From a virus: a stretch of 64,000 nucleotides of DNA. This document shows positions 1 through 64,000 of this stretch, one piece after another. A model generated the notes under the pieces. It ran no database searches, had not been told where the DNA came from, and saw only the letters and a program-made list of their open reading frames with translations. Positions within the stretch are counted from its first letter, which is position 1, and each line of letters begins with the position of its first letter. The stretch lies in the IMG/VR virus record IMGVR_UViG_3300030328_002122, positions 62,366-126,365 of that record; one strand, written 5' to 3'. The position numbers were made by a program, and so were the translations under genes.

Positions 1-1434
1 GGTGATTGCATTGAACAAATGCAAAAATTAATTGATGATGGTGTACAAGTAGATTCTGTAGTTACAGATCCACCTTATCATCTTACATCTATTGTAGAAA
101 GATTTGGTAAAGAAGGTTCTGCACCAGCACAAGAAGGAACTGATGGTGCATTTGCACGAGCATCAAAAGGTTTTATGGGTAAAGAATGGGATGGTGGAGA
201 TATTGCATTTCGTCAAGAAACTTGGGAACTTGCATATAAACTTTTGAAGCCAGGTGGACATTTACTTGCCTTTTCTGCATCTAGAAATTATCATAGAATG
301 GCAGTTGCAATAGAAGATGCTGGTTTTGAAATTCGTGACCAAATTATGTGGATATATGGAAGTGGTTTTCCAAAGAGTTTGAATATAGGAAAGGGTGTTG
401 ATAAGAAACAAGGTAATGAGAGAGAAGTTGTGGGAACAATAGAAAGAGGTAGTGTTGAAGATGCGATTGCAAAGGGTGTAGGATATACTGCTGACCCAGC
501 AAATCAAAACAACAAAGCGATATTTGGATATGGAACTGAAACATTAACAAAAGGTAATTCTGAATGGGAAGGTTGGGGTACTGCACTTAAGCCTGCACAC
601 GAACCTATTGTGATGGCAAGAAAACCTTTATCAGAAAAGTCTATTGTAGATAATGTATTGAAACATGGAACTGGTGGTATTAATATTGATGGCTGTAGAA
701 TAGAAGGTAATGATGCAAAATATCCAGATACGAATCCAGATTTTCGTGATCAAGGTAAAAAGTCAAAAGAGGCTATAGGTATTAATAAACTAAGTTTTGG
801 TCAAGTGCAAGATGCAAAAAGAAAAGAAATAGAAAAAGAAGAAAATAATCTTGGTAGATTCCCTGCTAATGTAATGCATGATGGTAGTGATGTTGTGGAA
901 GATATATTTCCAACGACTTCTAAATCTGCTGGTGGTGGTGGAAGTAAAACTGTAAGTCCAAGTGATAATGTTTATCAAGGTGGTTGGGGTCATAAGGAAT
1001 ATGATAAGACAGTTGGTTTTGGAGATGAGGGTTCAGCTGCAAGATATTTCTATTGTCCAAAGGTATCGAAAGAGGAAAGAAATAGAGGATTAGACCATCT
1101 ACCAACAAAGAAAACGTCAAGTATGTCTGGACGCAGAGATGCACATGATATGGAAGGATATAGTATAGACAATGATGTTACAGGAAGATTTGTAACAGAA
1201 AGAAAGAATGTACACCCTACAGTAAAACCAATTGAACTGATGAAATATCTTTGTAGATTAGTTACACCAAAAGGCGGTACAGTTCTTGATCCATTTATGG
1301 GAAGTGGTTCTACAGGAATGGCTGCAAAAGATGAGGGTTTTGATTTTATCGGTATTGAAAAAGAAGAAGAGTATTTTGAAATCTCACAATCAAGAATTAA
1401 AGTTACTGCACCTTTAATGGAATTTTTCTCTTGA
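1..1434 (+). CDS. Site-specific DNA methyltransferase (N6-adenine/N4-cytosine type), 5' end outside window
   Basis: The reading frame is open from base 1 (G-D-C-I-E-Q before the first ATG at 19), so the gene begins upstream of the window. The catalytic motif IV (TDPPYH, about residue 20 after that ATG) precedes the SAM-binding motif I (LDPFMGSGSTGMAA) near the C-terminus. This order (IV before I) is that of the beta-class N6_N4_Mtase family. The TVKP segment just upstream of motif I is also typical. The long middle region would hold the target recognition domain. No cognate restriction endonuclease is seen here, so a solitary phage methylase protecting or marking phage DNA is most likely (inference). 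It is followed by a new promoter, so it ends its own transcription unit. Confidence 0.9.
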   Translation, partial: GDCIEQMQKLIDDGVQVDSVVTDPPYHLTSIVERFGKEGSAPAQEGTDGAFARASKGFMGKEWDGGDIAFRQETWELAYKLLKPGGHLLAFSASRNYHRMAVAIEDAGFEIRDQIMWIYGSGFPKSLNIGKGVDKKQGNEREVVGTIERGSVEDAIAKGVGYTADPANQNNKAIFGYGTETLTKGNSEWEGWGTALKPAHEPIVMARKPLSEKSIVDNVLKHGTGGINIDGCRIEGNDAKYPDTNPDFRDQGKKSKEAIGINKLSFGQVQDAKRKEIEKEENNLGRFPANVMHDGSDVVEDIFPTTSKSAGGGGSKTVSPSDNVYQGGWGHKEYDKTVGFGDEGSAARYFYCPKVSKEERNRGLDHLPTKKTSSMSGRRDAHDMEGYSIDNDVTGRFVTERKNVHPTVKPIELMKYLCRLVTPKGGTVLDPFMGSGSTGMAAKDEGFDFIGIEKEEEYFEISQSRIKVTAPLMEFFS

Positions 1435-1453
1435 AATTAGTTTTAAAAACATA

Positions 1454-1482
1454 TTGACAATGTTATTAGAACATGATATAGT
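1454..1482 (+). promoter_or_regulatory. sigma70-type promoter upstream of DUF932 gene
   Basis: TTGACA (1454-1459), exactly 17 bp, then TATAGT (1477-1482). The DUF932 gene starts at 1520 behind an AGAGGA ribosome binding site. The same -35/17/-10 layout recurs across the window. Confidence 0.75.
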
Positions 1483-1519
1483 GATTCTATAATCAATTGA
1501 ATAGAGGAAAATATAGATA

Positions 1520-2470
1520 ATGGCTCATGAATTAGAAATAGTAGATGGAAAAGCACAAATGGCATATGTTGGTGAATTGCCATGGCATGGTCTTGGTACT
1601 AAAGTAGAAAATGATATTACACCAGACCAATTCCAAAAAGTTGCTGGACTAGATTGGACAGTTGAAAAACAAGATATGTATACTGTCAATGGTGTTAAAG
1701 TGCCTAATAAACAAGCACTAGTTCGTTCATCTGATAATAAAGTTTTAGATACTGTAGGTTCTGGTTGGAATCCAGTTCAAAACTCTGAAGCATTTGATTT
1801 TTTCCAAGAGTATGTAATGGCTGGTGACATGGAAATGCACACAGCAGGATCACTAAAAGATGGTCAGTTAGTTTGGGCACTTGCAAAAACAAACGAATCT
1901 TTTGAGTTATTTAAGGGTGATGTTACAGAGAATTTCTTTCTGTTTACTAATCCACATCAGTTTGGAAAAGCAATCAATATTAGAATGACACCAATTCGTG
2001 TTGTTTGTAATAATACTTTAACTTTATCGTTGTCTATAAAGTCTGATAATATGGTTACTGTAAATCATAGAAAAGAATTTGATGTAGAAGAAGTTAAAGA
2101 ACAAATGGGTATTGCCAGAGAAAAAATGGAACAATACAAGTCAATGGCTGAGTTTCTTGGATCTAAAAGATATTCACCAGATAATGTAGTAAACTACTTC
2201 AACGAAGTATTTGGTTCACCTACAAAATCAGATGATAAGATCTTTACATCTAGAAATGCAAAAATTGCCCATGAAAATTTACAAGAACAGCCTGGTTCTG
2301 AATTTGCAGAAGGTTCATGGTGGCAGGCATTTAATTCTGTAACTCACATGACAGATCACTTGCAAGGTAGAAGTACTGATGGTAGGTTAACATCTGCATG
2401 GTATGGTCGAAACAGAAAAGTAAAATTAAAGGCTCTTGACAAAGCTCTTGAGTACGCAGAAAAAGTTTAA
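1520..2470 (+). CDS. DUF932 family (phage/plasmid-like protein)
   Basis: 316 residues. The N-terminus (MAHELEI, then LPWHGLGTKV) and the later RVVCNNTL segment are the hallmarks of the DUF932 phage/plasmid-like family, found in many T4-like phages and plasmids. Its biochemical role is unknown. It may act on DNA, because homologues often sit next to recombination or anti-restriction genes (inference). There are no membrane segments or signal peptide. It stands alone between promoters at 1454 and 2489, which suggests a separately controlled early gene. Confidence 0.85.
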   Translation: MAHELEIVDGKAQMAYVGELPWHGLGTKVENDITPDQFQKVAGLDWTVEKQDMYTVNGVKVPNKQALVRSSDNKVLDTVGSGWNPVQNSEAFDFFQEYVMAGDMEMHTAGSLKDGQLVWALAKTNESFELFKGDVTENFFLFTNPHQFGKAINIRMTPIRVVCNNTLTLSLSIKSDNMVTVNHRKEFDVEEVKEQMGIAREKMEQYKSMAEFLGSKRYSPDNVVNYFNEVFGSPTKSDDKIFTSRNAKIAHENLQEQPGSEFAEGSWWQAFNSVTHMTDHLQGRSTDGRLTSAWYGRNRKVKLKALDKALEYAEKV

Positions 2471-2488
2471 AAAAGTTTTGTATAGGGG

Positions 2489-2520
2489 TTGACTTTTCTA
2501 AGTTAATCCCTATATAAATA
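2489..2520 (+). promoter_or_regulatory. Combined sigma70-like and T4-late-like promoter for hsp20
   Basis: TTGACT at 2489-2494 lies 16-18 bp from TATATA/TATAAA at 2511-2518. The -10 overlaps a perfect T4 late-promoter octamer TATAAATA at 2513-2520. The hsp20 gene follows at 2580 behind AAGGAG. The overlap suggests both early and late expression. Confidence 0.6.
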
Positions 2521-2579
2521 ATAGTGATAGATGCTTTATAGGTCTATCATATTAATCTTGCTTAATAAAGGAGATAGCA

Positions 2580-3026
2580 ATGACAAACTTAAGCACTTTT
2601 AGAAACGCACTTCAAGCGTTTGACGTAAATCACTTAACACCTTATGCAGTTGGATTTGATCGACAATTTGATAGATTGTGGGATTATGCAAATCATCAAG
2701 CAGAATCAACAGGTTTTCCACCTTATAATATTGTGAAAGATGGTGACTACAAATTTACTATTGAAATGGCCTTGGCTGGATATAGTAAAGATGATATTGA
2801 GGTAGAAATCGCAGAAGGCGTCTTATCAATTAAATCTATTAAAGAATCAAAAGATGAAGATGATAAACTTTATCGTGGTATTGCAACAAGAAACTTTACA
2901 AGAAAATTTACTCTTGCAGATGATATTGTTGTAAATGGTGGTTCATTAAAAGATGGTATGCTTTCTATTAAATTAGAAAGAGTAATACCAGAGGAAAAGA
3001 AACCTCGTTTAATTGATATCAAGTAA
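2580..3026 (+). CDS. hsp20: Small heat shock protein Hsp20 (alpha-crystallin family)
   Basis: 148 residues. The alpha-crystallin domain spans about residues 45-140 and matches IbpA-type chaperones: PPYNIVKDGDYKFTIEMALAG opens it (shown to 20 residues or so), then the strand VLSIKS and the segment FTRKFTLAD. Such holdases keep unfolding proteins soluble. Phage Hsp20 is common in marine T4-like myoviruses, where it may assist virion assembly (inference). A strong RBS (AAGGAG) precedes the ATG. The gene is monocistronic: promoter at 2489-2520, terminator immediately after. Confidence 0.93.
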   Translation: MTNLSTFRNALQAFDVNHLTPYAVGFDRQFDRLWDYANHQAESTGFPPYNIVKDGDYKFTIEMALAGYSKDDIEVEIAEGVLSIKSIKESKDEDDKLYRGIATRNFTRKFTLADDIVVNGGSLKDGMLSIKLERVIPEEKKPRLIDIK

Positions 3027-3036
3027 TTGTTATCTG

Positions 3037-3064
3037 AAAGTGCCTCTTGACAGAGGCACTTTTT
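3037..3064 (+). terminator. Rho-independent terminator after hsp20
   Basis: An 11-bp perfect stem (AAAGTGCCTCT at 3037-3047 with its complement at 3052-3062), a 4-nt loop, then a T run. The loop side contains the TTGACA of the next promoter. Confidence 0.9.
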
Positions 3065-3075
3065 TATGTTATAGT
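3047..3075 (+). promoter_or_regulatory. sigma70-type promoter for the clamp/loader operon, nested in terminator
   Basis: TTGACA at 3047-3052, 17-bp spacer, TATAGT at 3070-3075. The -35 box is the loop of the hsp20 terminator hairpin, so termination and re-initiation share the same bases. The first gene downstream starts at 3107 behind TTGGAGAG. Confidence 0.75.
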
Positions 3076-3106
3076 ATAAGTAGTATGTGAAATTTTTGGA
3101 GAGATT

Positions 3107-3382
3107 ATGAAAAAACTACAATATCGTTATAATGAAGAACAAATTCTTAATGAATTAAAGTCGTATGTAGACAAAACATATGACGCACATTATTCCCACA
3201 ACAAATTTCAAGCATCAGAATTTATCATGGACAGCGGCCATGGCGAAGGTTTTTGTATCGGAAATGTGATGAAATACGCACAACGATATGGAAAAAAACA
3301 AGGAAGAAATAGAAATGACTTGTTTAAAATAGTACATTATGGTATAATGGCAATCTATAATCATGACAAATATAAGGAGTGA
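3107..3382 (+). CDS. DUF3310 family small phage protein
   Basis: 91 residues. The pattern FCIGNVMKYAQRYGKKQGRN followed by DLFKIVHYGIMAI is the DUF3310 signature (FCxGNxxKYxxR...DLxKxxxY). This family is scattered through dsDNA phages and is sometimes annotated as nucleotide-kinase-like; its activity is unproven. It is the first gene of the replication operon and overlaps the ribosome binding site of gp45. Confidence 0.75.
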   Translation: MKKLQYRYNEEQILNELKSYVDKTYDAHYSHNKFQASEFIMDSGHGEGFCIGNVMKYAQRYGKKQGRNRNDLFKIVHYGIMAIYNHDKYKE

Positions 3383-3384
3383 AC

Positions 3385-4044
3385 ATGAATCTTAGTAATG
3401 ATACAAGAGAAGTTTTAAAAAACTTTTCATCTATTAATCAAAACCTAATGGTTAATAGTGGTAATGTGATTGGAACTATGTCTGCAATGAAAAACATTGT
3501 TGCAAAAGCAACGATACCAGACACGTTTCAAAATGAATTTGCAATATATGATTTGAATGAATTTTTATCTGCACTTTCTTTATTTAAAAAACCATCACTT
3601 AACTTTTCAGATAAAAGTGTAAAGTTAGATGAAGAGGGTGGTGGAAGTTCTCTTAACTATTTCTTTAGTGATCCATCTATTGTTACATCACCAAAGACAG
3701 ATATAACTATGCCTTCGGTAGATGTTGAGTTTACATTTACACAAGATACTTTTAATCAAATTATGAAAGCATCAGCTGTTCTTGGTACACCAGATGTTGA
3801 AGTAAAAGGTACTGCTGGTGGTGATGTTAATCTTGTGGTAACAGACCGAAAGAATGATACATCAAATGATTTTAGTATGAAAGTTGGTGAAAACTCATCA
3901 AGTACATTTTCACATTTCTTTAAAGTTGAAAATCTAAAACTTTTAAGTGGTGACTATAATGTACAAGTTTCCAATAAGGGAATATCTCATTTTAAAAATA
4001 TATCAAAGGATATAGAATACTTTATCGCTCTTGAAGCTTCCTAA
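3385..4044 (+). CDS. gp45: Sliding clamp, DNA polymerase accessory protein gp45
   Basis: About 219 residues, similar in length to T4 gp45 (228). The N-terminus (LSNDTREVLKNFSSINQNL) and the FAIYDLNEFLSAL segment are diagnostic of T4-type clamps. The trimeric ring encircles DNA, tethers gp43, and in T4 also activates late transcription with gp33 and gp55. An upstream in-frame GTG at 3379 lies inside the AAGGAG ribosome binding site (3374-3379), so ATG 3385, five bases further on, is the better start. The next genes encode its loader. Confidence 0.95.
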   Translation: MNLSNDTREVLKNFSSINQNLMVNSGNVIGTMSAMKNIVAKATIPDTFQNEFAIYDLNEFLSALSLFKKPSLNFSDKSVKLDEEGGGSSLNYFFSDPSIVTSPKTDITMPSVDVEFTFTQDTFNQIMKASAVLGTPDVEVKGTAGGDVNLVVTDRKNDTSNDFSMKVGENSSSTFSHFFKVENLKLLSGDYNVQVSNKGISHFKNISKDIEYFIALEAS

Positions 4045-4059
4045 GTTTAGGAGTATATA

Positions 4060-4998
4060 ATGAATGATGTGATTTTGTGGGTGGAAAAATATCGTCCATC
4101 CAAAATAAGTGATTGTATTCTTACAGATGATCTCAAAACAACTTTTCAAACATTTGTAAATGATGGGTTTATTCCTAATTTATTATTGTCTGGTGGGCCT
4201 GGTGTAGGTAAAACAACAATTGCAAAAGCAATGTTGAAAGAACTAGATGTAACTTACATGATGATAAATGGTTCTGAAGAGTCTGGTATTGATGTTCTTA
4301 GGAATAAAATTAAAAACTTTGCCTCAACTGTTTCTATGGATGGTAAAAGAAAATTTGTAATTCTAGATGAGGCAGATTATCTAAATCCACAATCAACTCA
4401 ACCAGCATTGCGTAATTTTATGGAAGAGTTTCATAAGAATTGTGGATTTATTCTTACTTGTAATTTTAAGAATCGTATTATAGAACCACTACATAGTAGA
4501 TGTTCTGGAATTGAATTTCGTATTCCAACTACTCAAAAACCAATACTTGCTAATGAGTTCTTTAAAAGAGTTACTACTATTCTACAAGAAGAAAATGTTG
4601 AGTTTAATACAAAAGTTGTTCAAGAGATTGTTATAAAATACTTTCCAGATTGGAGAAGAGTTCTAAACGAACTACAAAGATATTCTGCAACTGGAGCAAT
4701 CGATTCTGGCATATTAGTAAATATATCAGAAACAAACATGAAAGATTTGGTATCTTTTTTAAAAGATAGGGATTTTAAATCCATACGTAAGTGGGTTAAA
4801 AATAACTTGGATAATGATCCATCAAGAATATATCGAAAAATTTATGATACATTGTATGATGAGGTTGAACCAACTTCAGTTCCACGTTTGGTTATGGTAC
4901 TTGCAGATTATTCTTATAAGTCAGCTTTTGTTGCAGACCAAGAGATTAATATGCTTGCGTTTATGTATGAAGCATTTGGAGAAATAAGTTTCAAATGA
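4060..4998 (+). CDS. gp44: Clamp loader large subunit gp44 (AAA+ ATPase)
   Basis: 312 residues (T4: 319). It opens with WVEKYRPSKISDCIL, typical of RFC-like loaders. Walker A is GGPGVGKTT at about residues 45-53 and Walker B is VILDEADYL at about 101-109. The sensor region contains the arginine-finger segment HSRCSGIEFR. With gp62 it opens and loads the gp45 ring using ATP. The stop overlaps the gp62 start (ATGA), implying translational coupling. Confidence 0.96.
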   Translation: MNDVILWVEKYRPSKISDCILTDDLKTTFQTFVNDGFIPNLLLSGGPGVGKTTIAKAMLKELDVTYMMINGSEESGIDVLRNKIKNFASTVSMDGKRKFVILDEADYLNPQSTQPALRNFMEEFHKNCGFILTCNFKNRIIEPLHSRCSGIEFRIPTTQKPILANEFFKRVTTILQEENVEFNTKVVQEIVIKYFPDWRRVLNELQRYSATGAIDSGILVNISETNMKDLVSFLKDRDFKSIRKWVKNNLDNDPSRIYRKIYDTLYDEVEPTSVPRLVMVLADYSYKSAFVADQEINMLAFMYEAFGEISFK

Positions 4999-5384
4999 GT
5001 TATGAACTTAAAGAGTATTTAAAAAGTATTAATCGAACAAAGGAAAATCTGATGGATTCAGATGATCCTATGTGGGAAAAGAAATATTTACCATATATCG
5101 TTAATAAATGTCTTGCACCATTTACAGACACAATTATGTTTGTGAATGTAATGAATGGACATCACCACCTAGATAAAAAACTACAATATGATTTTTTACT
5201 AAATATACTTAGACCTAAAAATAGATACGAGCCTTGGTCAAGAGGCCGAAAATTAAAAGACTTGGAGTTTGTAAAAGAATATTATGGTTATAGTAATGAA
5301 AAGGCTAAAGTTGCTCTTCAGATACTTAGTAATGACCAGATAAAAACTATCAAGAATAGTTTGAGTAAAGGTGGAAGAAAATGA
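4995..5384 (+). CDS. gp62: Clamp loader small subunit gp62
   Basis: 129 residues, shorter than T4 gp62 (187). Position carries much of the assignment: it lies between gp44 and regA, with 4-bp overlaps on both sides, exactly as in T4. The segment KKYLPYIVNKCLAPFTDTIMF and the later LDKKLQYDFLLNILRPKNR match marine T4-like gp62 proteins. It is the non-ATPase subunit of the loader complex. Confidence 0.88.
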   Translation: MSYELKEYLKSINRTKENLMDSDDPMWEKKYLPYIVNKCLAPFTDTIMFVNVMNGHHHLDKKLQYDFLLNILRPKNRYEPWSRGRKLKDLEFVKEYYGYSNEKAKVALQILSNDQIKTIKNSLSKGGRK

Positions 5385-5785
5385 ACAATATTGAATGGCA
5401 TCAAGATAAGATGCTAGAAGTAAAACTAAAAGAACCAGATGACTTTCTAAAGGTTCGTGAAACATTATCTAGGATTGGTGTTGCATCTCGTAAAGAGAGA
5501 AAACTATATCAATCATGTCATATACTTCATAAACAAGGTAGATATTTCATAGTGCATTTTAAAGAATTATTTGCACTTGATGGTAAAGGTACAAACATTT
5601 CAGAGAATGATGTATCTAGACGAAACTCTATTGCATCTCTTTTGAGTGATTGGGGTTTAGTTGAAATAATTGGTGATAGTGAACCAAAAGCACCATTGTC
5701 GCAAATCAAAGTTATTTCTTTTAAAGAAAAACATGAATGGACATTGGAAACAAAGTATAACATAGGGAAGAAAAAACTAGATTAG
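5381..5785 (+). CDS. regA: RegA translational repressor
   Basis: 134 residues (T4: 122). It matches RegA in LKEPDDFLKVRETLSRIGVA near the N-terminus, CHILHKQGRYFIVHFKELFA in the middle and RRNSIASLLSDWGL after it. In T4, RegA binds the initiation regions of early mRNAs, including gp44 and gp45, and represses their translation. It directly follows gp62, as in T4, so it probably controls its own operon. Confidence 0.95.
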   Translation: MNNIEWHQDKMLEVKLKEPDDFLKVRETLSRIGVASRKERKLYQSCHILHKQGRYFIVHFKELFALDGKGTNISENDVSRRNSIASLLSDWGLVEIIGDSEPKAPLSQIKVISFKEKHEWTLETKYNIGKKKLD

Positions 5786-5793
5786 GAGTCGTT

Positions 5794-6045
5794 ATGAAAT
5801 TCAGAGATAAGATGATTAAAGCCATGAAAGACCACGCAAAAGGTCATATAGCCAAACACGCTATGAATGTCGAAGTCTACTTTAGAAATGCAGCTGGAAT
5901 TGGTGGAAAAGATAATGCAGATATTTTGGAAGAGGTAGAAAAAGAACTTGATGTAGTTGCAAGATACCATGACCAAATAGAAATGTTGGATAGGTATTTT
6001 GTAGATGAATCTACACAAGAAACTTTATTTGAAGATATGAATTGA
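5794..6045 (+). CDS. Small conserved phage protein between regA and gp43
   Basis: 83 residues, no domain recognised with certainty. It is charged and mostly helical: a basic N-terminal helix (MKFRDKMIKAMKDHAKGHIA), then NVEVYFRNAAGIGGKD and an acidic helix ending in YHDQIEMLDRYF. Similar small proteins occur next to regA and the polymerase gene in marine T4-like phages. It has a GGAG ribosome binding site, and its stop codon lies inside the -35 box of the polymerase promoter. Confidence 0.7.
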   Translation: MKFRDKMIKAMKDHAKGHIAKHAMNVEVYFRNAAGIGGKDNADILEEVEKELDVVARYHDQIEMLDRYFVDESTQETLFEDMN

Positions 6046-6070
6046 CAATTACACTAAAAAGTGATATAAC
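6042..6070 (+). promoter_or_regulatory. sigma70-type promoter for DNA polymerase
   Basis: TTGACA (6042-6047), 17-bp spacer, TATAAC (6065-6070). The polymerase ATG is only seven bases after the -10, so transcription from this promoter would begin at or next to the start codon. No Shine-Dalgarno sequence is visible. Confidence 0.7.
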
Positions 6071-6076
6071 TATATT

Positions 6077-8590
6077 ATGAAATTTTATACTCATGTTGCC
6101 CAATGGGGTAACAATCTACTAGTTCGTGCAGTTGAGAATGGTGTTCGTTCAAACTTCAAAGTAAAGTATGAACCTACACTATTTGTTCCTGTAACAAAAG
6201 AAACTAATTGGAAAACATTGGATAATCGTAATGTCAATCCAATGAAGTTTCTTACAATCAAAGAAGCAAAAGAGTTTGTACAACAATATGAAAGTCAACC
6301 ACATTTAGTTTGTGGTATGACACAGTTTCCATATTCATACATATCTGAAACATATCCTAATCAAATACAATATGATACATCTCTACTTAGAATTGTAACG
6401 ATTGATATTGAGGTTGAATGTGAGAATGGTTTTCCAAATGCAGATCAAGCTGCAGAACCTATGTTATCTATTACTATCAAGAAACATGACACAGGTAAGA
6501 TTATTGTTTGGGGTTTACATGAGTATCATAATGACAGAGAAGATGTAAAGTATATTCGTTGTCAAAACGAAAGAGAACTTCTCACACAATTTTTGAATTG
6601 GTGGGAACATGACTATCCAGATATAATCACTGGTTGGAATACAGAGTTTTTTGATATTCCATATCTATGTAATCGCATCAATACTGTACTTGGTGAAGAT
6701 GCAGTTCGTAAACTTTCGCCGTGGGGTATTGTCAGTTCTAGATTAGTTAATAGTGGGTTTGGTAAGAAAGATCAAGTGTATGATATTGTTGGTGTTGAAG
6801 AGATAGATTATCTACAACTATATCGTAAGTTTACTTATTCTGCACAAGAGTCATACAGACTAGATCATATTGCATTTGTTGAACTGGGTGAACGTAAAGA
6901 TGAAAACCCATATGAAACATTTCGTGATTGGTACACAAAAGATTATCAATCATTCTTAGACTATAATATTCAAGACGTTGAACTTGTTGATCGTATTGAT
7001 GATAAGATGAAATTGATTGACCTTATATTGACTATGACCTATGAGGCTAAAGTTAATATGTCTGATTCATTTACATCTGTTAAGTATTGGGATATTCTTA
7101 TATACAATCATCTACTTAAAAATAATATTGTTATACCACAGAAACCATCAACAAAGAATAAGTCTGAAAAGTATGTTGGTGCATATGTGAAAGAGCCTCA
7201 AGTAGGACAACACAAATGGGTATTATCTTTTGACCTAAACAGTTTGTATCCACATCTAATCATGCAGTATAATATATCACCAGAAACATTAGTAGATAAA
7301 ACTGTTAATTTAGGTAAAAATCCTATTGATGATTTAGTTACAAAGAAAACTGGTTTAGATTCTTTCAAGGGAACTAACTATGCATTGACACCAAATGGTG
7401 CAATGTTTAAAAAAGATAAACAAGGGTTTCTTGCAAAGATGATGCAAGATATGTATGATGATCGTACTATTTACAAGAAGAAAATGTTAGATGCAAAACA
7501 GAAGTATGAAGATACAAAAGATCCAAAGTATCTCAAAGACATATCTAGGTTTAATAATATTCAGATGGCTCGTAAGATTTCTCTAAACTCTGCTTATGGT
7601 GCGATTGGTAACGAATGGTTTAGATACTATGAACTTATGATTGCAGAGGGTATTACAACTTCTGGTCAGTTAAGTATAAGATGGATTGAAAGAAAATTAA
7701 ACGAGTACATTAATAATGTTCTCAAAACAAGTAATAAAGATTATGTGATTGCATCAGATACAGATTCTGTTTATATCAGATTTGATGAGATTGTAAGTCA
7801 TGTATTCAAAGGCTGTAATGATACACAAAGGATTGTAAACTTTCTAGATAAGATTGCAAGTGAAAAGATAGAACCATTTATTGAAAAGTCCTATCAAGAA
7901 CTTGCAGATTATGTAAATGCATATGACCAAAAGATGCAAATGAAAAGAGAAGTGATTGCAGATAAAGGTATCTGGACAGCAAAGAAAAGATATATTCTAA
8001 ACGCATGGGATGTTGAGGGCGTTCGTTATCAAGAACCACAACTCAAAGTTATGGGCCAGGAGATGGTCAAGTCATCTACGCCTGCACCTTGTCGTGAAAA
8101 GATGAGAGAAGCAGTTAAGATTATTATGAGTGGAACTGAAAAAGATGTAAACAATTTTATTCAAGATTTTCGTGAAGAGTTTATGAAACTTCCACCAGAA
8201 GAGATTGCATTTCCAAGATCGGTAAATGGTTTAGGTAAATGGAGTAGTGGTCATGCAATATTTAAGAAAGGCTGTCCTATGCATTGTAAAGGTGCAATAT
8301 TGTATAATCATTTTTTAAAAGAGAAAAAACTTACAAACAAATATCCTTTAATACAAGAGGGTAATAAGATTAAATTTTTAAACATAAGAACACCAAATCC
8401 TATGTCATCTAATGTTATATCTTTCTTTACCAAACTACCAAAAGAACTTGACATTCACAAATATTTAGATTATGATATGCAGTACGAGAAGGCCTTTGTT
8501 GAACCTCTGACTTTTATTATGGATCAGATTGGTTGGAACATTGATCGTTCTTATGGAAAGCAAACTACACTTGAGGATTTCTTTAGTTGA
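6077..8590 (+). CDS. gp43: Family B DNA polymerase gp43
   Basis: 837 residues (T4: 898). The 3'-5' exonuclease has the ExoI motif TIDIEVE near residue 110 and NTEFFDIPYLCNRI further on. The polymerase motifs are DLNSLYPHLI (A), KISLNSAYGAIGN (B) and IASDTDSVYI (C, catalytic aspartates), followed by the KKRY motif. The C-terminus (QTTLEDFFS) resembles the clamp-binding tail of T4-type polymerases. The start is supported by the conserved beginning MKFYTHVAQWGNNLLVR. No intron or split is seen. The stop overlaps the next gene. Confidence 0.97.
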   Translation: MKFYTHVAQWGNNLLVRAVENGVRSNFKVKYEPTLFVPVTKETNWKTLDNRNVNPMKFLTIKEAKEFVQQYESQPHLVCGMTQFPYSYISETYPNQIQYDTSLLRIVTIDIEVECENGFPNADQAAEPMLSITIKKHDTGKIIVWGLHEYHNDREDVKYIRCQNERELLTQFLNWWEHDYPDIITGWNTEFFDIPYLCNRINTVLGEDAVRKLSPWGIVSSRLVNSGFGKKDQVYDIVGVEEIDYLQLYRKFTYSAQESYRLDHIAFVELGERKDENPYETFRDWYTKDYQSFLDYNIQDVELVDRIDDKMKLIDLILTMTYEAKVNMSDSFTSVKYWDILIYNHLLKNNIVIPQKPSTKNKSEKYVGAYVKEPQVGQHKWVLSFDLNSLYPHLIMQYNISPETLVDKTVNLGKNPIDDLVTKKTGLDSFKGTNYALTPNGAMFKKDKQGFLAKMMQDMYDDRTIYKKKMLDAKQKYEDTKDPKYLKDISRFNNIQMARKISLNSAYGAIGNEWFRYYELMIAEGITTSGQLSIRWIERKLNEYINNVLKTSNKDYVIASDTDSVYIRFDEIVSHVFKGCNDTQRIVNFLDKIASEKIEPFIEKSYQELADYVNAYDQKMQMKREVIADKGIWTAKKRYILNAWDVEGVRYQEPQLKVMGQEMVKSSTPAPCREKMREAVKIIMSGTEKDVNNFIQDFREEFMKLPPEEIAFPRSVNGLGKWSSGHAIFKKGCPMHCKGAILYNHFLKEKKLTNKYPLIQEGNKIKFLNIRTPNPMSSNVISFFTKLPKELDIHKYLDYDMQYEKAFVEPLTFIMDQIGWNIDRSYGKQTTLEDFFS

Positions 8591-9699
8591 TATTAGAACG
8601 TAAAGATGCAATTTATGTAGCACAAAAGTTGATGAATTATTTCAAGGACTTTAATCGTATTGATGATTATTTTCGTGCAAGAAAGATTGAAAGAGTAAAA
8701 AATATACCATCACCATTACCAGGCATGGCTTTGGAAGATGACTTATTTCAAAACTTTGATATGCATCCAGAAGATATGAATTTTGAAGTTGTACAAATAC
8801 CTACAAAGTTATTTGATACTTTACTTGAAAAAACTGCATCATTTAGTCCAGATGAAAATCCTGGCAAAACACTAAAGGTAGTTGTTAAGGAAACAAATAC
8901 AAATACTGTAGTTGGATTTATTCGTTATGGTTCACCTCTTATAAACTCTAAACCAAGAAATGATTATCTTGGTGGTGTTCCAGATCTTGACATATTTAAC
9001 AAGCGTGCAATCATGGGATTTAATATTGTTCCTGTACAACCATTTGGTTTTAATTGTTTAGGTGGTAAACTACTTGCAGCTATTTGTTGTTCCCATGCAA
9101 CTCGTAGAATGTTGAATATCAAATATGATACAGAGTTTTGTTTGTTTGAAACTACATCTTTATATGGTAATATCAAGGGTGCATCTATGTATGATGGTAT
9201 GCGTCCTTATTTAAGATACAAGGGTGATACTGAGTCTAAGTTTTTACTAACACTTGGTGAAGAAATATATCCAGAACTAAAAGATTGGTTTACTGAAAAG
9301 AATGGTGGTGAAGATATTATACGTAAAGGTGTATCTAGTAGAAAGTTAAAGATGCAAACTAAGATGATTGGTATAATCAAATCTTCACTTAAAGAACATG
9401 ACACTAAAGCCTTTGAACTTTTTTCTAACGAAATTGCAAAGGCAAGTGATGTAACTACACAGAAAAGATTTTATATGAGTGAGTATGGTTACTCTAATGC
9501 AAAAGATGTTTTATTAGGTAAAACAAATACCTTAACAAAAGCAGAAAATTATGATAGGTTTGAACTTGAAAATGTAATTGCATGGTGGAAAAAACTTGCA
9601 ACTAAACGATACAATAATATTGTTGCAGATGGTAGAGTTCGTAAAGAACTTGAGGTTTGGAACAAAGATACTATGAATAAGATTGATATTATAAGATGA
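8587..9699 (+). CDS. DUF4338 / Druantia DruA-like protein
   Basis: 370 residues, starting with TTG that overlaps the gp43 stop (TTGA); there is no better ATG nearby. The core reads GFIRYGSPLINSKPRND, then QPFGFNCLGGKLLAAICCSH, then CLFETTSLYGNIKGASMYDG. This resembles the DUF4338 family, which includes DruA of the Druantia anti-phage system. The N-terminal 90 residues are less familiar. Its role in a phage is unknown: it could be an anti-defence, superinfection-exclusion or DNA-processing protein (inference). It is co-transcribed with gp43. The family call is from pattern recognition only. Confidence 0.55.
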   Translation: MILERKDAIYVAQKLMNYFKDFNRIDDYFRARKIERVKNIPSPLPGMALEDDLFQNFDMHPEDMNFEVVQIPTKLFDTLLEKTASFSPDENPGKTLKVVVKETNTNTVVGFIRYGSPLINSKPRNDYLGGVPDLDIFNKRAIMGFNIVPVQPFGFNCLGGKLLAAICCSHATRRMLNIKYDTEFCLFETTSLYGNIKGASMYDGMRPYLRYKGDTESKFLLTLGEEIYPELKDWFTEKNGGEDIIRKGVSSRKLKMQTKMIGIIKSSLKEHDTKAFELFSNEIAKASDVTTQKRFYMSEYGYSNAKDVLLGKTNTLTKAENYDRFELENVIAWWKKLATKRYNNIVADGRVRKELEVWNKDTMNKIDIIR

Positions 9700-10085
9700 T
9701 AGGTTTTACTTGTGGAGCATTTGATTTATTACACGCTGGTCATATTGTGATGTTAGAAGAAGCTAAAAGTAAATGTGATAAACTTATTGTTGGGTTACAG
9801 ACAGATCCAAGTATAGATAGACCAGAAAAGAATAAACCTATTCAATCTGTTTATGAAAGGTTTATACAATTAAATGCTGTAAAGTATGTAGATCAAATAA
9901 TACCATATGATACAGAAGAAAGTTTAATAGATTTATTACAATCACAACATATTGATATTAGATTTATTGGTGAAGATTATAGAGAAAAGAAATTTACTGG
10001 ATCTGAATTGCCAATAGATATTGAGTATACTAGTAGAAAACATTCGTTCTCTTCATCAAGTTTGAGAGAAAGAGTAAAAGTATGA
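9696..10085 (+). CDS. Cytidylyltransferase-like nucleotidyltransferase (TagD/GCT type)
   Basis: 129 residues, a complete single domain. The HxGH motif is in GAFDLLHAGHIVMLEEAK (residues 7-24), the RFIGEDYREKKFTG segment sits at about 95-108, and the ISSTxxR-like motif is SSSSLRER. This is the glycerol-3-phosphate cytidylyltransferase-like family, which activates a small phosphate compound with CTP. It overlaps the genes on both sides by 4 bp and precedes a glycosyltransferase-like gene, so it probably supplies an activated precursor for modification of DNA, virion or cell surface (inference). Confidence 0.88.
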   Translation: MIGFTCGAFDLLHAGHIVMLEEAKSKCDKLIVGLQTDPSIDRPEKNKPIQSVYERFIQLNAVKYVDQIIPYDTEESLIDLLQSQHIDIRFIGEDYREKKFTGSELPIDIEYTSRKHSFSSSSLRERVKV

Positions 10086-11071
10086 AAATAACAATTGCAA
10101 GATTAAGATCAAATGTAAAATATAATGGGCCATTAGAAACTGTATTAGATAGTTTTTTTGAAAATTATGTAAAGTGGATGAAAGCGAATCCACAACATGA
10201 ATATAGAACTTACAATGTATCATTTGGTAAAGATAGACCAAAGAGAATACCAGAGAATATAGAATGGGCAGATGTAATCGTCATACCATCAGATAGTGAG
10301 TTTCGATATCATGGTGAACTACAAATGAATCCAAAAGACCTTGCAAAGTCAGAAAGTCATATGGAAAAGATAATACCATTCTTTGAGGGTAAAATTGTTA
10401 TCATGTGGAGAAGTGATAGAGGTGATACAGAAGAACTATATCGCAGTTTTATACCTAATATAAAGAAGTTTATCACAATAGATGAGATTGGCTTTCCAGG
10501 CAATATTCATGGTATGAAATATCACTTTATACAAACTCTTAAAAATCCTCTTGCAGATATGTTTGATAATGATAAGACAATTGATTTTGCTTATTGGGGA
10601 AGAATGAAACATGGTAATGATAGAGAAAAAACAATTAGACAAATCTATCGTTCTGAATTATCTACAGTTATGGTTGGTGGATTTCCATCTGGTATAAAAA
10701 GACAATCTGCATGGATAAAAGATTGGAAGCAGTTATACCCATTATTAGAACCAGCAAGGTCAACACTATGTTTTAATTGGATTGACCAATCTGCAACAAC
10801 TAGTCGATATCCAGAAGCCTTGTCTATTGGTATCGTGCCTATGGTATGGAAAGATTATGATTCAAATAATACATATAACATTGATGATTGGCAAAGAGTA
10901 TCATCATCAGAAGAATTTGTTGAAAAGGTTTTGCAACTAAAAGATAAAAACTTTTTTGAATCTAAACTAGAAGAATACAGAAATAACTATAAAAAAGTGT
11001 TGTTATCTGAAGAAGAATATTTTAAACTTTTTTCTAAAAAAATGAATTTTGGACTTGACAAATCACTATAG
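10082..11071 (+). CDS. Putative glycosyltransferase-like protein
   Basis: 329 residues. The arrangement suggests a GT-B fold: a divergent N-terminal half, the central segment DFAYWGRMKHGNDREKT, and a C-terminal acceptor/donor region (TLCFNWIDQSATTSRYPEAL, then SIGIVPMVW) that recalls the 'E-A-L-S-x-G-x-x-P' motif of family 1/4 glycosyltransferases. No signal peptide or membrane segment. It is translationally coupled (ATGA overlap) to the cytidylyltransferase. The substrate cannot be read from the sequence. Confidence 0.6.
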   Translation: MKITIARLRSNVKYNGPLETVLDSFFENYVKWMKANPQHEYRTYNVSFGKDRPKRIPENIEWADVIVIPSDSEFRYHGELQMNPKDLAKSESHMEKIIPFFEGKIVIMWRSDRGDTEELYRSFIPNIKKFITIDEIGFPGNIHGMKYHFIQTLKNPLADMFDNDKTIDFAYWGRMKHGNDREKTIRQIYRSELSTVMVGGFPSGIKRQSAWIKDWKQLYPLLEPARSTLCFNWIDQSATTSRYPEALSIGIVPMVWKDYDSNNTYNIDDWQRVSSSEEFVEKVLQLKDKNFFESKLEEYRNNYKKVLLSEEEYFKLFSKKMNFGLDKSL

Positions 11072-11084
11072 TTTATGTTAGTAT
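11055..11084 (+). promoter_or_regulatory. Putative promoter upstream of DUF262-like/HNH gene
   Basis: TTGACA (11055-11060) overlaps the end of the glycosyltransferase-like gene. An 18-bp spacer leads to TAGTAT (11079-11084). The -10 is weaker than others in the window. Confidence 0.45.
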
Positions 11085-11090
11085 CTTTGT

Positions 11091-11128
11091 ATTGATTAAA
11101 TTTGATTCTCAACAAGAATTTAATCAAT
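11091..11128 (+). repeat. 12-bp perfect inverted repeat in 5' leader
   Basis: ATTGATTAAATT (11091-11102) and its exact reverse complement (11117-11128) flank a 14-nt centre, just after the putative promoter and 60 bp before the next start codon. No T run follows, so it is not a terminator. It could be an operator or an mRNA stem controlling the downstream gene. Confidence 0.7.
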
Positions 11129-11187
11129 ATTGTTTTAATCAAGTTCTATCATGCAAATGGTAGGATGACTCAACATAGGAAAATAAA

Positions 11188-12612
11188 ATGACTAAAGTAT
11201 ATAGCACAGTTGTGTATGATAAAACACGACAATCAATGACAATCGCAAGTTACCTTAAATGGGCAAGTACAGTTGCAAAACTTACAAAAAAAGAAAAGAA
11301 ACTTTTGAAGAAATATTTCTTCATTGATATTGACCTTGCATTTCAATCGAGAGCAAGATGGTCAATGACACAAAAAGAAAACTTTATCAACTCTTGTCTT
11401 ATTGATATGAATATTAGTAAATTTGTTTTAGTGGATGTTCAGAGATGTAGAGATGCTTCACACAAAAATTCAGATGATTACAAATATTATGACTCTTGGT
11501 TTAAAAAGGGTGTTAATTATCTTAACGTAGATTCTAACAACAGAACTACAACTTTCAGAGAATTTGAAAAAGATGAAGTTGCAATACCTCTTGGTGATTA
11601 TTTTGTAGATGGAACTACATATACTGTAACAAAAGATACAAACTTATGTTCAACAATGAATGAGGATTTGAAGCAAACCTTTCTTGCAAATAAAACTTCT
11701 GTTCACATTGTTGTAGATGCTACAAGAGAACAATTGTCAGATCTCTTTATGAGAATGAACAGTGGTGAGTCTTTAAATTTTGAAGAACAGATTAATTGTT
11801 CATATAGTACTACTTGTGATGTCATAAGAGAATTGGTAGACACTCAAGTTAAATCTCTTAGTGATGCAAAATTATTCTCTGAGAAAGAAATTAACAGACG
11901 AAAAATTGATGGTTGGTTTGCTCATATTTTCTTTTTGTGGAGTCAACAATTTTCAACAAGTTTTACAAATACTGTTCATAAAAAATGGTATAGTTCAGAC
12001 TCAGTTTCAAATAAATCTGTAAACACCTTTGTAAAAGATTGGAATTCTTTTATGGAATTAATCGCTGGAAAAGTAAAACTTTTTCATCATAAATGGGTCT
12101 TATTCGATTTATTTTATCAAATAGTAAAACAACAAAGATTGCATAAAGAACTTGTAAATGAAAATGTTGTTATGGATTTTATCGAAATGTACACTAAGTT
12201 GGCAGAAGATAAGAAACCTAGATATTCATATGATGAAACAATTACTGATGAGTCTGTGTTGTTTCCTTTTAAACAGTTTACGAGGGGTGGAGATGTTAAT
12301 AACTTCAACGCTAGACATAGAGTATATGAATCAAAAGGTTGGGATATTTCAAAGTACTTTGGTAGTCCAGACCCAAAAGACTCAACTAGAACTTTTACAA
12401 GGATTGAAAAACAAGCAATCGCAGTTAGGGATAGTTGGAAAGATAGTGATGGTGATATGTTTGAACCAGAGTCTTTATTTGATGGTGATTTAGATTGTGG
12501 ACATATTATTTCTCACAATAAAAAAGGGAAAACAGTATTGTCAAATGGTGTAGTAGAAAAAATGCCTAAAAATCGTGGTAAACATGACAAGGAAACAATA
12601 GTAACTAGATGA
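11188..12612 (+). CDS. DUF262-like protein with C-terminal HNH-like motif
   Basis: 474 residues. The N-terminal half follows the DUF262 (GmrSD/ParB-like) plan: RARWSMTQKENFINSCLI in place of the usual R-x-x-V/W-x-x-x-x-x-x-x-L-I-x-S helix, D115-SNNRTTT where the family has DGQQRLTT, and MRMNSGESLNFEEQ near residues 188-202 where the family has RxNxxGxxLxxxE. The C-terminus carries DLDCGHIISHN (H439), resembling an HNH nuclease core, followed by a basic tail. GmrSD-type proteins cleave modified DNA. In a phage this could exclude rival phages or degrade host DNA (inference). It has its own leader with a large inverted repeat and overlaps the next gene by 4 bp. Confidence 0.6.
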   Translation: MTKVYSTVVYDKTRQSMTIASYLKWASTVAKLTKKEKKLLKKYFFIDIDLAFQSRARWSMTQKENFINSCLIDMNISKFVLVDVQRCRDASHKNSDDYKYYDSWFKKGVNYLNVDSNNRTTTFREFEKDEVAIPLGDYFVDGTTYTVTKDTNLCSTMNEDLKQTFLANKTSVHIVVDATREQLSDLFMRMNSGESLNFEEQINCSYSTTCDVIRELVDTQVKSLSDAKLFSEKEINRRKIDGWFAHIFFLWSQQFSTSFTNTVHKKWYSSDSVSNKSVNTFVKDWNSFMELIAGKVKLFHHKWVLFDLFYQIVKQQRLHKELVNENVVMDFIEMYTKLAEDKKPRYSYDETITDESVLFPFKQFTRGGDVNNFNARHRVYESKGWDISKYFGSPDPKDSTRTFTRIEKQAIAVRDSWKDSDGDMFEPESLFDGDLDCGHIISHNKKGKTVLSNGVVEKMPKNRGKHDKETIVTR

Positions 12613-13661
12613 AAATACTTTTACCTTATCAAGATCCATATGATAGACCTCTCACTCACCCAATTGTGAGTGGGGGTACTGAAATGTTCTGTAAAAGTAT
12701 TTACGATAATTTTGATGTAGAGGTTTTGCAGTTTGAATGTAAAGACATTTTAGAACAAAAAGAACTTTACACTCGTAAATATATACAAGAACAACAAAAA
12801 AAGATTATAGAAAAAGCAGAGGAGTGTAACGCAGATGTTATAGTTAATAACTTTGCTTGGTCTGGATTTTGTGGTTCAGTAATATCTAAATCACATATTC
12901 CAATAATGAATGTTGAGCATTGTTTCTATCCATTTTTATCCATCATAAATAAATGGGATAAGTTAATTAAAAATGGACACTCTGTATTTCTTGTATCTAA
13001 CTTCCAAAAAAAGTTCTACGATAAAATGACAAAAAGAGCTAAGTTTGAACCATTTCCCTTTAACATTATTAGTCCATCATATTGTAAAACAAAACCAGAT
13101 ATTTTAGATAACGAATATGATTGTGGCACTATTGGCAGATGTGACAAAGAAAAGAATCCTTTCAAATTAAAGCATATGACTAAACATACAGATTTAAATA
13201 CGTTGGTTATAACATCAAAATCTTCACATGAAAAAAATTCAAAATATTATGAAACCAATAAGAATTGGAATAATGTTATTTGGGATAAACCACATGATGA
13301 GGTTGTAAAGAATATTTCAAAATGTAAAACATTCTTCTCTACTTGGAATAAAGAAACATGGGGAATAACTGCACTAGAATCTTTATCTTGTGGTGTGCCA
13401 GTAATACTAAATTGTGATAATGATGGTGACCATGCATCTGAGATTATTCCTGCTCATAAAAGTCATTATAAGAAAATACCTAATAATGACAAGTCTGCAT
13501 TGATTGATGCGATTGATAGTTTTGATGTAGATAAAAAAGAAGTTCAAGAAATGACATGGGAAAAACATAATTTGGATAATTGGAAAAAACAATTTTCTAA
13601 TGCTGTTTCAATTACAATAGATAAGTTTAAAAGACCAAATTTACTTGACTTTTTAAACTAA
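12609..13661 (+). CDS. Glycosyltransferase family 4-like (GT-B)
   Basis: 350 residues. The C-terminal nucleotide-sugar region is clear: YDCGTIGRCDKEKNPFKLK, then TWGITALESLSCGVPVILN with the E-x-x-x-x-G-x-P signature. The N-terminal domain begins MKILLPYQDPYDRPLTHPIV and includes GGTEMFCKSIY. It would transfer a sugar from an activated donor to an unknown acceptor. Together with the cytidylyltransferase at 9696 and the protein at 10082 it forms a sugar-modification set placed between gp43 and uvsX. Confidence 0.8.
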   Translation: MKILLPYQDPYDRPLTHPIVSGGTEMFCKSIYDNFDVEVLQFECKDILEQKELYTRKYIQEQQKKIIEKAEECNADVIVNNFAWSGFCGSVISKSHIPIMNVEHCFYPFLSIINKWDKLIKNGHSVFLVSNFQKKFYDKMTKRAKFEPFPFNIISPSYCKTKPDILDNEYDCGTIGRCDKEKNPFKLKHMTKHTDLNTLVITSKSSHEKNSKYYETNKNWNNVIWDKPHDEVVKNISKCKTFFSTWNKETWGITALESLSCGVPVILNCDNDGDHASEIIPAHKSHYKKIPNNDKSALIDAIDSFDVDKKEVQEMTWEKHNLDNWKKQFSNAVSITIDKFKRPNLLDFLN

Positions 13662-13688
13662 ATATCACATATACAATATGAGGTAAAA

Positions 13689-14861
13689 ATGATTATAGAA
13701 GAAGATACCAAACTAGATTTTTCTGATGTATTAATCAGACCAAAAAGATCAACTCTTAAATCAAGAAAACAAGTAAATTTATTTAGAACTATGGACTTTA
13801 GAAATGCTAAAGGACATGATAGACGTTTTTATGGAATACCTATTATTGCATCTAATATGGATGGTGTAGGTACTATGGAGATTGCAGATATTTTAGCTTC
13901 AGAAAGAATGTTTAGTTGTCTAGTTAAAACATATAATACAAATGAATTAGTTGAATATTTTGATGCAGATGTATTAGGACAAGATGCATTTGATATATAT
14001 CCAATGAGAACTGAACACGTTGCAATGTGTATTGGTGCAACTGAAGAAGAATATCTAAAGTTCAGAGATGTTTATGAACTTACTGATGGTAAAATAAAAT
14101 ATTTGTGTGTTGATGTTGCAAATGGTTACACAGAAATGTTTAGTAACTTTATATATAATATAAGATCTAATCATCCAGAATTAGTCATTATTGCTGGTAA
14201 TGTTGTAACAGCAGATATGACACAAGAACTAATATTAAATGGTGCAGATATAATAAAAGTTGGTATTGGGCCTGGTTCTGTTTGTACAACAAGAGTTCAT
14301 ACTGGAATTGGTTATCCACAACTATCTGCAATTATAGAATGTGCAGATGCAGCTCATGGTTTAGGTGGTCATATTATTGCAGATGGTGGTTGTACTACAA
14401 GTGGTGATATTGCAAAAGCATTTGGTGGTGGTGCAGATTTTGTTATGTTAGGGGGTATGTTTGCTGGACATGATGAAGGTGGTGGAGAAATAATTTCTAC
14501 AGAACATATTACTAGTGAAATAAAAAATGTTAATAGAGGCTCACCTTTGTTTGTTGAAGGTCAAGAAGCACATAGGGAAACTAAAAAAAGACAAATGATT
14601 CATTTTTATGGAATGAGTTCTACGATTGCAAATGATAAACATTTTGGTGGGTTAAAAGATTATCGTGCAAGTGAAGGTAAAGAAGTTATGATACCTTACA
14701 AAGGCCCTATTAAAGATACCATACAACATATACTTGGTGGATTGAGATCTACTTGTACTTATGTTGGTGCAAAACAAATAAAACACTTGACAAAGTGTAC
14801 AACATTTGTTAAAGTAAACAAAACCCATAATACAATATTTGGAGATTCTAATGGAAGGTGA
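13689..14861 (+). CDS. guaC: GMP reductase (IMPDH/GMPR family)
   Basis: 390 residues, a full TIM barrel. LDFSDVLIRPKRSTLKSRK opens it. The active-site loop is GIGPGSVCTTRVHTGIGYPQ with catalytic C199, and the phosphate-binding segment is ADGGCTTSGDIAKAFGGGAD. GPGSVCTTR plus the lack of CBS domains favours GMP reductase (GMP to IMP, NADPH) over IMP dehydrogenase. It would recycle host guanine nucleotides toward adenine nucleotides, useful for an AT-rich genome (inference). It overlaps mazG by 11 bp. Confidence 0.9.
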   Translation: MIIEEDTKLDFSDVLIRPKRSTLKSRKQVNLFRTMDFRNAKGHDRRFYGIPIIASNMDGVGTMEIADILASERMFSCLVKTYNTNELVEYFDADVLGQDAFDIYPMRTEHVAMCIGATEEEYLKFRDVYELTDGKIKYLCVDVANGYTEMFSNFIYNIRSNHPELVIIAGNVVTADMTQELILNGADIIKVGIGPGSVCTTRVHTGIGYPQLSAIIECADAAHGLGGHIIADGGCTTSGDIAKAFGGGADFVMLGGMFAGHDEGGGEIISTEHITSEIKNVNRGSPLFVEGQEAHRETKKRQMIHFYGMSSTIANDKHFGGLKDYRASEGKEVMIPYKGPIKDTIQHILGGLRSTCTYVGAKQIKHLTKCTTFVKVNKTHNTIFGDSNGR

Positions 14862-15255
14862 TTTATTAACAGATTATGAAGAGTTCGTTAATGAGGTAAC
14901 GAGTCAAGCTTCAAAAAGTCCTAAAAACTTTATAGACGAAATTGATAGGATTGAAGAACAAGGAGTTAATCCAGCAAGACTTTTAACTGCAAGTGTAGGT
15001 TTGTCTGGTGAAAGTGGTGAATTTAGTGATATAGTAAAGAAGGTAGTATTTCAAGGTAAAGAAATAGATGATGATGTAGTTAAACATCTTAGGTCTGAAC
15101 TTGGTGATATCATGTGGTATGTAGCACAAGGGTGTTTGGCTTTAGATACAACTATTGAAGAATTAATAGATATTAATACTGCGAAACTTGAGTCTAGATA
15201 TCCTGGCGGTTTCTCAATGTTTAGATCTGAAAATAGACGTAAGGACGATATATAA
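14851..15255 (+). CDS. mazG: MazG-like nucleoside triphosphate pyrophosphohydrolase
   Basis: 134 residues from ATG 14851, which sits six bases after GGAG (14841-14844); an in-frame TTG at 14839 precedes that site and is not favoured. The MazG motif is visible as LSGESGEFSDIVKKV (ExxE) and LRSELGDIMWYVAQG (ExxD), the Mg-binding residues. Such enzymes cleave NTPs to NMPs and are widespread in marine phages, where they may alter (p)ppGpp or nucleotide pools (known hypothesis). It follows guaC directly. Confidence 0.88.
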   Translation: MEGDLLTDYEEFVNEVTSQASKSPKNFIDEIDRIEEQGVNPARLLTASVGLSGESGEFSDIVKKVVFQGKEIDDDVVKHLRSELGDIMWYVAQGCLALDTTIEELIDINTAKLESRYPGGFSMFRSENRRKDDI

Positions 15256-16311
15256 ATGGATTTTTTAAAAGAGATTGTAAAAACAACTGGTAATGAGTAT
15301 GCAGCTTTAGTTTCAGATGGAGTAGAAGCAGGAGATGTAGATTCATTTATTGACTCTGGTTCTTACATTTTCAATGCATTATTATCTGGTAGTATCTATG
15401 GTGGATTGCCTAGTAATAAGATAACTGCAATCGCTGGTGAAAGTGCAACAGGAAAAACATTTTTTGTTATGGGTATGGTCAAAAGTTTTCTAGATGCAAA
15501 TCCAGATGCTGGTGTTTTATACTTTGAATCAGAATCTGCAATTACAAAACAGATGGTAATCGACAGAGGTATAGATCCAAACAGAATGGTGATTGTTCCT
15601 GTAACAACTGTACAAGAATTTAGAACACAAGCTATTCGTGTACTAGATAAGTTGTTAGAACAAAATGAATCAGATAGAAAACCCATCATGTTATGTCTTG
15701 ATTCACTTGGTATGTTATCTACTACAAAAGAAGTAGAAGATACTGCTGATGGAAAAGAAACTAGAGATATGACACGAGCACAAGTTCTTAAAGCTGCATT
15801 TCGTGTATTAACTTTAAAACTAGGTCGTGCAAAAGTACCAATGGTTGTTACTAATCATACTTATGATGTTGTTGGTTCTATGTTTCCTACAAAAGAAATG
15901 GGTGGTGGTTCTGGACTAAAGTATGCAGCTTCATCTATTGTATATCTTTCAAAAAAGAAAGAGAAAGATGGAACTGAAGTAATTGGTAATATTGTACATT
16001 GTAAAAATGCAAAATCAAGACTTACAGTAGAAAATAAAATGGTTGATGTAAGATTAACCTATACTAAAGGTTTAGACAGACACTATGGATTACTTGACCT
16101 TGCACTCAAGTATGGTATATTTAAATCTGTTTCTACAAGAATAGAATTACCAGATGGTTCAAAGACATTTGGTAAAACAATAAATAATGATCCTACTAAG
16201 TTCTTTACTGAAGATATTATGAAACAGTTAGACGAATGTGCAACTAAAGAATTTAAGTATGGAAACAAAAAAGCTGAGGAAGTTGTAGATGGTAGTTCTG
16301 AGCAAACTTGA
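15256..16311 (+). CDS. uvsX: RecA-like recombinase UvsX
   Basis: 351 residues (T4: 391). Walker A is [11 protein letters not shown] at about residues 59-69. YFESESAI and LDSLGMLST give the Walker B region, and [13 protein letters not shown] with [14 protein letters not shown] forms the DNA-binding loop region. It catalyses strand exchange in recombination-dependent replication with gp32 and gp41. It starts directly after the MazG stop codon and overlaps the next gene by 23 bp. Confidence 0.96.
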
Positions 16312-16630
16312 TATATCTAGATGTTATAAGTTTGTAGCCAGTGAAGAAGAAGATAATAAGTGGCAAGGTATACAACTCCTAGAATCAACTGGTGAATACA
16401 AAGATATCATATACAAATATGGTAAAGTAGAATTTGCAAAAGAAGAAAATGAAAAGGGTGAAATGCCCTTGACATTTCATTATGATCTGATATATTCAAA
16501 AGACATATCTGGAAAAGAATTACAAGAAGATTTAAATTTTAAAAATTTACTTGGTGATATACTTATGGATATTATGGAAAAACAACTAGAGGATAACAGC
16601 TTACAATATGTCAATTCAACAAAACATTGA
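16289..16630 (+). CDS. Conserved small protein between uvsX and gp41
   Basis: 113 residues. Starts at ATG 16289 behind GAGGAAG, inside the uvsX 3' end, and overlaps gp41 by 23 bp. The protein is acidic with the segment [21 protein letters not shown] and a C-terminal helix ([16 protein letters not shown]). The position between recombinase and helicase is shared with marine T4-like phages, so a recombination or replication accessory role is plausible. No enzymatic motif is seen. Confidence 0.75.
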
Positions 16631-18011
16631 ACGCACAACATTATCAAACTTAATATCTAATGAACCTTATGCACGTAAGGTTTTACCATTTCTAAAACCA
16701 GAGTATTACTCTGATATTCATGATCGTGTTATATTTGAGGAGATAAATAAGTTTATAGAAAAATATGGTAATCTCCCTACCAAACAAACACTATCAATTG
16801 AATTAGATAATAGGAAAGATTTAAACCAAGAACAATTTGGTAAAGTATTAGAGATTATAGAAACTCTAAACAAACATGATGTTGATATGCAATGGTTGGT
16901 AGAAACGACAGAAAAGTTTTGTAAAGACAAGGCAGTATATAATGCAATCATTAGTGGTATACAAATCATTGATGGAAAAGATAAACAACATACGCCTGAA
17001 GCAATTCCAAGTATTTTATCTGAAGCACTTGCAGTTGCATTTGACCAGAATGTAGGACATGATTATGTCGAGAATGGTAAAGAACGATTTGAGTTTTACC
17101 ATAAAAAAGAAGAAAGAATGGAGTTTGACCTTGAGTATTTTAATAGAATAACAAAGGGTGGACTACCACAAAAAACACTAAACATTGCACTTGCTGGAAC
17201 TGGTGTAGGTAAATCGTTGTTCATGTGTCACATGGCTGCATCTACACTTATGCAAGGTAAAAATGTTTTGTATATAACAATGGAGATGGCAGAAGAACGT
17301 ATTGCAGAAAGAATTGATGCGAATCTAATGAATATAACTATGGACGAATTGCATGAATTACCTAAGAAAATGTTTACTGATCGTCTTTCAAAAATACAAA
17401 AAAAGACCAATGGAAAGTTAATTATTAAAGAATATCCAACTGCGTCTGCCCATACTGGGCATTTTCGTAGTTTGATAAAAGAACTTGCACTCAAGAAGTC
17501 ATTTAAACCAGATATTATTTTTATTGATTATTTGAATATATGTGCATCATCAAGATTTAAGGGGAACGCAAATGTTGGTTCTTACTTCTATATCAAAGCG
17601 ATTGCAGAAGAACTTAGGGGTCTTGCAGTTGAAAATATTGTTCCTATTATGTCGGCGACACAAACTACTAGAAGTGGATTTTCATCAAGCGACGTTGGGC
17701 TGGAAGATACATCAGAAAGTTTTGGTTTGCCTGCTACAGCTGACCTTATGTTTGCACTTATTTCTACAGAGGAACTAGAAGATTTAAATCAAATAATGGT
17801 GAAACAATTAAAGAATAGATATAATGATCCTAGTATGAATAAAAGATTTATTATAGGTATTGACAGAGCCAGAATGAAATTATATGATTGTGAACAAGAA
17901 GCACAAAAGGATATAGTAGATAGTGGACAAGAGAACTCTAATAACAAAACTTTCGGATTGGGTCTTGGAAAGAGTAAGACCTATGATAAATTCACAGACA
18001 TCAAGGTATAA
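16608..18011 (+). CDS. gp41: Replicative DNA helicase gp41 (DnaB-like)
   Basis: 467 residues (T4: 475). An N-terminal helical domain is followed by a RecA-like domain starting FDLEYFNRITKGGLPQKTLN. Walker A is AGTGVGKSLF at about residues 198-207, Walker B is DIIFIDYLNI at about 305-314, and the DnaB-type segment is VPIMSATQTTRSG. It forms a hexamer with primase gp61, and gp59 loads it. A small ORF overlaps its 3' end in another frame. Confidence 0.96.
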   Translation: MSIQQNIERTTLSNLISNEPYARKVLPFLKPEYYSDIHDRVIFEEINKFIEKYGNLPTKQTLSIELDNRKDLNQEQFGKVLEIIETLNKHDVDMQWLVETTEKFCKDKAVYNAIISGIQIIDGKDKQHTPEAIPSILSEALAVAFDQNVGHDYVENGKERFEFYHKKEERMEFDLEYFNRITKGGLPQKTLNIALAGTGVGKSLFMCHMAASTLMQGKNVLYITMEMAEERIAERIDANLMNITMDELHELPKKMFTDRLSKIQKKTNGKLIIKEYPTASAHTGHFRSLIKELALKKSFKPDIIFIDYLNICASSRFKGNANVGSYFYIKAIAEELRGLAVENIVPIMSATQTTRSGFSSSDVGLEDTSESFGLPATADLMFALISTEELEDLNQIMVKQLKNRYNDPSMNKRFIIGIDRARMKLYDCEQEAQKDIVDSGQENSNNKTFGLGLGKSKTYDKFTDIKV

Positions 18012-18204
18012 AAAAGTGGACTATTTTATACAAGAGAATGGTACTGGTTGGAATGTAGTTGAATACCCAACTAATGATGTTGTCAGAACATTTCGTACTA
18101 AAACAGAAGCAGACAAAGTTGCAAAAGAAATATCTAGAATTAGACCTTTCGGAAATAGTACTATTCCAGATTTTTTAAAAGGTAATATTGACACAGTAGA
18201 ATAA
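17983..18204 (+). CDS. Small DUF2188-like protein
   Basis: 73 residues from ATG 17983, overlapping the gp41 3' end by 29 bp; the upstream GGAAAGAG could serve as ribosome binding site. The pattern DYFIQENGTGWNVVEYP, then FRTKTEADKVAKEI, resembles small DUF2188-type domains (a beta-strand pair plus helix that recognises nothing known). It is the last gene before the late promoter at 18188-18220. Confidence 0.6.
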   Translation: MINSQTSRYKKVDYFIQENGTGWNVVEYPTNDVVRTFRTKTEADKVAKEISRIRPFGNSTIPDFLKGNIDTVE

Positions 18205-18220
18205 TCATGTTATATAAATA
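18188..18220 (+). promoter_or_regulatory. Combined sigma70-like and late-like promoter for 18256 operon
   Basis: TTGACA (18188-18193), 17-bp spacer, TATATA (18211-18216), with a perfect TATAAATA at 18213-18220. The following genes look late or virion-associated, which fits the T4 late octamer. Confidence 0.65.
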
Positions 18221-18255
18221 GTATAAACTTTTTGTATAAATGGAAACTGTGTAAC

Positions 18256-19635
18256 ATGGCTAGAAATTTCTTTCGACAGATTAATCCTATCTGCGAGTCT
18301 AATAAAACACCTTTAGATATAGTTCAACAACTTGTTTCAGAAGCTACAATGAGTATAGCTCAACTGAAAAAAAGAGATAACCTCAATGTCCTTAAAGATT
18401 TAATAGACAATAAAAAACCAATAGATACTACAATTGGTTCTAGAATTATGTCTTGGATAAACCCCCAAAATAAAGTAGCATATGACAATCTTACACCAAA
18501 ATCAAGTGATAAAGATTTTCAAAGAGTATTTCCAAGAGGTGCAGAAGTTTTTGTTACTGATAAAAATGAAAAGTTAAAATTATCAGGAATAGAAAAGACA
18601 GATATTTTTGGTGGTGGTAAAGGTTCTGGTGGTGGTTCTTCTGGAACTAAAGATGCTGAATCTGGTCAATGTGTATATTTACAGGTAATATGGGATAATC
18701 CAAAAACTGAATTTACTCCAGAAGAAATTTCTTCTGCATATGATAAAGTTTATGTTGATGCAACAAAAGATGGTGTTTTAAAATTATCAGATGATTGGGT
18801 AACATCTTCAATAACAAGTGCAAAATTATTATATAGAGTTTTAGGTAAAAGAAAGTATTCTTTTCATAGGGGTTCTGCATGGGTAAGTAAACTAGGAGAG
18901 TATTTTAAAGATTCTGGTCAAGATTATTTTACTGATATTAATAAATGGACACCAGCTGATATTTGGTTGATAGACGATTCACAGTTAGGAAAATATGATT
19001 TTGGGGGTGGAGTTGGATTACCATATTTAAATAATATACTTTTACAAGCATATGCAGCTCGTGATATAATTGGTGTATCTTTAAAGAAAACCACTAAAGC
19101 AAAACTTAGTCAAATGAATTATAGAAAACCATTTAAAGAACCTAATTTTACAAGAGTGAATTTTGGTAAAAGAGATTATTTTAAATCTAAAGATGGTTAT
19201 ATTCAATTTAAAGAAGGTGAAATACAATTTAGAACCTTTCCTGCTTTTCAAGGAGAGATAATTGGTAAAACAGCAAAACATGGAAAAATAAGTGGTGATA
19301 GTGGCCCTTTGGGCCCAATAGGTAAAGTTATGAGATCAATTGGAGCTCAACCCATTCCTGCTCGAAAAGATATAACTGCAATGATAAAACAACAAGAAGA
19401 TGAGTTTTTTCAAAAGTTTCATAATGAATATTCACAAGCGGTACAAAAACCATTATCATTAAAAGATTTTAGAACTAATTTGAGTCGTAAAGATAGTGGT
19501 TGGTTAGAATCGAAATATCTAGTAACATTTATGTTTAATCGTATAAGAGGAAAAGAACAACTATTTTTATCTAAAGCATTTAGATATGCAAAATCACAAT
19601 CTAAAGAATCAGCTGTTCATTTGAAGGTGTATTAA
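18256..19635 (+). CDS. Putative PD-(D/E)xK nuclease-like protein, late operon
   Basis: 459 residues from ATG 18256; an in-frame TTG at 18232 falls just after the promoter and is not favoured. No family is recognised for certain. A central glycine-rich linker (GGGKGSGGGSSG, about residues 110-121) splits it. The C-terminal half contains KWTPADIWLID followed about 28 residues later by GVSLKK, an arrangement seen in some restriction-type nucleases (acidic residue, then xLK). The catalytic assignment is tentative. It overlaps the stop of the next gene's start (TAATG) and heads an operon with two nucleotidyltransferase-type proteins. Confidence 0.45.
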   Translation: MARNFFRQINPICESNKTPLDIVQQLVSEATMSIAQLKKRDNLNVLKDLIDNKKPIDTTIGSRIMSWINPQNKVAYDNLTPKSSDKDFQRVFPRGAEVFVTDKNEKLKLSGIEKTDIFGGGKGSGGGSSGTKDAESGQCVYLQVIWDNPKTEFTPEEISSAYDKVYVDATKDGVLKLSDDWVTSSITSAKLLYRVLGKRKYSFHRGSAWVSKLGEYFKDSGQDYFTDINKWTPADIWLIDDSQLGKYDFGGGVGLPYLNNILLQAYAARDIIGVSLKKTTKAKLSQMNYRKPFKEPNFTRVNFGKRDYFKSKDGYIQFKEGEIQFRTFPAFQGEIIGKTAKHGKISGDSGPLGPIGKVMRSIGAQPIPARKDITAMIKQQEDEFFQKFHNEYSQAVQKPLSLKDFRTNLSRKDSGWLESKYLVTFMFNRIRGKEQLFLSKAFRYAKSQSKESAVHLKVY

Positions 19636-20882
19636 TGATTAAGTTTAGTAATTTTTTAACTGAAGATAAGGCTGGTAAGAATTTACATCTAGAACATATC
19701 GAAGATGAAATTCTAAACTTTGGTGTGCCTGGTGGTAGAGCTGCAATCAACTTTGTTCAATCACTTAGAGATATGTTATCTGGTTCTTCAAGATCATCAG
19801 TCAATATGACAGTCAAATGGGATGGTGCTCCTGCAATCTTTGCTGGTACAGATCCTAGTGATGGTAAATTCTTTGTTGCAAAGAAATCAGTATTCAATGT
19901 TAATCCAAAATTATATAAGACTAATGCAGAAATAGATGCAGATTTATCTGGAGATTTAAATGCAAAATTCAAAGTCGCACTTGCAGAGTTCTCAAAACTT
20001 GGAATCAAAGGAGTCCTTCAAGGAGATCTTATGTACACCTCAAATGATTTATCGAAAGAAAATGTTGAGGGGATATCATATTACACTTTCCAGCCTAACA
20101 CTATTGTTTACGCTGTTCCTATTGACAGCACTTTAGGTAAGGTTATAAAGAGTTCTAAGATAGGAGTTGTATGGCATACAACATATACAGGAGATAATCT
20201 ACAGGATATGAAAGCTTCTTTTGGTGCAAACATAAGTGGTCTTAAAACTGTATCAAGTGTTTGGATGGATGATGCAACTTATAAAGATGTATCTGGTAAA
20301 GCAACAATGACAGAAAAAGAAACTACATCAGTTACTAAGTCATTATCAAATGCTGGTTCTATGTTCCAAAAAATAAACTCATCTATGTTAAGTAAGTTTT
20401 TAAATATACAAAATACATTTACTGGTAACCTATCTGGTGCATCTTTGAAAACATATAACAATAGTAAAGTACGACAGGGTAAACCTGTATCAAATCCAAA
20501 ATCCCATGCACAAGGATATATAAGTTGGGTAGAAGATACGTTTCAAAAACAAATTGATAAACTAAAAACACAATCAAGAAAAGATGCACTAGAGAATAAA
20601 AAGAAAGAAATATCTCGTGAGTTGCAAAAACATACTTCTAATCTTACAAATGTGATCGCATTTCAAAATTATATAGTAGAAGCAAAGATGGGAATCGTAA
20701 GGAAACTAAATAGTGTTAAGGGGTTGACTAATACTTTTATCAAAACTGCAAATGGATTTAAAGTAACTAATCCAGAGGGGTATGTTGCAATAGATAGAAT
20801 TTCTGGTAATGCAGTTAAACTTGTTGATAGAATGGAGTTTAGTTTTAACAACTTTACTGCAATAAAGGCGTGGGACAAATGA
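19635..20882 (+). CDS. DUF6267 family protein with ligase-type nucleotidyltransferase motifs
   Basis: 415 residues. Resembles the phage family DUF6267. Motifs of the covalent nucleotidyltransferase (DNA/RNA ligase, capping) superfamily can be read in order: K61-W-D-G in TVKWDGAPAIFAG (motif I), LQGDLMYT near residues 132-139 (motif III-like), E381-GYV (motif IV) and AVK395LV (motif V). A ligase or AMP/GMP transferase activity is therefore plausible but unproven. The N-terminus MIKFSNFLTE resembles the T4 capsid-targeting peptide. Overlaps the following gene by 4 bp. Confidence 0.65.
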   Translation: MIKFSNFLTEDKAGKNLHLEHIEDEILNFGVPGGRAAINFVQSLRDMLSGSSRSSVNMTVKWDGAPAIFAGTDPSDGKFFVAKKSVFNVNPKLYKTNAEIDADLSGDLNAKFKVALAEFSKLGIKGVLQGDLMYTSNDLSKENVEGISYYTFQPNTIVYAVPIDSTLGKVIKSSKIGVVWHTTYTGDNLQDMKASFGANISGLKTVSSVWMDDATYKDVSGKATMTEKETTSVTKSLSNAGSMFQKINSSMLSKFLNIQNTFTGNLSGASLKTYNNSKVRQGKPVSNPKSHAQGYISWVEDTFQKQIDKLKTQSRKDALENKKKEISRELQKHTSNLTNVIAFQNYIVEAKMGIVRKLNSVKGLTNTFIKTANGFKVTNPEGYVAIDRISGNAVKLVDRMEFSFNNFTAIKAWDK

Positions 20883-21271
20883 AAACATATGAAGAGTTAA
20901 TGTACGAATTAGAAGAAAAGAAAGCGATGAGCGTTCTTCAAAGACGTAAGATGGGTATTCGTATGAGAAAGATGATGAAGAACCCAGCCGTTCAAGCGAA
21001 GATTGCAAGATCAAAAAAGAAACTTGCTCCAGATTCAAAAATTTTACAACGTGCAAATAAAGCTGCAAAACAAATTATTATTAAAAAGTTTGCTGGACTA
21101 CAACCAAATGAATATGCAAATTTATCTATGATGCAAAGACAAACGATAGATAATAAAATTGTTTCAAAAAAGGCTGGTGCGATTAAAAAGATTGCAAAGA
21201 AACTAGTTGTTAAGTTGAAGAAAGCAGAACTAGAAAGATTGAAAAAAGCAAGAGAGGTTGGAAACCAATGA
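20879..21271 (+). CDS. Small basic, lysine-rich late protein
   Basis: 130 residues from ATG 20879 (overlapping the previous stop). Very basic: LQRRKMGIRMRKMMKNP, RSKKKLAP, IIIKKFAG, IKKIAKKLVVKLKKAEL. Similar lysine-rich proteins occur next to the same neighbours in marine T4-like phages. The N-terminus MKTYEELMYE is strikingly like the T4 internal-protein targeting peptide. A DNA-associated head-internal protein is likely (inference). Confidence 0.7.
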   Translation: MKTYEELMYELEEKKAMSVLQRRKMGIRMRKMMKNPAVQAKIARSKKKLAPDSKILQRANKAAKQIIIKKFAGLQPNEYANLSMMQRQTIDNKIVSKKAGAIKKIAKKLVVKLKKAELERLKKAREVGNQ

Positions 21272-22896
21272 AAAAGTTTTTAGACATTGCAGAAGCTAGA
21301 GGGGATACTGCTGTCTTTACTTTTGGTAGATTTAATCCACCAACTATAGGACACGAAAAGTTAGTAGATAAAGTTGCATCTGTCGCTAAGAGTAATCCAG
21401 GCGCACCTTATTATATCTTTGCATCACATTCAGAAAACCCAAAGAAAGATCCATTACCATATGTAAAAAAAGTTGCATATATGAAAAAGATGTTCTCAAA
21501 ACATTCTAGGAATATAACAACAAGTAGAGATAGAACTGTATTTGAACTTGCAGTAACACTTTACAATAAAGGACATAAAGCAATTGTGATGGTTGTTGGT
21601 TCTGATAGAGTTACAGAGTTCGACACACTATTAAACAAATATAATGGTGTTGAAGGTAGACATGGTTACTATGGTTTTGATAATATAGAGGTTGTATCTG
21701 CTGGAGAAAGAGATCCAGATGCAGAAGGTGTATCTGGAATGTCTGCATCAAAGATGAGAGCAGCTGCATCAGCAGATGACTACGATACTTTTAAATTAGG
21801 GTTACCTAAGAACTTTAATAATGGAATGTCTTTATTTAAAGATGTTCGTAAATTTATGGGTATTCGTGAGTCTTTTGTTGAACACCAAGTTAATATGACA
21901 GAGGAAGATGTTATTCGTGATATGTATGTTGAAAATAAAATATTCTGTACTGGAGATATTGTAGAAGATGATTATAGTGGCGTATCTGGTACAGTAGTTC
22001 GTAGAGGAACAAATTATCTTGTATTTGCAGAAAGTGATGGTACAACTCATAAGAGATGGTTATATGAAGTAAGAAGAGTAAAACAAGAAGCAAGAGCAAA
22101 ACAAGCAGTTTCTGGTGGAAAAGTTCAGAAACTTGTTACTGCACATGGTTTAAAATATAATGGTAAGGTGTATAAAGAAATAGATATGGAACTAAAAGGT
22201 ATTGACAACAATACTCAAATGGTTACATTTAATATTATACATCCCAAAGAAATATTTGGTAATGAAGTTAAAATTGCATTTAAAGTTTTGAGAAGAGGCC
22301 CCTTCATGGCAACTGATACTTCAAAGATAAATAAAGAAGATTTGGATGAAAAAGGAATAAAAAGAGCTTATGATAATATTGTAAAAGATTATTCTGATAT
22401 GGTAAAAAAAGGAAAGGGTAAACATAGTAACTCTTTCTATCTGTCAAGAGCTGCAATGAATTATGGAGTTGATACTATCAAACCTATTAGAGATTATATT
22501 AACTCTCTTGTTAAATCAGATGAATTACCAAAAGATTTATCGGCAGAATACGAAAAATTTGATGAAGAATTAGACGAAAAGATTGAAAGTCTTGTAAATA
22601 AATCTAATCAAAATGGTGTTCCATATTCTATACTTAAAGAAAGTTATGATAGAGGAATGTCTGCATGGAAAAATGGTCACAGGCCAGGTGTAAGTCAACA
22701 ACAATGGGCGTTTGCAAGAGTCAACTCTATGTTAACTGGTGGAAAAGCAGATCCAGATTTACAAAAACAAATTCGTGTTAGTGGATATAAAAAGAAAAAG
22801 AAATTAAAGTTAGAAGATTTTAAAGAAAATGTTTCATATATAAAAAAGAAAGAAGAAAAAATAATATCTTTTAAAGAACACGTTAGGGGTATTTAA
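21268..22896 (+). CDS. HxGH nucleotidyltransferase with C-terminal DUF5872-like domain
   Basis: 542 residues. The N-terminal 190 residues form a cytidylyl/adenylyltransferase domain like NMN adenylyltransferases: FTFGRFNPPTIGHEKL (HxGH-type motif) and SGMSASKMRAAAS (ISSTxxR-type motif). The middle holds a small KOW-like beta segment (GVSGTVVRRGTNYLVFAE). The C-terminus, SYDRGMSAWKNGHRPGVSQQ followed by QWAFARVNSMLTGG, matches DUF5872. The N-terminus MKKFLDIAE-A fits the T4 head protease consensus (I-x-E/A) at the position used in T4 internal proteins. Last gene before the fibre genes. Confidence 0.75.
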   Translation: MKKFLDIAEARGDTAVFTFGRFNPPTIGHEKLVDKVASVAKSNPGAPYYIFASHSENPKKDPLPYVKKVAYMKKMFSKHSRNITTSRDRTVFELAVTLYNKGHKAIVMVVGSDRVTEFDTLLNKYNGVEGRHGYYGFDNIEVVSAGERDPDAEGVSGMSASKMRAAASADDYDTFKLGLPKNFNNGMSLFKDVRKFMGIRESFVEHQVNMTEEDVIRDMYVENKIFCTGDIVEDDYSGVSGTVVRRGTNYLVFAESDGTTHKRWLYEVRRVKQEARAKQAVSGGKVQKLVTAHGLKYNGKVYKEIDMELKGIDNNTQMVTFNIIHPKEIFGNEVKIAFKVLRRGPFMATDTSKINKEDLDEKGIKRAYDNIVKDYSDMVKKGKGKHSNSFYLSRAAMNYGVDTIKPIRDYINSLVKSDELPKDLSAEYEKFDEELDEKIESLVNKSNQNGVPYSILKESYDRGMSAWKNGHRPGVSQQQWAFARVNSMLTGGKADPDLQKQIRVSGYKKKKKLKLEDFKENVSYIKKKEEKIISFKEHVRGI

Positions 22897-25776
22897 ATGG
22901 GAAAAGCAAGGAATAGAGCTGAACGTACTGGAAGTATGGATGTTGTCATTGGTACTACTAAGTTAGTAACTAATTCTGGTGATATAGAAGTAAAAGATAC
23001 CAGTAATAATAGAAAGAAAATTATTGCGTCAGAAATCAAACTTGGTACTGGTAATGATATTGTTATTATTAAAAGAAATTCAAGTACAGGACAAGCTCAA
23101 TTTCAATCATCATCTGATGGTGGAAGTAGTACAAGTGAACAAACTGTGGGCGGTGCTAGTACTGTAACTAATGCATCTGATTTGCCTATTACTGGAAATC
23201 AAGCTGGTGATTTGAAACTTGTTACTTCAACCAATAATTTGATGATTCACAATGGTACTGGTTGGTATAAAATAGCAACAATTACAAACGCATCACCTAC
23301 GATATCTTCTGCTGGAAGTGCTGCATATAATTTTGCAACAAATGGAACAGCAGTTTCTATAGAAATTGTTGCAACAGATCCAGAGGGTGCTGCTTTACAA
23401 TATAAGTATCAAGTCACAACTGGATCATTAGGTTCAACTGCAGCTGTAACAAATAGTGCAACATCTGGTGGTACTTACTCTGCGCTTGCAGCTAATACTT
23501 ATAGTAATAATAGATTCTTTAAAGTTACGCCTAGTACAAATACTGCTCATGCTGGTACATTTGCAATCACATTTTCTGTAACTGATGGTATCAATACTGC
23601 GAACTCTAGTGCATCTTCATTTACTTTGGCATTTGAAACTTTTGGATCTACTGCTTTGGATTTAAACGCAGGCCCTACTTCGGCTGGTGATGCTCATTTA
23701 GAAGTTGCAGCCCATTCTGATTTTACTTTAGGTACTAATAATTTTACAATTGAGGGTTGGTTTTTTTCTCAAGGGCCTGCTCCATCACAGGATTATCCAT
23801 CTGCTAGGGTGGGATATAGAAACTCTGTTGGATATTCTCCTCACCTTTTTGATTTTAGAAACGTAAGTGGGAATAATAAAAGAGCGCCTATGGTATGGAT
23901 AGGTGGAACTGGTGGAAACAACGCTCAAGCGGGTAATTTAACATTTCGATATCATGTTACTGGCTCTGATCGTATTACAAGCTCCCGCCAGTTTCCAGAA
24001 ATAGAAAATCAATGGTTTCATTTTGCTATCGTCAGAAATTCTTCAACAACAACTATGTATATTAATGGTACATCTGAAGGTACATGGTCGGACAGTACAA
24101 ATTATGATGAAATAGATAAGTTGTGGATAGGTAGAAAACATACTAATGGAAGTCATAACTTTACTGGATGGGTTTCAAATTTTAGAATAGTTAATGGTAC
24201 TGCTGTATATACTGCTAACTTTACGCCTCCAACTGCACCTCTTACTGCCATTGCAAATACAAAGTTATTAATTTGTACAAAAAATAATGCAGTAGACGAT
24301 ATAGGCCCTACTGGTCATACAGTAACAAAATCTGGTACTGCTACTCATTCTACTTTTAATCCATACCCTTGGGCTACTACTGGTTGGGGTTCAGTATTTT
24401 TCGATAAAAACAATGATAGGATTAAATATATAAAAGGTGGTGGAAATGCAGTAACAGGTATGACCGCTCTTACAGACCTTACAGTAGAAGCTTGGGTCTA
24501 TCATTTTGCTGGACATAGTGATGATAGTACAGATCCAACTACTGAAGAAATATATGTGCATTTTACTGATAACCTTTCTAGTGGTGTACAAATGTCATTT
24601 GGTAGAAAAAGAACTGAAAGTACTACTTGTCCAATATTTACTAGTACGTCTGGTCATCCTTATCAAAATCAAGTTTATACAGCTAACGCAGCCCATGATG
24701 TAAATCGTGGTGGGTGGTATCATGTTGCTTTTGTAAAAGATGGTACTAACCTAAGAATGTATAAAAATGGCACTAATGTAGCTGGGAATAATCAAACTTC
24801 TGCTACTAATCTTCCTTCATCATTTAGAGTAGGTGAAATTTATATTGGTGCAGATTCTGGTAATGGTTATGATATGTTAGGATATATGTCTAATCTTAGA
24901 ATTTCTAATAGTGCAAGATATAGTGCCGATTTTACTCCATCAACAACACCACTTACTAGTGATTCAAATACAGTATTGTTGACTTGTCAAAGGGCTGCAC
25001 CACAAAAGCTTACAAATGGAGCAACAACTTTTAGTGGAACTAATACTAAATTAACTACAGCGGCTAGTAGTGACTTCACACTTGGAACTGGAGATTTTAC
25101 AGCAGAAGGTTGGTTTAATTGGCCTTCTCTCCCAGGCAGTGGAAAGTATATTGTCGATATTGGTAGTAATGGTTGTGTTTTGCAATTTCAAAGTAATACT
25201 CAAATAGGTTTTTGGAATGGTACTGATGGTTATGTACAAGGATCATATACTTTTGTAGTCGATACTTGGTATCATATTGCTTGGACAAGAGCATCTGGAA
25301 CAGGAAAATGTTATGTTAATGGCACTCAAGTAGTTTCTGGTACTTTAAATAAAGATGTAACTACTAATACATTAACAATGAATGGTTATGGTGGTGGTGG
25401 ATCTTATGGTCAAGGTGGGGTAAAATGGAGTGATTTCAGACTTGTAAAAGGTAAAGCAGTTTATACTGGTGCGTTTTCACCGCCTACTGGCCCATTAACA
25501 AAAACTGGTGGAACTTATCCTAATAGTACAAACCGAAGTGATCCTTCAGCTTCACAAACTGTACTTTTAACTCATCAAGCATCATCTGGATCAACTGCAA
25601 CAGATAATAGCGATAGTGGTCATACAATCTCAAATGGTGCTGCTTTTGGTGGTAGTATATCATTAGGTGCTGGAAATCAAAATATTGCAACAGATCAAGG
25701 TGCAAATAGTTTAGGTCTAGTAGTAGAAGGTGATGTACGTAATGCTAGATATTGGCCATTTACTTATAATGGATAA
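22897..25776 (+). CDS. LamG-repeat tail fibre-like protein 1
   Basis: 959 residues. A short N-terminal segment (GKARNRAERTGSMDVVIGTT) is shared with the two following proteins. A cadherin/Ig-like domain lies at about 130-250 (QYKYQVTTGSLGSTAAV). Three concanavalin A-like LamG_3 domains follow (about 250-460, 490-690, 700-890). Each has FTxEGWF-type strands, a YINGT turn and ends in F-R-I-V-x-G-x-A-V-Y-T-x-x-F. Such domains bind sugars, which suggests a receptor-binding or fibre role. It starts directly after the previous stop. Confidence 0.82.
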   Translation: MGKARNRAERTGSMDVVIGTTKLVTNSGDIEVKDTSNNRKKIIASEIKLGTGNDIVIIKRNSSTGQAQFQSSSDGGSSTSEQTVGGASTVTNASDLPITGNQAGDLKLVTSTNNLMIHNGTGWYKIATITNASPTISSAGSAAYNFATNGTAVSIEIVATDPEGAALQYKYQVTTGSLGSTAAVTNSATSGGTYSALAANTYSNNRFFKVTPSTNTAHAGTFAITFSVTDGINTANSSASSFTLAFETFGSTALDLNAGPTSAGDAHLEVAAHSDFTLGTNNFTIEGWFFSQGPAPSQDYPSARVGYRNSVGYSPHLFDFRNVSGNNKRAPMVWIGGTGGNNAQAGNLTFRYHVTGSDRITSSRQFPEIENQWFHFAIVRNSSTTTMYINGTSEGTWSDSTNYDEIDKLWIGRKHTNGSHNFTGWVSNFRIVNGTAVYTANFTPPTAPLTAIANTKLLICTKNNAVDDIGPTGHTVTKSGTATHSTFNPYPWATTGWGSVFFDKNNDRIKYIKGGGNAVTGMTALTDLTVEAWVYHFAGHSDDSTDPTTEEIYVHFTDNLSSGVQMSFGRKRTESTTCPIFTSTSGHPYQNQVYTANAAHDVNRGGWYHVAFVKDGTNLRMYKNGTNVAGNNQTSATNLPSSFRVGEIYIGADSGNGYDMLGYMSNLRISNSARYSADFTPSTTPLTSDSNTVLLTCQRAAPQKLTNGATTFSGTNTKLTTAASSDFTLGTGDFTAEGWFNWPSLPGSGKYIVDIGSNGCVLQFQSNTQIGFWNGTDGYVQGSYTFVVDTWYHIAWTRASGTGKCYVNGTQVVSGTLNKDVTTNTLTMNGYGGGGSYGQGGVKWSDFRLVKGKAVYTGAFSPPTGPLTKTGGTYPNSTNRSDPSASQTVLLTHQASSGSTATDNSDSGHTISNGAAFGGSISLGAGNQNIATDQGANSLGLVVEGDVRNARYWPFTYNG

Positions 25777-25808
25777 TTCATTCTAAAAATTCTAAAGGAA
25801 CACGATAA

Positions 25809-28800
25809 ATGAGTATAGCAAGAGATAGAGCAAATAGAAGTGGATCAGATCCTTTACAGATTGATAATACAAAATTAGTTACAGATTCTGGTGATTTAAA
25901 GGTTCAAGATGTAAGTGGTAATGAAAAAAAACTTATAGCATCAGAAATTCATGTAGGAACTGGTGCAGATAAAGTCATATTAAAGAGAGATTCCTCTACA
26001 GGTAAAGTTGCAATTCAGACACAAGCATCTGGAGAAGCTGCAGAAGGTGGTACTGTTGCAAGTACAACTGTTTATGCAACTACAGCTCTTTTACCAACAA
26101 ATCCAACTGATGGTCAACAAGCTCTAGTTACTGCAAATAATTTCATGTTTATTGCAAAATCTAATGGATGGTATAAAATAGCAGAAATTACTAATACTGC
26201 TCCTACTATTTCGTCAGCTGGTAATGCATCTTATCAGTTTTTAACTGATGGAACTCCAGTTTCTATAGAAATTACTGCTACAGACTCAGAAGTTGGTAGT
26301 GCGTTACAGTACAAATATGTAGTAAGTTCTGGATCAATAGGTTCAACTGCAGCTATTACTTCAAGTGCAACATCTGGTGGAACTTATAGTGCATTAGCCG
26401 CCAATACATTGACTACAAACAAATTTTTTAAAGTGACGCCCAGTACAACTGATGCTCACGCTGGTACTTTTAGTTTAACCTTCTCAGCATCTGATGGTGT
26501 TGCAGTTGCAACTTCTAGTGCATCTGAATTTACTTTACAGTTTGATGTGCCTGGATCATATAAAGTTGGGCCTTATAATGCTGATACAGACTATTATAGT
26601 TTTCCTGCTAGTTCAGATTTTAATTTTGGATCAAATAATTTTACTATAGAAGCATGGGTATGGCCTGATGGAGCTGCAGCTGATAAAAGAGGATCTTGGA
26701 TAGAATGGGGGCCAGATGATAGTAATAATGTATTAAGAATATTTCAAGGATCTTCAACACAAAGTGCTTCTAATACAGATAATGATTTAGAAGCAATATA
26801 TATAGTGGGTGGAACAGATAAATTTGAAATTGTTGCTCAAGATGGACTAAAACCAAATGCTTGGAATCATATTGCTCTACAAAGAGTAAGTAATACCATA
26901 CATCTTTTTGTTGATGGTAGTGAAGTAGGTTCTGCTTCTTATAGTGGTACAGTTGATCTTTCATCATGGGTTGGATATCTTGGTATGGATAAGTATGGTA
27001 CTGATAGAACAGCAACTGGTTATATATCAAATGTTAGAGTTGTAAATGGAAGTTCGGCTTATAGTGTAACTGCAGCTCCTCATAGTGGATCAATTCTTCT
27101 TAGTGGTGGTGCTGTTACTACAAGTACAAGTACTGATTTTACAATGGGTACAGGAGATTGGACAATAGAATTATGGTTCAAATATGGAAGTTCTAGTTTA
27201 TCTGGAAATAATTATCTTCTTGACTTAGGTTCTAATGGTTTAAGATTTACTTTTACCAGTGGCTCTATTTTCGCCACATTAAATCATGGAGCTGGAGATA
27301 CTATTGACTATGATATGGTAGATGATTTAGGTAGTTTAGATACAAGTAAATGGTATCATCTAGCTTTTACTAGAAGTGGTACAACCCTTAAACTTTATTT
27401 GGACGGCGTACTAAAAGGTACTGATACTGGTATCAGTAGTAATCACGCAACTAATACTTTTACACTTGGTGGTTATGGTGGTGGTGGTTATAATTGGCAA
27501 GGTGGTGTATGTGATCTTAGAATTGTAAAAGGTAAAGCAGTTTATACAGGCGCTTTTACACCACCAAGTGGCCCACTTACAAAAACTGGTGGAACTTATC
27601 CTAGTAATGTTAATATAAGTAATCCTTCTGCAAGTCAAACAATTATGTTACTTGGTAATAATGCAAGTAGTGTTACAGATACAAGTGATACTCCTCATAC
27701 CATGAGTCATGGTGGTTCAGTTTCTGCTAGTTCAGCCGTACCAATTGCAGCCAGTATAACTAAACCAACATCTGGTTTAACTGCTGTAACAAATACAAAA
27801 CTTTTAACTATGAAAGGGGCAGAACCATCAAAAGTAACAAATGGTGGAACAACTCTTGCATCTCAAGGTAGTAGTGAATTGAATGTAACATCTACTCATA
27901 TCCCTGCTTGGGGTACTACTTGGACATTAGAAACATGGGCTTATTTTACTTCTGGTGGTTCTTATAGAAATATATTTCATGGCGGCGCTGTTGGTAGTGC
28001 TTGGTATATGGCAAGAGTTGGTGCAGCTATTCAACCATATAATATGGGTTTTAATTACTCCAATATGGGATCAACAAGTGTAAATCAATGGCATCATATT
28101 GCTGCGACTTGTAATAATGGTAGTTTTGTTTTATATATTGACGGCGTTTCAGCTGGTACTGCGACAGCAAGTGCCAGTGGTACTAACCCACTAGGTGTTG
28201 GTAGTAGTCAAGATATACGTTTGTTTACTAATAGTGTCGATAGTCAAGACATGACAGGAACATTATCCGACTCAAGAGTTGTCGTTGGAACTTGTGTATA
28301 TACAGGCGCTTTTACACCACCAAGTGGCCCACTTACAAGAACTGGTGGAACTTATCCTAGTAATACAAATGTAAATACAAGTATTCCTTCAGCTCATACT
28401 TATTTGTTAACAAATCAAACTTCTTCTGGATTAGTAACAGACAATTCTCAATACAATGCGACTATGTATCAACTTGGTGTAACTACAGGTGCTGGATATG
28501 AGAAATTACTAGATGTAAATTCACAAGTAACAGCAAAAGTTTTAACTAAATATGGTGATGCCAAACATGATTATGCTACTCCATTTGCACAAGGTTCTGG
28601 TGGATCGGCATTTTTTGGAACTTATCTTGGCGCCAATAATGCTAATATTGGTACTCTTATTCCAACTGCAAATAGTGATTTCACTTTGGGTACTGGTGAT
28701 TATTGTGTAGATGGTTGGTTTAAAAATACATTTCCTGTAAATACAGGTATCACTCACAATGAAAGACTTTTTGATATTGGTAATAATGGTTGTAGAATAT

Positions 28801-29960
28801 TTTTTAAAAATGGACTAATAAAAGCACAAACTGATCAAAGTGTTCAAATGACTTACACACCTGGCACTACTGACGCTGTCTTTCCTACAAATGAATGGCA
28901 TCATTATGCTCTACAAAGATCAAGTGGTACTACAAAATTTTTTCTTGATGGTAAAGAAAAGACTAGTATTTCTGATACTGCAAATCACACATCTAATACT
29001 TGTAAGATTGGTGGTTATGGTGCTGATGATACTAATGATAAGAAATTTCTTGGTTATATGTCTGATTTTAGAATTGTTAAGGGTGCAACTGCTCATACTG
29101 TAACATCTGCGGCCTCATATGGGGGCGGTTCTATTACTTTTGATGGAACTGGTGACTATGTAACTGGTGTGGTAACAGCAGCAGGAACTAGTGATTTTAC
29201 TTTAGAATGTTGGTTCAATTTTGATGCTACAGGACATAAAGGTATTATGCATATAGGAAATAATGCATGGAGTGGTTCTAATAGTGCTGGTATTGGTATG
29301 GCAATAAAACCATCAATAAGTGGTTATCAAATATATGCAAATGATACTTACACAAATACTAGTAATCAAGGTGTTATACCAGCTACTGGCAGTTGGCATC
29401 ATGGTGCTATGGTCAGAATAGGTCAAACTACAAGATTATATATTGATGGTATAGAAACTATATCTGTAGCAGATCCTAAAAATTATACATCAACACACAT
29501 TATGATTGGTGGATTTTATAGTACATCTCAAGTAATGGATGGAAAAATTTCAGACGTAAGATATGTTGTCGGAACAGGAGTTTATAGTGGCAACTTTTCC
29601 CCACCAGCTGGAAGATTGACATTAACTGGTGGAACTTATTTGGATACAACAAATGTCAATACATCAATACCTTCTGGTCATACTAAACTTTTAACTGCAA
29701 ATGAAGCAACTGGAGCTCCAAATGATGATAGTGCATCAAGTGTATCTTTAACTGCTAATGGTGATGCAGCTGCAAATGCCGCAACACCTTTTGTTGATAC
29801 AATACCATTACCAACATCAAAATCTACTGCAATAACAGGTACAGTATTATTAACTTGTCAACAAAGTACAGGCGATTTTACTGATGCAAGTTCAAGTAAT
29901 CATACAATATCGCAAGGTGCTACTGGTACAGTATTAGCAAAAAGACACCAACCATATTAG
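25809..29960 (+). CDS. LamG-repeat tail fibre-like protein 2
   Basis: 1383 residues, paralogue of the protein before it. It has the same N-terminal module (ARDRANRSGSDPLQIDNTKL) and Ig-like domain, then five LamG domains at about 250-425, 430-610, 675-855, 930-1095 and 1105-1275. Domain ends carry FTPPSGPLTKTGGTYP-type linkers. Some linkers are nearly identical at DNA level (for example near 27541 and 28300). It has its own ribosome binding site (AAAGGA). Probably a trimeric adhesin that recognises cell-surface glycans (inference). Confidence 0.82.
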   Translation: MSIARDRANRSGSDPLQIDNTKLVTDSGDLKVQDVSGNEKKLIASEIHVGTGADKVILKRDSSTGKVAIQTQASGEAAEGGTVASTTVYATTALLPTNPTDGQQALVTANNFMFIAKSNGWYKIAEITNTAPTISSAGNASYQFLTDGTPVSIEITATDSEVGSALQYKYVVSSGSIGSTAAITSSATSGGTYSALAANTLTTNKFFKVTPSTTDAHAGTFSLTFSASDGVAVATSSASEFTLQFDVPGSYKVGPYNADTDYYSFPASSDFNFGSNNFTIEAWVWPDGAAADKRGSWIEWGPDDSNNVLRIFQGSSTQSASNTDNDLEAIYIVGGTDKFEIVAQDGLKPNAWNHIALQRVSNTIHLFVDGSEVGSASYSGTVDLSSWVGYLGMDKYGTDRTATGYISNVRVVNGSSAYSVTAAPHSGSILLSGGAVTTSTSTDFTMGTGDWTIELWFKYGSSSLSGNNYLLDLGSNGLRFTFTSGSIFATLNHGAGDTIDYDMVDDLGSLDTSKWYHLAFTRSGTTLKLYLDGVLKGTDTGISSNHATNTFTLGGYGGGGYNWQGGVCDLRIVKGKAVYTGAFTPPSGPLTKTGGTYPSNVNISNPSASQTIMLLGNNASSVTDTSDTPHTMSHGGSVSASSAVPIAASITKPTSGLTAVTNTKLLTMKGAEPSKVTNGGTTLASQGSSELNVTSTHIPAWGTTWTLETWAYFTSGGSYRNIFHGGAVGSAWYMARVGAAIQPYNMGFNYSNMGSTSVNQWHHIAATCNNGSFVLYIDGVSAGTATASASGTNPLGVGSSQDIRLFTNSVDSQDMTGTLSDSRVVVGTCVYTGAFTPPSGPLTRTGGTYPSNTNVNTSIPSAHTYLLTNQTSSGLVTDNSQYNATMYQLGVTTGAGYEKLLDVNSQVTAKVLTKYGDAKHDYATPFAQGSGGSAFFGTYLGANNANIGTLIPTANSDFTLGTGDYCVDGWFKNTFPVNTGITHNERLFDIGNNGCRIFFKNGLIKAQTDQSVQMTYTPGTTDAVFPTNEWHHYALQRSSGTTKFFLDGKEKTSISDTANHTSNTCKIGGYGADDTNDKKFLGYMSDFRIVKGATAHTVTSAASYGGGSITFDGTGDYVTGVVTAAGTSDFTLECWFNFDATGHKGIMHIGNNAWSGSNSAGIGMAIKPSISGYQIYANDTYTNTSNQGVIPATGSWHHGAMVRIGQTTRLYIDGIETISVADPKNYTSTHIMIGGFYSTSQVMDGKISDVRYVVGTGVYSGNFSPPAGRLTLTGGTYLDTTNVNTSIPSGHTKLLTANEATGAPNDDSASSVSLTANGDAAANAATPFVDTIPLPTSKSTAITGTVLLTCQQSTGDFTDASSSNHTISQGATGTVLAKRHQPY

Positions 29961-29965
29961 GATAG

Positions 29966-29973
29966 TATAAATA
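29966..29973 (+). promoter_or_regulatory. T4-late-like promoter octamer
   Basis: Perfect TATAAATA between fibre genes 2 and 3, 18 bases before the ATG at 29991, with an AAAAGGA ribosome binding site in between. No -35 box is evident, as expected for a T4 late promoter. Confidence 0.6.
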
Positions 29974-29990
29974 CTTAAAAAGGAATAACT

Positions 29991-32900
29991 ATGGGAAAAT
30001 CAAGAGATAGAGCTAATCGTTCTGGAAGTGATCCAGTAAATATCGGCACAACAAGGTTGGCTGTTGATTCTGGTAATGTAAAAGTCACTGCTCAAGATGG
30101 TACAACATTTAAAAAGATTTTTGCAGAAGAAGTGCAAGTAGGGGTTGGTAATAATAGAGTTATACTTAAAAGAGGTTCAGATGGAAAAGCTGAGTTTCAA
30201 TCTACAGCTGATGGTGGTGGTTCAACAACAAATTTAACAGTAGGTGGTTCTAGTACTGTAACTAATCCTTCCGATTTACCCATTACTGGAAATCAAGCTG
30301 GTGATACAATATTGGTAACATCAAATAATAATTTGATGATCTACAATGGTTCTGGTTGGTACAAAATAGCTACCATAACTAATGCAACACCTACAATATC
30401 ATCAGCTGGAAATGCGAGTTATACTTTTGCTACAGATGGTACTCCAGTAAGTATCGAAATTACAGCATCTGATCCAGAGGGTGTTGCATTACAATATAAG
30501 TATCAAGTCACAACTGGTTCTCTTGGAAGTACAGCTGCTGTAACAAATAGTGCAACATCTGGTGGAACTTATAGTGCATTAGCCGCCAATACCTATAGTA
30601 ATAATAGATTTTTTAAAGTGACGCCCAGCACAAATAGTGCTCATGCTGGTGCATTCGCAATCACATTTTCTGTAACTGATGGTGTTAATACTGCTAATTC
30701 AAGTGCATCTTCATTTACTTTGGCATTTGAGGTTTCTGGTTCATTGAGATTTGATGGTACTGGAGATTATATAACTGTTCCAAGTTCTACTAATCTCCAA
30801 TTAGGATCATCAAACTTTACAGTAGAATTTTGGTTGTATTTACCTGTAGCAATTGCTAGTAATTATCAAATTTATATTGGAAAAGGGCATAATGCTGATA
30901 GCAGTAGAGAATGGTATTTAGAGGGTATGTCTGATGGAAAAATTGATTTATTTTGGTCAACTAATGGCGGTGGTTGGAGTAGTGCTGAAGTAACTGGAGT
31001 TTTACCTATAAGGACATGGCATCATATCGTTATGCAAAGAACAGGAAGTACTTTAAAGGTATATACAAACGGCAACGAATCATATGTTAATAGTTCTTTT
31101 CCAACTATTCATTCGGGCAGTCAAATATTAAACATTGGCGGGTTCAATGATGGAAGTGGACTATATTCAAATAGTTTTATGTCAAATGTAAGACTTATAA
31201 AAGGTTCTAATGCTTATACTACAACTGGTGGATCTATTAATCTTACTCCATCAAATGCAAATGTTTCTCTTGCCACAGATGCTGATTATTTGATAGGTAG
31301 TAGTGAAGATTTTACAATTGAAGCTTGGGTTTATACACCTTCAAGTTTTGCATTAAATAATGCTAAGTGGAGAACAGTTTATTTTTGTGGTACTAATGGT
31401 GCATTACAAATTGCATATGATACAGCTGGAAAACCTGTTTTTTATTCTGGAGGCAATATTATTCTTGCTACTACTGCTTCAACGGCATCAACTTGGGAAC
31501 ATATAGCTTTTACTAGAACTGGTTCTTCTATGGTATTTTATCGAAATGGTGTCGCTGATGGTACAGCTACAAATAATGCAGCACATGGTGCAAATACTAA
31601 TGCACATTATATTGGTGCTTATAGTGGAACTGAAGGTGGTCTTGGTGGTTATATATCTAATTTTAGATTTGTTGTAGGTACAGGTGTATATACTGGTGCT
31701 TTTACTCCACCTCATGCTTTAACAACTAGTGGTGGAACTTATGCTTCTACTGCAAACGTAAATACATCATTTACAGCTTCACATACTATGATATTAACTG
31801 GACAAAGTTCATCTTCAGTAACAGACGCAAGCCAGAAAAATGAAACTTTAACACTAGGAAGCAGTGCAGCTGCAGCTGCAAATAGTCCATTTATTACAGT
31901 ACCAACTGAACCAATAAGTGCTATATCAAATACTATGTTATTAGTAGGAACTGAAAAAGAATCAGTTGCTGTTACAGATGGTGCATATAGTTTTGATGCA
32001 GTTACATCAAGATTAAAAACTCCAGATTCTTCAAGTGGTGCTTATAATCTTCCTGCTGATACACCAATGACACTTGAAATGTGGTATTATATGAGAGCCA
32101 CTCCAGCTAATTCTGTATATCTTTGGTCATTACACGATTATCAAGTTCATATGACTTATTATAGTAGTTATAGTAGTCACAATCAACCTCATATGCAACT
32201 TTATCTTGGTAAAGGTGGTTCTACTAGATTGTATGGTAATGGAAATACAGGCACTTCTCTTAATACTTGGTATCATGTTGCTGTAACTAGAAATTCGAGC
32301 AATGTTTGGAATATGTATATTGATGGCGTAAAACAAACACTTGGTGCTGGTGGTGGAGCTGGTGGTTCACAAATAACTAATAATAGTGGTTGGACAGGAG
32401 CATCTGAAGCTGCAAGAATAGGAATAAATTGTTATCCAGTAGTTTCTAGTGCTTCTTGGGCTGTAAATTCTGGTATGAATGGAGCTCTTTCAGATATAAG
32501 ATGGGTCGTAGGAACTTGTGTTTATTCTGATAGTTTTACTCCACCTTCAGGCCCATTAACAAAAACTGGTGGAACTTATCCATCAAATACAAATATCAAT
32601 ACATCTATAACATCTTCTCACACTAAAATGTTAACTGCACAGAGTAGTGGTGTTGCTGGTGGTTTAGAATTTACTGGTAGTGGTGAAACTACTACTGCAA
32701 GTCATGCTGGTTTTGATTTTGGATCTAATGATTTTACTGTAGAATTTTGGTACAAATGGAAAGATAATAGTGGGTATCAAACTCTCATAGATCAATATTA
32801 TCATGTGGGGGCTCGTCATTTTTTACTTCAAGCTAATACTAGTACAACTAAATGGGGAGTATTTATAAATCAGACTCATATTGGAAGTGCTTATGAATCA

Positions 32901-34115
32901 TCAGATGCTACTATAGGTATATGGCATCATTATGCTATAGTAAGAAATGGTAGTGCGTTTAAGATGTATAGAGATGGCGTAGAAACTATATCTGCTACTG
33001 TTTCTGGATCATTAAGTGGAACAGAAGTTACAAAATTTAATCATGCATCACATACCACTTCTGGATCAGTTAGTAATTTACGAGTGGTAAAGGGTACAGC
33101 TGTGTACACAAGTGCTGGTTTTACATTACCAACTGGTAATTTAACTGCAATAAGTGGAACATCTTTATTGTTATTCCAAGAAAATAGTGGAACAACATTA
33201 GATGATGGTAGTACAAATAATGTTACTATAACAAAACATAGTGGTCATAATATTATAACTGGTGGTGGCCCATATTATTGGAAAGATAATAGTGATAGTG
33301 GTTTTAGATTATCTGCATCTGGTGCTGGAAATGCTACTAAAACAACTGGTGTAACATACCCTTCAAAAGATATAAGCACACAAAATAATTCATTATCTTT
33401 TAAAGGAGATACATCACACAGCTTTGCAACTCCATTTAGTGATGGTGGTGGTGGATCTACATTGTTTTGTGCTACTCAGACACTTGGCGGTAATCATTCG
33501 GGGCATTATGCTGATGCTCCAGATAGTGCCCAATTTAGTATGGGTACTGGTGATTTTACTATTGAGGGTTGGGTATATCCTTATGATCAACAACATAATC
33601 GAGGATTTTGGGCTTTAAGTACTACTGCTGCTGACAGTTGGAATTGGAATAGTGGAAATTCATTAGGATTTTTAAGAGGGTATGGTGATAGTGGAAATTT
33701 AGGGTTTTATGGTATTGGCAACGAACATAACTTAACTACTACTGTTAATCCAGCGATTAATACTTGGTTTCATTTTGCCTTTGTTAGAATTTCTAACACT
33801 TTAAAGATCTATATTGATGGTGTTGAAAAGCATTCTGCAACTGATAACACTAATTATACAGGTGATGGTATAAAAATTGGTGGTCTTGGTGGTGTCGGTG
33901 GTGTAGCACATTTTAATATGTCTAATTTCAGAATTGTTAAGGGAACTGGTGTCTATACAAGTGCTTTTAGTGTACCAACTTCACCATTAACTGCTATAAC
34001 AAACACAGTTTTATTAACTTGTAATGACAGTAATAAAGTTGATGATGCAAGTACATCTGGTCATGTTATCACTACTTATAATGATGTGATTGCAACAAGA
34101 TTTCATCCATTCTAA
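29991..34115 (+). CDS. LamG-repeat tail fibre-like protein 3
   Basis: 1374 residues, third paralogue. N-terminal module GKSRDRANRSGSDPVNIGTT, Ig-like domain at about 130-250, then five LamG domains at about 250-410, 415-590, 650-845, 880-1050 and 1150-1345. Its Ig-like domain DNA is almost the same as parts of both other copies (for example 30490-30600 against 23399-23500 and 26369-26410). The short stretch before each LamG domain varies most. Preceded by its own late promoter. Confidence 0.82.
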   Translation: MGKSRDRANRSGSDPVNIGTTRLAVDSGNVKVTAQDGTTFKKIFAEEVQVGVGNNRVILKRGSDGKAEFQSTADGGGSTTNLTVGGSSTVTNPSDLPITGNQAGDTILVTSNNNLMIYNGSGWYKIATITNATPTISSAGNASYTFATDGTPVSIEITASDPEGVALQYKYQVTTGSLGSTAAVTNSATSGGTYSALAANTYSNNRFFKVTPSTNSAHAGAFAITFSVTDGVNTANSSASSFTLAFEVSGSLRFDGTGDYITVPSSTNLQLGSSNFTVEFWLYLPVAIASNYQIYIGKGHNADSSREWYLEGMSDGKIDLFWSTNGGGWSSAEVTGVLPIRTWHHIVMQRTGSTLKVYTNGNESYVNSSFPTIHSGSQILNIGGFNDGSGLYSNSFMSNVRLIKGSNAYTTTGGSINLTPSNANVSLATDADYLIGSSEDFTIEAWVYTPSSFALNNAKWRTVYFCGTNGALQIAYDTAGKPVFYSGGNIILATTASTASTWEHIAFTRTGSSMVFYRNGVADGTATNNAAHGANTNAHYIGAYSGTEGGLGGYISNFRFVVGTGVYTGAFTPPHALTTSGGTYASTANVNTSFTASHTMILTGQSSSSVTDASQKNETLTLGSSAAAAANSPFITVPTEPISAISNTMLLVGTEKESVAVTDGAYSFDAVTSRLKTPDSSSGAYNLPADTPMTLEMWYYMRATPANSVYLWSLHDYQVHMTYYSSYSSHNQPHMQLYLGKGGSTRLYGNGNTGTSLNTWYHVAVTRNSSNVWNMYIDGVKQTLGAGGGAGGSQITNNSGWTGASEAARIGINCYPVVSSASWAVNSGMNGALSDIRWVVGTCVYSDSFTPPSGPLTKTGGTYPSNTNINTSITSSHTKMLTAQSSGVAGGLEFTGSGETTTASHAGFDFGSNDFTVEFWYKWKDNSGYQTLIDQYYHVGARHFLLQANTSTTKWGVFINQTHIGSAYESSDATIGIWHHYAIVRNGSAFKMYRDGVETISATVSGSLSGTEVTKFNHASHTTSGSVSNLRVVKGTAVYTSAGFTLPTGNLTAISGTSLLLFQENSGTTLDDGSTNNVTITKHSGHNIITGGGPYYWKDNSDSGFRLSASGAGNATKTTGVTYPSKDISTQNNSLSFKGDTSHSFATPFSDGGGGSTLFCATQTLGGNHSGHYADAPDSAQFSMGTGDFTIEGWVYPYDQQHNRGFWALSTTAADSWNWNSGNSLGFLRGYGDSGNLGFYGIGNEHNLTTTVNPAINTWFHFAFVRISNTLKIYIDGVEKHSATDNTNYTGDGIKIGGLGGVGGVAHFNMSNFRIVKGTGVYTSAFSVPTSPLTAITNTVLLTCNDSNKVDDASTSGHVITTYNDVIATRFHPF

Positions 34116-34132
34116 AATTAAAGGAAAATAAA

Positions 34133-35764
34133 ATGGGAAAATATGGAAAAACAATAACAGACTCATATAAAGAAGTTTTAGAGTGGACAGAAACTACAAA
34201 TGAACTTCAAGAGAAAAAGAAAGTAACCAAACGAGAAATTGATAAGTTAGAAGATGGCAATGAACATGGAATGGTTGCACTCAAACTTGCACAATCTTTT
34301 GGTACTCCTAAAGAAATTAAGACAGTTCAAGACATTAATAAAAGACATAATAGAGCTGGATCTATTGAACATAAAGATCAAAAAGAAAGAGATGCAATTA
34401 TTCGTAAGTACTACGATATGGCAGAAAAAGTTGAACTTGATGAAATGAATCCAACTGATCATGTTAAGAAAAAAGGTGACAAGTATTGTGTATATAATGC
34501 AGATGGTAGTGTTGCAAAAGAGTTTGATAATGAAGAAGATGCTAATAAATATGCGATTGACAATCACGATAAACTAATGAATGAAGAAGATAAACTTGAT
34601 GAGGGTGCATTTTGGGGTCAGGATAAAATGGTCAAGTTCTTCAAAGATGCTGATAAGAAAAAAGGTCTTGTTCAGTTGAAAAAATCCACAGGTAGTTCAA
34701 CATCAACGACTGTAACAGTCAAAGCAAAAGATATTAAAAAATATGAGAAACAAGGGTTTGAATTAGATCCTTACTTTGATGACATGAGAGAAGAAGTTGA
34801 ACTTGATGAGAAATACGACTTGTATCATAAGTCTTTTTCAGATGCAATGAAACACGCTGTAGACTATGCAAAAAGTAAAATGGGTATTACAGTTGATCCA
34901 AAAGAAATTGATGATAAGGTTGCAACTGGCCCGAAAAAACCTTCTGATGGTAAAACTAATAAGTATAGGTTAAAGGGTAAGGGTGGAACTTTACAAATTC
35001 AAGTATATAACAAAGGTGGATCAAAACCATTTGAATTAAATATGTATAAAGAAGAAATTGAACTTGATGAAGCAAAGTTTCAAGTAAATTATTCAAAGAA
35101 TAATAAATTGTATTCAAAAACAATAAATGCAAAAGACGAAGATGATGCAGAAGAAAAGGCAATCAAACAATTCAAGATTGATGATGACGATATTAGAAGT
35201 GTTGTTAAAGAGTCACTTACTGAAGATGCAATGATTATAGATTTGGATTATTCTAAAAATCCAAAAGGTCTTTACAACGCAGTTCTTCAAATGTCCAAAA
35301 GATTAGGTCTTACAATATACAATGCACCACAAGCTATGAAAGACTTACAAACTAAAGGTAAAGTTAGACTTGGTGGTACAGGTGCAAACCTTGTTAAGTT
35401 TATGAAACATCTAAATGACAAAGGTATTGAACCTAGTGTTGATGTTCAAAAAGGTAAGATGAAAGAAGAACTAGACTCTAGTCTAGAGGAAAAGAAACTT
35501 ACAGATGCAGAGATGAAGAAAAGAGAAGAGATCGCAAAGGCTATAGAAAAAGATGATCCAGATATGCCTATGGATAAGAAGATGGCGATTGCAACTGCAA
35601 CTGCAAAGAGAGTCGCAGAGGAAGAAGAACCAGATAAACCAGACACTGCGAAACAAGTAGATCAGATGCGTGATGATAAAAAGAAAACACGTATCGCACA
35701 ATTACAACTACAGATTGCAAAAGCAACTGAAACTATTAATAAATTAAATACACAGGAGAAATAA
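34133..35764 (+). CDS. Charged late protein with repeated ELDE head-protease-like sites
   Basis: 543 residues, lysine- and glutamate-rich, no known fold. It is built of modules separated by V/I-E-L-D-E motifs: VELDEM (100-105), KLDEG (154-158), VELDEK (222-227), IELDEA (309-314). Two of these (LDE/G, LDE/A) fit the T4 prohead protease gp21 consensus (L/I)xE/(A,G,S). The C-terminus has a helix ending IATATAKRVAEEEE and a coiled coil (RIAQLQLQIAKATETINKL). A processed head-internal or scaffold-associated protein is the favoured reading (inference). Confidence 0.65.
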   Translation: MGKYGKTITDSYKEVLEWTETTNELQEKKKVTKREIDKLEDGNEHGMVALKLAQSFGTPKEIKTVQDINKRHNRAGSIEHKDQKERDAIIRKYYDMAEKVELDEMNPTDHVKKKGDKYCVYNADGSVAKEFDNEEDANKYAIDNHDKLMNEEDKLDEGAFWGQDKMVKFFKDADKKKGLVQLKKSTGSSTSTTVTVKAKDIKKYEKQGFELDPYFDDMREEVELDEKYDLYHKSFSDAMKHAVDYAKSKMGITVDPKEIDDKVATGPKKPSDGKTNKYRLKGKGGTLQIQVYNKGGSKPFELNMYKEEIELDEAKFQVNYSKNNKLYSKTINAKDEDDAEEKAIKQFKIDDDDIRSVVKESLTEDAMIIDLDYSKNPKGLYNAVLQMSKRLGLTIYNAPQAMKDLQTKGKVRLGGTGANLVKFMKHLNDKGIEPSVDVQKGKMKEELDSSLEEKKLTDAEMKKREEIAKAIEKDDPDMPMDKKMAIATATAKRVAEEEEPDKPDTAKQVDQMRDDKKKTRIAQLQLQIAKATETINKLNTQEK

Positions 35765-36418
35765 ATGTCCAAGTACTTTGAAACTAAAAAGGATAGTTTG
35801 GAACAGGCTGTGCTTGAGGCAATGTCGCCTGTACAGCCCGAAACAATTGTAGAAAAAATTGAGTATGTAGAATATAAATTTAAAAATTCTAAAGATGCAA
35901 AATCTGCTAAGTCATACTTTGAAGGAATCCAACTAATGACTTTTGATGTGAATGATGATAACATTAGTAATGGAGAACTTATGGTAGATGCTGGTAACAA
36001 AGATATGACCAAGTATCACAAAGAAGTTATGCAAAAGTTTAAACCAAAAGTAATGACTCAAGAAAAGAAACTTACAGATGAAGATAAACTTGATGCAGTA
36101 AATCCAGACGCTGTTAAAAAGAAATTTAAAGATCGTAAGGATAAAGATATTGACAATGATGGTGATGTAGATTCATCTGATAAGTTTTTACATAAAAGAC
36201 GTAAAGCAATATCAAAAGCAGTTAAAGAACAAAGTGAAACACTAATTCAAAGAGCTGCAAATGAGATTACAAAAATGTGGGAAAAGTCTGCAAATGTAAA
36301 AAGTGAAGAAGAAATGGATGATGAAGATGATGAAGAACCTAAGAATGGTAAAAAAACCATGACAGGTAAACCAATGTCTAAGGTTGAAACGGCCCCAAAA
36401 GACAAGATTGAGAAATAG
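35765..36418 (+). CDS. Acidic protein with EF-hand/dockerin-like calcium loop
   Basis: 217 residues, starting directly at the preceding stop. The N-terminal part is a small alpha/beta domain (EYVEYKFKNSKDAKSAKSYF). A calcium-loop motif D-K-D-I-D-N-D-G-D-V-D-S-S-D lies at about residues 127-140, followed by a basic helix (KFLHKRRKAISKAV). The tail is strongly acidic (EEEMDDEDDEE). Similar proteins are found beside structural genes in marine T4-like phages. Function unknown. Confidence 0.7.
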   Translation: MSKYFETKKDSLEQAVLEAMSPVQPETIVEKIEYVEYKFKNSKDAKSAKSYFEGIQLMTFDVNDDNISNGELMVDAGNKDMTKYHKEVMQKFKPKVMTQEKKLTDEDKLDAVNPDAVKKKFKDRKDKDIDNDGDVDSSDKFLHKRRKAISKAVKEQSETLIQRAANEITKMWEKSANVKSEEEMDDEDDEEPKNGKKTMTGKPMSKVETAPKDKIEK

Positions 36419-36457
36419 ATAAATAGAAGAGTAAATTCTTAGAGAAGGAGAAATGAT

Positions 36458-37015
36458 ATGGCCCTATGGGGAAATTCAAGTACTGATGAGTCCAAACCAA
36501 AGTGGACTACTGATGGAAATAAAACAGCAGATAAACAAAATGTCTTTGCAACAGCGCAAGGATGGGTTATGCGTCATTATACAAAAGCTGATAAATCAAC
36601 GCATTATGATGAAATTCTTTGTGCAATGAAAGGACTTCCTACTGCTCTGGCAGCTGCAACAATTACTTCTGTTCACTTTGACACGAAAACATTAGCACGA
36701 GCTGCTACTGGTAAAGTTATTGTTGTGTATAACGAACTTGTTGATGTTACTAGTGGTGCAACTCTAGTTGTTACAGCATCTGGACAATCAAATCCAACAG
36801 CTACTGCAGCTGCACAGACAGGTACAAATCGTGTGGAGTTCACATTTACAGTTCCTAATGCGGCAACCAATCTTTCAATTGGTGCTCAGACTCTTGGTGG
36901 TGGAAATAAAACTAAAGATGCAGGCACAAACACTAATTCTGATAAAGTATTCGCTGCTGGTGATGTTATCGGTGCAGGCGGTAGTGGTGCAACTAAGACT
37001 ATAGCAGTTGCATAA
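36458..37015 (+). CDS. Probable virion decoration/structural protein
   Basis: 185 residues. Starts MALWGNSSTDESKPKW behind a GAGAAGGAG ribosome binding site. The N-terminal part is conserved in T4-like marine phages (VFATAQGWVMRHY). The rest is Thr/Ala/Gly-rich beta-type sequence (TGKVIVVYNELVDVTSGATL) with an alanine-rich end. Composition and position suggest a structural beta-sandwich protein. The exact site in the virion is unknown. Confidence 0.6.
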   Translation: MALWGNSSTDESKPKWTTDGNKTADKQNVFATAQGWVMRHYTKADKSTHYDEILCAMKGLPTALAAATITSVHFDTKTLARAATGKVIVVYNELVDVTSGATLVVTASGQSNPTATAAAQTGTNRVEFTFTVPNAATNLSIGAQTLGGGNKTKDAGTNTNSDKVFAAGDVIGAGGSGATKTIAVA

Positions 37016-37033
37016 TAAATAGTAAGGATAATT

Positions 37034-37288
37034 ATGAAAAAGAATGGTAACACTTTAAGTGTTGATGATATTGAAAAAAGAAAAGAAATGTTACAAACTG
37101 ATATGAAACAAGTTCAGAAACAGTTGGAACAAACAGAAAAAATGAAGTTTCAGTTGACGGCTCAACATAATGCACTCAATGGTGCAATACAACAATGTGA
37201 CTCGTTTATTGAACAATTAAGTGGGGCGAATAACGTCAGTAGCATCCCCTCGCAAGACGATAGAGCAGTAACTACTGCTCTTAGTTGA
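37034..37288 (+). CDS. Small coiled-coil protein
   Basis: 84 residues. One long helix of heptads: DIEKRKEMLQTDMKQVQKQ and LEQTEKMKFQLTAQHNALNG, ending CDSFIEQLSG. Likely an oligomerisation or chaperone-like factor for neighbouring virion proteins. Its 3' end is followed within 25 bp by the next gene, with a TAGGAGA ribosome binding site. Confidence 0.6.
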   Translation: MKKNGNTLSVDDIEKRKEMLQTDMKQVQKQLEQTEKMKFQLTAQHNALNGAIQQCDSFIEQLSGANNVSSIPSQDDRAVTTALS

Positions 37289-37312
37289 GGGTTTAAAATA
37301 TAGGAGATAAAA

Positions 37313-37798
37313 ATGGCTGATAAAAAAATAACAGCGTTAACAGATTTAGGTGCAGCTATAGCAGATGTAGATTTACTACACGTTATAGATGATCCTGCTG
37401 GTAATCCAGTAAATAAAAAAGTTAGTATTGCAAATGTTTTTAACAATATTCCAACATATCTTGGATTGGGTGGAACTGCACAAACACTTACTGCAACAGG
37501 TAATCCGACAGTTGGTGCTGGTGCATCATCAATAACATTAGTTGATTTAAGTGGTGCAAGTAGTAGTACAGCTGCAACTGGTACATTGGGTACAGGAACA
37601 AATGGTCAAATTAAAATAGTTGCAATGAAAAACGCACCTTCATCAAGTTCAGCATATACACTAACTGTAACTAATTGGGGATCAACTGCTACTGGAACTA
37701 ACCAAATTGTATTAAACGCAATAGGTGAAGCTGTAGTTCTAATATGGATAGTAGATAAGTGGTATGTACTTTCAAATTTTAATGCAACCATTAGCTAA
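37313..37798 (+). CDS. Probable virion structural protein (fibre-like N-terminus)
   Basis: 161 residues. The N-terminus [20 protein letters not shown], then [20 protein letters not shown], is the attachment-type module of many tail fibre and spike proteins. The remainder is a single beta-rich domain with Ala/Ser/Thr/Gly repeats ending in [19 protein letters not shown]. It may be a short fibre or adaptor (inference). Confidence 0.65.
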
Positions 37799-37812
37799 GG
37801 GAGATTAAAACT

Positions 37813-38028
37813 ATGAAAAAATCTCCTATAGATCCTATCAGATATGGTGCAAATGGTAAACCCATATCTGAAAGTTCTGAAGTTTTACAGGAAATATTAC
37901 AGGAAAATCCTAATATTGTAAAACTTCATAAGAAAAAAGATCCAATGTTACATACTCATGATGATGGTGTGGAACATTCACATAAGGGTGGTGATAAACC
38001 ACACGAACATAATGAAGAGGAAGATTAA
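37813..38028 (+). CDS. Small histidine-rich hypothetical protein
   Basis: 71 residues, not recognised. Starts KKSPIDPIRYGANGKPI. The C-terminal third is rich in His, Asp, Glu and Lys (PMLHTHDDGVEHSHKGGD), a composition suited to metal binding. Good ribosome binding site (AAGGGAGA). Confidence 0.55.
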   Translation: MKKSPIDPIRYGANGKPISESSEVLQEILQENPNIVKLHKKKDPMLHTHDDGVEHSHKGGDKPHEHNEEED

Positions 38029-38029
38029 A

Positions 38030-38455
38030 ATGAAAAGATTTAATCAATACGTTTCTGAAGGAGCTAAGACTACTGAAGGTCAAGCAAGTGCAGATAGTGA
38101 TTTCTCTTATGGTATGAGTAACCTATCTAATCCAGAAGTCATTGAAAGAATCAATGCATTTCTAGGTGTGATGGGTAGTATGGAACATTTAGTTGCAGAA
38201 CACGCCATAAATAAGTTAAGAGAAAGACTTTCAAGATTAGGTATTAATTTTGGTGATGTTGACCTATCAGAAGGTGGTGGTAAAATATCTTTACCATTAT
38301 CACAGTATGCTAGATCTGGTAAAGAAGAAAATGGTGATGATATAAGTCCAGGCAGTGATAGTATTTCACATAATGTCGAAGGTGGATTATCATTACAGAT
38401 TGAACATGAAAAAACTAAAGCAGGGACTCATTTTATAAAGGCTAAAATAGTTTAA
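38030..38455 (+). CDS. Hypothetical late protein with capsid-targeting-like N-terminus
   Basis: 141 residues from ATG 38030, behind GAGGAAG and two bases after the preceding stop. Starts MKRFNQYVSE-G, similar in length and spacing to the T4 capsid-targeting peptide. The body has a helix (VIERINAFLGVMGSMEHLV) with NKLRERLSRLGINF, then a disordered Gly/Ser segment and a short beta end (GLSLQIEHEK). Unknown function; possible head-internal protein. Confidence 0.65.
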   Translation: MKRFNQYVSEGAKTTEGQASADSDFSYGMSNLSNPEVIERINAFLGVMGSMEHLVAEHAINKLRERLSRLGINFGDVDLSEGGGKISLPLSQYARSGKEENGDDISPGSDSISHNVEGGLSLQIEHEKTKAGTHFIKAKIV

Positions 38456-38467
38456 TATAATTATATT

Positions 38468-38830
38468 ATGTATGAAAAATTAACGAATGAAAACATCATA
38501 ATGTTTGCAATCAGACATTATGATAATCCACAATGTGAAGGTGAATATGAGTTTCATGATGACATGAAACGATTCAAGTACATTAAGCGATTATTGAGAA
38601 AGTATGATGAAACTGGTGATTTAAAAGAAAGACTTATATTAAACCACATAACTGTCATATATAATGTCTTTGGTGCAGACGCTGGGTCTACTTTATTATT
38701 ATTTAAGATTGAAAAAGAATTTTGGAGTGTTCTTAAAGCATTTATGAGATTTTTAAATATGATTTCTGATGATGAACTTAAAGAAATAGAAGAAGATCTA
38801 AAGGTAAAGAAAGTGTTAGAGAAACTATAA
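38468..38830 (+). CDS. Conserved T4-like phage protein (DUF7207-like)
   Basis: 120 residues. The sequence YEKLTNENIIMFAIRHYDNP, with KRFKYIKRLLRKYDETGDLK and ERLILNHITVIYNVFG, is strongly conserved in T4-like and other myoviruses. It is helical, soluble and of unknown function. It is coupled to the next gene by a 1-bp overlap (TAATG). Confidence 0.72.
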   Translation: MYEKLTNENIIMFAIRHYDNPQCEGEYEFHDDMKRFKYIKRLLRKYDETGDLKERLILNHITVIYNVFGADAGSTLLLFKIEKEFWSVLKAFMRFLNMISDDELKEIEEDLKVKKVLEKL

Positions 38831-39447
38831 TGGGAAGAGCGATTGATTTATTTGTAACTTATAGATTTATTAAACTATTGGTTACACCTTTTGAAAAAAC
38901 AGATGCTTTTAAGTTGGGTATCATTGATGAAAAAGGAGTTAGAACAAAGAAAAGATTGTATAAAGCTGTAGAACAAAATGCATATACAGTTTTACACAAA
39001 CTTGTTTTTAACATCAAGAAAATATTTCAAAAGGTGCCAGGTTTAAGAACAAAGTTAGGTACATATGCAGCTGCTTTATTCTTGTTGAAAGATACTTTTA
39101 AAGAACACATAGAAGATCCAGAGATGTTTGAAAAAGAGTTTATGAAGTATCTTAAAGAAAACAATATTGATTTAGATGATGATATTTCAGAAGAAGTAAC
39201 ATTAGATAATGGTAAACTATCAAAAGGAATTTATTTACTTACACAAGATGTTATCGTAACAGGAGATGATGAGGAAGATGAAATAGATGCATTAGAAGGT
39301 GATGAAGTTGAAGCCTTTGAAGATCTTTCACCCTCTGATACAATACTAGGTGTTGATGTTTTTCCTGTCATACATAAAAAGACGAAACAAAAAATATTTG
39401 TAAGTGCAGAAGATATAAAAGAATTACAATTAGGGGATCTATTATGA
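38830..39447 (+). CDS. Conserved T4-like phage protein, virion-module neighbour
   Basis: 205 residues. The first 110 residues (AIDLFVTYRFIKLLVTPFEK and DAFKLGIIDEKG, then KVPGLRTKLGTYAAALFLLK) are a conserved myovirus family. The C-terminal part is acidic and variable. There is one moderately hydrophobic segment (TYAAALFLL). No enzymatic motif. It lies in a chain of overlapping genes (38468-40405) that is likely one operon. Confidence 0.72.
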   Translation: MGRAIDLFVTYRFIKLLVTPFEKTDAFKLGIIDEKGVRTKKRLYKAVEQNAYTVLHKLVFNIKKIFQKVPGLRTKLGTYAAALFLLKDTFKEHIEDPEMFEKEFMKYLKENNIDLDDDISEEVTLDNGKLSKGIYLLTQDVIVTGDDEEDEIDALEGDEVEAFEDLSPSDTILGVDVFPVIHKKTKQKIFVSAEDIKELQLGDLL

Positions 39448-39953
39448 GTATAAGTTTTGACGATTTAATGAAAAAGTTCTATGATGATCCAAAACTAGGA
39501 TTACAATCAGAAGATGTGCCAACAACATCAACTGCTAATGTGCCTGGAGCTGGAGATGATTCTTCTACAGTAGTGGTTAAAAGAAAAAAGAAACCATATG
39601 ATGGTAGAACTAAAGAAGCAAGAAACTTTTTAAAAAGAATAGAAAATTTAAGATCTAAAAGAGAATCAAAACTTGCAAAGAAAGTGCAAGAAAATACTGT
39701 AAATTTTGAGAATGAATATTTACTTGTAGAAGATAATATAGATGTTCTTAAAAATATTGTAAAGAATAAACAACACAAAACAATAAAGTTTAAAGATGGT
39801 TCTTTGAAAGTTGATATGTTTACTGCATCTGCAATTACAAAAGTTTTTGACTTGATTAATAAATCTAATCAAGAAAAAATGAAACGGATGGTAAATGGAA
39901 GTAAGGGTCAGTTTATGAAAATAGCTGATTTTGCACTCTCTAAAGTAAAGTAA
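39444..39953 (+). CDS. Hypothetical phage protein
   Basis: 169 residues. N-terminal helix MSISFDDLMKKFYDDPKLGL, a disordered Thr/Ala linker, a basic helix (RTKEARNFLKRIENLRSKR) and a C-terminal domain (LKNIVKNKQHKTIKFKDGSL, MFTASAITKVFDLINKSN). Overlaps both neighbours. Probably a late structural or assembly protein, judged only by context. Confidence 0.65.
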   Translation: MSISFDDLMKKFYDDPKLGLQSEDVPTTSTANVPGAGDDSSTVVVKRKKKPYDGRTKEARNFLKRIENLRSKRESKLAKKVQENTVNFENEYLLVEDNIDVLKNIVKNKQHKTIKFKDGSLKVDMFTASAITKVFDLINKSNQEKMKRMVNGSKGQFMKIADFALSKVK

Positions 39954-40405
39954 TGAAAACATTCAAAGATTTTCTTAAAGAGGTATCTTACTCCTATGCG
40001 CTTGGTAACTATAAACCTATCGCAGATTTAAATGCGTCTACATCTGACGCAAAATTATCCAAAAAAGATTTAGACTCAGTAGAGAAATATGCAGATAGAT
40101 TGTATAAATCTGTCGGTATTGATGTTGAGTTTACACGACATTTTCTGGATCGTGTTAATGATGTTCGCAACAAAACACAAATTACAGTTGCAGAGTTGAT
40201 ACGTATGTTTAAACAATCATACAAAAAACACGGCAAGAAAATAGCACAACTTGGGCCTGATGCCGAAGCTGTGCTCAACGATATGCAAACAGATATAAAT
40301 GTTCCGTTTGTATTAAAGTGGGATGGAAAAGAACTGGATTTGGTAGCAAAAACTGTTATGAGAAAAAAGAACTTTGGTACTCCAAATCCTAAACTATCAT
40401 TCTAA
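39953..40405 (+). CDS. Conserved phage protein with capsid-targeting-like N-terminus
   Basis: 150 residues. Starts MKTFKDFLKE, close to the T4 capsid-targeting decapeptide. The central segment VEFTRHFLDRVNDVRNKTQI and the C-terminal NVPFVLKWDGKELDLVAKTV form a compact conserved domain seen in T4-like phages and reminiscent of RelE/DUF4258-type folds. No catalytic residue can be assigned. Overlaps the previous gene by 1 bp. Confidence 0.68.
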   Translation: MKTFKDFLKEVSYSYALGNYKPIADLNASTSDAKLSKKDLDSVEKYADRLYKSVGIDVEFTRHFLDRVNDVRNKTQITVAELIRMFKQSYKKHGKKIAQLGPDAEAVLNDMQTDINVPFVLKWDGKELDLVAKTVMRKKNFGTPNPKLSF

Positions 40406-40418
40406 AGGAGAAAGTAAT

Positions 40419-40652
40419 ATGGAAATATTAAATAAAATAAAAGAGTGGGCTGGTGGATTAGCTAATGTAGGTGTTTCACTTGCTGCTCTTGCGATTATTT
40501 TAGAAGTGTTGGGTTTGGGTGCTATGCCATTCATGCCTTCCGAAATGTCTGTGATTACCAATATAAGTAATATTATGTCTGGACTAGGTTCACAAGGTAT
40601 TATTGGTTTAATCGCTGTGTGGATTCTATATGAAATTTGGCAAAAGCGATAA
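40419..40652 (+). CDS. Small membrane protein, holin candidate
   Basis: 77 residues from ATG 40419 behind AAAGGAG. Two hydrophobic segments, GVSLAALAIILEVLGLGAM (about 17-36) and GIIGLIAVWILYEIW (about 60-74), with a basic C-terminus (QKR). Size, topology and place upstream of spanin-like genes fit a holin. Similar small membrane proteins in marine T4-like phages have no proven function. Confidence 0.55.
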   Translation: MEILNKIKEWAGGLANVGVSLAALAIILEVLGLGAMPFMPSEMSVITNISNIMSGLGSQGIIGLIAVWILYEIWQKR

Positions 40653-40667
40653 TATAAGGAGAACATT

Positions 40668-40829
40668 ATGATTACTTGGATTAAGAATAGAATATCAGAA
40701 AGAACTACGTGGGATGGTGGAATTTGTATTGCAATGGGTCTACTAGTTCTATTCATGACACCACTCGCTAAGATTGCAGCTGGAGTTGCGATTGCGTGGG
40801 GTTTATGGACTATTTGGAAATCTGAATAA
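40668..40829 (+). CDS. 53-residue membrane protein
   Basis: Short ORF with an AAGGAG ribosome binding site. Starts MITWIKNRISERTTWDGG, then has two closely spaced hydrophobic stretches (ICIAMGLLVLFMTPL and IAAGVAIAWGLWTIW) and ends KSE. It could be an antiholin or second holin subunit, given its place between the holin candidate and the Rz-like gene (inference). Confidence 0.65.
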   Translation: MITWIKNRISERTTWDGGICIAMGLLVLFMTPLAKIAAGVAIAWGLWTIWKSE

Positions 40830-40838
40830 AGGTTAATT

Positions 40839-41261
40839 ATGGTGCGTGTATATATTACCATAATTATAATGTTGATACTTGGCTCTGTAGCATATGGGGC
40901 CAAGTATTATTATGATACAACCCAAGAAACTATTTCTGTTTTGAGAACAAATAATGCAACACTTAAAACAGTAAATAAACAAGTAACAACACAATTTGAA
41001 GAATATCGTAAAACTGTACAACAAGAGATAGAAGATTTCAAAGCAGAAGTAAAAAAACAACAAGAATTAAATACCGAATTAAATACAAATCTTAAAAAAG
41101 TACAGGACGCAAATAAAGAAATATCAAAACTACTTGCGAATACAGATATAATAAAGAATAGCCTTGCAAACCCAAAAGCAAGTGAGGAAAAAATAAATGA
41201 AGAAGTTGATGTATTTTTTAGTGACATTAGTTGTGTTACTGATGATAAGTGCTTGCAGTAG
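40839..41261 (+). CDS. Rz-like inner-membrane spanin (i-spanin)
   Basis: 140 residues. One N-terminal transmembrane anchor (VYITIIIMLILGSVAYGAKY) is followed by a long periplasmic coiled coil (TTQFEEYRKTVQQEIEDFKA, then LNTELNTNLKKVQDANKEI). This is the i-spanin layout. A lipoprotein gene begins inside its 3' end in another frame, the classic Rz/Rz1 arrangement. With its partner it would fuse inner and outer membranes at lysis. Confidence 0.8.
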   Translation: MVRVYITIIIMLILGSVAYGAKYYYDTTQETISVLRTNNATLKTVNKQVTTQFEEYRKTVQQEIEDFKAEVKKQQELNTELNTNLKKVQDANKEISKLLANTDIIKNSLANPKASEEKINEEVDVFFSDISCVTDDKCLQ

Positions 41262-41610
41262 TTTTCGTGAGAAAGAAATTGTAACAGTACCGACAGTAGT
41301 TGAAAAAGTAGAAATTCCTGCTCCTACTATACAAATTGTCAATCGTCCAAATCCAGTTAAAATGAAAGACGCTGACATTGTTGTAGTCACAGAAAATAAC
41401 TTAGAAGATGTTATGAGTCGCATTAAAGATACACAAGGAGAGTTTGTGTTATATGCAATGACTGCTAGTAGTTTTGAGGCTCTTGCACTTAACTTTGAAG
41501 AGATAAAAAGATTTATAGAAGAACAAAATCAAATCATTTTGTATTATGAAAAGGCAGTTACACCAAGAGAGGATAATACAGAAGATGACATACAATCTGA
41601 AGAAAATTAA
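41197..41610 (+). CDS. Rz1-like outer-membrane lipoprotein spanin (o-spanin)
   Basis: 137 residues. A type II signal peptide, MKKLMYFLVTLVVLLMISAC, places the lipidated cysteine at residue 20. A Val/Pro-rich segment follows (VPTVVEKVEIPAPTIQIV). It overlaps the i-spanin gene by 65 bp in a different frame. It is longer than lambda Rz1, with an extra C-terminal helical region (FEALALNFEEIKRFIEEQ). Outer-membrane partner in the spanin complex. Confidence 0.8.
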   Translation: MKKLMYFLVTLVVLLMISACSSFREKEIVTVPTVVEKVEIPAPTIQIVNRPNPVKMKDADIVVVTENNLEDVMSRIKDTQGEFVLYAMTASSFEALALNFEEIKRFIEEQNQIILYYEKAVTPREDNTEDDIQSEEN

Positions 41611-42316
41611 CCTTATGGCTCAGTTGTCACAACTGGCGTATAATGGTAAAAATTCTAAATCATATTTTCAAAAACTAGGATATACTGGACACAAATATTT
41701 TGATGTTGATGGTGCTCAATGTCATGCAGTATGGAATAATAAAGAATATTGTTTGTGTTTTAGGGGTACAGAACCAAAAGAAATATCTGACATATTTGCA
41801 GATTTGAAAGCATGGCCTAGAGGTTCTATGACACATGGATTAGTACACGCTGGTTTCAAAGGTGAAATAGATAAGTTATGGGAAGAGATTAATAAACATC
41901 AACAAAAACATGAGAATAAAAAGTTTTACATAACTGGTCACTCTTTAGGTGCAGCTATGGCTACAATTGCAACATCTAGATTTGAAGAATATTGTGAAGT
42001 AGACCAACTAACAACATTTGGATCACCTAGAGTTGGAACAAGAAGATTTATAAAAAATATTAGAACTTTACATTATCGTGTCGTTAATAATAATGATATA
42101 GTTACAAGAGTACCATTATTTCTAATGGGATATAAACATCATGGAAATCTTATATACATTAATTATTATGGAAAGATAAGAAATATGACACTATGGCAAA
42201 GGTTCAAAGATAAAGTACGTGGTAGATGGGCTGCAATGAAGAAGTTACACCCATTTGATGGAACAATAGATCATGGTATGAATTTTTATATAGATTACAC
42301 TAAGGAAAATAAATAA
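41585..42316 (+). CDS. Class 3 (fungal-type) lipase
   Basis: 243 residues from ATG 41585, overlapping the o-spanin gene. An alpha/beta-hydrolase: YCLCFRGTEPKEISDIFADL gives the oxyanion strand, GHSLGAAMA (118-126) holds the nucleophile S120, D171 lies in NNNDIVTRVP, and H230 in TIDHGM. This triad layout is that of lipase_3 triacylglycerol lipases. No signal peptide is seen, so it would need the holin to reach membranes. It probably attacks host membrane lipids at lysis (inference). ATGA-type overlap with the next gene. Confidence 0.85.
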   Translation: MTYNLKKINLMAQLSQLAYNGKNSKSYFQKLGYTGHKYFDVDGAQCHAVWNNKEYCLCFRGTEPKEISDIFADLKAWPRGSMTHGLVHAGFKGEIDKLWEEINKHQQKHENKKFYITGHSLGAAMATIATSRFEEYCEVDQLTTFGSPRVGTRRFIKNIRTLHYRVVNNNDIVTRVPLFLMGYKHHGNLIYINYYGKIRNMTLWQRFKDKVRGRWAAMKKLHPFDGTIDHGMNFYIDYTKENK

Positions 42317-42645
42317 TGTGGGATATGATAGAGAGAATGGTGAACGACAGGTTGTGGATTTACACAGGTATTGGTGGTTCTATATTTGGTGCATTGTTTA
42401 TTGCATACATGAGAGATACAAGAATAGGTCTGTGGGTCTATTCACAATTCGATAAGATATTAGATTTTTTCAGAGATCGTTATGGTTGGACATGGTTTGA
42501 TCAACCAGATGATGCTTGGAAAAAAGTAAATCCAAAAATTGCGAGAAAAATTGAAGAACTGGAACGAAGATTGCATACATTAGAGATGTTAGGTGATGAA
42601 TATCATTACTTAATGCACAGAGGAAAAGATAAGAATGTCAAGTAG
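42316..42645 (+). CDS. Membrane-anchored hypothetical protein in lysis region
   Basis: 109 residues. A single N-terminal hydrophobic segment (WIYTGIGGSIFGALFIAYM, about 14-32), then a Trp-rich region (RYGWTWFDQPDDAW) and a C-terminal helix (RKIEELERRLHTLEMLGDEY). Starts 1 bp into the lipase stop. Function unknown; the position suggests a lysis accessory. Confidence 0.6.
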   Translation: MWDMIERMVNDRLWIYTGIGGSIFGALFIAYMRDTRIGLWVYSQFDKILDFFRDRYGWTWFDQPDDAWKKVNPKIARKIEELERRLHTLEMLGDEYHYLMHRGKDKNVK

Positions 42646-43057
42646 TAAAAGTGTGGAAACAGAGGTTGCACTTCTCAAAAGAGAAGTAAACGACATGAAA
42701 CAAATACACCACAGACTTGATTCTGCAATAGAAAAGATTGCAGATGTATCTTCTTCTTTACATACTATAATGGCTGTGCATGAAGAAAAACTTATACGCC
42801 AGGAAGAAAATTTGGAACAACAAGAAAAAGAATTTAGAGATAGTGTACAAGAATTGCACTCTCGCATTACCACTAATGCAAAGGAAACCCATCATGCAAT
42901 GGGTGAGATGGAACGTAGACTCGTGGAAGAATTTCAAAAGATGCGACAAGATATGTCTAATCGTGTCGGTGTCTTAGAAAAATGGAGATGGTTAATTATC
43001 GGTGGATCTATTGTTTTAGGATTTATTATACAGAAAGTAATTACGATAAATGTTTAA
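42635..43057 (+). CDS. Coiled-coil protein with C-terminal membrane anchor (DUF7201-like)
   Basis: 140 residues. Residues 1-110 form an almost continuous coiled coil (VETEVALLKREVNDMKQ through EMERRLVEEFQKMRQDM), followed by a tail anchor (WLIIGGSIVLGFIIQKVI). This layout is common in small marine phage proteins near lysis genes. It may be an alternative spanin or a holin-associated factor. Overlaps the preceding gene by 11 bp and ends the late operon. Confidence 0.65.
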   Translation: MSSSKSVETEVALLKREVNDMKQIHHRLDSAIEKIADVSSSLHTIMAVHEEKLIRQEENLEQQEKEFRDSVQELHSRITTNAKETHHAMGEMERRLVEEFQKMRQDMSNRVGVLEKWRWLIIGGSIVLGFIIQKVITINV

Positions 43058-43063
43058 TATCTA

Positions 43064-43092
43064 TTGACAAATTGGTTTGAATTATATATTAT
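43064..43092 (+). promoter_or_regulatory. sigma70-type promoter for primase
   Basis: TTGACA (43064-43069) with a 17-bp spacer to TATTAT (43087-43092); TATATT at 43085 is an alternative -10. The primase ATG at 43101 is only eight bases beyond, again giving a leaderless or nearly leaderless mRNA. Confidence 0.6.
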
Positions 43093-43100
43093 GAAAAATA

Positions 43101-44111
43101 ATGAATTACATTGACAGTAAATACATATCCTTAATATCACCAAGACTTAGAAACTTCACAAAAAAAAGTGATTATCTGTGGAATTTCTCTTGTCCTTATT
43201 GTGGTGATTCTCAAAAAAATACAAAAAAGGCCAGAGGGTTTGTTTATAGAACAAAAACTGAATTGTTCTATAAATGTCATAACTGCTCTATGGGAACAAC
43301 TTTACCTAAACTGATCGAGTTTATAGATGTAAATCTTTTCAATGAATATCGTCTGGAAAGGTATAAAGAAGGGTATGGTCAGAACTACACTGGTAAGTCA
43401 GTACCACAAGACCAATTTGAATTTAAACAACCAAAATTTAAAACAAAACTTGATTTAAAAAGTTTTGAGAATCTTGAAAAAAGTCACCCAGCTGTTGACT
43501 TTTTATCACAAAGATTGATACCTAGAGAATTTTGGAATGATATATATTACTGTCCAAACTTCTTTGGTTTTTCTAACAAACACATAGAAAATAAGTTTCC
43601 TTCTTTAGATGGTGACCACCCTAGAATAATAATTCCTTTTAGGAATAAAGATGGAGATATTATAGGGTATCAAGGAAGAGCATTTGGAAAAGAGATGCCT
43701 AAGTATCTAACAGTAATTTTAGATAAAAATAGTCCTAAAATTTATGGAATAGATAGAATAGATGATAAGAAAGATATATATGTTGTTGAAGGCCCATTTG
43801 ATAGTCTATTCGTTGAAAATTGTATTGCAGTTGCACAAAGTGATTTACGTGTTTCTCAATATAAAGAAAAATCTATTCTTATTCCAGATAACGAACCTAG
43901 AAATAAAGAACTGTGTAAACAAATTAAAAAGTTTATAGATAACAACTATCGTATTGTACTATGGCCTTCTGCAATTAAAGAAAAAGATATTAATGAAATG
44001 ATTTTATCTGGAAAAACAAAAAAAGAAATAAAAACAATAATTGATAATAATACTTATCAAGGTACTAAGGCCTTGATGCAGTTTTCAATGTGGAGAAAAG
44101 TAAATGTCTAA
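43101..44111 (+). CDS. gp61: DNA primase gp61
   Basis: 336 residues (T4: 342). The N-terminal zinc ribbon is CPYCGD at about residues 32-37 with CHNCSMG at about 58-64. The TOPRIM-type core includes IIGYQGRAFG and VVEGPFDSLF with SILIPDNEPRN. It makes RNA primers for lagging-strand synthesis with gp41. The conserved beginning MNYIDSKYISLISPRL fixes the start, although no Shine-Dalgarno sequence precedes it. Overlaps the RNR gene by 8 bp. Confidence 0.93.
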   Translation: MNYIDSKYISLISPRLRNFTKKSDYLWNFSCPYCGDSQKNTKKARGFVYRTKTELFYKCHNCSMGTTLPKLIEFIDVNLFNEYRLERYKEGYGQNYTGKSVPQDQFEFKQPKFKTKLDLKSFENLEKSHPAVDFLSQRLIPREFWNDIYYCPNFFGFSNKHIENKFPSLDGDHPRIIIPFRNKDGDIIGYQGRAFGKEMPKYLTVILDKNSPKIYGIDRIDDKKDIYVVEGPFDSLFVENCIAVAQSDLRVSQYKEKSILIPDNEPRNKELCKQIKKFIDNNYRIVLWPSAIKEKDINEMILSGKTKKEIKTIIDNNTYQGTKALMQFSMWRKVNV

Positions 44112-46038
44112 TCAACTACCAACGCAATATCAACAATTTATTCATCTATCTAGATACTCTAGATGGTTACCAGAAGAAGGACGCAGAGAAACATGGAATG
44201 AAACTATCGAAAGATATTTTGATTTTTTTACTGAACATTTGAAGGAAATGTGTGACTATGATTTAGATGATAAAACAAGAAAAGAGTTGGAAGAAGCAGT
44301 ATTAGATATTAAAGTGATGCCCTCTATGAGATGTTTAATGACCGCTGGTGAAGCATTGAAAAGAGAAAATATCGCTGGATATAATTGTTCTTATGTTGCA
44401 GTTGATAGAGTTGCAGCTTTTGATGAAATACTTTATGTGTTGATGAATGGTACTGGTGTTGGGTTTTCTGTGGAAAGACAATTTACTGCGAAACTTCCTA
44501 TTGTTGCAGAGGAGTTTTATCATTCTGATACAATGATACAAGTTGCAGATAGTAAACTAGGTTGGGCAAAAGCACTCAAAGAACTTATAGGTATGTTATA
44601 TATTGGTCAAATACCAAAATGGGATGTATCAAAGGTTAGACCAGCAGGATCACCACTTAAAACATTTGGTGGTCGTGCATCAGGCCCAGAACCACTAGAT
44701 AGTTTGTTTAGATTTGTTGAGAGTACATTTACAAATGCAAAAGGAAGAAAACTATCCTCTATAGAATGTCATGATATTGTATGTAAGATTGCAGAGATTG
44801 TGGTTGTGGGTGGAGTAAGAAGATCTGCTCTTATTTCATTATCTAATCTATCTGATGATCGTATGCGTCATGCAAAATCTGGTCAATGGTGGGAACATCA
44901 TAGTCAAAGAGCACTTGCAAATAACTCTGCGTGTTATACAGAGAAACCAGATATTGGTATCTTTATGGACGAATGGAAATCACTATATGATTCTAAGTCT
45001 GGTGAAAGAGGTATCTTTAATCGTGCATCTGCAAATAAAATGGCTGAGAAAAATGGTAGAAGAACTATTGATGGTCATGAGTTTGGTACAAACCCATGTT
45101 CTGAAATCATATTAAGAGATAGACAATTCTGCAACTTATCAGAAGCTGTTATCAGACCAACTGATACAAGTGAATGTTTGAAAGAGAAAGTAAGGATTGC
45201 AACCATACTTGGTACATTTCAATCTACACTTACTAACTTCAAGTATGTTTCTAATATGTGGAAAAAGAATTGTTCAGAAGAAAGATTGCTTGGTGTATCA
45301 CTTACAGGTATCATGGATAGTCCTTTAACAAATGGTAAAAGAAATCCAGTTTCAAATTCTTACAATAGTCTTGAAGGTTTATTAGATGAACTTAGAGAAG
45401 TTGCAATAGAAACAAATAAAATATGGTCTAAGAAGTTAGGTATTAATCAAGCAACTGCAATTACTTGTGTGAAACCATCTGGTACAGTTTCACAGTTGGT
45501 TGATGCAGCTTCTGGTATTCATGCAAGACATAATCCTTATTATATTAGAACAGTAAGAGGTGACAAGAAAGATCCACTTACACAAATGATGGTAGACTCT
45601 GGATTTCCTGTAGAAGATGATGTAATGAATCCAGGCCATACATCAGTATTTTCTTTTCCTATGAAGGTAAATAAAAATGCAGTATTCAGAACTGATATGT
45701 CTGCAATACAACAATTAGAATTATGGTTAACTTATCAGAAACATTGGTGTGAACATAAACCATCTGTAACTATATCTGTAAAAGAACACGAATGGTTAGA
45801 AGTTGGTGCATGGGTGTATGAACACTTTGATTATATGTCTGGTGTAAGTTTCCTACCATTTAGTGAACATACATATAAACAAGCACCATATCAAGATTGT
45901 GATGAAGATCAGTATAAAGATATACTAAACAGTATGCCTAAGAATGTTGATTGGGGTTTACTAGGAGAATATGAGAAACAAGATACGACAACAAGTTCTC
46001 AAGAATTAGCCTGCACAGCAGGAGGCTGTGAAATTTAA
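44104..46038 (+). CDS. Adenosylcobalamin-dependent (class II) ribonucleotide reductase
   Basis: 644 residues, shorter than the Lactobacillus enzyme (739). Cysteine spacing matches the monomeric RTPR type: C95 (GYNCSYV), C332 (NPCSEI, thiyl radical position), C343 (FCNLSE) and the C-terminal redox pair C637/C642 (ACTAGGC). AITCVKPSGTVSQL and ASGIHARHNPYYIRT are family motifs. It makes deoxynucleotides without iron or oxygen but needs host-derived B12. Common in marine T4-like phages in place of NrdAB. Confidence 0.93.
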   Translation: MSNQLPTQYQQFIHLSRYSRWLPEEGRRETWNETIERYFDFFTEHLKEMCDYDLDDKTRKELEEAVLDIKVMPSMRCLMTAGEALKRENIAGYNCSYVAVDRVAAFDEILYVLMNGTGVGFSVERQFTAKLPIVAEEFYHSDTMIQVADSKLGWAKALKELIGMLYIGQIPKWDVSKVRPAGSPLKTFGGRASGPEPLDSLFRFVESTFTNAKGRKLSSIECHDIVCKIAEIVVVGGVRRSALISLSNLSDDRMRHAKSGQWWEHHSQRALANNSACYTEKPDIGIFMDEWKSLYDSKSGERGIFNRASANKMAEKNGRRTIDGHEFGTNPCSEIILRDRQFCNLSEAVIRPTDTSECLKEKVRIATILGTFQSTLTNFKYVSNMWKKNCSEERLLGVSLTGIMDSPLTNGKRNPVSNSYNSLEGLLDELREVAIETNKIWSKKLGINQATAITCVKPSGTVSQLVDAASGIHARHNPYYIRTVRGDKKDPLTQMMVDSGFPVEDDVMNPGHTSVFSFPMKVNKNAVFRTDMSAIQQLELWLTYQKHWCEHKPSVTISVKEHEWLEVGAWVYEHFDYMSGVSFLPFSEHTYKQAPYQDCDEDQYKDILNSMPKNVDWGLLGEYEKQDTTTSSQELACTAGGCEI

Positions 46039-46051
46039 AGAGTATTATTAA

Positions 46052-46213
46052 ATGAAAAAGTTAATAGTTTGTGAATCATGTGATGTAGAGTATACGATTC
46101 AATATGACATGGAAGAAGAATATTACAAAATTACATATTGTCCTTTTTGTGGAGAACCAGTGAGTAACAACGAAGATTTCATGTATGATGAAGAATACTA
46201 TGATGGCGACTAG
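46052..46213 (+). CDS. 53-residue zinc-ribbon protein
   Basis: Short ORF from ATG 46052 to TAG 46213. Two CxxC pairs (CESCDVEY and CPFCGEPV) form a zinc ribbon; the tail is acidic (NNEDFMYDEEYYDGD). Similar tiny zinc proteins follow the RNR gene in marine T4-like phages. Function unknown. Confidence 0.78.
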   Translation: MKKLIVCESCDVEYTIQYDMEEEYYKITYCPFCGEPVSNNEDFMYDEEYYDGD

Positions 46214-46215
46214 GT

Positions 46216-46566
46216 ATGAAAACACAAAGTGCAAAATCAAAAGGTAGAAGATTACAACAATGGGTACGTGATAAGTTAATAGAAGAACTTGACGTACATC
46301 CAGAAGATATAGAATCTCGTTCAATGGGAGCTGGTGGTGAAGATTTAATCATGGCTCGTGATGCGAGAAAGAAATTTCCATATTCTATAGAATGTAAGAA
46401 TGTGGAGAAGTTGAATGTTTGGGATGCTTATTCCCAAGCATCAGAGAACAGTAATAACTATGAACCTATAGTTGTTATGAAGAAGAATGGTAAAACTCCT
46501 CTAGTAGTAGTTGATGCCGAATATTTTATGAAAATACATCAAAAATCCCCAAAAAAAGAAAGGTAG
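46216..46566 (+). CDS. Small PD-(D/E)xK endonuclease-like protein
   Basis: 116 residues. The catalytic pattern is visible: KGRRLQQWVRDKLIEEL (N-terminal helix with the conserved E region), MGAGGEDLIM (D), then YSIECKNVEKLNVWDAY with E-x-K, followed by a Gln/Ala helix (SQASENSNNYEP). This resembles Holliday-junction-resolvase-like phage nucleases. It starts two bases after the zinc-ribbon gene and is followed four bases later by the BMP gene. Confidence 0.75.
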   Translation: MKTQSAKSKGRRLQQWVRDKLIEELDVHPEDIESRSMGAGGEDLIMARDARKKFPYSIECKNVEKLNVWDAYSQASENSNNYEPIVVMKKNGKTPLVVVDAEYFMKIHQKSPKKER

Positions 46567-46569
46567 AAA

Positions 46570-47586
46570 ATGAAACTGTTTAAAATCTTATCAGTACTAT
46601 TATTATCATTAAGTGTATCATCTGCATTTGCAGATAAATTAAAAGTTGGATTTATATATGTTGGGCCAGTTGGAGATCATGGTTGGACTTATATGCATGA
46701 TCAAGGTCGATTAATGGCCGAAAAACATTTTGGTGACGATATAACAACCACATTTGTAGAATCTGTACCAGAAGGGCCTGATGCAGAAAGAGTTATGACT
46801 CAGATGGCTTTACAAGGACATGATATTATATTTGCAACATCATTTGGTTATATGGAACAAATGTTAAATGTTGCTAAAAAATTCCCTAACATAAAATTTG
46901 AACACGCAACTGGATATAAAACTGCTGACAATATGTCAGTATATTCTTCTAAGTTTTATGAAGGAAGATATGTTCAAGGTGTTATCGCTGGACATATGAG
47001 TAAAGAAGGAAAAGCAGGATATATTGCATCATTCCCTATTCCAGAAGTTATTCGTGGTATCAATGCATTTTGGTTAGGTGCTACTTCTGTTAATCCAGAT
47101 TTTGACATAGATGTTGTGTGGGTTAATACTTGGTATGATCCTGCTAAAGAAGGTGATGCAGCCAGAGTACTAATCAATCAAGGTGCTGATATTATAACTC
47201 AACATACTGATTCAACTGCACCACTATCAGTTGCAGAAGAGATGGGTATTAAGGGTTTCGGTCAAGCATCTGATATGATTCACTTTGCACCTAATACACA
47301 ATTAACTTCCATCATAGATCAATGGGGCCCTTATTATATTAAGAGAATACAGGCTGCGTTAGATGGTACTTGGGAATCTTCTGATACTTGGGGTGGTATG
47401 GATACTGGAATGGTTGAAATGGCTCCAATGACTAATATGCCTGATAATATTGCTAAGATTGCAGTAAAAGTTGCAAATCAAATAAATGATGGTAAACTAG
47501 ATCCATTTGGTGGAGAGTTTACTGTAGGTGAACTATTAGGAATGTCTAAGTATCTTTCTGGTATAGATGCACCAAATCCTAATTAA
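46570..47586 (+). CDS. BMP-family periplasmic solute-binding protein (PnrA-like)
   Basis: 338 residues. A Sec signal peptide (MKLFKILSVLLLSLSVSSAF, cleavage after A-F-A) precedes a full type I periplasmic binding fold: KVGFIYVGPVGDHGWTYMHD, IIFATSFGYMEQM, YVQGVIAGHMSKEGKAGYIA, GADIITQHTDSTAP. This is the Bmp/PnrA family (PF02608), whose members bind purine nucleosides or related compounds and deliver them to an ABC transporter. No permease or ATPase is seen here, so it would work with a host transporter (inference). Its RBS (AAAGGTAG) is nearly the same as that of the next gene. Very likely taken from a host. Confidence 0.9.
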   Translation: MKLFKILSVLLLSLSVSSAFADKLKVGFIYVGPVGDHGWTYMHDQGRLMAEKHFGDDITTTFVESVPEGPDAERVMTQMALQGHDIIFATSFGYMEQMLNVAKKFPNIKFEHATGYKTADNMSVYSSKFYEGRYVQGVIAGHMSKEGKAGYIASFPIPEVIRGINAFWLGATSVNPDFDIDVVWVNTWYDPAKEGDAARVLINQGADIITQHTDSTAPLSVAEEMGIKGFGQASDMIHFAPNTQLTSIIDQWGPYYIKRIQAALDGTWESSDTWGGMDTGMVEMAPMTNMPDNIAKIAVKVANQINDGKLDPFGGEFTVGELLGMSKYLSGIDAPNPN

Positions 47587-47604
47587 TAATGAAAAGGGTA
47601 GAAA

Positions 47605-48084
47605 ATGAAATCGCCTGAAGAAAAACTTTGGAAAAAGGTAGGAAAAATGGAACTTGGAAATCCTGTTATAACAACTTTAGTAGGACTTGTAGTATTTTAT
47701 ATTGGCCTTAAAATGTTTTCTGGTGGAATGAAATCAATGGGAAATATGGAACATCTTACTTGGTTTTTAGGAAACCCTATCTATATGTTCTTTGGTGGAA
47801 TACTTATGACACTTGCATGGCAATCATCTTCATTATCAACTACAGCGATTATTGCATTGGTTGCTTCTGGTGCATTACCACTACCAGCTGCAGTTGCGTG
47901 TGTACTAGGTGCAAACATAGGAACAACTGGAACTATATGGTTAGCAGGATTCTTTGTATCAGATGGTTGGCCAAAAGGAGATACATTGCGAATCGCTATG
48001 GCTCATACTGGTGCAAATTTATTAATGGCACTTGCATTATTACCATTTGTAGGACATTTATCAAGGTTTTTATCTAAATTTTAG
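47605..48084 (+). CDS. Na+/phosphate cotransporter-like protein, single repeat
   Basis: 159 residues. It contains one Na/Pi-cotransporter domain (PF02690 type): GLVVFYIGLKMFSGGMKSMG, then the signature QSSSLSTTAIIALVASGALP, GANIGTTGTIW and AMAHTGANLLMALALLPF. About four membrane segments. Cellular NptA/YjbB proteins have two such repeats plus a PhoU-like tail; here only one is present, so it may dimerise or be a derived, non-transporting form. It follows the BMP gene by 18 bp with a matching AAAGGGTAG ribosome binding site and is closed by a terminator. Confidence 0.85.
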   Translation: MKSPEEKLWKKVGKMELGNPVITTLVGLVVFYIGLKMFSGGMKSMGNMEHLTWFLGNPIYMFFGGILMTLAWQSSSLSTTAIIALVASGALPLPAAVACVLGANIGTTGTIWLAGFFVSDGWPKGDTLRIAMAHTGANLLMALALLPFVGHLSRFLSKF

Positions 48085-48107
48085 TGTTTCATTTTTACCA
48101 CTATTAG

Positions 48108-48137
48108 AAAAAAGTGTCTTTCGGGGCACTTTTTTTT
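48108..48137 (+). terminator. Rho-independent terminator after Na/Pi-like gene
   Basis: AAAAAAGTG (48108-48116) pairs with CACTTTTTT (48127-48135), extended inside by T-G and C-G pairs, and runs into an eight-base T tract. Ends the primase/RNR/uptake transcription unit. Confidence 0.85.
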
Positions 48138-48147
48138 GTTTTTGAGG

Positions 48148-48176
48148 TTGACTCCATATGCAAAAAATGTTAATAT
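48148..48176 (+). promoter_or_regulatory. sigma70-type promoter
   Basis: TTGACT (48148-48153), 17 bp, TAATAT (48171-48176), ten bases after the terminator. Drives the 48207 gene, bS21 and following genes; AGAGAGAAAGG ribosome binding site downstream. Confidence 0.7.
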
Positions 48177-48206
48177 GATTCGTAAACAGAGAGAAAGGTA
48201 TTAATA

Positions 48207-48503
48207 ATGATTTCATATTTGAGTTGTAGCGAAGGTAAATTAGATTTGCATCATTATGAAAATGGTAACCATGAGATTGTTTGTTCTTCAAACAATGTTA
48301 ATGAACTTGCAAATTGTCTTGCAAACTATGGTTTTGGGGAGTTCTTCAGAACTTCTTCTTCATTAGACTTTGCAGATGAGTATGGGTTTGAAACAATGGA
48401 TGGTGCTCATGATCTTTTAGAAGCTGCTTGTATTGAAGCATACAAGATTATTGAGATACATGAAGAATATGAGAAAGGTTTAACTCCTAATTATTTATTA
48501 TAA
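48207..48503 (+). CDS. Hypothetical small protein
   Basis: 98 residues, not recognised. Starts MISYLSCSEGKLDLHHYENG and contains ELANCLANYGFGEFFRT and EYGFETMDGAHDLLEAACIE. Soluble, mixed alpha/beta, slightly acidic. It is the first gene of an operon with the ribosomal protein bS21, which suggests early expression. Confidence 0.65.
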   Translation: MISYLSCSEGKLDLHHYENGNHEIVCSSNNVNELANCLANYGFGEFFRTSSSLDFADEYGFETMDGAHDLLEAACIEAYKIIEIHEEYEKGLTPNYLL

Positions 48504-48511
48504 ATACTAGT

Positions 48512-48757
48512 ATGAAATATAAAAAGAAATCATATAAGTCAGATGAACTTAAAGGTTTGTCGGTATCTGTTCGTAACAATGATGTAAATGGTGCATTGCG
48601 TGTTCTTAGAAAACGTCTTGTCAAAGATGGTATTATTCAAGAATTACGTGAAAAAACTTACTTTCAATCTAGGGGTGAGAAACGTAGGAAAGAAAAGGCA
48701 GCTGCAATACGCAGATATAAACGTAAATTGCAGAAAGAATTAGAAGAGAGATTATAA
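48512..48757 (+). CDS. rpsU: Ribosomal protein bS21 homologue
   Basis: 81 residues, the usual bS21 length. The core is LSVSVRNNDVNGALRVLRKR, then DGIIQELREKTYFQSRGEKR and a Lys/Arg-rich tail (RKEKAAAIRRYKRKL). This follows the S21 plan V-x-V-R...ALRxxKR...ELRxRxxY...RxRKxxxAxxR. bS21 sits near the 16S 3' end and helps mRNA selection on the 30S subunit. Phage copies are known in pelagiphages; replacing the host S21 could favour phage mRNAs (published hypothesis). Confidence 0.88.
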   Translation: MKYKKKSYKSDELKGLSVSVRNNDVNGALRVLRKRLVKDGIIQELREKTYFQSRGEKRRKEKAAAIRRYKRKLQKELEERL

Positions 48758-48768
48758 GAGAGGTTATA

Positions 48769-49155
48769 ATGAATACTGTGAAAAAAATTAAGAGAAAAAG
48801 AAAACCAATGTCAGTTGAACAAAGGTTAGCCGCAACCGAAAGACTTGCAATTGCAAGGGAGAAAAGGTTGAAAGAAAATCCACCACAATATAAGAATATA
48901 TGTCCAGAGGTTTTATCTAAACCAGATGACTACGCTTTTTCCTTAAAGAAAGTGCGTCAATGGATTAAGACTCAGAAAGAGTTACTTACAGTTGAGAGAA
49001 AAGCTGTAAGAGATAATATTAAAGGTGCGATTGCAAGAGCTGCTAGTCATGAAGGTTATATTAGACATTGTGAATACTATCTTAAACATGGTGATTGGTG
49101 TGATGATTTCTATGGTGAATATCAAGAGAAGAGAGTAAGATGGAAAAGTCTATAA
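48769..49155 (+). CDS. Basic hypothetical phage protein
   Basis: 128 residues. Very basic N-terminus (VKKIKRKRKPMSVEQRLAAT) and a long helix, then a domain with DYAFSLKKVRQWIKTQKELL and SHEGYIRHCEYYLKHGDWCD. Similar proteins are found in marine T4-like phages near rnh. Possibly RNA- or DNA-binding. Overlaps the next gene by 16 bp. Confidence 0.65.
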   Translation: MNTVKKIKRKRKPMSVEQRLAATERLAIAREKRLKENPPQYKNICPEVLSKPDDYAFSLKKVRQWIKTQKELLTVERKAVRDNIKGAIARAASHEGYIRHCEYYLKHGDWCDDFYGEYQEKRVRWKSL

Positions 49156-49376
49156 AAAGAGTAGAGTTTGAAGAAGCTCATGCAGATATTGTAAAACTAG
49201 TTGAAGAACTAGTTACAAAAAAGAATATTAGTTTATTACAAATTGCAGGGATAATGCAAGCAACAGCAACACGTATATATAAAGAAGTGTTGTCTGAAGA
49301 TGAGTTTATAAGTTTGATGGCTATGGTAGTAGATCAATCAACTGAACTAGGAGCAGAGAAAGAAACACTACACTAG
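49140..49376 (+). CDS. Small hypothetical protein upstream of rnh
   Basis: 78 residues, helical and acidic: VEFEEAHADIVKLVEELVTK, then LLQIAGIMQATATRIYKEVL. Conserved position before the RNase H gene. No known domain. Confidence 0.6.
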   Translation: MEKSIKRVEFEEAHADIVKLVEELVTKKNISLLQIAGIMQATATRIYKEVLSEDEFISLMAMVVDQSTELGAEKETLH

Positions 49377-49385
49377 GAATGTATT

Positions 49386-50252
49386 ATGATATTAGTTGAT
49401 ATGAATCAAGTAACCATTAGTAATCTTATGATGCAAATTGGTTCTAAAAGACAAAATGATGTAGATGAGAACCTTGTTAGACACATGGTTCTTAACTCTT
49501 TAAGAATGTATAGATCTAGATTCTTTGAAAAATTCGGAGAACTGATATTATGTTATGATAACAAAAGATATTGGAGAAGGGATTATTTTCCAAATTATAA
49601 ATGTAATCGGAGAAAAGATAGAGCTAACTCTAATCTAGATTGGAATTTAATATTTGAAACATTAAATACTATTCGTGACGAAATTAGAGAAATCTTTCCA
49701 TATAAAGTAATAGAAGTTGATGGTGCAGAAGCAGATGATTGTATTGCGACTATCTGTATGCATATTAACCAAACACCAAATGAATATGAGAAAGTATTGA
49801 TATTATCAAGTGATAAAGACTTTATACAATTACAAAAATATAACTTTGTTACACAGTATAGCCCCGTAAACAAGAAGTTTATCAATGGTATTGATCCCTA
49901 CCTATATATAAAAGAACATATATTAGTAGGAGATAGAAGCGATAGTATTCCGAATATCTTATCACCAGATAATACTTTTGTTGATGGATTAAGACAGAAA
50001 CCTTTCAGTAAAAAAAGAAAAGATTCAATTCTTATGTCCAAACAAGAACCAGAAGATTTTTGTAATGCAGAACAATTAAGAAACTATCAAAGAAATAAAA
50101 CTTTAATTGATTTAGAATGTATTCCAAAAGATGTGAAAAGAGAAATAATGATTGAGTATCGTAAATCACCAAAAGGTGAAAGATCTAATCTACTAAATTA
50201 TTTTATACAAAAAAGATTGAAAAATCTTATGAATGATATTGGAGATTTTTAG
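49386..50252 (+). CDS. rnh: RNase H / 5'-3' exonuclease (T4 Rnh, FEN family)
   Basis: 288 residues (T4: 305). The acidic metal-binding residues appear in MILVDMNQ, ILCYDNKRYWRRDYFPNYK, DGAEADDCIATI and ILSSDKDFIQL, the FEN-nuclease order. It removes RNA primers and some adjacent DNA during lagging-strand processing. GDRSDSIPNI is the helix-hairpin K+ site. Starts nine bases after the previous gene. Confidence 0.93.
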   Translation: MILVDMNQVTISNLMMQIGSKRQNDVDENLVRHMVLNSLRMYRSRFFEKFGELILCYDNKRYWRRDYFPNYKCNRRKDRANSNLDWNLIFETLNTIRDEIREIFPYKVIEVDGAEADDCIATICMHINQTPNEYEKVLILSSDKDFIQLQKYNFVTQYSPVNKKFINGIDPYLYIKEHILVGDRSDSIPNILSPDNTFVDGLRQKPFSKKRKDSILMSKQEPEDFCNAEQLRNYQRNKTLIDLECIPKDVKREIMIEYRKSPKGERSNLLNYFIQKRLKNLMNDIGDF

Positions 50253-50253
50253 T

Positions 50254-50709
50254 ATGGCTATGAAAACATATACACCACTACTTTCTGAAGTTTTGAAGAA
50301 AGTAAACAATGCAAAAACAAAAGATAAAAAGGTTGCAGTTCTCAAAGAACATGATACTCAACCATTAAGAATAATAATAAAAGGTTCTTTTGATCCTAAA
50401 ATTGTATGGATGCTTCCAGAAGGTAATGTTCCATATAAACCTAATGAATCAGAAGAAGGAACTGAACATACAGTTCTTGCAAGAGAAGCAAGAAAATTAT
50501 ACCATTATGTTAAGGGTGGTAATGATAGATTACCAACAACAAAACGTGAAACTATGTTTATACAATTGCTTGAAGGGTTACATAAATCAGAAGCAGAATT
50601 AGTAATCAATGCAAAAGATAAAAAATTACATCAAATATATAAAGGATTATCTGCAGCTGTTGTTAAAGAAGCGTTTAATTGGAACGATAATTTTAATAGG
50701 AGAACATAA
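50254..50709 (+). CDS. DUF6433 family protein
   Basis: 151 residues. The ATG at 50254 has GGAG nine bases upstream and is preferred to in-frame codons inside rnh. YTPLLSEVLKKVNNAKTKDKK, then LRIIIKGSFDPKIVWMLPEG and VPYKPNESEEGTEHT, match DUF6433, conserved next to rnh in marine T4-like phages. A replication or late-gene role is guessed from position only. Confidence 0.8.
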   Translation: MAMKTYTPLLSEVLKKVNNAKTKDKKVAVLKEHDTQPLRIIIKGSFDPKIVWMLPEGNVPYKPNESEEGTEHTVLAREARKLYHYVKGGNDRLPTTKRETMFIQLLEGLHKSEAELVINAKDKKLHQIYKGLSAAVVKEAFNWNDNFNRRT

Positions 50710-50710
50710 A

Positions 50711-51166
50711 ATGGCATTTAAATTATCACAAAGATCACTAGATAAATTAGAAGGCGTTGATGAACGTATGCAAAGAGTTGTCAAGGCTGCAATAGAATTG
50801 ACTAAAACTGACTTTGGCGTGATTCAAGGTATGAGAACTGAAGCACAACAAAAAGAACTTGTAGCAAAAGGCGCAAGTCAAACTATGAAAAGTAAACATC
50901 TAGAAGGTAAAGCAGTTGACCTCATGGCCTATGTTGGTTCAAGGGGATCATGGGAACTGAATCTTTATGATGATCTTGCAGATGCAATGAAACAAGCGGC
51001 TATCCAAGAAGGTGTACAAGTACGTTGGGGAGCTGCATGGCAGATTGATGATATGCGAGATTGGGATGGTACAATGGAAGAAGCAATGAACGCATATATT
51101 GATTTACGCCGTTCACAAGGCAGACGCCCATTTATTGATGGGCCACATTTTGAGTTAATGGATTAA
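50711..51166 (+). CDS. M15-family peptidase endolysin (L-Ala-D-Glu or D-Ala-D-Ala type)
   Basis: 151 residues, a single domain. The zinc site of M15 peptidases is complete: SKHLEGKAVDLMAY gives H63 and D70, and DGPHFELMD gives H146. FGVIQGMRTEAQQKELVAKG is the usual N-terminal part. Such enzymes cleave peptidoglycan cross-bridges, as in T5-type endolysins. No signal peptide, so release depends on the holin. It is 10 kb away from the holin/spanin cassette. Confidence 0.88.
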   Translation: MAFKLSQRSLDKLEGVDERMQRVVKAAIELTKTDFGVIQGMRTEAQQKELVAKGASQTMKSKHLEGKAVDLMAYVGSRGSWELNLYDDLADAMKQAAIQEGVQVRWGAAWQIDDMRDWDGTMEEAMNAYIDLRRSQGRRPFIDGPHFELMD

Positions 51167-51172
51167 AAACTA

Positions 51173-51201
51173 TTGACATTTATATTATGATATGATAGTC
51201 T
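51173..51201 (+). promoter_or_regulatory. Putative promoter of small RNA A
   Basis: TTGACA (51173-51178) just after the endolysin stop, with TAGTCT at 17 bp (51196-51201). The -10 is weak; nearby TATGAT boxes have poor spacing. Support comes mainly from the hairpin-plus-terminator unit that follows. Confidence 0.5.
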
Positions 51202-51207
51202 AATCCA

Positions 51208-51295
51208 TGTGTCGTGGGATTGTTAGTCCTCTCTCTCTCACTCTCAAAAATCTAATAACCCACGACAACTGAAAACCCTCTTATGAGGGTTTTTT
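51208..51295 (+). ncRNA. Candidate small RNA A with CU-rich loop
   Basis: About 90 nt between a promoter-like site and a strong terminator, with no plausible ORF. A 9-bp perfect stem (51210-51218 with 51259-51267), extended by TTAG/CTAA, presents an apical loop (about 51227-51251) that is almost purely C and U. That loop is complementary to GAGAGAG-type Shine-Dalgarno sequences, including those of the genes at 51614 and 52230. This is a prediction from sequence only. Confidence 0.6.
51272..51295 (+). terminator. Rho-independent terminator of small RNA A
   Basis: AAAACCCTC (51272-51280), TTAT loop, GAGGGTTTT (51285-51293), then more T. A perfect 9-bp stem. Confidence 0.9.
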
Positions 51296-51315
51296 GTTTT
51301 GATAACAAAAAAGTG

Positions 51316-51344
51316 TTGACAAATAAAACGAATCAGTATATACT
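51316..51344 (+). promoter_or_regulatory. Strong sigma70 promoter of small RNA B
   Basis: TTGACA (51316-51321), 17 bp, TATACT (51339-51344). The spacer and the flanks are a near copy of the promoter at 51552, including the segment AAATAAAACGAATCAGT and a downstream GTATAGTTAA. Confidence 0.85.
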
Positions 51345-51350
51345 GTAAGT

Positions 51351-51549
51351 ATAGTTAACAAAAGAGGGAGATTAAAACCAATGACATGGGTATAACGAGG
51401 GTAACAGAGTGGGTTACAAGTTTGGTAAACTCAAGGGCCTAATACTCTTAAAGAAGTTACTGCATCAAGGGTGGGTGTCCGAAGCTTGATGACAACTGAC
51501 AAGGACTCAAGAGGGAACTGAAACAATAGTCGAGTTCCCTCTTTTTTTT
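51351..51549 (+). ncRNA. Candidate small RNA B, about 200 nt, highly structured
   Basis: Region bounded by a near-consensus promoter and a strong terminator. It holds only tiny ORFs (an ATG at 51381 stops after four codons). Predicted stems include CATCAAG/CTTGATG (51463-51469 with 51485-51491) and the terminal hairpin. It matches no RNA family I can name. Expected 5' end about 51351, 3' end about 51549. Confidence 0.65.
51509..51549 (+). terminator. Rho-independent terminator of small RNA B
   Basis: AAGAGGGAACT (51509-51519) pairs perfectly with AGTTCCCTCTT (51533-51543) across a 13-nt loop, followed by a T run to 51549. Confidence 0.92.
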
Positions 51550-51551
51550 AC

Positions 51552-51580
51552 TTGACAAATAAAACGAATCAGTGTATAAT
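51552..51580 (+). promoter_or_regulatory. Strong sigma70 promoter (duplicate) for 51614 operon
   Basis: TTGACA (51552-51557), 17 bp, TATAAT (51575-51580): full consensus, the strongest promoter seen here. About 85% of the 50-bp surroundings match the promoter at 51316. A GAGAGAG ribosome binding site lies at about 51599-51605. Confidence 0.9.
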
Positions 51581-51613
51581 ATAGGTATAGTTAATAAGAG
51601 AGAGATGTATAAA

Positions 51614-51796
51614 ATGGATATTGCAGTTTTACAAGACAACATGATTTTCTTTACTGATTTGTTAAATAAATTAGAAAAGAAGAAAAAGAAAACGCCTGGA
51701 AATGGTTTTGCAATAATGAAATGCAAAGAAAAGATTGCAGAAATTAATCTTATCTTTGATAAAATTAATTATAATTCACAAATTACATACGACTAA
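51614..51796 (+). CDS. Small hypothetical protein behind consensus promoter
   Basis: 60 residues from ATG 51614, about eight bases after GAGAGA; ATG 51605 is an alternative three codons upstream. Basic and helical: MDIAVLQDNMIFFTDLLNKL, then EKKKKKTPGNGFAIM. The strongest promoter in the window drives it, which suggests an early, abundant product, perhaps host-directed. Overlaps the next gene by 1 bp. Confidence 0.65.
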   Translation: MDIAVLQDNMIFFTDLLNKLEKKKKKTPGNGFAIMKCKEKIAEINLIFDKINYNSQITYD

Positions 51797-52218
51797 TGTA
51801 TATAGAATTTTCAAAAACAAATAAGAAACAACAACGAATCATTGAGGATGCTCTCTGGTTCGCAAAGGCATATCTATTACCTAAACATAAGATTGATGAG
51901 ATTCATGTTGAGTCTGTAAAAAAATGGAATTATAGAGATGGTGATTGTTATGATACAGATGATAGATCCTATCATATAAGAGTTAGAAAGAATATGTCAG
52001 AAGATGTTTTGATTAAAACAATCTTTCATGAATTTGCTCATATTAAACAATCAATCAAAAAAGAATTTGGTGATATTTTTGGAATTTTGAGTGATGATGC
52101 ATCATGGATTTCTTATGATGATAGACCTTATGAAATGGATGCTTTTAAATTAGAAAATGAAATGTTCGATAAGTATGCTAAAGATGGAAAATTTAAATTT
52201 TCTATAGATGATATCTAG
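51796..52218 (+). CDS. SprT-like zinc metallopeptidase
   Basis: 140 residues. The zinc motif HEFAH at 78-82 sits in LIKTIFHEFAHIKQSIK, and the third ligand may be the glutamate in RPYEMDAF. The N-terminal helix and the YHIRVRKNMSED strand fit small SprT/WSS-like peptidases. The target is unknown; a host regulatory protein or DNA-protein crosslinks are possibilities (inference). Early operon of the 51552 promoter. Confidence 0.72.
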   Translation: MYIEFSKTNKKQQRIIEDALWFAKAYLLPKHKIDEIHVESVKKWNYRDGDCYDTDDRSYHIRVRKNMSEDVLIKTIFHEFAHIKQSIKKEFGDIFGILSDDASWISYDDRPYEMDAFKLENEMFDKYAKDGKFKFSIDDI

Positions 52219-52229
52219 AGGAGAGAGTT

Positions 52230-52433
52230 ATGGGAATGTCAAGTTACGTATTAGATTTTGAAGAAAAATTTTGGGATTATGCTCACGAAATTGTTGGTGA
52301 ATGTGAATGTTATAAAGAATTTTATAATAAAATGTTTAAATTTGATGATATTACTACAACCTATTCTATTATAACATGGCCGCACAATGAATTAAATATG
52401 TTTTGGGATGAATTTTGGGTTGGAAAACAATAA
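52230..52433 (+). CDS. Small acidic hypothetical protein
   Basis: 67 residues, rich in aromatic residues: SSYVLDFEEKFWDYAHEIVG, then ELNMFWDEFWVGKQ. Ribosome binding site GAGGAGAGAG. Unrecognised; a small host-takeover type protein is possible. Confidence 0.6.
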   Translation: MGMSSYVLDFEEKFWDYAHEIVGECECYKEFYNKMFKFDDITTTYSIITWPHNELNMFWDEFWVGKQ

Positions 52434-52442
52434 ATACTTGTA

Positions 52443-52877
52443 ATGTTACTTCAAACTGCACTAATATGTATGGCTATGAATGTATATCACGAAGCACGTT
52501 CAGAACCTATTGTTGGACAAATTGCTGTCGCACAAGTTGTTATCAATCGTGTAAATGATAAACGATTTCCAGATACAATTTGTGGAGTTGTTAAGCAAGC
52601 AGTTTTAGATAGTAATGGTTTACCTAAAAAAAATATGTGTCATTTTAGTTGGTACTGTGATGGTGCAGACGATATGCCGAATACAGAAAGTAAATCATGG
52701 GAAACTTCTTTGATGGTTGCAAAGACAGTAATATCTGGAAAGACAGAAGAACTTGTAAGTAATGCAACACATTATCATGCAACTTCTGTTTTTCCATATT
52801 GGGCTAAGAATAAAAAATATAAAAGAATTGCAAAGATTGATAGTCATATATTTTATAGATGGGAGAACAGAAAATGA
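52443..52877 (+). CDS. SleB-like cell wall hydrolase (Hydrolase_2)
   Basis: 144 residues. CMAMNVYHEARSEPIVGQIA gives the catalytic glutamate in the YHEAR motif, then VAQVVINRVNDKRFPDTICG, and CHFSWYCDG near the middle, with ATHYHATSVFPYWA later. This is the SleB/CwlJ lytic transglycosylase-like fold. The N-terminal stretch is mildly hydrophobic but not a clear signal peptide. A second peptidoglycan enzyme besides the M15 endolysin. Overlaps the next gene by 4 bp. Confidence 0.87.
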   Translation: MLLQTALICMAMNVYHEARSEPIVGQIAVAQVVINRVNDKRFPDTICGVVKQAVLDSNGLPKKNMCHFSWYCDGADDMPNTESKSWETSLMVAKTVISGKTEELVSNATHYHATSVFPYWAKNKKYKRIAKIDSHIFYRWENRK

Positions 52878-53035
52878 AGTTTGATGAGCGGATATCTTTA
52901 AGACAAGAAAATGCAGAATTGAGGCAAGAAATAAAAATGTTAAAAGAAGAAATTGCATCAATGAATAAGGAAAAATACGGACTCCTAAATAGAATAAAAG
53001 AGTTAAGTGATTTAAGAGAAGCGATAATTAGATAA
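52874..53035 (+). CDS. 53-residue leucine-zipper-like coiled coil
   Basis: Short ORF from ATG 52874 overlapping the hydrolase stop, ending at 53035 where the next ATG begins. LRQENAELRQEIKMLKEEIA is a regular heptad coiled coil, ending RIKELSDLREAIIR. A possible dimeric regulator or adaptor. Confidence 0.68.
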   Translation: MKFDERISLRQENAELRQEIKMLKEEIASMNKEKYGLLNRIKELSDLREAIIR

Positions 53036-53346
53036 TGCCTACATTTAGATTTATGAATAATGAAACTGGCGAACAGTTTGATGACTTTTTGTCAAATTCT
53101 AAAAGAGAAGATCTTTTAGAAAAAAATCCACACATAACACAAGTACCTACGCCATTTGCAATTGTATCTACAGTTGCAACGACAGTAGATAGTAAAACTG
53201 ATGATGGTTTTAAAGAAGTGTTACAGAAGATTGGTGAAAATCACCCAGGCAGTGAAATAGACGAAAGATACAATAGAAGAAGTGTAAAACAATCACAGAC
53301 AAAACGAGTGATTGATAAACACAGAAGTAAATGGAAAGTTAGTTAA
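53035..53346 (+). CDS. Conserved phage protein, FmdB-like N-terminus without cysteines
   Basis: 103 residues. Starts MPTFRFMNNETGEQFDDFLS and has NPHITQVPTPFAIVSTVATT, followed by a Lys/Arg-rich tail. The layout recalls small FmdB-type regulators (MPTYxFxC...), but the zinc cysteines are missing. Conserved directly before phoH in marine T4-like phages. The stop overlaps the phoH start. Confidence 0.7.
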   Translation: MPTFRFMNNETGEQFDDFLSNSKREDLLEKNPHITQVPTPFAIVSTVATTVDSKTDDGFKEVLQKIGENHPGSEIDERYNRRSVKQSQTKRVIDKHRSKWKVS

Positions 53347-54053
53347 TGGCTAAAGCAAAAGATATTAGAATTGATGATATGATTTCTGTATCGCCAGTTG
53401 GTGATAATCAAAAGAAAGTATTTGAACATTATAAAAAAGGAAAGAATATGTTTCTCTATGGTGCAGCTGGTACAGGAAAAACATTTATTTCTTTATATCT
53501 TGCATTACAGGAATGTCTAAGAAATGATACTAAGTATGATACAGTTTATCTAGTTCGTAGTGCAGTTCCTACAAGAGAAATAGGTTTTTTACCAGGCGAT
53601 GAAGAAGATAAAACTGCGTTGTTTCAAGTACCATATCAGAATATGGTGAGGTTTATATTCTCACAACCAAATGAACACGCATTTTCTTTATTGTATGATA
53701 GATTAAAAGGTCAACAAAGTTTGATGTTTCTGACTACATCTTTTCTACGAGGTATAACATTAGATAATGCAATTATTATTGTAGATGAGTGCCAGAACCT
53801 AAATTTTCACGAGCTAGACACTATTATGACAAGAGTTGGACAAGATAGTAAGATAATGTTCTGTGGTGATTTCTTTCAGACAGATTTACAAAAACCTTCA
53901 GAGAAAGAAGGATTAAAATACTTTATGTCCATCATATCTAAAATGAGTAGTTTTTCTACAGTAGAATTTAACTTAGGGGATATAGTTCGTTCTGGTCTAG
54001 TAAAAGAATATCTTATTAGTAAGATTAAAACAGGCCAGGAAAAAAATGAGTGA
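53346..54053 (+). CDS. phoH: PhoH-like ATPase
   Basis: 235 residues. Walker A is YGAAGTGKTFISLYLAL at about 38-54, and Walker B is AIIIVDECQNLNF at about 138-150. VRSAVPTREIGFLPGDEEDK and FCGDFFQTD are PhoH signatures. The family is widespread in marine phages and probably an RNA/DNA-dependent ATPase; the link to phosphate stress in phages is uncertain. Confidence 0.93.
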   Translation: MAKAKDIRIDDMISVSPVGDNQKKVFEHYKKGKNMFLYGAAGTGKTFISLYLALQECLRNDTKYDTVYLVRSAVPTREIGFLPGDEEDKTALFQVPYQNMVRFIFSQPNEHAFSLLYDRLKGQQSLMFLTTSFLRGITLDNAIIIVDECQNLNFHELDTIMTRVGQDSKIMFCGDFFQTDLQKPSEKEGLKYFMSIISKMSSFSTVEFNLGDIVRSGLVKEYLISKIKTGQEKNE

Positions 54054-54183
54054 TGAGGATATAAAAGATTTTATTGATTATTTTGGAGAAGATAATATAC
54101 CATCGCCAGAAAATTATCCAAGAAAATTTGCATGGTTAATGAGGTGGTACAAAGTAGTGGTAAGGAATAGAGAAAATGGGTAA
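54046..54183 (+). CDS. 45-residue hypothetical protein
   Basis: Short ORF overlapping both the phoH stop and the next start. Acidic first half (MSDEDIKDFIDYFGEDNIPS), basic second half (RKFAWLMRWYKVVVRNR). No strong ribosome binding site except GGCCAGGA, eight bases before the ATG. Translational coupling likely. Confidence 0.6.
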   Translation: MSDEDIKDFIDYFGEDNIPSPENYPRKFAWLMRWYKVVVRNRENG

Positions 54184-54436
54184 AAAGAAAAAAAGAGATA
54201 AACAAACTTCTAAAGGTGAAAGACGAAGTGTTTCTAAAAGTATTACCAAGTCTTTACGTATAGATTTTATAGAATCTGGTCAGAGGGTGGTACGCCAAGC
54301 AGAAGCTTTTCGTAAGGGTAAAAAGGTTATGGTAACAATGCCTAACCCTAATAAATCTGAAACAAATAGACCTTTTATTCGTGTACCAGCTACAGAAGTT
54401 TGGAAAAGAATTTCTTTAAAACCATTGACAATGTAA
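54176..54436 (+). CDS. Small basic phage protein
   Basis: 86 residues. Strongly basic N-terminus (MGKKKKRDKQTSKGERRSVS), then RQAEAFRKGKKVMVTMPNPN and RPFIRVPATEVWK. Conserved in marine T4-like phages next to phoH and the exonuclease. Likely nucleic acid binding (inference). Confidence 0.65.
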   Translation: MGKKKKRDKQTSKGERRSVSKSITKSLRIDFIESGQRVVRQAEAFRKGKKVMVTMPNPNKSETNRPFIRVPATEVWKRISLKPLTM

Positions 54437-54453
54437 GTTATATTTGATATATT
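54425..54453 (+). promoter_or_regulatory. sigma70-type promoter for exonuclease gene
   Basis: TTGACA (54425-54430) inside the end of the previous gene, 17 bp, TATATT (54448-54453). The next ATG is at 54484. Confidence 0.7.
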
Positions 54454-54483
54454 GATTTAAATTAATTATAGAATGGAAATATT

Positions 54484-55194
54484 ATGTTTATACACGAGTC
54501 GGTAGATATACCAGAGGTATCTACAAAAAACGTCAATCGAAAAAGATTTTATGTGACACCAGAAGGTGGATTATATCCATCTATTACTACAGTACTTTCT
54601 CTTAGAAAGAAACAAGGTCTTTCAGAATGGAGAAAACGAGTCGGTGATGATGTTGCAAATTATATTGCAAGAACGGCTGCAAATCGTGGAACGAAAGTTC
54701 ACCAGATGTGTGAGGATTTTCTAAACAATAAAGAAGTAACTAAAGACAATAGAGATTTTTTACCATATTGTTTATTCACACAAATCAAAGATGTTATCAA
54801 AACAAATATAAATAATATATATGCACAAGAATGTGGATTATGGAGTGATAAATACAAAGTTGCAGGCCGAGTAGATTGCATTGCAGAGTATAACAACATT
54901 CCATCTATAATTGATTTTAAAACTTCCAAATCAGAAAGAAAAGATGATTGGAACTTAGAGTATTATATACAAGCATCTGCATATGCAGAGATGTTTGAGG
55001 AAAGAACAGGAAAACCAATAGAGCAAATTGTTATTCTTGTGGTTACAGAAGATGGTCATGTTCAAGAGTTTATTAGAAAGAAACATGAGTATTTACCTAT
55101 GCTTGTTGAAGTTATTGATGAATTTGTAATGCAATGGGAAAGAGAAGAAAATGCAAAAAATAATTCTAATAATAACATTTCTGTTAACGCTTAA
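54484..55194 (+). CDS. RecB/Cas4-family PD-(D/E)xK exonuclease
   Basis: 236 residues. PSITTVLSLRKKQGLSEWRK and RGTKVHQMCEDFL open the fold. The catalytic core is VAGRVDCIAEYNN followed by IIDFKTSK (D...D-x-K), and YYIQASAYAEMFEERTGK provides motif Q-x-x-x-Y. This is the MGME1/RecB-like nuclease family common in T4-like marine phages, probably for recombination or DNA end processing. The last 44 bp overlap the secreted protein gene that follows. Confidence 0.88.
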   Translation: MFIHESVDIPEVSTKNVNRKRFYVTPEGGLYPSITTVLSLRKKQGLSEWRKRVGDDVANYIARTAANRGTKVHQMCEDFLNNKEVTKDNRDFLPYCLFTQIKDVIKTNINNIYAQECGLWSDKYKVAGRVDCIAEYNNIPSIIDFKTSKSERKDDWNLEYYIQASAYAEMFEERTGKPIEQIVILVVTEDGHVQEFIRKKHEYLPMLVEVIDEFVMQWEREENAKNNSNNNISVNA

Positions 55195-55507
55195 TATCTA
55201 TAGTGTAAATGCACAACCCACTACTGGTTGGGTAATGAAACCAACTCAATGTGGTAATGCAGATGTTGTTATAGAAGGTCTGAAATCAGCAGGAGAAGAT
55301 CCTTTTGTTTGGATGAATGGTCGTTCTATGAGTGTAGAAGGTATATTTCTAGATACCAGATTTGTTTTAGCTATGAACACAAAAACACTTGATTGGACTC
55401 TTTTAGAGTTTACTAGAGATAATAAATTTGCGTGTGTACTAGGATCTGGTAATGGAACAATTAATATGAATACAGAAATAAATAAGAAAAAAGGTGTTGA
55501 CTTATAA
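55151..55507 (+). CDS. Small secreted protein of unknown function
   Basis: 118 residues. A clear Sec signal peptide (MQKIILIITFLLTLNIYSVN, cleavage after N-A) starts within the exonuclease gene. The mature part has TTGWVMKPTQCGNADVVIEG and WTLLEFTRDNKFACVLGSG, with two cysteines that could form a disulfide. A periplasmic protein made by the phage; the role is unknown. It lies directly before the tmRNA promoter. Confidence 0.7.
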   Translation: MQKIILIITFLLTLNIYSVNAQPTTGWVMKPTQCGNADVVIEGLKSAGEDPFVWMNGRSMSVEGIFLDTRFVLAMNTKTLDWTLLEFTRDNKFACVLGSGNGTINMNTEINKKKGVDL

Positions 55508-55527
55508 TATTCTATATGTTATAAATA
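55497..55527 (+). promoter_or_regulatory. Promoter of tmRNA, sigma70-type with late-like octamer
   Basis: TTGACT (55497-55502), 17 bp, TATAAA (55520-55525), which is also part of a perfect TATAAATA (55520-55527). The predicted RNA start is about 55532. Confidence 0.7.
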
Positions 55528-55531
55528 AGGT

Positions 55532-55925
55532 ACAGTTTGTTGATACGAATTGATGTTTGGATAGGACTTGGGGGCAGTACCCAACGCCTCCACCATAGAC
55601 ACACTAGGTTTTGGTATATCAATTGATATATAACCATACCTTTGTACACAATGGTTAACATCATCTGATCGGAAGGTAGGATCAGCTAGTGTGTCTTTGA
55701 TGGGGGCGAAATAGGATCGACTAACAAATGAATATGAGAGTAGAACTGTCGCATGACCTCGTTATCGGTCAAAACAAATAAGTGCAAACAATAATTTTGC
55801 GCCTGTAGATTTCGCCATAGCGGCTTAATCGTACTGAGTTTTGGTGGTGTACTTGGAAACAGAAACACCACTACATGAATAGGGTCACTACTTAATAGGT
55901 GCGTGTGGAGTCATGGTTAACTCCA
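55532..55925 (+). ncRNA. ssrA: tmRNA (ssrA), circularly permuted two-piece form
   Basis: The acceptor piece comes first and ends CGCCTCC-A-CCA at 55585-55595, preceded by a T arm (TTGGG 55568-55572, CCCAA 55580-55584). The coding piece starts GGGGGCG at 55702 and pairs with the acceptor end in a 7-bp stem whose third pair is G-U, the alanine identity element. The tag frame (55784-55825, stop TAA at 55826) reads A-N-N-N-F-A-P-V-D-F-A-I-A-A, ending in AA as proteolysis tags do. The order acceptor then coding is the alphaproteobacterial arrangement. The outer ends (55532, 55925) are approximate. It would rescue stalled ribosomes and tag proteins. Confidence 0.93.
55597..55696 (+). repeat. Inverted repeat closing the tmRNA intervening segment
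   Basis: AGACACACTAG (55597-55607) and its perfect complement (55686-55696) bracket the spacer that separates the acceptor and coding pieces (55596-55701). The stem would extend the acceptor helix of the precursor and is probably removed during maturation. Confidence 0.85.
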
Positions 55926-55965
55926 TTTCAACAAAACACAACATGACAATAAAGGAGTCTTTGTG

Positions 55966-56199
55966 ATGAATCTAGAAGAAGTTGTAAAAATTACACCAAA
56001 GAAATTTGCATTACAGATTGAAGAAATCGTTAAATGTGGTGGTGTAACTTATATGGATGCTATTCTAGATTATTGCGAAAAGAATAATATGGAGCCAGAT
56101 ACAGTTGCTCCATTGATTTCTAAACCTCTGAAAGAGAAGTTAGAGGCAGATGCAAGGGAATTAAACTTTTTACCAAGAGTTGCAACATTACCTATTTAA
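55966..56199 (+). CDS. gp33: Late transcription accessory protein gp33
   Basis: 77 residues from ATG 55966, eight bases after AAGGAG; an adjacent GTG at 55963 is less likely. MNLEEVVKITPKKFALQIEE, then TYMDAILDYCEKNNMEPD and LNFLPRVATLPI, match marine T4-like gp33. In T4, gp33 links RNA polymerase to the sliding clamp and, with gp55, drives late transcription from TATAAATA promoters, which are present in this window. Confidence 0.85.
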   Translation: MNLEEVVKITPKKFALQIEEIVKCGGVTYMDAILDYCEKNNMEPDTVAPLISKPLKEKLEADARELNFLPRVATLPI

Positions 56200-56201
56200 T
56201 T

Positions 56202-56777
56202 ATGGAATCGTGGGAAGCCTATCAGATGTATCTAGGTCTTAAATTACACTTTACAAGTGACTATGATTACAGACGATATGGTGGTAAAACATCTGCCTCT
56301 AAATCATCTTTCTTGAAAAGAAAAGACAGGAATTTCTTTTCAAGAGTTGTAAGAAAATATGAAGGTAAAGAATTAGATTTTTTTATATCTAATTTTATTA
56401 AGCAACCGAAAGGTTATATTGGAGATTTTAAGGAAGAAAATTTTATAGAGTGGTCTAAAAATCAACAATCGTTGACATATAACTTTATTAAAGATATGTC
56501 ACATTTAGTTTCTCAAGAAAGTTTTGATAACATATTTAAATGCGAGTCTGGTAAACATCCAACTCTTGTCAAATCTTATCTTGCAAAAAGAATTAGTTTA
56601 GAAACTATGGTGATATTACAAAGTTTAGTCAACTACATGGAACAGTTTAATAGGGATTTAAAACAAGACTTAATATGGCCAGACATAAGAAGAATGGTTA
56701 CGAAATATAGTTCGTTTTTATCTTTTGATAAACATAAATGCAAAATAAAACTTCTAGAATTACTAAAGGAGATATGA
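56202..56777 (+). CDS. gp59: Helicase loader gp59
   Basis: 191 residues (T4: 217). ESWEAYQMYLGLKLHFTSDY is the family N-terminus; NFIEWSKNQQSLTYNFIKDM and KCESGKHPTLVKSYLAKRIS follow. All-helical, basic. It loads gp41 onto gp32-covered forks. It sits two bases after gp33, an order found in T4-like phages. Confidence 0.88.
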   Translation: MESWEAYQMYLGLKLHFTSDYDYRRYGGKTSASKSSFLKRKDRNFFSRVVRKYEGKELDFFISNFIKQPKGYIGDFKEENFIEWSKNQQSLTYNFIKDMSHLVSQESFDNIFKCESGKHPTLVKSYLAKRISLETMVILQSLVNYMEQFNRDLKQDLIWPDIRRMVTKYSSFLSFDKHKCKIKLLELLKEI

Positions 56778-56779
56778 TC

Positions 56780-56986
56780 GTGGAAAAAGAAATGCACTCT
56801 AATAATAAAAGTAAACTTGTTAGAGAAAGAGATTTTTATCGTGCTAAAATGAGTGAATTAAAAAATAAGATAAAAGCTCTTGAATATGATAATGCAGAAT
56901 TAATTAAACGTGATCAAGTTTTATCTAAGAGAATGGAAGAAATAACTTCCTTGAGATCACTTAAACAAAAGAAAAGGGTTAATTGA
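56780..56986 (+). CDS. Small coiled-coil protein
   Basis: About 68 residues if translation starts at GTG 56780, eight bases after AAGGAG (56766-56771). ATG 56774 is only two bases from that site, and ATG 56795 is a further option. Charged helices: KLVRERDFYRAKMSELKNKI, then ALEYDNAELIKRDQVLSKRM. Unknown function; coupled to gp59. Confidence 0.6.
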   Translation: MEKEMHSNNKSKLVRERDFYRAKMSELKNKIKALEYDNAELIKRDQVLSKRMEEITSLRSLKQKKRVN

Positions 56987-56996
56987 GGATTTATAA

Positions 56997-57194
56997 ATGG
57001 ATAAATTATTTGTACTTGTAGTTTCATTATGGGGTAATAATGGATCTGATTGGGTTTATATAGGCAATCAATATGTTCTAAATGAACCTATGCCTAAAGA
57101 AAGATGTATTGAAATGGCCGATTTAGATAATTGGTCGTGGTGGGAAACCAACGAATATTACACAGTACAGTTAAGTTGTGAAGAGGCGAAATAA
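56997..57194 (+). CDS. Small Trp-rich hypothetical protein
   Basis: 65 residues, starting ten bases after the previous stop. MDKLFVLVVSLWGNNGSDWV, then CIEMADLDNWSWWETNEYYT. Resembles small uncharacterised proteins of marine phages. No signal peptide is clear, although the first 12 residues are hydrophobic. Confidence 0.6.
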   Translation: MDKLFVLVVSLWGNNGSDWVYIGNQYVLNEPMPKERCIEMADLDNWSWWETNEYYTVQLSCEEAK

Positions 57195-57197
57195 AGT

Positions 57198-57938
57198 ATG
57201 GTGACCAAAATACAAGGAATAAATAACTTGACACCAAACGCAAAATTAGTGTCGTATTCGACACCAACTAAAAATTTTTCAGAGGAAGGATTGAAAGATG
57301 TACAAGATCTCATTTCGTACTGTGCTCGTGTTTCCAATCCATCAAACCAATTTAACAAAGCGACAGCGCAAAAACTTATCATATATCTCATTAAACACAA
57401 ACACTGGTCGCCATTGGAGATGGCTAGCGCTTGCATAGAGATAGAAACTACAAGAGATATCGCACACCAAATTGTAAGACATAGAAGTTTTTCATTTCAA
57501 GAGTTTAGTCAAAGATATGCAAATCCAGATGAGATGGGTGATGCATTTACTATACGTGAGTGTAGATTACAAGACAGTACTAATAGACAAAATTCTATAG
57601 AAATAGAAAATGATCCATCATTACAATTGGATCAATCAAGACAAGAACTTATAACCGAATGGCAACGCAGACAACATGGTATTATTAACCAATCTAAAGA
57701 AGTTTATGATTGGGCTATAAAAAATGGTATTGCAAAAGAACAAGCTCGTGTAGTATTACCAGAGGGTTTAACTAAGAGTAGAATACTTATGAATGGAACA
57801 CTAAGATCATGGGTACATTATATAGAGTTAAGAACTGCAAAGGGTACACAGAAAGAACATATGCAAATTGCAGAAGGTTGTGCAATTGAAATTTCAAAAA
57901 TATTTCCAATGATGGAGAATTTAAATGGAAAGAGATGA
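57198..57938 (+). CDS. thyX: Flavin-dependent thymidylate synthase ThyX
   Basis: 246 residues. The ThyX motif RHRSFSFQEFSQRY lies at 94-107, followed by YANPDEMG. KNGIAKEQARVVLPEGLTKS and LRSWVHYIELRT complete the active site. It converts dUMP to dTMP using methylenetetrahydrofolate and FAD/NADPH. Typical of T4-like marine phages in place of T4 Td. Overlaps the next gene by 14 bp. Confidence 0.95.
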   Translation: MVTKIQGINNLTPNAKLVSYSTPTKNFSEEGLKDVQDLISYCARVSNPSNQFNKATAQKLIIYLIKHKHWSPLEMASACIEIETTRDIAHQIVRHRSFSFQEFSQRYANPDEMGDAFTIRECRLQDSTNRQNSIEIENDPSLQLDQSRQELITEWQRRQHGIINQSKEVYDWAIKNGIAKEQARVVLPEGLTKSRILMNGTLRSWVHYIELRTAKGTQKEHMQIAEGCAIEISKIFPMMENLNGKR

Positions 57939-58263
57939 ATACACTAGACTTAGATTAAGTCTTAAAAAGATCAAAGAAGAAGTTTCGCATATAGAACAAA
58001 CTATAGAAAATATAAAAATTCGTAAGATAACAGAAGGATTGACTTATGCAGAATGGGCTGCAAATCAAGCTAAAGAAGAACAAAAAAAGTCAATTCAAGA
58101 AGCTCTTGTAGAACACGAAGAAAAAGAGTTTGAAAAATGGTTTGAGGAAGAACATAATCAAAAATTTGACAAGTTGACTTTTCAACAATCAAAAGATATT
58201 GGTATCAAGTTTAGTGGTACATACGAAGATGATAAACCACCATTACACGAAAAAGATAACTAA
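57925..58263 (+). CDS. Hypothetical coiled-coil acidic protein
   Basis: 112 residues. Helical and charged: LRLSLKKIKEEVSHIEQTIE, then EGLTYAEWAANQAKEEQKKS and EHEEKEFEKWFEEEHNQKF. No known domain. Translationally coupled to thyX and followed by the gp32 promoter. Confidence 0.62.
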   Translation: MERDEYTRLRLSLKKIKEEVSHIEQTIENIKIRKITEGLTYAEWAANQAKEEQKKSIQEALVEHEEKEFEKWFEEEHNQKFDKLTFQQSKDIGIKFSGTYEDDKPPLHEKDN

Positions 58264-58269
58264 AATATA

Positions 58270-58300
58270 TTGACAATTGATTGTGTAAATGATATAAATA
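58270..58300 (+). promoter_or_regulatory. Combined sigma70 and late-like promoter for gp32
   Basis: TTGACA (58270-58275), 17 bp, TATAAA (58293-58298), which is also part of TATAAATA (58293-58300). The 5' leader to the gp32 ATG is about 65 nt and ends with TAGGAGA. Confidence 0.75.
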
Positions 58301-58370
58301 GAGTTATATATTATGAATCAAGTGAAATATTTAAACATACGAAAAACATATATTAACATAGGAGAATAAT

Positions 58371-59261
58371 ATGTCTATTTCAGCACTTAGAAACCAGAGT
58401 AGTCTGGACAAATTACTTGCACAAGTCCAAAAGGACGAAACCCCAACCACAGATAAAAAATCTTATGTAGATGAAAGGCTTTGGAAACCACAAGTTGACA
58501 AAGCTGGAAATGGTTATGCAGTTATAAGATTTTTACCAGCGTCTAAGGATGAGGAAATGCCTTGGGTTCGTGTTTGGAATCATGCGTTTCAAGGGCCTAC
58601 TGGTCAATGGTATATAGAGAACTCTCTTACTACTGTTAATCAGAAAGATCCAGTTTCAGAGTATAACACACAGTTATGGAACTCTGGTGTTGAGAGTGAT
58701 AAAGAAATCGCTCGTAAACAAAAACGCAAATTACAATACTACTCAAACATTTATGTAGTAAGTGATAGTGTAAATCCTAGTAATCAAGGTAAAGTATTTC
58801 TTTTCAGATATGGAAAGAAAATATTTGACAAACTTAGTGAAGCGATGCAGCCTGCATTTGAAGATGAAACTCCTATCAATCCATTTGATTTGTGGGAAGG
58901 TGCAAATTTCAAATTGAAAATTCGTAAGGTTGATGGTTATTGGAACTATGATAAATCAGAATTTGATAAACCATCTAAACTAAACGATAGTGATGATGAG
59001 ATGGAAAAGATCTGGAATACACAGTATTCATTAAAAGATTTTAATGCACCATCTAATTTCAAATCTTATGATGAGTTGAAGACTCGTCTTGATGCTGTTC
59101 TTACAGGCTCTGTAACTACTGGTAAGTCTGCAGCTCAAATGGTTGAGGAAGATAGTACAGATTTTAAACCAACATTTAAATCTGAACCAGCTCCAGAAAT
59201 TGCATCAACAAATGAAGATGATGATGCAATGAACTATTTTGAGAAACTTGCTAACGAATAA
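58371..59261 (+). CDS. gp32: Single-stranded DNA-binding protein gp32
   Basis: 296 residues (T4: 301). The N-terminal cooperativity region SISALRNQSSLDKLLAQVQ is followed by the OB-fold with YAVIRFLPASKDEEMPWVRV and YYSNIYVVSDSVNPSNQGKV, LFRYGKKIFDKL and an acidic C-terminal tail (ASTNEDDDAMNYFEKLANE). The protein has no cysteine, so the T4 zinc site (one His, three Cys) is absent. It coats ssDNA in replication and recombination. Own promoter, long leader and terminator. Confidence 0.94.
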   Translation: MSISALRNQSSLDKLLAQVQKDETPTTDKKSYVDERLWKPQVDKAGNGYAVIRFLPASKDEEMPWVRVWNHAFQGPTGQWYIENSLTTVNQKDPVSEYNTQLWNSGVESDKEIARKQKRKLQYYSNIYVVSDSVNPSNQGKVFLFRYGKKIFDKLSEAMQPAFEDETPINPFDLWEGANFKLKIRKVDGYWNYDKSEFDKPSKLNDSDDEMEKIWNTQYSLKDFNAPSNFKSYDELKTRLDAVLTGSVTTGKSAAQMVEEDSTDFKPTFKSEPAPEIASTNEDDDAMNYFEKLANE

Positions 59262-59292
59262 TTCGTTATCAAAACATTTTATATAATGTGAC

Positions 59293-59326
59293 AAAAAGTC
59301 AGAGATATTCTCTCTGACTTTTTTTT
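59293..59326 (+). terminator. Rho-independent terminator after gp32
   Basis: AAAAAGTCAGAGA (59293-59305) pairs perfectly with TCTCTGACTTTTT (59311-59323) across a 5-nt loop and runs into T. 13-bp stem, among the strongest terminators here. Confidence 0.93.
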
Positions 59327-59329
59327 ATG

Positions 59330-59520
59330 AAATCTTTAATTTTTTTATGGGGGTTTCATAATATAATTCCTTTCACTCTTTTTTTATAATATTAATTTTA
59401 TAATATTAATATAATCACTTATAGATCAATTGGTAATGGGTGGCTAGAAAAAACTCCACTTAACCAACAAAACTATTATTTCATAAAATGATGAATATTA
59501 ATGTCACCACAAAGTCTGGT
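59330..59520. other. AT-rich intergenic region
   Basis: No ORF or recognised RNA. Very AT-rich, with a 15-base direct repeat of TATAATATTAAT type (about 59386-59415). A short segment with AATTGGTAA looks vaguely like a tRNA D-loop but does not fold as a tRNA. It separates the gp32 unit from the late tail region and may contain weak regulatory sites. Confidence 0.5.
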
Positions 59521-59522
59521 TT

Positions 59523-59530
59523 TATAAATA
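59523..59530 (+). promoter_or_regulatory. T4-late-like promoter octamer
   Basis: Perfect TATAAATA 26 bases before the ATG at 59556, with GGGAGAGAG between. No -35 box visible. Confidence 0.6.
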
Positions 59531-59555
59531 GTATTGAGATCTAGTGGGAGAGAGA

Positions 59556-60038
59556 ATGGTAGATCCAGTTACAGCGATTGCAGCCGCAACGACAGCTTTC
59601 AATGCGATTAAAAAAGGTTTTCAGTTTGGACGAGATGTAGAATCTATGTCTGGAGATCTTGGTCGCTGGATGGGCGCTGTTAGTGATATTGACAAAGCTG
59701 ACCAATATGCTAAAAAACCACCATTGTTCAAAAAACTGTTCAATGCTGGATCAGTAGAAGAAGAGGCATTAAACGCATTTATGGCGAAGAAAAAAGCTCA
59801 AGATATGAGAGATGAGTTGAAAAACATAATTGTTTTTTCAAGAGGCCCTAACGCATGGAATGAACTATTAAAAACTGAAGCAGATATCAGAAAGAAAAGA
59901 CAACAAGCAATTTATGCACAACAAGAATTAAGAAGAAAAATTCTTGAAATAGTTGCAGTTGTAGTTATATTGGGAATTGCCACTACTGCAATGGGTTTAC
60001 TAATTTATGCAGCTGGTGTAAAAAGAGGTCTTTGGTAG
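59556..60038 (+). CDS. Late hypothetical protein with C-terminal membrane segment
   Basis: 160 residues from ATG 59556 (strong GGGAGAGAG just upstream; in-frame GTG 59544 is part of that region). VDPVTAIAAATTAFNAIKKG, then MSGDLGRWMGAVSDIDKAD and a basic coiled coil (LRRKILEIVAVVVILGIATT) leading into one membrane segment. Similar proteins occur by tail genes of marine T4-like phages. Possibly a tail or membrane-penetration factor. Ends one base before the stop of the convergent gene. Confidence 0.65.
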   Translation: MVDPVTAIAAATTAFNAIKKGFQFGRDVESMSGDLGRWMGAVSDIDKADQYAKKPPLFKKLFNAGSVEEEALNAFMAKKKAQDMRDELKNIIVFSRGPNAWNELLKTEADIRKKRQQAIYAQQELRRKILEIVAVVVILGIATTAMGLLIYAAGVKRGLW

Positions 60039-60039
60039 A

Positions 60040-61914
60040 TTAAATAGGAAATGCAAAATTAGGTATAGTATTATCTCTAACAGGCCAAGGAACAACTCCA
60101 CCACCAGAACCACCACCACTTACATTATTATTATTTACAACACTATTATTAGTGATTATTGATCCACCACCACCAGTTCTTTTTTCTTCTGCAAGTTCAC
60201 TATTTGCAGTTGCAACTGCACTACCTAATAGTGTTTTTAACTCTGTAGTTAATTGTTCAACAAGTTTTGCATCTTGATTTCTTCCTTTATAATCAAGGCC
60301 TCTGTAAACATTTTCACCAGACTCTGATCTTGCAATTCTATCTTTTGCTTCTTGTATCTCTGTTTGAACTTGAACTCTTTTTTGTTCATCAGTTGGTGTT
60401 TTTACTAATTCCTCTAATTCAACATCAGCTGGTTCTTGAACTGTTTCTTCAACTGGTGTGTCATTTTTCAGAAATGGTATATACCCCTCTAAAAAGTCTG
60501 GTATAACTGCTCTTGCAATATCTTTAACATTTATATCAAATAAACCACCAAAGAAATCTGTAACTTTTTTTACTGTCTTTTCAAACAATTCACTTATGTT
60601 TGGAAGTTCTGGTAGTTTTAAGTTGGTTAATACATCTCTTACATCTTTAAATGGGTCAAATGTGGTTAGAAAAGTTCGTAAACTACCAAAGATATCTAGG
60701 TTTGCAAAGAACTCTCTGATATCACCAAAAAGATCTAGGTTTGCAAAGAACTCTCTAATACTACCAAAAAGATTTAAGTTTGCAAAGAAACCTCTTATAT
60801 CTTCAATTTTCTGACCTACTGTATCTGGTATAGAAGTAAAAAATCCTACAAGGTCATCATATATACCAGTTATTCTTTCAATAAATGCATCTGATGGAGT
60901 AAATGCAGCTATGGCTGCAGTAAACATATTACTAATAAAATCACTTACATTTTGCAAAAATCCATTGATAAGATCCTCAAAAGAAAAACTATCAAGTTTT
61001 GCAGCTATTTCTTCAAATCCAAGTTTTGTCAAGAGCCAAGATGTTAGATCTTTTAACAAATCAAGTGGAAGTCCTATGATAGTAGAATAAAATTCTATAC
61101 TAGCTTGTTTTATCGCTTCCATAATACTGCCAGTTTCTCTCCAAGTATCCATGAAACTCTTAAATGCATCATACAATCCTTTTGCAGTTACCAAAATTCC
61201 TGCTACTATTGCAACGATAACTGCACCTGTAGCAGCTGCACCTAATCCTATGACTCCACCAATTGCAGTTAGACCAGCAGCGATTGCAGTAAAAGCCCCA
61301 CCAAGACTTGTTACGATACCAACTATTTTAACTATCGCCCAACCACCTAAAACTGCACTTAATGTTGTCATTTGAGCAGTATGATCAGTAAATAAAGTTT
61401 TTAATTCTTCCCATGATGGTGAAGTGATAAAGCCTAATATTGCAGGCCAAAAAGGATGCAAAACAAATTTTTTCACACCTTCTACAATCGCAAGTGCTTT
61501 TTCTGTTATTTTAGGCCATTCCTCACTATCCATAAATGATAGTAATCCAATCAGAGCAGCACCAAACAAGAATTTTTTTGCAAGATTCCAAATACCACCA
61601 GCTGCTTTCTTTGCAGAATCTAATGCATTTTTTTCTATAATACCAGTTAGAGTACCTACACCCTTTGTAACACCAAAAATACCTTTTTTTATAACTTTAA
61701 ATATTGACAGTTGTTCTCTTTTATCTTCTGTTTCTTTTGCATCAGTTTTGTTTTTATCTTGTAGTTCAACACCTTGTGCTTGGGCCATTTGATTTTGAGT
61801 ATCAGATATATTTTCTAATACTTTCAAAAGTCCTTCTTGACCTTTATTATTTGCTTGTTGTTCTGAAACTAAGGTTTTGAAATCTTTAGCGCCACCAAAA
61901 CTTACTTCTACCAT
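60040..61914 (-). CDS. Tail tape-measure-like protein
   Basis: 624 residues on the minus strand. An N-terminal coiled coil (about 1-75) is followed by long hydrophobic Ala/Gly-rich segments (AALIGLLSFM, GGAFTAIAAGLTAIGGVIGL, AATGAVIVAIVAGILVTA), typical of tape-measure proteins. Three near-repeats of 13 residues (FFANLNLFGSIRE, FFANLDLFGDIRE, FFANLDIFGSLRT) occur at about 371-413. The C-terminus is polar with a Gly/Asn-rich stretch. Its place after gp26 with a frameshift signal supports the role. T4 gp29 has 590 residues, so the size fits. Confidence 0.7.
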   Translation of the reverse strand: MVEVSFGGAKDFKTLVSEQQANNKGQEGLLKVLENISDTQNQMAQAQGVELQDKNKTDAKETEDKREQLSIFKVIKKGIFGVTKGVGTLTGIIEKNALDSAKKAAGGIWNLAKKFLFGAALIGLLSFMDSEEWPKITEKALAIVEGVKKFVLHPFWPAILGFITSPSWEELKTLFTDHTAQMTTLSAVLGGWAIVKIVGIVTSLGGAFTAIAAGLTAIGGVIGLGAAATGAVIVAIVAGILVTAKGLYDAFKSFMDTWRETGSIMEAIKQASIEFYSTIIGLPLDLLKDLTSWLLTKLGFEEIAAKLDSFSFEDLINGFLQNVSDFISNMFTAAIAAFTPSDAFIERITGIYDDLVGFFTSIPDTVGQKIEDIRGFFANLNLFGSIREFFANLDLFGDIREFFANLDIFGSLRTFLTTFDPFKDVRDVLTNLKLPELPNISELFEKTVKKVTDFFGGLFDINVKDIARAVIPDFLEGYIPFLKNDTPVEETVQEPADVELEELVKTPTDEQKRVQVQTEIQEAKDRIARSESGENVYRGLDYKGRNQDAKLVEQLTTELKTLLGSAVATANSELAEEKRTGGGGSIITNNSVVNNNNVSGGGSGGGVVPWPVRDNTIPNFAFPI

Positions 61915-61923
61915 TTTTCTGTC

Positions 61924-62250
61924 CTACTTTTTCGCAAAGGTTTCTTTTGCATAGAAAGCTGCAACTATAGCTGCAACTGATACAAAGTATGTTGGAGCCA
62001 TATCACCTAATATACCACTTGCTTTATCTAATCCAATCCACTCTGCAAGAACTACTGAAAAAGGATATAATAACATACCAAACAATGCAAACCATGCCAT
62101 GTTGCGTTGTGCATCGGCCTTCTTATCTTCATTCTCTAATCTCATCATTTCTTTACTCATTGCAATTTCCTCATCGCTTACTATCCCATCTCCATCCACA
62201 TCAAAATCTGCATATTGTGAACCTTTTTCTAATTTCTTTTGTGCAGCCAT
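61924..62250 (-). CDS. EF-hand membrane protein
   Basis: 108 residues from ATG 62250 (minus strand), with GAGAGGAAAG upstream. A canonical calcium EF-hand loop DVDGDGIVSDEE sits at about 16-27, followed by a charged helix and two membrane segments (MAWFALFGMLLYPFSVVLAEW and TYFVSVAAIVAAFYA). Similar proteins exist in marine T4-like phages beside tail genes. Perhaps calcium-dependent in membrane contact (inference). Confidence 0.7.
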   Translation of the reverse strand: MAAQKKLEKGSQYADFDVDGDGIVSDEEIAMSKEMMRLENEDKKADAQRNMAWFALFGMLLYPFSVVLAEWIGLDKASGILGDMAPTYFVSVAAIVAAFYAKETFAKK

Positions 62251-62303
62251 TTTACTTTCCTCTCTATAATCCAAATGATGTTTAATTGATATAAAATCTA
62301 CCA

Positions 62304-62426
62304 CTAACAGTTACATTTACTACACTCGCAACCTGTACAAACATCATTTGCACATTGTTCACATTCTTTTTCACAATGACAATCATGTCCACACTTTTTA
62401 CATTTTCCGTTACAAGTACAACTCAT
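62304..62426 (-). CDS. Cys-rich metallothionein-like peptide
   Basis: 40 residues, 13 cysteines and two histidines, in a minus-strand ORF with a strong ribosome binding site (AAGGAGAG, six bases before ATG). It reads MSCTCNGKCKKCGHDCHCEK followed by ECEQCANDVCTGCECSKCNC. CxC and CxxC clusters throughout suit binding of several metal ions. No membrane or signal sequence. Lies between gp26/gp51-like and the EF-hand gene, in the late tail operon. Confidence 0.78.
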   Translation of the reverse strand: MSCTCNGKCKKCGHDCHCEKECEQCANDVCTGCECSKCNC

Positions 62427-62445
62427 AGTGCTCTCCTTGTTCTAT

Positions 62446-62643
62446 TTATCCTTTTCCATCTGCTTTAGCTTGTCTTTCAGCGGTTTTTTCATCATCTAAC
62501 CATTGAAGAAGAAGTTTTGTGTATATTTCCCTCTCCCAAGGCATCATATATTCTAGTTCTGTTAAAGAATACTTATGATGTTGCATAAGTTGGAAATTTA
62601 ATTGATAATAGTTTTCCAACGTATTATGAGAGAGGGATACTAG
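62446..62643 (-). CDS. gp51: gp51-like -1 frame extension of gp26
   Basis: 65 codons open in the -1 frame relative to gp26, from the slippery site to TAA at 62446-62448. No start with a ribosome binding site is visible. The product reads NYYQLNFQLMQHHKYSLTEL, EYMMPWEREIYTKLLLQWL and a charged tail, resembling small baseplate-hub assembly proteins (gp51) or tail chaperone extensions that follow gp26 in T4-like phages. Expressed as a gp26 fusion of about 299 residues if the shift occurs. Independent initiation at an internal ATG (62586) is possible but lacks support. Confidence 0.65.
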   Translation of the reverse strand, partial: LVSLSHNTLENYYQLNFQLMQHHKYSLTELEYMMPWEREIYTKLLLQWLDDEKTAERQAKADGKG

Positions 62644-63344
62644 AAAAAATCTTGTAGTCCTTCTAATGTTAAATCACTTTCAACTTCAGTTTTAGGATTC
62701 TTCACAGTAATCTTATGTTTCACTTTAGGCATTGTTTCAAAAAAACTTTGCACTTTCACAAATTGTTCATGTGACATTGATTCAATAAAATCATCTAATT
62801 CTTTTTCTTCCATGTCGTTTTTAGTATAAACATTCTCTGCATCATATATTTGATTAACACAGCTTTTAATAACATTAAAAGTTGCAACTGCATCATTCTT
62901 TCCATCTGTAATTTTTACAACTTTGCTTATTTCTGGATAATCAAATACTATCCCTACATCATCACTAATTTTTATATTATTAGTATGATCTTTGTCTTTA
63001 ATACATTGTACTTCAGATAGATTTACATCTACTTTTACTTTTGTTTCTTCATCATCTGGACAAATTACTGTAACAGCAGTTGTTTCTCCAATAGACTTAC
63101 ATCTAATCTGTAAAAATACATATTCTATATCAAATGTTGGTAATTTTTTTGAATCTAATTTACCAAACGTACACGCATCAATAAGATCCTGTACTGCACG
63201 TATTAAAGATTGTTGACTTCCTTCTTGTTGTGCTAACATTAACATTTTTTCTTCTTTCACAAGAAAGGGTCTAAACTCTACTTTTTGTCCTGTAGAGGGT
63301 AATGTCAATTCATATTTAGCGGTTGCTAACTTTGGTAACGCCAT
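62640..63344 (-). CDS. gp26: Baseplate hub / tail assembly protein gp26 family
   Basis: 234 residues. The N-terminus KYELTLPSTGQKVEFRPFLV, then KEEKMLMLAQQEG and LDACTFGKL-like segment IDACTFGKLDSKKLPTFDIE, is the T4_baseplate (gp26) signature. A later part, FDYPEISKV and ESMSHEQFVKVQSFFETMP, completes the family pattern. In T4 it belongs to the hub assembly pathway; in other phages the equivalent position is taken by frameshifted tail chaperones. The stop is preceded by a slippery heptamer. Confidence 0.88.
   Translation of the reverse strand: MALPKLATAKYELTLPSTGQKVEFRPFLVKEEKMLMLAQQEGSQQSLIRAVQDLIDACTFGKLDSKKLPTFDIEYVFLQIRCKSIGETTAVTVICPDDEETKVKVDVNLSEVQCIKDKDHTNNIKISDDVGIVFDYPEISKVVKITDGKNDAVATFNVIKSCVNQIYDAENVYTKNDMEEKELDDFIESMSHEQFVKVQSFFETMPKVKHKITVKNPKTEVESDLTLEGLQDFF
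62643..62649 (-). promoter_or_regulatory. -1 ribosomal frameshift site
   Basis: On the minus strand the heptamer T-TTT-TTC is in frame with gp26 and is followed at once by its TAG stop. The X-XXY-YYZ pattern is canonical. A Shine-Dalgarno-like GAAGGA (62658-62663) lies 8 nt upstream, in the range known to stimulate -1 shifts in dnaX. Confidence 0.65.
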
Positions 63345-63369
63345 AATTTAATTTTCTCCTCATATTATA

Positions 63370-64000
63370 TTATCTTGCACCAGTACCGATTACTGATGTT
63401 AGGGTTTGTCCACCAGAAACAGTTTTGGGTGGATTTTGAGTTGCAAATGTTCTGGTATCACTATTATCCATTACTTGTCCATTTGCATCTATAAAAACAA
63501 AATCTCTGAAAACAAAAGAAACCTCTTGTCTTGCAATGTCCATATTTTGAGCGCTAAACTCTACTGCACCAACTGTTTTTGGAAAACATTCATTCAATCT
63601 AAGACCAGCTAATGGTAAACCATTTTTTCCTAATTGGAAAACTTCTATTGGTGTTACATACTGATTATAATATTCTAGATTGTAATTATTTGGTTTAACA
63701 ACAAGATCTTGCCACTTTAAGAAATACTGTCTTTCAAAATGTTCTGCTGATAAAAAGAATGTCATACTTATATCTTCTGCATATGTCAATCCCTGAGCCA
63801 TTTCATAAGTTGGGCCATATACTGTTTCGTTTGTAACAGTTCTTATATTTTTACCAGGCATGGTGAACGCTTCAACTCTAAAAGATACGTGTCTATCTGC
63901 GTCTGGATCTCTTATTGCTGGTGGTGATGTTATTTTTACTTCAAATCTATTTGCAAGTGCATGACCACCATACTTACTAAAACTTGCAATGAACTCATCT
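63370..64000 (-). CDS. Tail-tube family protein (gp19/gp54-like), 5' end outside window
   Basis: About 209 codons in the window; the frame stays open to the edge (FIASFSKYGGHALANRFEVK is upstream of the first visible ATG at 63861), so the true start lies beyond. FTMPGKNIRTVTNETVYGP, QGLTYAEDISMTFFLS and LRLNECFPKTVGAVEFS are typical of T4-like tail-tube gp19 and tube-initiator gp54 relatives. First gene of the leftward tail module in view. Which of gp19 or gp54 cannot be settled here. Confidence 0.8.
   Translation of the reverse strand, partial: DEFIASFSKYGGHALANRFEVKITSPPAIRDPDADRHVSFRVEAFTMPGKNIRTVTNETVYGPTYEMAQGLTYAEDISMTFFLSAEHFERQYFLKWQDLVVKPNNYNLEYYNQYVTPIEVFQLGKNGLPLAGLRLNECFPKTVGAVEFSAQNMDIARQEVSFVFRDFVFIDANGQVMDNSDTRTFATQNPPKTVSGGQTLTSVIGTGAR

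Follow-up and report, generated by a model that had tools for sequence, protein, structure and literature searches.

A phosphate-gene slot beside a predicted purine-binding protein gene in a T4-like phage, and a one-repeat Na+/phosphate protein with two likely translation starts

We analysed a window of 64,000 nucleotides, which spans bases 62366-126365 in a virus record of 145 kb. The record is T4-like: it carries a B-family DNA polymerase, T4 RNase H and RNR by Pfam and PHROG matches, and genes that we read as portal-, protease-, scaffold- and capsid-like, structural names that are our own reading. The two genes of interest here, BMP and NaPi, sit inside this phage genome; all the phage genes just named lie on the same record. 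By DNA polymerase the closest isolate is the Methylophilales phage Melnitz (78%), which like the window phage has a permuted tmRNA and ThyX. A tblastn search of all phage records found neither BMP nor NaPi in Melnitz, for which the accessory genes mazG, phoH and hsp20 have been named (PMC9004378). The tmRNA gene of the window (55493-55919) is permuted and of the alphaproteobacterial type (RF01849, 116 bits; RF04321, 105 bits; tag ANNNFAPVDFAIAA); the two-piece tmRNA of its relative Melnitz, with a glutamine riboswitch, is already described (PMC9004378).

The BMP and NaPi open reading frames are both intact, on the + strand and 18 bp apart. Their features and borders, in window coordinates, are:

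46216-46566, + strand: small PDDEXK/RusA-like nuclease gene (PHROG 244, 1.7e-22), left border of the variable slot
46559-46563, + strand: Shine-Dalgarno (SD) AAAGG of the BMP gene
46570-47586, + strand: BMP/PnrA-family periplasmic protein, 338 aa, predicted to bind purines (PF02608; 3s99, 445 bits; pocket residues)
46570-46632, + strand: predicted signal peptide MKLFKILSVLLLSLSVSSAFA (sequence reading; similar N-termini among relatives)
47587-48104, + strand: exchangeable slot, holding NaPi in the window, a PiT-like permease in L001, L169 and L171, and PstS in L002 and L003
47593-47597, + strand: SD AAAGG of the long NaPi form
47605-48084, + strand: one-repeat Na+/phosphate cotransporter, long form, 159 aa, with a basic N-terminal extension (PF02690)
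47634-47638, + strand: internal SD AAAGG for a second start (SD counts, Lys codon choice)
47647-48084, + strand: putative short NaPi form, 145 aa, from Met15 (Met15 conserved; charge analysis)
48105-48138, + strand: terminator-like hairpin of 15 pairs, right border of the slot, near-identical in L001 and L002

The original prediction described two neighbouring uptake genes, for purines and for phosphate, in a T4-like phage, and the open reading frames, the Pfam matches and the surrounding phage genes support it. The terminator that it placed after the pair is there as the hairpin at 48105-48138, and its intact BMP signal peptide holds up as well: MKLFKILSVLLLSLSVSSAFA/DK can be read from the sequence and relatives keep similar N-termini. 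It had also called the ribosome-binding sequences of the two genes the same and unusual. Both are present, at 46559-46572 and at 47593-47607; in the first, the TAG belongs to the preceding gene as its stop codon. Their AAAGG part is nothing out of the ordinary: an ATG follows AAAGG 32 times where chance predicts 27.

The BMP protein matches PF02608 over nearly its full length (residues 24-293; 184 bits, cut-off 24.1) and is under purifying selection (dN/dS ~0.13 versus L001). Viral contigs hold 217 relatives. Cellular relatives are encoded with their own ABC genes, whereas in the window no ABC permease or ATPase gene of a BMP system lies beside BMP.

What might this protein bind? The closest solved proteins are 3s99, a BMP-family purine-binding protein of Brucella modelled with adenine (63% identity to the window BMP), and AtzT (6pi5, 54% identity). 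Both share with it an export signal and the same pocket positions. Nine positions of the AtzT guanine pocket have been named (PMC6834077), and a single offset puts all nine named residues onto the AtzT sequence. At each of these the phage protein has the same residue as 3s99 (W39, S91, F92, R133, E159, G163, W188, H212 and D214), W39 and W188 being the stacking residues, and differs from AtzT at five of them, with D214 where AtzT has Asn. Because the overall identity to 3s99 is 63%, we take this match as supportive and not as decisive. Each pocket residue is kept in 71 to 82 of 82 viral BMP copies; those that depart from the pattern form a divergent subgroup or, at 55-57% identity, carry Glu in place of Gly. 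The nearest sampled cellular relative, from Paroceanicella, shares one gene run with its ABC permeases and two deaminases, for guanine and for 8-oxoguanine, and the ABC genes of the Ruegeria relative adjoin xdhC. Pocket residues and purine-operon neighbours both lend support to the predicted purine uptake, and a purine base is the best-supported ligand. The BMP family is broad, and the protein might instead take nucleosides, vitamin B6 or a sugar; a B6 model matches it weakly, at 57.6 bits where the cut-off is 400. Given the 3s99-like pocket and the purine-operon neighbours, we consider such a ligand improbable.

Other BMP copies show further arrangements. In eight contigs divergent (~55%) BMP copies are directly followed by a 2OG-Fe(II) oxygenase gene (L093, 4028-6462, with PF03171/PF14226; L193, L194, L200, L201, L221, L228 and L229), whose product perhaps modifies an imported base. 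A second BMP type, 25-30% identical and with other pocket residues, lies 1-2 kb upstream of NaPi in L117, L127, L129 and L130 and adjoins the first BMP in L073; it likely has a different ligand.

NaPi matches PF02690 in a single repeat (60.4 bits, cut-off 29.1). It had been predicted to be a half-size Na/Pi protein with QSSS and GANIGTT motifs, and so it is: the transport-relevant motifs are conserved among relatives, with Q73, S74, S75, S76, G102, A103, N104, G106, T107 and T108 invariant in 30 copies. Type II cotransporters of the SLC34/NptA kind (PF02690) share both motifs, and the phage protein aligns to either repeat of SLC34A2a. They differ in having two inverted repeats per chain, whereas the phage protein has one repeat (about 145-159 aa) and two conserved starts. 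Because only one repeat was found where the canonical cotransporter has an inverted pair, we regard NaPi as a half-size relative. Cellular PF02690 open reading frames, in the one family sampled and apart from short or fragmentary ones, are 326-755 aa long; plasmid records gave no match to NaPi, and viral contigs hold 279 relatives. Matches also occur in 'Flavobacteriales' and 'Chloroflexi' MAGs, on contigs that look phage-like by some of their neighbours and are likely mis-binned. Within the cellular family sample and the plasmid and viral data searched, the one-repeat form appears to be phage-specific. It is under purifying selection (dN/dS 0.10 versus L033; lower still for the core versus L085). 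Foldseek searches with an AlphaFold monomer (pLDDT 79) gave no match in PDB or BFVD, so we take its fold from the sequence.

The slot that holds NaPi is variable. Across the sister group the order nuclease-BMP is constant and the gene that follows varies. L001 and L002 are 98.9% identical until ~45 nt beyond the BMP stop and 96.7% identical after the stop of the cargo gene, and the cargo genes between these sharp junctions are unrelated. The nuclease gene of the window has ~90% identical DNA in these two sister phages. In all six sister-group contigs seen, the slot beside BMP holds a phosphate gene, from three unrelated families. The permease of L001, L169 and L171 is a divergent protein of 319 aa that scores 13.6 bits against PiT PF01384, under the cut-off of 33.7. 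Its sole PDB profile match is TmPiT 6l85 (E 0.0029), which is also the top Foldseek match (probability 1.00, E 0.0076) of its low-confidence model (pLDDT 49.5); we use the fold match of this poor model solely together with the profile match. The PstS-like gene of L002 and L003 scores 134 bits (4.7e-39) against TIGR02136, under the cut-off of 206.6, and 131 bits against PF12849, over the cut-off. By sequence, the three unrelated proteins found in this one slot are all best assigned to phosphate uptake. We propose that the slot holds a single gene for phosphate uptake, which sister phages swap by recombination.

A count over 45 contigs found NaPi in 17, PiT in 20 and PstS in 4, and NaPi and PiT never together. 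This exclusion is only suggestive because the contigs were fetched by these genes; gp43-seeded viral contigs, which are too short, were left out of the count. In RNR- and RNase H-seeded censuses, only the closest sister group has BMP together with a phosphate gene at this slot. Phages are known to carry nutrient-uptake genes; for phosphate these are mainly PstS, in cyanophages. The slot resembles the cyanophage case as phage-borne phosphate uptake, with a PstS-like gene in the identical position of L002 and L003, but differs in that NaPi and PiT, non-homologous proteins, alternate with it.

The original prediction went further and saw in BMP and NaPi one co-acquired cassette. The two genes are indeed adjacent, on the same strand and share one terminator, and the expectation that the pair would turn up in other viral contigs holds for L033 (in reverse order) and L327. 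Elsewhere, however, each gene usually occurs alone, as both commonly do in marine viral contigs, and the sister phages hold BMP but have PiT or PstS alongside; these are the independent, unrelated insertions that speak against a cassette. In a BMP tree, a quick version with eight cellular sequences, the L033 protein is distant from that of the window, so the two pairs look independent. BMP and NaPi have insertion sites in common downstream of gp23, between Hsp20 and gp43, after ThyX and at the nuclease-RNase H site, and one further site is common to NaPi and PiT. Joint acquisition and inheritance is thus very improbable. Could the neighbourhood be a coincidence, a chance meeting in T4-like insertion hotspots rich in accessory genes? 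The same sites also carry cupredoxin, IMPDH/GMPR, Fe-S carrier and 2OG-oxygenase genes, and BMP and NaPi occupy at least four common sites each without the other. Chance would nevertheless have to account for phosphate genes of three unrelated families beside BMP throughout the six sister-group contigs, and for the further adjacencies of BMP and a phosphate gene in L004, L033, L093, L195, L229 and L327. We regard coincidence as somewhat unlikely, though a good deal likelier than a cassette. Because the pairing recurs with different phosphate genes, its functional side survives, and a functional link between a purine binder and some phosphate transporter is plausible.

Several of these neighbourhoods hold other genes. 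In L327 (85-2888), a contig of 3.8 kb assigned to a Flavobacteriales MAG, an ammonium-transporter-like gene, BMP and NaPi lie in a row; the first gave matches to phrog_33847 as well as to one gene of viral contig L153, and the row is possibly a phage nitrogen-purine-phosphate island. In L033 (4114-5880), OMP decarboxylase (PF00215), a DHO-dehydrogenase-like gene (PF01180, 51 bits) and NaPi lie in a row, followed by BMP, which joins pyrimidine, phosphate and purine genes. The same hotspots repeatedly hold a gene that by our reading is class II aaRS-like (AsnRS/asparagine-synthetase-like), in many cases next to BMP or the PiT-like gene (L004, L033, L093, L191 and L194; G000, 54670-55488, outside the window). 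The window also has an IMPDH/GMP-reductase gene (13689-14861; PF00478, 233 bits), homologues of which directly precede NaPi in L326 (3979-4962) and fill the nuclease-RNase H slot in L416 and L419.

A third AAAGGTAG-type site, overlooked in the original prediction, lies within NaPi at 47634, before an in-frame ATG at 47647. We compared the start sites of 49 distinct NaPi proteins, scoring as strict SDs those with a four-base match; these sequences are related, and their kinship inflates the significance of the counts. Every distinct copy has an ATG at the position of the window's Met15, after a short basic stretch. A strict SD precedes this internal ATG in 44 of the 49 copies. Among other internal ATGs, 28 of 419 in the window and 369 of 4230 in the remaining genes of these loci have one, or 7-9%. 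The strict four-base SD is missing in the other five, clearly so in one (L102), and the divergent copies L326 and L327 keep an SD (AAGGA and GAGGA) despite different residues. Codon choice is skewed: at the Lys whose codon supplies the SD, 39 copies have AAG and 4 have AAA, while at the preceding Lys 31 have AAA and 10 have AAG; the background ratio of AAG to AAA in Lys-Val pairs is 21 to 75 for the window and 323 to 579 for genes nearby.

The upstream start is conserved as well, with an in-frame ATG in 48 of the 49 copies and a strict SD there in 22. In the extension between the two starts, Leu at -7 is present in 47 of 49 copies through four codons and Val at -3 in all 49 through three. Third codon positions are the most variable in the extension, and the DNA farther upstream has no such period. 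Because Leu and Val are kept through several codons while third positions vary most, we conclude that the extension is translated. Two NaPi starts are well supported by these sequence comparisons, and the conservation of the second one points to two forms, one long and one short, which refines the original idea of a homodimer. A parallel in mechanism only is lambda holin S (S107/S105), in which a dual start a few codons apart alters the N-terminal charge.

How might two forms work together? We assigned loops by our own analogy with two-repeat SLC34 proteins, taking three crossings and one re-entrant hairpin per repeat. The mean charge bias is then +3.8 for the short form and -0.6 for the long form (27 copies with an extension of at least nine residues). 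Because of these charged loops the short form should favour N-out, and in the long form this preference should be cancelled or reversed. Reading from two starts would yield a long form whose N-terminus carries +3 to +6 and is predicted to face inward (N-in), and a short form whose acidic N-terminus is predicted to lie outside (N-out). An antiparallel pair of the two would rebuild the inverted-repeat SLC34 core and drive Na+-dependent Pi uptake; NaPi would do so on its own, apart from BMP. Antiparallel dimers of small proteins are known from EmrE-type dual-topology transporters, a likeness of mechanism with no sequence relation. That two products of opposite topology form an antiparallel pair of half-transporters is the least directly supported step. 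We put forward tentatively, at somewhat less than an even chance, that in marine T4-like phages a one-repeat SLC34-type gene yields two products that form a working Na+/Pi pump with start-set orientation, an extant half-size version of an inverted-repeat transporter, and that this gene alternates in its slot with two unrelated phosphate genes.

The main rival to the long-short pair is a dual-topology homodimer. NaPi might be made in a single form, short or long, with the other start unused, and act as an EmrE-like homodimer or with a host protein as partner. Many small dual-topology transporters use one start (EmrE, Fluc), which counts for this reading, as does the strict SD at the upstream start in only 22 of 49 copies. 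That proportion is normal, however, given strict SDs at 28 of 52 genuine starts in the window. An unused upstream start also sits poorly with an extension conserved as protein (Leu at -7 and Val at -3, through several codons), and an unused internal one with an SD retained against codon bias. A single form is in our view rather unlikely, and we prefer the pair of long and short forms.

Taken together, these results suggest, for this marine T4-like phage, a nutrient-scavenging island in which BMP serves purine import, the slot beside it holds a swappable phosphate gene, and NaPi, where present, would act as a two-start antiparallel pump; we think this explanation as a whole slightly more probable than its negation. 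BMP would be secreted to the periplasm, bind purine bases and deliver them to the host's own BMP-type ABC permease. With no permease alongside the phage copy, we infer that it must use that of the host. Purines and Pi would then feed phage DNA synthesis; RNR, ThyX and IMPDH/GMPR are all encoded by the window phage.

The original prediction also suggested that the pair is new in a T4-like phage, and our searches agree. There is no PHROG family for BMP or NaPi, and neither NaPi nor PiT has a match among annotated phage records, so that NaPi is in no annotated phage isolate. The only BMP matches among phage records are human-gut 'Bacteriophage sp.' fragments, which we set aside as unannotated and 23-42% identical. 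A literature search of partial coverage gave no description of BMP or Na/Pi (or PiT) as a phage gene.

Among near-identical phages, three unrelated predicted solutions to phosphate uptake swap in one slot beside a gene for purine scavenging, so that one can test directly whether the supply of phosphate and purines is under selection during infection. Small dual-topology proteins are regarded as the ancestors of inverted-repeat transporters. If the two-form reading of NaPi is true, this conserved SLC34 relative of half size, with its second start built in, would lend itself to testing how inverted-repeat transporters originated, and its length of about 145-159 residues would make it easy to express and dissect.

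Follow-up and report, generated by a model that had tools for sequence, protein, structure and literature searches.

Bacterial metallothioneins of the SmtA/BmtA/PmtA type are small, Cys-rich proteins with CxC and CxxC motifs and some His ligands, and metallothioneins lack secondary structure. No paper on phage or viral metallothioneins was found in the open-access literature searched. Counterparts in named phages of the peptide gene described here come from Pelagibacter phages: AGE60383.1 of HTVC008M (MNCDNCGHPSHCGTPLMKTNEGSEYEVCKHCRCEECTPKE; profile E 1.5e-4) and QOI69074.1 of Mosig EXVC030M (MEYCKNCGHECHCGSACKQEVTNEFGEKYEIECCKQCRCDTPVNK; tblastn E of only 0.8), both hypothetical proteins for which the searched literature yielded no description as metal-binding, and an unannotated ORF of HTVC023P (29.0-29.2 kb; profile match at E 7e-7). 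Judged by core motif and position, the first two appear to be divergent members of a single peptide family. They share with it C-x2-C-G-H-x-[SC]-H-C and a C-terminal CxxCxC but, unlike the peptide studied here, have only 7-9 Cys and a longer loop, and lack the Asn-Asp. The HTVC023P ORF has the same core and differs from our peptide in its longer N-terminus and its length of 54 aa.

The DNA analysed (the window) is a stretch of 64,000 nt within a virus record of 145,194 bp. The original prediction placed in it a metallothionein-like peptide of 40 residues with 13 Cys, encoded behind a strong ribosome binding site in a late tail operon. Length and Cys count are as predicted, the ORF (MSCTCNGKCKKCGHDCHCEKECEQCANDVCTGCECSKCNC) being on the minus strand, which had not been specified, and the ribosome binding site is the AAGGAG sequence listed in Table 1, present upstream of the 13-Cys form in 9/9 distinct DNA sequences. 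Cys makes up 32.5% of the peptide, Cys and His together account for 15 of its residues, and F, W and Y are absent.

Table 1. Cys-rich peptide gene, its signals and its neighbours (window positions)
Feature	Position	Strand	Properties or best match
Tail tube protein, runs off window	63370..63999	(-)	phrog_45, E 1e-35
gp26-like baseplate hub protein	62640..63344	(-)	PF12322, E 6e-67
gp51-like baseplate hub assembly catalyst, upstream neighbour	62446..62619	(-)	phrog_634, E 2.8e-23
GATAAATA late-promoter-like box	62443..62450	(-)	16 nt before peptide ATG
Shine-Dalgarno AAGGAG	62433..62438	(-)	6 nt before peptide ATG
Cys-rich peptide gene	62304..62426	(-)	40 aa, 13 Cys, 2 His
Holin-like protein, downstream neighbour	61924..62250	(-)	EF-hand-like Asp loop and membrane segments
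Tape-measure-like protein	60040..61914	(-)	PHROG tail length tape measure families, best E 7e-8

The predicted position in a late tail operon agrees with the same-strand tail-gene neighbours, which on the minus strand run in the order tail tube, gp26, gp51, peptide, holin-like and tape-measure-like. Closest named relatives in the tail region are Methylophilales phage Melnitz, which also carries the nearest named relative of the gp26-like protein (60%), and Pelagibacter phage HTVC008M, both of the Kyanoviridae. The downstream neighbour may be a holin, as suggested by relatives adjoining lysozyme/endolysin genes in other phages. TATAAAT was used as the T4-like late promoter sequence in the annotation of Melnitz (PMC9004378), and the box upstream of the peptide gene differs at one position from the T4-type late promoter TATAAATA. 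The latter occurs six times in all within the first 20 kb of the record and lies ≤60 nt upstream of five genes, gp25 included, against 0.1 expected upstream of genes. The GATAAATA box is kept in near kin, a conservation that is not fully independent because the box overlaps the gp51 stop codon. Taken with the late-operon position and the ribosome binding site, it suggests that the peptide would be produced late in infection.

Elsewhere in the window, ARAGORN places a tmRNA gene at 55503-55919 (tag ANNNFAPVDFAIAA), and a ThyX-like thymidylate synthase with a RHRSFSFQEFSQRY motif was recognised by eye at 57198-57938. The ORF at 46570-47586 has a signal-peptide-like start and by eye resembles a periplasmic basic-membrane-protein/substrate-binding lipoprotein, an unusual product for a phage. 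Three large tandem paralogues at 22897-34115 with common N-termini and LamG-like repeats (by eye) are likely to be adhesins or tail fibres.

A short ORF of this kind could have arisen by chance, and the HTVC023P homologue, from a named phage, carries no annotation. When the window was shuffled 100 times by a first-order Markov model, the Cys share of any ORF of 30-80 aa reached at most 23%, and the C-terminal Cys pattern of the peptide was matched in none. Among the nine non-identical DNA sequences that encode the 13-Cys form, pN/pS is 0.22 and 13/13 Cys codons are invariant as Cys, many of them differing synonymously. Unconserved Cys in relatives or a frame broken in close strains had been named as grounds for rejecting the gene; near kin keep all 13 Cys, and none of the 10 occupied slots has a disrupted frame. 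These slots come from 84 loci in which gp51 is followed by the holin-like gene (loci rather than independent genomes, some being overlapping views of one contig), where an intact peptide ORF was found in 10, all near kin, within an interval of 144-145 nt. In the other 74, HTVC008M and Melnitz among them, the gap is empty (0-25 nt), with no decayed copies of the peptide gene seen. The gene behaves as a discrete late-gene cassette, gained or lost whole. We consider a chance origin to be practically eliminated, refuted as it already is by conservation, purifying selection, the ribosome binding site and the depth of the family. The peptide is thereby confirmed as the product of a real gene under purifying selection, the conservation being decisive.

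Three scans of viral sequences, using Cys only, the N-terminal half or the C-terminal half of the pattern, all converge on one large family of at least 222 places and at least 174 distinct peptides. The two half-pattern scans each returned at least ~120 stretches, prevalence being a lower bound; the expectation that such viral peptides are very rare does not hold for this CxxCxHxCHC family. The family pattern is C-x2-C-x-[HC]-x-[CSH]-H-C-x3/4-C-x2-C-x-(ND[VI])-C-x2-C(-x-C), with usually 7-13 Cys per member, and the window peptide fits its core (C-x2-C-x-[HC]-x-[CSH]-H-C...C-x2-C...C-x2-C). At least 87 distinct ORFs from the C-terminal-half scan keep C-x2-C and H-C, a few differing at one position, and the C-terminal ND[VI]C-x2-C-x-C recurs among the matches listed from the N-terminal-half scan. 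Since fixing either half recovers the other half conserved, the half-pattern scans are independent where it matters. In a 70-row alignment C9, C12, H17, C18, C22, C25, C30 and C33 are invariant and C35 is present in >90% of rows; beyond this core, the window peptide has Cys at 3, 5, 16, 38 and 40, as well as His14. Members are mostly 30-60 aa long, with aromatic residues in the tails of several other branches, and a Shine-Dalgarno match of ≥4 bases precedes 74% of members; for this set the search expression itself partly dictates such percentages, which should not be taken as unbiased. Pattern matches in genome contigs, among those listed, were rejected as chance hits or low-complexity frames (HCCHCC).

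The family, found mostly in uncultured viruses, is apparently marine, a label that rests on the named relatives. Searching most members by tblastn against named phages gave nothing useful except HTVC023P and Mosig, perhaps as a consequence of the low-complexity filter, and by profile P-SSM2, S-PM2 and Syn9 are without a homologue. Nor was a homologue found in any of 951 bacterial genomes (385 + 292 + 274, from two proteobacterial classes and the cyanobacterial phylum), a negative that carries weight for the sampled groups because the same profile recovers 11/11 held-out viral members. No family match was obtained in Pfam, PHROGs or NCBIfam (PHROGs: 0/70 members at E ≤ 0.01). This large family of small, predicted metal-binding phage peptides is apparently uncatalogued; its absence from PHROGs and Pfam, and the unannotated or hypothetical status of its members, are probably due to their short length. 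A different type of Cys-rich small phage peptide, CNNPxCxCDPCECT, was seen at related loci (L158:2147-2260 and L161:7614-7727), the latter copy without a PHROG or Pfam match.

How far does the likeness to metallothioneins extend? In being small, with 20-35% Cys, CxC/CxxC motifs and few or no aromatic residues, the window peptide has the composition of that class. It shares size, Cys richness, motifs and some His ligands with the SmtA/BmtA/PmtA type, whereas the phage peptides differ in Cys spacing and occur in phages, not in the bacterial genomes surveyed. Searches of Pfam (E ≤ 10) and NCBIfam (E ≤ 1) gave no match to a metallothionein profile. The term "metallothionein-like" is apt for the size and composition of a real, conserved gene product, but not as a statement of membership in the known metallothionein families. 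AlphaFold predicts no secondary structure for the window peptide (pLDDT 70.5; 64.4 for a longer family member), in models built without metals, and Foldseek returned no fold match.

Family genes are typically embedded in same-strand gene runs (both neighbours on the same strand in 139/161, with median gaps of 9 and -1 nt), and these runs are of several kinds. The window's branch has the order gp51, peptide, holin-like. In another arrangement the peptide stands between PAAR and gp25, both neighbours being found for 13/174 distinct peptides among the matches listed, and three 13-Cys peptides in this setting are 85-88% identical to the window peptide. As peptides from the two arrangements are up to 88% identical, the gene has moved between late slots. 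HTVC008M and Mosig have the order peptide, small ORFs, PAAR, gp25. At least ~25 members lie in cassettes of Hsp20, a small holin-like membrane protein, peptide and lysozyme or GH108 endolysin, more than 20 each lie beside phrog_727, phrog_3704 (labelled ferredoxin) or phrog_3577, and four have a pseudoazurin-like gene (PF00127) within 1.5 kb. One such pseudoazurin/plastocyanin-like copper protein gene, on a phage contig (L288:2179-2652), adjoins a family member. The window's own phage has two tandem PAAR genes (L620:19-693) followed by a nuclease-like gene and gp25. Here PAAR and gp25 are separated by the nuclease-like gene and not by the peptide, which lies near 124.7 kb, at the opposite end of the record from gp25 and the PAAR genes (0.1-0.5 kb).

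A cytoplasmic peptide that combines His with thiolates clustered as CxC/CxxC binds Zn(II), and an invariant His favours Zn over Cu(I). The invariant His of the family core supports a zinc-based reading, and we tentatively suggest, at slightly short of even chances, that the product is a late cytoplasmic Zn(II)-thiolate peptide that stores or donates zinc during assembly. Expressed from the late tail operon, it would hold about two zinc ions in its Cys7His core (C9, C12, H17, C18, C22, C25, C30, C33), while the 15 potential ligands of the window version could suffice for about four in a metallothionein-style cluster. The stored zinc would be kept or handed on while zinc-containing virion parts are built, the leading candidate client being the zinc-tipped PAAR spike. 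We infer metal binding, the identity of the metal, the donor role and the client alike. Zinc is held by His and Cys in PAAR tips, which require it to function (PMC10715212), and in the PAAR proteins adjoining family peptides several conserved positions are occupied by His and Cys. A PAAR client is supported by the relatives near PAAR and gp25, the HTVC008M and Mosig homologues included; it is weakened by the many relatives that adjoin lysis or unknown-function genes instead, and by the separation of the PAAR genes from the peptide in the window's phage.

The zinc store is itself weakened by the widely varying Cys number across homologues, and by the conserved Asn-Asp and fixed core spacing, which are more suggestive of a defined fold than of a loose buffer. 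Nearly as likely, in our estimation, is that the peptide is a structural, zinc-knuckle-like mini-domain that carries two zincs and has nucleic acid, or a protein of the host or phage, as its binding partner; the window's branch would have elaborated on it with additional Cys. Its C-x2-C-x4-H-x4-C spacing is that of a CCHC zinc knuckle in most members, as in retroviral nucleocapsid proteins, with C9, C12, H17 and C22 invariant in the alignment; the eight invariant ligands are exactly enough for two four-ligand sites, N-D-[VI] is conserved, and the tails are variable, some with a membrane-spanning C-terminus (e.g. member L324). However, a residue inserted before C22 in some members breaks the knuckle spacing, the phage peptides have many extra Cys, and the weak PDB profile matches to retroviral nucleocapsid knuckles are not significant (E 0.4 to 4). 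The Pfam zinc knuckle zf-CCHC_3 is touched by only 1/70 members (E 7.8), and the AlphaFold models, of low confidence in both peptides, leave metals out and do not tell the two zinc readings apart.

Sequestration of Cu(I) or Cd(II), or metal tolerance, would be consistent with the CxC motifs and with the four members near a pseudoazurin-like copper protein gene, but appears improbable in view of the invariant His, the scarcity of copper contexts and the fact that no copper or cadmium resistance genes were recognised among recurrent neighbours. We give even less credence to a role in lysis or oxidative stress as a thiol redox buffer or disulfide-bonded peptide. Many relatives do lie in the Hsp20, holin-like, peptide and endolysin cassettes, yet the window peptide lacks a signal peptide, the cytoplasm is reducing, and such a role leaves the conservation of His and Asn-Asp unexplained.

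Surface seawater is poor in zinc. It is conceivable, if rather unlikely, that these viral peptides are dedicated to storing or chaperoning zinc for the loading of PAAR tips and other virion zinc proteins in a zinc-poor ocean. Should this be true, the family would represent the first widespread viral metallothioneins. A Cys-rich family so widespread in late cassettes would mean that viruses manage the supply of metal for building their virions or acquire host metal when the cell lyses, and trace metals would become a trait to be measured in viruses; the homologues in cultured Pelagibacter phages make the family testable.

Follow-up and report, generated by a model that had tools for sequence, protein, structure and literature searches.

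A probable lambda G/GT-type −1 frameshift in the gp26-family gene of an uncultured T4-like marine phage

Is the short open reading frame that follows gp26 in this T4-like phage a small gene of its own, or is it the second part of a gene whose two products are separated by a programmed −1 frameshift? The question is raised by a locus in the window, by which we mean the whole stretch of 64,000 nucleotides that was analysed (positions 62,366 to 126,365 of IMG/VR record IMGVR_UViG_3300030328_002122). The features of the locus, in window coordinates, are as follows.

63370–63999, minus strand: tail-tube-like protein (phrog_45, tail tube, E = 1e-35), adjoining gp26 on its 5' side and running off the window.
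62640–63344, minus strand: gp26-family gene, short form, 234 aa, ending GAT TTT TTC TAG.
62643–62649, minus strand: slippery heptamer T_TTT_TTC, in register and directly 5' of the stop codon TAG (62640–62642).
62446–62643, minus strand: extension in the −1 frame, of 65 codons and a stop, TAC-C/lambda T-like (phrog_634, E = 1.5e-26).
62304–62426, minus strand: Cys-rich ORF of 40 aa, between the chaperone gene and the tape-measure-like ORF.
61924–62304, minus strand: ORF of 126 aa with a weak EF-hand match, in the same interval.
60040–61914, minus strand: ORF of 624 aa, probable tape measure protein and expected client (weak matches to PHROG tape-measure families, best 7e-8).

The initial annotation had proposed a programmed −1 frameshift here, and its description of the junction is borne out: the heptamer directly precedes the gp26 stop, the −1 frame contains 65 open codons, and computed joining of the frames gives a fusion of 299 aa, consisting of gp26 plus the 65 codons after the heptamer. 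The −1 frame is open from just 31 nt 5' of the gp26 stop and closes at the stop codon at 62446. It was also said to lack a start signal; the earliest start-like codons after the slip are a TTG at codon 9 and an ATG at codon 20, neither of which has a Shine-Dalgarno sequence in the window. The proposed gene order of tail tube, frameshifted gene and tape measure stands, with two small ORFs between the last two. The window has 91 stop-to-stop frames that are 100 codons or longer; a canonical heptamer lies within 10 codons of the end in ten instances, and that of gp26 is the sole one after which the −1 frame stays open for long (64 codons; the runner-up has 16).

Conservation of the heptamer in T4-like relatives, the check suggested at the outset, was examined in 80 IMG/VR contigs and in isolates of several groups (Kyanoviridae, the Aeh1 and nt-1 groups of Straboviridae, Pootjesviridae, Menderavirus and Busanvirus). 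Considering complete junctions only, T_TTT_TTN is found at the same place in 99 of 101 non-T-even loci and in all 35 distinct groups (groups being less than 75% identical). The base after T_TTT_TT in the 99 loci is C in 76, A in 14, T in 7 and G in 2, and the distance from heptamer to 0-frame stop is nearly always 0–2 codons. Across the 35 groups, six different residues (S, D, N, A, R or T) occur at the codon just ahead of the two Phe/Leu codons, yet that codon always has T as its third base (with pooled codon usage, log10 P = −9.3) and the next codon is invariably TTT (log10 P = −6.1), both values being computed without regard to kinship among the groups. The third codon is TTC in 23 of the 35 groups, although the rest of these genes favours TTT for Phe. 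The heptamer therefore appears to be conserved beyond what the protein would impose, and because it is conserved across relatives a chance origin is untenable.

The same data bear on whether chance or an assembly artefact has simply split one gene, through a sequencing indel at a T run. A related record, Stenotrophomonas phage IME-SM1 (KR560069), does have five T instead of six and a fused frame (about position 3750 of the locus record). However, this is one of only two exceptions among the 101 loci; it is one base short of the other close Menderavirus records, two of which were read directly and have six T, so the five-T run is likely a homopolymer sequencing error. With the split at the same codon in 99 contigs and isolates from several phage families, an artefact is already refuted by conservation and we consider it extremely unlikely. 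The six-T run found in nearly all relatives could also be read as a site of transcriptional slippage, in which a base gained or lost would likewise join the frames and yield both products. Against this, the run is always in the register of the ribosomal heptamer, its last base is usually C, which holds it at six, and a seventh T is found in just 7 of the 99 loci, fewer than one would expect had polymerase slippage been under selection. Established G/GT cases are moreover ribosomal (PMC5009743). Polymerase slippage as the source of the two products thus seems highly improbable.

Public annotations take a different view and treat the downstream ORF as a small gene in its own right (gp51), whose own start ribosomes would use by re-initiating past the gp26 stop; public records accordingly annotate a "baseplate hub assembly catalyst" of ~46 aa from an internal ATG of the second ORF. 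In the distant relatives nt-1, phiM9, YB07 and XG4 an ATG does overlap the gp26 stop, as TAATG or TGATG, and could permit re-initiation. Across relatives, however, the second ORF has no conserved start codon or Shine-Dalgarno sequence, the start position differs from one relative to another, and ATG is sometimes missing until codon 33 or later; in the window, the TTG and ATG noted above fit a separate gene no better. Across 16 pairs, pN/pS lies far below 1 in the −1 frame alone of the three; in the pairs that are informative there, it is low already in the 17 codons that follow the slip, 5' of the commonest ATG. Conserved residues such as ALSH likewise start directly after the heptamer. Purifying selection thus acts on the −1 frame, and not on the others, beginning with the codons directly past the slip. 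A free ORF would in addition leave the invariant T run unexplained, and gp51 of T4 is itself a continuous protein with N and C parts. We therefore judge a separately initiated gp51 to be very unlikely in the window. The second exception among the 101 loci, Vibrio phage K351, differs in this respect: its gp26 ends TCA CTT TTC AAG TAATG (about 3040–3090 of the locus record), and since a canonical heptamer is absent and an ATG overlaps the stop, this lineage may use re-initiation.

The protein families and the predicted fold agree with a frameshifted chaperone gene. The 234-aa gp26 matches PF12322 (E = 6e-67) and phrog_150, "baseplate hub" (E = 1e-72), and the phrog_634 family matched by the −1 peptide is named "baseplate hub assembly catalyst". 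No solved structural relative of gp26 was found by sequence search. An AlphaFold model of gp26 (pLDDT 87.6) had no significant match by Foldseek alone, nor did a T4-type gp51 model compared with the PDB by Foldseek. The N-terminal ~90 residues of the gp26 model best match HK97 gp13 (2OB9, Z 7.8), 3FGX (Z 7.5) and YqbN (3KLU, Z 7.0), a VIA-align Z below 8 being suggestive, not proof, of a common fold. These three, aligned over 83–85 residues, lead the 999 aligned chains of a PDB shortlist, in which the fourth has Z 4.8, and all three are named phage tail assembly chaperones (PMC9603447). The model comparison is thus suggestive of an HK97 gp13/YqbN/Rbstp2171 chaperone fold in the N-terminal region, and gp26 is very probably the short form of a tail assembly chaperone (TAC-N/lambda gpG-like).

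Relatives with a separate gp51 and no slippery site, which the initial annotation had set against its own proposal, do exist. T4 genes 26 and 51 belong to the same family as the window gene, but they are two divergent genes and the slippery site is absent, gp26 ending GAG TTC TTT GAG TTA CTA TAA. T4 gp26 matches phrog_150 as far as position 235 of 282, whereas gp51 matches it over 13–280 and matches phrog_634 as well; gp51 thus joins the N part and the C part in a single frame, and gp26 is the N part only. The −1 peptides align with the C-terminus of T4 gp51 (hhalign P = 1.2e-9 for the end alone and 4.7e-8 for the full protein, with 0.38 for a reversed control) and gave no alignment with T4 gp26 (P = 0.6). 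The two T4 proteins are paralogues (P = 4.9e-23). Copy number follows the same division: a single gp26-family copy was found in 24 records, all of frameshift type or close relatives (K351 and IME-SM1 included), and two copies in 12 of 12 T-even-type records, some of these records being partial. The source record (145,194 bases, which may be incomplete) has one copy, and the T4-type two-gene arrangement was not encountered in it. By sequence, then, one copy goes with a frameshift-type locus, and two copies with none, in every record checked. Because gp51 has both parts, because its C part is homologous to the −1 peptide and because there are two copies, T4 appears to carry the short form (gp26) and the long form (gp51) as two genes. 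Since T4 gp51 would be the full-length long form in a two-gene arrangement, the frameshift reading gains from the T4 case. Both T4 proteins have been listed as hub assembly chaperones, with gp51 absent from the particle (PMC3004832).

Two further records show variation at gp51. RB43 has gp51 and gp26 one after the other in tandem, on one strand and overlapping at their ends (4001–5294 of the locus record), unlike the divergent pair of T4. In another record (L103, about 3001–3746), the T4-type gp51 is split over two frames near codon 126, which may be real or a sequencing error.

In an unrooted tree of gp26, gp51 and frameshift-type proteins, the frameshift type forms one group, gp51 another and gp26 nearly so (RB43 gp26 has a long branch). 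Rooting this tree was set aside as a guide to the direction of change. We tentatively suggest, at somewhat less than even odds, that the one-gene frameshift is ancestral in T4-like phages, that T-even phages lost slippage by duplication and divergence into gp26 and gp51, and that some few lineages, Vibrio K351 among them, are replacing it by stop-start re-initiation, so that three mechanisms in a single family would serve one need for two products.

Two elements flanking the heptamer in the window could stimulate slippage.

62658–62663, minus strand: GAAGGA, Shine-Dalgarno-like, possible slip stimulator, exactly 8 nt 5' of the heptamer, where the initial annotation had placed it.
62584–62628, minus strand: predicted RNA hairpin, possible stimulator, 14 nt 3' of the heptamer (−8.9 kcal/mol, z −4.7).

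Pairing with the anti-Shine-Dalgarno sequence peaks just 5' of the heptamer, with a mean of −5.2 kcal/mol across groups, but synonymous shuffles give −4.5 kcal/mol. Because the shuffles keep most of the signal, it appears to be mostly a by-product of conserved Glu-Gly codons, and we do not accept the element as a proven stimulator. On the 3' side, the RNA of relatives is more structured than shuffles just beyond the heptamer (mean z −1.5 to −1.65, about 0 elsewhere). A common stem-loop was rejected, as the predicted folds differ from lineage to lineage and none is shared.

Taken together, conservation of the site, coding selection, the lack of a conserved start, the predicted chaperone fold and homology to T4 gp51 strongly support the frameshift first proposed for this gene. 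We put the probability at about 0.92 that gp26 and the following ORF are one tail assembly chaperone gene with a lambda G/GT-type −1 frameshift, and that T-even phages use two genes instead. We infer that most ribosomes would terminate at TAG and release the 234-aa short form, while a minority would slip one base back on T_TTT_TTC and translate 65 more codons to give the 299-aa long form. By analogy with lambda gpG and gpGT, the tape measure protein would be coated by the short form in many copies and the long form in few, and the long form would recruit the tail tube subunit through its C-terminal extension.

The initial annotation was mistaken on one point, in knowing of no such frameshift for T4-type gp26/gp51. 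Vladimirov, Gautam & Davidson (2022, Virology 566:9–15, doi 10.1016/j.virol.2021.11.003) identified T4-like chaperone genes, as cited by PMC10885494 and PMC12846349. The former cites them for T4-like phages that, in place of frameshifting, have a short gene together with a long fusion gene, and the latter for TAC-N genes of T4-like phages in which the slippery sequence is poly-T. As cited there, the T4-like TAC-N/TAC-NC system shares with the present locus a short and a long form and, where the short-form gene ends, a poly-T −1 signal; here, the phage is an uncultured marine one whose nearest isolate, Melnitz-3, has 60% identity in gp26. Since T4-like chaperone genes and poly-T signals are, according to these citations, already published, the window case adds a well-supported example to a mechanism already known, and the gain lies in the breadth and strength of the evidence. 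With lambda G/GT and P2 E/E' the locus has in common the gene order, with a tape measure downstream, short and long forms from one gene via a −1 slip near its 3' end, and a chaperone-like fold; the heptamer here is T_TTT_TTC. The chaperone frameshift of Vandenendeviridae and Andersonviridae (PMC12846349) concerns other families and a motif, GTTTTT, unlike T_TTT_TTC.

The window also carries a phage permuted two-piece tmRNA of alphaproteobacterial type (55503–55919, plus strand), recognised by ARAGORN with the tag ANNNFAPVDFAIAA and by Rfam RF01849 (5.9e-33) and RF04321; such a tmRNA has been reported for the related phage Melnitz (PMC9004378).

A 2016 review described G-T frameshifting as widely conserved "except T4" (PMC5009743). 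The use of two genes would explain this apparent exception, and the old T4 "hub assembly catalyst" gp51 would acquire a definite function, that of the long form of the chaperone. Our results also point to a widespread annotation error, the C-terminal part in relatives having been called a separate short gene or missed, and suggest that the logic of lambda G/GT is at work in abundant marine T4-like phages.
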